Positions 1-6,733 of a stretch of DNA of 6,733 bases are shown piece after piece. The stretch comes from Candidatus Mcinerneyibacteriota bacterium (GTDB lineage: Bacteria; Macinerneyibacteriota; Macinerneyibacteria; Macinerneyibacteriales; DSCS01), in the NCBI GenBank assembly GCA_016937175.1, contig JAFGWL010000047.1, positions 1 through 6,733 of the forward strand, read 5' to 3'. The notes under the pieces are model-generated. The model was not told the DNA's origin. It made no database searches and was given only the letters and a program-made list of their open reading frames with translations. Position numbers and translations under genes: made by a program. Numbering within the stretch: position 1 is the stretch's first letter; every line of letters begins with the position of its first letter.

Positions 1-1
1 A

Positions 2-268
2 GAGGATCCTTTTGACATGATTTTCCTGGATGCGGCCAAAAAGATGTATCCTCGTCTCTTTCCGCTTCTCCTCAAACGTTTGGCCCCCGGAGGGATCTGG
101 CTGACCGACGATGTCTTTCTGGAGATGGCCCGTTTCCCGGCACATATCAGGGGAATCAACCAGGCCCTCCGCCGTTTCAACTCTCTGGTCTACAAAGAGG
201 AGAGCCTTCAGTCTGTGATGATCCCCCTCTCCCATGGGCTTCTCCTGTGCAGGAAAAAAGAGTCATGA
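2..268 (+). CDS. O-methyltransferase, C-terminal part (5' end outside window)
   Basis: This is the last 88 codons of a SAM-dependent O-methyltransferase; the reading frame is open to the window edge, so the start and the SAM-binding N-terminal half are missing. The fragment begins EDPFDMIFLDAAKKMY, which fits the 'FDxIFxDAxKxxY' strand of the COMT/CCoAOMT/YrrM-like family, where the Asp (codon 29-31) is a metal ligand. It continues with LAPGGIWLTDDVF, the family's 'L.pGG...DN' strand, and ends in SHGLLLCRKK, the usual terminal beta strand. Members methylate small catechol-like hydroxyls or tRNA hydroxyuridine; the substrate cannot be read from this piece. The usual Asp-Asn metal pair appears as Asp-Asp (107-112). 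The next gene starts 44 nt downstream with its own promoter-like sequence, so the two need not share a transcript. The family call is firm and the substrate unknown. Confidence 0.8.
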   Translation, partial: EDPFDMIFLDAAKKMYPRLFPLLLKRLAPGGIWLTDDVFLEMARFPAHIRGINQALRRFNSLVYKEESLQSVMIPLSHGLLLCRKKES

Positions 269-278
269 AGCAATCGTC

Positions 279-306
279 TTGACTTTTCACGGGAAGCTCA
301 TACAAT
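279..306 (+). promoter_or_regulatory. Sigma70-type promoter for rlmD, leaderless geometry
   Basis: A -35 box TTGACT (279-284, 5 of 6 consensus) and a -10 box TACAAT (301-306, 5 of 6) are separated by 16 nt. The -10 ends 6 nt before the rlmD ATG at 313, so the expected start of transcription falls on or next to the A of that ATG. No Shine-Dalgarno sequence sits at a usable distance; the nearest purine run (GGGAAG, 291-296) is 16 nt away and lies between the two promoter boxes. The assignment is inferred from sequence only. Confidence 0.65.
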
Positions 307-312
307 CACGGT

Positions 313-1722
313 ATGGAATCGTTGCAGAAGGGGACAATCCTCGATATCACCGTTGAAGATCTCAATACATCCTGTGAAGGGCTGGCCCGTGTCGACGGGA
401 TGGTCCTTTTTGTTCCGGGCCTGCTTCCCGGGGAGAAGGCTTCTGTCAGGATAACAGAGGTCAAAAAAGGGTATGCCCGCGGGGAGTGTCTGAAAATATC
501 CGAAAAAGCGCATTTCCGTGAAACTCCCGCCTGTCCCCATTATGACCTTTGCGGCGGTTGTGATTTTATGCATGTCAAATACGATAAAGCCATGGAGCTC
601 AAAGCCCATATTGTGGCGGAAAACCTCAAGAGGTTGGGCCATGTGAGCTGGGATGAAAAAAAGATCAAGCTGATCCCGGCAGAGAATAAAGTCCATTACC
701 GGAACAAATTTCTCCTCCCTGTCCGGGCTGACAAGGAGGGACGGTTTGTCTGCGGCGCCTTCCGACGGGGAAGCCGAGAAGTGATTCCTATTCCCCACTG
801 TCTGACCCAGGACCTGGCCGCCCGAGACGTGATGAACTACATCGCCGAAAAAGCTCCTCAATACGGAATCAAGCCCTTTAACGAAAAAACCAGGGAGGGT
901 TATCTCAAGGGGATCGGCTATCGCATGGAGAAGAGGAACAAAAAGATGATGCTGATCTTTGTCATCACATCAGAGGATACGGCCCCCTTACAACCTCTTC
1001 TGGACGATCTCGACTTTAAGTTCGGCCATATCGATTCGATTTACGCTAACATCAATCCGGATCCGGACCATACGGGACTCAGCAGAAAGAATATCCATAT
1101 CAGCGGAAAAGAGTTTCTGGACATGTATCTCGGGAAAGCTATGTATAAAGTGGGACCCTCCACCTTTTTCCAGGTCAACAGCAGGCAGGCGGAACTCTTG
1201 TTCCAGCATGTCCTGAGCCTTCTTCCCTTTGAACGGTGGGGAGCGGTCTGGGACCTCTATGCAGGGGTGGGAGCCCTCTCTTTTTTCCTCGCTTCGGAAT
1301 TCAAACGTCTTTATGCCGTGGAGATCGACCCTGATTCGGTGGAAATGGCGGAAAAAAACAAAAACAGGAATTTCGCTGATAATGTCACGGTGATCCGCGG
1401 GGATCTGGAGAGCTTGGATGTCACTCAGCTGGAAAAGCCGGAGGTGGTTGTGACTGACCCGCCGCGCACCGGCCTCTCGGAAAAACTCGTCACTCAGCTG
1501 AATAAGCTCCGGCCCACGAAGATCGTCCTGATCTCCTGTGATTCAGCAACCCTGGCGAGAGACCTGGACCGTTTGTCTGAACAGTATGCCCTCAAGTCCA
1601 TGGCTCTTGCGGACATGTTCCCCATGACCCGCCATATTGAGACAGTGACGCTGCTGCAAAGAAGAGAAGGAGAGGATGATGAGACAAGACCCCTTGATCA
1701 GGAAATCCCTGGATTATCATAA
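313..1722 (+). CDS. rlmD: 23S rRNA (uracil-5-)-methyltransferase, RlmD/RumA family
   Basis: Cytoplasmic enzyme that transfers a methyl group from SAM to C5 of a uridine in 23S rRNA (U1939 in E. coli; some relatives modify U747 or both, so the exact site is not certain). The 469-residue protein has an N-terminal TRAM RNA-binding domain (about 5-60), then Fe-S cluster cysteines C74, C80, C83 and C163 (C-x5-C-x2-C plus a distant fourth). The Rossmann methyltransferase domain shows FFQVN (285-289), the SAM loop [12 protein letters not shown] (314-325), DPPRTGL (382-388), the catalytic nucleophile C409 in [11 protein letters not shown], and the proposed general base E443 in [13 protein letters not shown]. 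The ATG at 313 is the only start: an in-frame TGA lies at 280-282 with no start codon between, and TRAM begins immediately. About 19 residues follow the usual family end and overlap the next gene. Family call is very secure. Confidence 0.95.
1667..1672 (+). promoter_or_regulatory. Shine-Dalgarno site that chooses the malic enzyme start
   Basis: AAGGAG (1667-1672) lies inside the end of rlmD. Two consecutive ATG codons follow at 1676 and 1679. Spacing is 3 nt to the first and 6 nt to the second, so the second ATG (1679) is the better placed start. The site implies translation coupled to, or at least independent of, termination of rlmD, which stops 44 nt further on. Confidence 0.65.
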
Positions 1723-2962
1723 GAGAAGCCCCGCAGGGAAAACAGCCATCCATGTGACCAAACCCTGCTCGACCCAGGAGGAGCTTTCCCTGGCCTATAC
1801 CCCGGGAGTAGCCTATCCCTGCCTGGAGATCGAAAAGAATCCTGCAACAGTTTTTGAATATACCAATAAAGGAAACCTGGTGGGGGTCATCTCCAACGGA
1901 ACAGCGGTCCTGGGGCTGGGCGATATCGGGCCGGCTGCGTCCAAACCGGTCATGGAAGGCAAGGGAGTCCTCTTCAAGCGTTTTGCCGGTATCGATGTCT
2001 TTGATATCGAGATCGCAGAAAAAGATCCGGAGAGGTTTATTGAGATCGTCAAGAGTCTTGAACCCACTTTTGGCGGGATAAACCTGGAGGATATTAAAGC
2101 CCCGGAATGTTTTCTTATAGAAGAGAGGCTGAAAAGAGAGACTTCCATCCCCGTCTTTCATGATGACCAGCACGGGACAGCAGTGATCGTGGGAGCCGGG
2201 CTCCTGAATGCTCTGGAGCTGGCTGGGAAAAAGATCGATGAGATACGCGTCGTCTTTCTGGGAGCAGGGGCTGCCGGTATCGCCTGTGCCCGGTTTATCG
2301 TCTCTCTGGGTGTGCTGAAGGAGAATATTCTTCTTTTTGATAGTCACGGACTGGTGGCTCCCGGGCGTTCTGACCTGGATGAACAGAAACGCTTCTTTGC
2401 GCAAACCGGCCCTGACACCTATGCGGAGGCTCTCCGGGGAGCGGATGTCTTCATCGGGCTTTCCCGGGGAGACATGGTCTCGGCGGATATGGTACGCGCC
2501 ATGGCTGAACGGCCCGTTATCTTTGCCCTGGCCAATCCCTTTCCTGAAATCACTTATGAAGAGGCTTGCGCTGCCCGCAAAGATGTGATCATGGCCACAG
2601 GGCGAAGTGATTATCCCAATCAGATCAATAATGTCCTGGGATTCCCCTATATCTTCAGAGGAGCTTTGGACGTTTCGGCCCGGAGCATCACCGAGGGGAT
2701 GAAGATCGCCGCCGCTGAAGCGCTGGCCCGGCTGGCGCGGGAGAATGTCCCCGCTTATCTTTCTGAGATCTATAAAAGGCCTCTGGAGTTCGGCCCCGAC
2801 TATATCATCCCTGTCCCCTTCGACCGCCGAGTGCTCATCGAAGAGTCGTCAGCTGTCGCCATGGCGGCTGTCAAAGAAGGGATCGCCGGGCGCCCCCTTT
2901 CCAGGGAGGATTATCGTGCTTCTTTACGAAACCTTTCTGAGAAGCTTTCCGGGCAGGAGTAA
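1679..2962 (+). CDS. Malic enzyme (oxaloacetate-decarboxylating malate dehydrogenase), short form
   Basis: Oxidatively decarboxylates L-malate to pyruvate and CO2 using NAD(P)+ and Mg2+/Mn2+, feeding pyruvate and reducing power in the cytoplasm. The 427-residue protein is the MaeB-type malic enzyme core without the C-terminal phosphotransacetylase-like domain of enterobacterial MaeB. Numbering from 1679: catalytic Tyr40 in YTPGVA, Lys95 in [13 protein letters not shown], metal ligands E137/D138 (NLEDIKAP) and D163 (HDDQHGT), the dinucleotide loop GAGAAG (195-200), then NPFPEI and [19 protein letters not shown] near the C-terminal part of the active site. Cofactor preference is not decided by what I can see. 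The first 44 nt overlap rlmD in another frame, so the two are probably cotranscribed, with no obvious functional link. The gene ends 4 nt from the stop of convergent mscS. The call of malic enzyme is very secure. Confidence 0.95.
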
Positions 2963-2966
2963 CGGG

Positions 2967-3809
2967 TCACTTCTTCTGAGAGGCCACAGGGAAGGGTTTG
3001 GTGGTTTCCCCGGTGTAGACCGAGATGTGCGGGAAGGGGATCTCGATGGATTCTTTCCTGAACCGCTCCAGGATCTCTGTCATAATGCTGTTTTTCAAGT
3101 CGGTATAATCGTTCTTTTCAAACCAGAGCCCTAAAAGGAGAGCGACTCCGCTTGTCCCGAACTCTTTGATCAAAAAGTAGGGAGCCGGGTCATCCAGACA
3201 ATAGGGGTTTTTCATGGCGATATCCATAAGGACGCCCCGGACGTGGGAGAGGTCTTCTTTATAAGCTACACTCAATTCGAAGTTCATGCGCCTGAGGGGG
3301 TAGCGTGTGATATTGGTGACATTGGTATTGATGATCGTCGTGTTGGGGATACGGATAAAAAGGTTATCGAATGTCTTCAGCTTGATAGAGAGCAGATCCA
3401 TGGATTCCACGATCCCCAGTTTCCCTTCGACGCTGATGATGTCGCCCAGGGCGAAGGGCTTTTCGGAGACGAGAAAGATACCGCTGATGATGTTGGAGAT
3501 GCTGGTCTGGGCGGCAAATCCGATGGCGATTCCGGCGATCCCCGCTGCGCCGAAGATGGCGCTCATCTTGACGCCGGCCTGCTGAAGGACATAGAAGAGA
3601 AGGAGGATGATACCTGTATAAAAAATTCCTTTGCGTGTCAGCATCTGGACCTGGGGGGAGTATTTTTTCCCCATTCTTTTTCCTATAAAATGAGTTATGA
3701 CCTTAAGAAGAAGTGTCCCCCCGAAGAGGACAGCTAAAGACCTGATAACGACCGGCAGGGCCGGATGAGTCAGGATCGATTTGATGAACTCGGTAAATCC
3801 GGAAAACAT
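2967..3809 (-). CDS. mscS: MscS-family small-conductance mechanosensitive channel
   Basis: Inner-membrane channel that opens under membrane tension to release solutes on hypo-osmotic shock; the family works as a homoheptamer. Its 280 residues are close to E. coli MscS (286). Hydrophobic segments lie at about 17-40 and 60-79. The pore helix TM3 runs about 83-113, Gly/Ala-rich, with FAAQTSISNIISG (98-110). The beta domain follows (KPFALGDIISVEG, 117-129; IPNTTIINTNVTN, 154-166; RYPLRRMNFELSVAY, 169-183), then the alpha/beta vestibule domain to about residue 264. By alignment from memory to E. coli MscS, constriction residues L105 and L109 become I94 and F98, and the hinge G113 becomes T102. It follows the DUF432-like gene after 8 nt, and its Shine-Dalgarno site overlaps that gene's stop codon. 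Family call is secure; conductance and gating behaviour cannot be read. Confidence 0.93.
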   Translation of the reverse strand: MFSGFTEFIKSILTHPALPVVIRSLAVLFGGTLLLKVITHFIGKRMGKKYSPQVQMLTRKGIFYTGIILLLFYVLQQAGVKMSAIFGAAGIAGIAIGFAAQTSISNIISGIFLVSEKPFALGDIISVEGKLGIVESMDLLSIKLKTFDNLFIRIPNTTIINTNVTNITRYPLRRMNFELSVAYKEDLSHVRGVLMDIAMKNPYCLDDPAPYFLIKEFGTSGVALLLGLWFEKNDYTDLKNSIMTEILERFRKESIEIPFPHISVYTGETTKPFPVASQKK

Positions 3810-3811
3810 AT

Positions 3812-3820
3812 ATCACCTCA
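3812..3820 (-). promoter_or_regulatory. Extended Shine-Dalgarno of mscS overlapping the upstream stop codon
   Basis: Read on the minus strand the sequence is TGAGGTGATATATG. GAGGTGAT matches the extended anti-Shine-Dalgarno complement, and the TGA at 3820-3818 is the stop of the preceding gene. A ribosome finishing the DUF432-like protein therefore terminates on the initiation site of mscS, a typical arrangement for translational coupling. It also fixes the mscS start at 3809. Confidence 0.75.
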
Positions 3821-4558
3821 CGACATGACCGTGACTTTTTTCAGGAAAGTGGCAAAGCGGGTGAAATAGTCTTTTGAAGCCTTTCTTCTGGGCCGGGCCA
3901 CGGTCTCAATACCGGAAGAAGCAGGCCTCATGAGTTTGATATCCTGTTTATTATTGGGGCTGATGGTAAATTTTTGTCTGTCGGTGAAGAGATATCCCGC
4001 TTCATTCTTATAAAGGGCTGTGAAGGGGACATAGAGGATAAGCCGCTTGACGTCGAATGAGATCCTGGATTTGTTTTCAATAATGATCTCCATGTAGGCG
4101 GCGTCAGGGAGCAGTGTGCTGTCATCTTTCATGGGCTCCTGATGATGGGTATAGCCCAGGTCACCGTTCTGTCCCACTTCCCCGATCCATGTCTTTGAGA
4201 ACTCTTTGAGGATGATGTCTTTTACAGGAAGGCCGTTGACGGTCAGGGTCGCCCAGAGGGGGACAGGGATGAAGAAGGAGACAGTAGCGCCTGCCAGGAC
4301 ATAAATACTCCGGGCCGGGTCAAGGGAGAGAGGCTTGTCCGGAAGTGAGGGGGAAAGGGCGATCTCCGTACCCGAAACGAGAGCTTTGTCGGGAAGGATG
4401 ATATCGGTCTGGAGTTCTTCTTTTCTCCCCGAATGAAGAAAGATCTGAAGCCTTCCTTCGTGGATAGCTGCAGAGAATTTTTTCCCGTATGCTGTAAAAC
4501 GTAAAGGGCTGTTCTCTTCGGTGATCATCTCTTTGTAAAGGGCCGCCTCTGCTTTCAT
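3818..4558 (-). CDS. DUF432-like protein of unknown function, first gene of the mscS operon
   Basis: A 246-residue protein with no recognised enzymatic motif. I see no signal peptide and no clear transmembrane helix; hydrophobic stretches such as SIYVLAGATVSFFIPVPL (84-101) alternate like beta strands, and the C-terminus is basic (ARPRRKASKD, 221-230), so a mainly beta, cytoplasmic protein is likely. The order of elements (a strand-rich segment with FFIPVPLWATLTVNG; SKTWIGEVGQNGDLGYTHHQ; LPDAAYMEIIIENKSRISFDVKR split at 150-172; then LFTDRQKFTIS) resembles DUF432, a family I know mainly from archaea, but this is from memory. Tight coupling to mscS suggests a role with the channel or in osmotic or envelope stress. 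The start at 4558 fits a leaderless promoter; an alternative is the ATG at codon 11 (4528), preceded by AAAGAG. The gene is real; the function is unknown. Confidence 0.8.
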   Translation of the reverse strand: MKAEAALYKEMITEENSPLRFTAYGKKFSAAIHEGRLQIFLHSGRKEELQTDIILPDKALVSGTEIALSPSLPDKPLSLDPARSIYVLAGATVSFFIPVPLWATLTVNGLPVKDIILKEFSKTWIGEVGQNGDLGYTHHQEPMKDDSTLLPDAAYMEIIIENKSRISFDVKRLILYVPFTALYKNEAGYLFTDRQKFTISPNNKQDIKLMRPASSGIETVARPRRKASKDYFTRFATFLKKVTVMS

Positions 4559-4564
4559 ACTCTA

Positions 4565-4593
4565 ATCATAGGTGAAAAAAGGGAAAAAATCAA
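4565..4593 (-). promoter_or_regulatory. Promoter for the DUF432-like gene and mscS, leaderless geometry
   Basis: On the minus strand a -35 box TTGATT (4593-4588, 4 of 6 consensus) and a -10 box TATGAT (4570-4565, 5 of 6) are separated by the ideal 17 nt. The -10 ends 6 nt before the ATG at 4558, so transcription should start on or beside that codon. No Shine-Dalgarno sequence fits in the remaining 6 nt. The spacer consists largely of two T-runs on this strand (A-runs on the plus strand), which may bend the DNA. Confidence 0.65.
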
Positions 4594-4622
4594 AGGGTAA
4601 TTGAGGGAGGTTTTTTACGGGC

Positions 4623-4650
4623 TTGATGAGGGCTGATAATCTGATATAAT
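4623..4650 (+). promoter_or_regulatory. Promoter for corA and downstream genes, near-leaderless geometry
   Basis: A perfect -10 TATAAT (4645-4650) is preceded after 16 nt by TTGATG (4623-4628, 4 of 6 for -35). The -10 ends 9 nt before the corA ATG at 4660, so the 5' leader would be about 0-4 nt. No GGAGG-like sequence lies in the 20 nt before the ATG. A second, weaker -10-like hexamer GATAAT (4635-4640) sits 10 nt upstream but lacks a good -35. CTGATA is directly repeated at 4633-4638 and 4641-4646. Confidence 0.7.
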
Positions 4651-4659
4651 AAAAAGACC

Positions 4660-5736
4660 ATGCTGAAAGTAAAAAACTTCAAACCGAGATTCTTTGCAAA
4701 AAAAGCAGGCCTTCCCCCGGGGGATATAGACCAGGGAGAACGCGGGTATCAGGAGGAGGAGACCGATCTCTGCCTGATCCGTTATCATGAGGGGGGGTTT
4801 ACGACTGAAAAGGCCGCAGACTTGAACAGGCTTACTCCGGGGGCTGAACAAGAGCGGCTCTGGCTCAGAGTCCGCGGCTTGGGGGATATCCCACTTCTGA
4901 AGAAGGTCTGTGATGCCATCGGGATACATAAACTTCATCTGGAAGATATACTTTCTCCCTACCTTCGCCCGAAACTTGAAAAACTCTCCCGGGGGCTCTT
5001 TTTCGTGGGGACCCACTATGAGATCGAAAAGACAAGCGAACTTTTTTCAGGGAGCAATATCTCCATTTTCTTCAGCGACAGACTTCTGGTCACTTTTGAA
5101 AGCCAGAAAGACTTCATTCTGGATGCGATCGAAGAACGTATTGTGAAAAGAAACGGGGTTGTCCATGAGAAGAGCCTGAATTACCTCTTTTATGCTCTCC
5201 TGGACATTCTCAATGACTCTCACTATGTGGTCCTGGATACCCTGTCTGAGGCCCTGGAGAGCCTGGAGGAGCTGGTCATGAAGGAGCCCGGCCCCGCGAC
5301 TTTGAACCGTCTCTATCATGTCCGCAAGATAGTTTTGGATATCAAAAAGAACATCTGGTCTTTTCGCGAGGTCTCCGCTAAACTTAATATATTCTGGAGC
5401 CGGGAAGAGGAGCCGGACCTCTCTCTCTACCGGGCCGATCTTCATGACCATGTGGCCCAATGCCTGGATATGGTGGAGACCATGCGGGAGATGATCTCAG
5501 GGTTGGTGGAGCTCCATATGTCTGCGGTGAGCAACCGGATGAATGAGGTCATGAAGATCCTGACAATCGCAGGCTCGATCTTCATCCCCCTGACCTTTAT
5601 CGCGGGGGTCTACGGGATGAACTTTGACTTCATGCCGGAATTGAAGTGGCGCTTCGGATATCCGGCGATTTTAATTATCATGTCCCTTCTGGCGGCGGGC
5701 ATGCTGATTTTTTTCAAAAAGAAAAAATGGTTTTAG
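4660..5736 (+). CDS. corA: Magnesium/cobalt transport protein CorA
   Basis: Pentameric inner-membrane channel for Mg2+ (also Co2+/Ni2+) uptake. The 358 residues match Thermotoga maritima CorA (351) along the whole length, from KKAGLPPGD near the N-terminus to the KKKKWF end. A large cytoplasmic alpha/beta and coiled-coil domain occupies about 1-290, TM1 about 298-318, the signature YGMN at 318-321 with FMPEL after it, and TM2 about 333-352. With a +7 offset to the T. maritima protein, D89 is D96, D253 is D260, N288 is N295, L294 is L301 and T305 is T312; the regulatory-site D277 is E284 and the gate-region M302 is I309. The ATG at 4660 is the only plausible start: an in-frame TGA lies at 4642-4644 and no ATG, GTG or TTG codon occurs before the conserved GLPPG. 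It lacks a Shine-Dalgarno site. It is divergent from the DUF432-like/mscS pair. Confidence 0.95.
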   Translation: MLKVKNFKPRFFAKKAGLPPGDIDQGERGYQEEETDLCLIRYHEGGFTTEKAADLNRLTPGAEQERLWLRVRGLGDIPLLKKVCDAIGIHKLHLEDILSPYLRPKLEKLSRGLFFVGTHYEIEKTSELFSGSNISIFFSDRLLVTFESQKDFILDAIEERIVKRNGVVHEKSLNYLFYALLDILNDSHYVVLDTLSEALESLEELVMKEPGPATLNRLYHVRKIVLDIKKNIWSFREVSAKLNIFWSREEEPDLSLYRADLHDHVAQCLDMVETMREMISGLVELHMSAVSNRMNEVMKILTIAGSIFIPLTFIAGVYGMNFDFMPELKWRFGYPAILIIMSLLAAGMLIFFKKKKWF

Positions 5737-5750
5737 TCTTTCCCCTAACA

Positions 5751-5758
5751 AAAGGAGG
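5751..5758 (+). promoter_or_regulatory. Strong Shine-Dalgarno site fixing a GTG start for the nitroreductase
   Basis: AAAGGAGG (5751-5758) is a near-perfect Shine-Dalgarno sequence 7 nt before GTG at 5766, which is in frame with the nitroreductase. In-frame ATG codons upstream (5646, 5727) lie inside corA, lack such a site and would add residues foreign to the family, so the GTG is preferred. Confidence 0.85.
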
Positions 5759-5765
5759 TCATCCT

Positions 5766-6338
5766 GTGATAAGAGATCTTGTCATCAAGAACAGAAGTTA
5801 CAGGCGTTTCGATCAATCCCGAGAGATCGCAGAAGGGACATTAAGGGAACTGGTGGATCTGGCCCGTCTTTCCGCTTCAGGGATGAATGCCCAGCCTCTT
5901 AAGTATATTCTGAGCGCTGATAAGAAAAAAAACGATATCATCTTCCCCACCCTGGCCTGGGCGGCCTATCTCAAAGAGTGGGACGGCCCTCAGGAGGGGG
6001 AGCGCCCTTCAGCCTATATTGTGATGCTCGGAGACACGACAATACGCAAGAATTTCGGGTATGATCCGGGAATCGCTGCCCAAAGCATACTGCTCGGCGC
6101 GGTGGAGAAGGGGATCGGCGGCTGTATGATCGCGTCGGTGAAACGCGAAGTCCTTCAGAACAAACTCCGGATACCCGACTGGTATGAGATTCTCCTGGTC
6201 CTGGCGTTGGGATATCCTGCTGAAACGGTGGTTCTTGACGAAATAGAACATAGCGGAGATATCAAATACTGGCGGGACGAGAAGGATATCCACCATGTCC
6301 CTAAACGGAAACTGGATGATATCATCCTGAAACTGTAA
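5766..6338 (+). CDS. Nitroreductase family FMN-dependent oxidoreductase
   Basis: A 190-residue cytoplasmic flavoprotein of the nitroreductase superfamily, whose members use FMN and NAD(P)H to reduce nitro compounds, quinones, flavins or other acceptors, usually as a dimer. Read from GTG, the N-terminus is MIRDLVIKNRSYRRF, with the phosphate-binding RSYRRF (10-15) typical of the family. ARLSASGMNAQPLKY (33-47) supplies the next flavin-contact segment, DPGIAAQSILLGAVEKGIGGC (split at 100-120) the central helix and Gly-rich turn, and LALGYPAE (146-153) the conserved strand end. The true substrate cannot be read. It starts 29 nt after corA and is followed after 9 nt by bcp, so the three are probably on one transcript, the last two forming a redox or detoxification pair. 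No ferredoxin-type cysteine clusters are present. The family is secure, the physiological role is not. Confidence 0.9.
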   Translation: MIRDLVIKNRSYRRFDQSREIAEGTLRELVDLARLSASGMNAQPLKYILSADKKKNDIIFPTLAWAAYLKEWDGPQEGERPSAYIVMLGDTTIRKNFGYDPGIAAQSILLGAVEKGIGGCMIASVKREVLQNKLRIPDWYEILLVLALGYPAETVVLDEIEHSGDIKYWRDEKDIHHVPKRKLDDIILKL

Positions 6339-6347
6339 GAGGAGATT

Positions 6348-6733
6348 ATGGAAAGGCTGAAAAGAGCTCCCGATTTCTGTCTTCCTGACCAGGCGGGCCG
6401 GAAGCATTGCCTGAAAGAGTATCAGGGGCGATGGGTGGTCCTCTATTTCTATCCCCGGGATATGACGCCGGGTTGCTCCATGGAAGCGGCCCATTTCTCC
6501 TGGGCCAAAGATGATTTTGAAAAGAAAGGGGCCGTTATCCTGGGAGTGAGTCCTGATACCGTAGAAAGCCACGAGAGGTTCTGCCGTGTCAAAGACCTCT
6601 CGGTGACACTGTTAAGTGACCCGGAAAAAAAGGTGATCGATGCCTACGGAGCCTGGGGGATCAAAAAGATGTACGGCAAAGAGACGGAAGGTGTGATCCG
6701 ATCGACCTTTCTTATCAACCCTGGAGGGGAGAT
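6348..6733 (+). CDS. bcp: Thiol peroxidase Bcp/PrxQ (3' end outside window)
   Basis: Peroxiredoxin of the Bcp/PrxQ class, reducing H2O2 and organic hydroperoxides with electrons normally from thioredoxin. The first 128 residues are present. The thioredoxin fold shows APDFCLPDQAG (7-17), the active site YPRDMTPGCSMEAAHF (35-50) with peroxidatic C43, supporting T40 and P41, and R119 in IRSTFLINPGGE. E. coli Bcp has its resolving cysteine five residues after the peroxidatic one; that position here is A48. Instead C79 (ERFCRVKD) lies exactly 36 residues after C43, the spacing I recall for PrxQ enzymes with the resolving cysteine in helix alpha3. An AGAGGAG Shine-Dalgarno site (6338-6344) overlaps the last base of the nitroreductase stop codon and precedes the ATG. 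The family's usual length is about 150 residues, so roughly 20-30 are missing at the window end. Confidence 0.92.
   Translation, partial: MERLKRAPDFCLPDQAGRKHCLKEYQGRWVVLYFYPRDMTPGCSMEAAHFSWAKDDFEKKGAVILGVSPDTVESHERFCRVKDLSVTLLSDPEKKVIDAYGAWGIKKMYGKETEGVIRSTFLINPGGE

Follow-up and report, generated by a model that had tools for sequence, protein, structure and literature searches.

Putative leaderless operon-first genes form a small minority, shared with a sister species, in a Candidatus Mcinerneyibacteriota genome

The window analysed here is an entire contig (C66) of 6,733 bases from a Candidatus Mcinerneyibacteriota assembly of 1.88 Mb (71 contigs, 98.7% complete). Behind the tail of an O-methyltransferase gene it carries rlmD (313..1722, + strand), encoding the 23S rRNA m5U1939 methyltransferase (TIGR00479, 328 bits against a cut-off of 183.55), followed by a malic enzyme gene that overlaps the end of rlmD (1676..2962, + strand; PF00390 and PF03949), an mscS-type mechanosensitive channel gene (2967..3809, − strand; PF00924 and PF21082), a gene for an uncharacterised protein of 246 amino acids (3818..4558, − strand), corA, encoding a Mg2+/Co2+ transporter (4660..5736, + strand; TIGR00383, 249 bits against a cut-off of 200.75), a nitroreductase-family gene that begins on a GTG at 5766 (5766..6338, + strand; PF00881) and a bcp-type peroxiredoxin gene cut by the contig end (6348..6733, + strand; PF00578). 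The 246-aa gene and corA point away from each other across a gap of 101 nt, so that both stand first in a transcription unit; a same-strand gene lies 44 nt before rlmD, which has its own promoter-like site and was therefore also counted as first in its unit. The malic enzyme, mscS, nitroreductase and bcp genes are internal. The name 'DUF432-like', given to the 246-aa protein when the sequence alone was read, was not supported: the protein had no Pfam, NCBIfam or PDB match at relaxed thresholds, and the DUF432 profile (PF04254) matched neither this protein, up to E = 10, nor anything else in the genome. An orthologue of the 246-aa protein is present in the congeneric genome G023 (64% identity), with the same initial methionine and the same divergent arrangement with corA.

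Each of the three operon-first genes is immediately preceded by a predicted sigma70-type promoter. For rlmD (279..306, + strand), this comprises TTGACT (279–284), a 16-nt spacer and TACAAT (301–306), with 6 nt to the ATG at 313; for the 246-aa gene (4565..4593, − strand), TTGATT, a 17-nt spacer and TATGAT, with 6 nt to the ATG at 4558; and for corA (4623..4650, + strand), TTGATG (4623–4628), a 16-nt spacer and TATAAT (4645–4650), with 9 nt to the ATG at 4660. Pairing with the anti-Shine–Dalgarno (anti-SD) tail was negligible before these starts, which thus lack an SD site (rlmD, −2.6; the 246-aa gene, −2.4; corA, −0.9 kcal/mol), and strong before the four following genes (−8.8 to −12.8 kcal/mol). 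The malic enzyme gene has AAGGAG within the end of rlmD (1667..1672, + strand; −8.8 kcal/mol for an ATG at 1676 or −10.8 kcal/mol for one at 1679), mscS has GAGGTGAT (3812..3819, − strand; −11.4 kcal/mol), the nitroreductase gene has AAAGGAGG (5751..5758, + strand; −12.8 kcal/mol) and bcp has AGAGGAG (6338..6344, + strand; −9.1 kcal/mol), which touches the nitroreductase stop codon. In the upstream sequence that was scanned, no promoter-like site before any of these four genes reached a score of 7.5. The anti-SD tail was assumed, as no 16S gene was found in the assembly, and is credible because SD sites are clearly enriched at 4–8 nt before starts in this genome. The sequence-only reading had described exactly this division, with a −10 box 6–9 nt from the ATG and no SD site at the three leading genes and a good SD site at the four that follow, and within the window its description was accurate.

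To place these genes in a genomic context, we surveyed 1.52 Mb (81%) of the genome, covering 1,292 called genes on contigs both with and without matches to the promoter pattern. Our own caller picked starts on coding score alone, which kept upstream motifs from influencing the result. A gene was classed as operon-first if its neighbour was divergent or the same-strand gap was at least 120 nt (358 usable), and as internal if the gap was at most 30 nt (631 genes); genes with gaps of 30–120 nt were excluded, which probably leads to some undercounting of leaderless genes. Promoters were scored with a generic, approximate Escherichia coli sigma70 matrix that was independent of this genome, and a gene was called leaderless if a promoter was found with its −10 box ending 5–9 nt before the start. 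E. coli K-12 served as the sole control, as pooled named loci (from Actinobacteria, Firmicutes, Bacteroidetes and others) were too few and too mixed.

Promoters at this distance were strongly enriched before operon-first genes (32 of 358, 8.9%) relative to internal genes (8 of 631, 1.3%; P = 9 × 10−9), the comparison that the sequence-only reading had proposed, and relative to composition-shuffled upstream sequences (8.3 operon-first genes expected); the same pipeline yielded 2 of 118 operon-first genes in E. coli K-12, where the shuffled level was 2.5. A strict TTGA-N-TANNAT-N5-9-ATG pattern occurred 58 times in the genome, compared with 3 times for the reversed pattern. The distribution of promoter–start gaps among operon-first genes peaked sharply at 6 nt, where 19 genes fell (positions from 15 to 59 nt averaged 4.8 each), was nearly empty at 10–15 nt and rose into a broad hump of leadered genes from 16 nt onward, as expected if transcripts carry either no leader or one long enough to hold an SD site. 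No SD site preceded 31 of the 32 genes called leaderless, and their median anti-SD energy (−2.15) was weaker than that of shuffled sequence (−4.9). An alternative, SD-led start was available in six of the 32, leaving approximately 25 (7% of operon-first genes). The leaderless share would thus be about 7–9% of operon-first genes, or roughly 2–2.5% of all genes (25–32 of 1,292).

The strongest evidence comes from conservation in G023, whose DNA is approximately 72% identical to that of the window's genome. All three window promoters keep the same gap to the ATG there (TTGACT-17-TACAAT-6-ATG for rlmD, with the methionine conserved; TTGATT-16-TATCAT-6-ATG for the 246-aa gene; and TTGAAG-16-TATAAT-9-ATG for corA, with the start conserved). 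Of the 67 pairs of orthologues whose starts matched, nine were called leaderless in both genomes (including the three window genes), none in the window's genome only, one in G023 only and 57 in neither (P = 2 × 10−10). The gap to the ATG was identical in eight of the nine shared pairs, in which the −35 and −10 boxes were 89% and 87% identical, respectively, compared with 49% for the spacers. Such conservation of spacing is not unique to leaderless genes, as promoter distance was also kept within 3 nt in 22 of 24 pairs of leadered genes; the conservation therefore indicates real and stably placed promoters rather than special selection for leaderlessness. A 9-nt gap was found for corA (4623–4662) and for two further genes (C34_9449 and C20_5584), is exactly conserved in the G023 orthologues and suggests a leader of about 2–3 nt.

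These observations bear on the possibility that the −10 boxes match only by chance or have another role, and that the transcripts start at promoters further upstream and carry leaders that are translated without SD pairing. One of the three genes offers something for this view: the 246-aa gene has another promoter-like site 87 nt upstream, with a score of 10.4 bits. Against it, rlmD and corA have no further site at or above threshold in the upstream sequence examined (up to 95 nt), G023 keeps both boxes and the gap to the ATG despite its divergence, and the genome-wide gap distribution peaks sharply at 6 nt. We consider this explanation very unlikely.

Still less probable is that the true starts of the window genes lie downstream, giving ordinary leaders behind misplaced start codons. 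Errors of this type do occur in the genome. At recA (C47:15548-16603, − strand), an upstream ATG that happens to be in frame follows a promoter-like site by 9 nt, and the likely start (MSDQ...) is seven codons further on with an SD site of its own, which is kept in the G023 sequence (AAAGGAGG...ATGTCAGATCAG); the leaderless call for this gene is thus false. The gene C49_7493 likewise has a chance upstream ATG, and its true start, preceded by an SD site, follows within a few codons. For the three window genes, however, the alignments with the G023 proteins begin at residue 1 of either sequence (MKAE for the 246-aa protein and MLKxKN for CorA), and our reading of the sequence found no SD-preceded alternative start close behind any of them. 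The opposite error was seen in two orthologue pairs, on contigs C61 and C55, in which the G023 starts are leaderless and a later start was called in the window's genome. Chance upstream ATGs, as at recA, can therefore yield false leaderless calls in automatic surveys, and SD-based start calling can misplace the starts of leaderless genes in such genomes.

The general rule proposed by the sequence-only reading, in which operon-first genes throughout the organism are leaderless and lack SD sites and internal genes are SD-led, fits all three operon-first and all four internal genes of the window but is refuted genome-wide, and we regard it as having next to no chance of being correct: SD-like sites preceded 57% of operon-first and 63% of internal genes; the 326 operon-first genes not called leaderless matched internal genes in median anti-SD energy (about −9.1 compared with −8.7; P = 0.47); and the best promoter-like site lay at least 18 nt from the start in about half of operon-first genes. 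The genome thus has a minority of leaderless genes, and its other operon-first genes are ordinary; the real division in this genome is between that minority and all other genes, not between operon-first and internal genes. The co-occurrence of three leaderless genes in one small contig, which holds 3 of the 58 strict-pattern matches in 6.7 kb, is in part attributable to luck and to selection by the sequence-only reading.

Together, these results make rlmD, the 246-aa gene and corA very probable members of a small leaderless class among the first genes of operons, as judged from the position of their promoters. In the mechanism that we propose, an ordinary housekeeping promoter of the sigma70 type would sit directly before the ATG; a −10 box ending 6 nt upstream (rlmD and the 246-aa gene) would direct transcription from the A of the ATG itself, and one ending 9 nt upstream (corA) would place the transcript start at most about 3 nt before it. 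The ribosome would then begin on a 5′-terminal AUG without SD pairing, with SD-paired initiation presumably used by the downstream genes of the same transcripts and by most other first genes of the genome. Leaderless operon-first genes were adjacent to one another somewhat more often than expected (six pairs compared with 2.3 expected among the 358 operon-first genes; P = 0.018), in a post hoc comparison that is not firm enough to build on. That the leaderless genes are a small, species-stable and mildly clustered set retained by joint translational regulation rather than by drift is a speculative and, in our estimation, unlikely reading, as is the corresponding suggestion that conditions favouring 70S or 5′-AUG initiation might provide such regulation.

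Leaderless genes have been reported at low percentages across many bacterial phyla (Zheng et al. 2011, PMC3160421); Firmicutes and Spirochaetes have a few percent, Actinobacteria and Deinococcus-Thermus about 20–40% (PMC3160421). Mapping of 5′ ends in Leptospira identified about 440 leaderless cases (PMC5243855). The genes described here resemble the 'TA-led' genes of that multi-phylum survey (PMC3160421), which have TANNNT approximately 12 bp before the start (equivalent to the 6-nt gap used here), lack SD sites and were read as carrying sigma70 −10 boxes; in addition, the −35 box, operon position and conservation in a sister species were checked here. The present lineage is apparently absent from that survey. 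It is poorly sampled more generally, since the relatives available to us were one congener and one genome of the same order, with all others related only at the level of the domain. The suggestion, made when the sequence alone was read, of a less documented lineage sharing the habit of Actinobacteria and Deinococcus-Thermus thus holds for the sparse documentation but not for the habit: the leaderless genes (32 operon-first genes, 8.9% of that class, or 25–32 of the 1,292 called) fall in the low band of Firmicutes and Spirochaetes, below the approximately 20% or more of genes that marks a leaderless-rich lineage. The ratio of strict-pattern promoter–ATG spacings of 5–9 nt to control spacings of 25–29 nt, displaced by 20 nt, was high without being exceptional (58/37), ranking sixth among the 38 genomes tabulated of 60. 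Two genomes from other families had higher ratios (G053, 60/22; G049, 14/3) and possibly contain a larger share of leaderless genes. In the same-order genome (G024, 30% GC), 2 of 74 operon-first genes were called leaderless.

Like the leaderless transcripts of Mycobacterium and Deinococcus (PMC4633059, PMC9031893), those predicted here would arise from a promoter directly before the ATG, but they account for a far smaller fraction of genes (roughly 2–2.5%, compared with about 20–25% to 60%). The arrangement within the window, with proximal genes leaderless and distal genes SD-led, recalls that of Sulfolobus solfataricus (PMC3160421), in which, however, the promoter and ribosome are archaeal and the arrangement is a rule, whereas here it concerns a minority of operon-first genes. 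The leaderless class described here is thus a new occurrence of a known phenomenon, at a level ordinary for bacteria, and leaves the picture of translation initiation unchanged; with it, a sparsely sampled bacterial lineage joins those with a modest class of leaderless genes, and a comparison of two species indicates that leaderless status and the exact spacing from promoter to ATG are retained at about 72% DNA identity.
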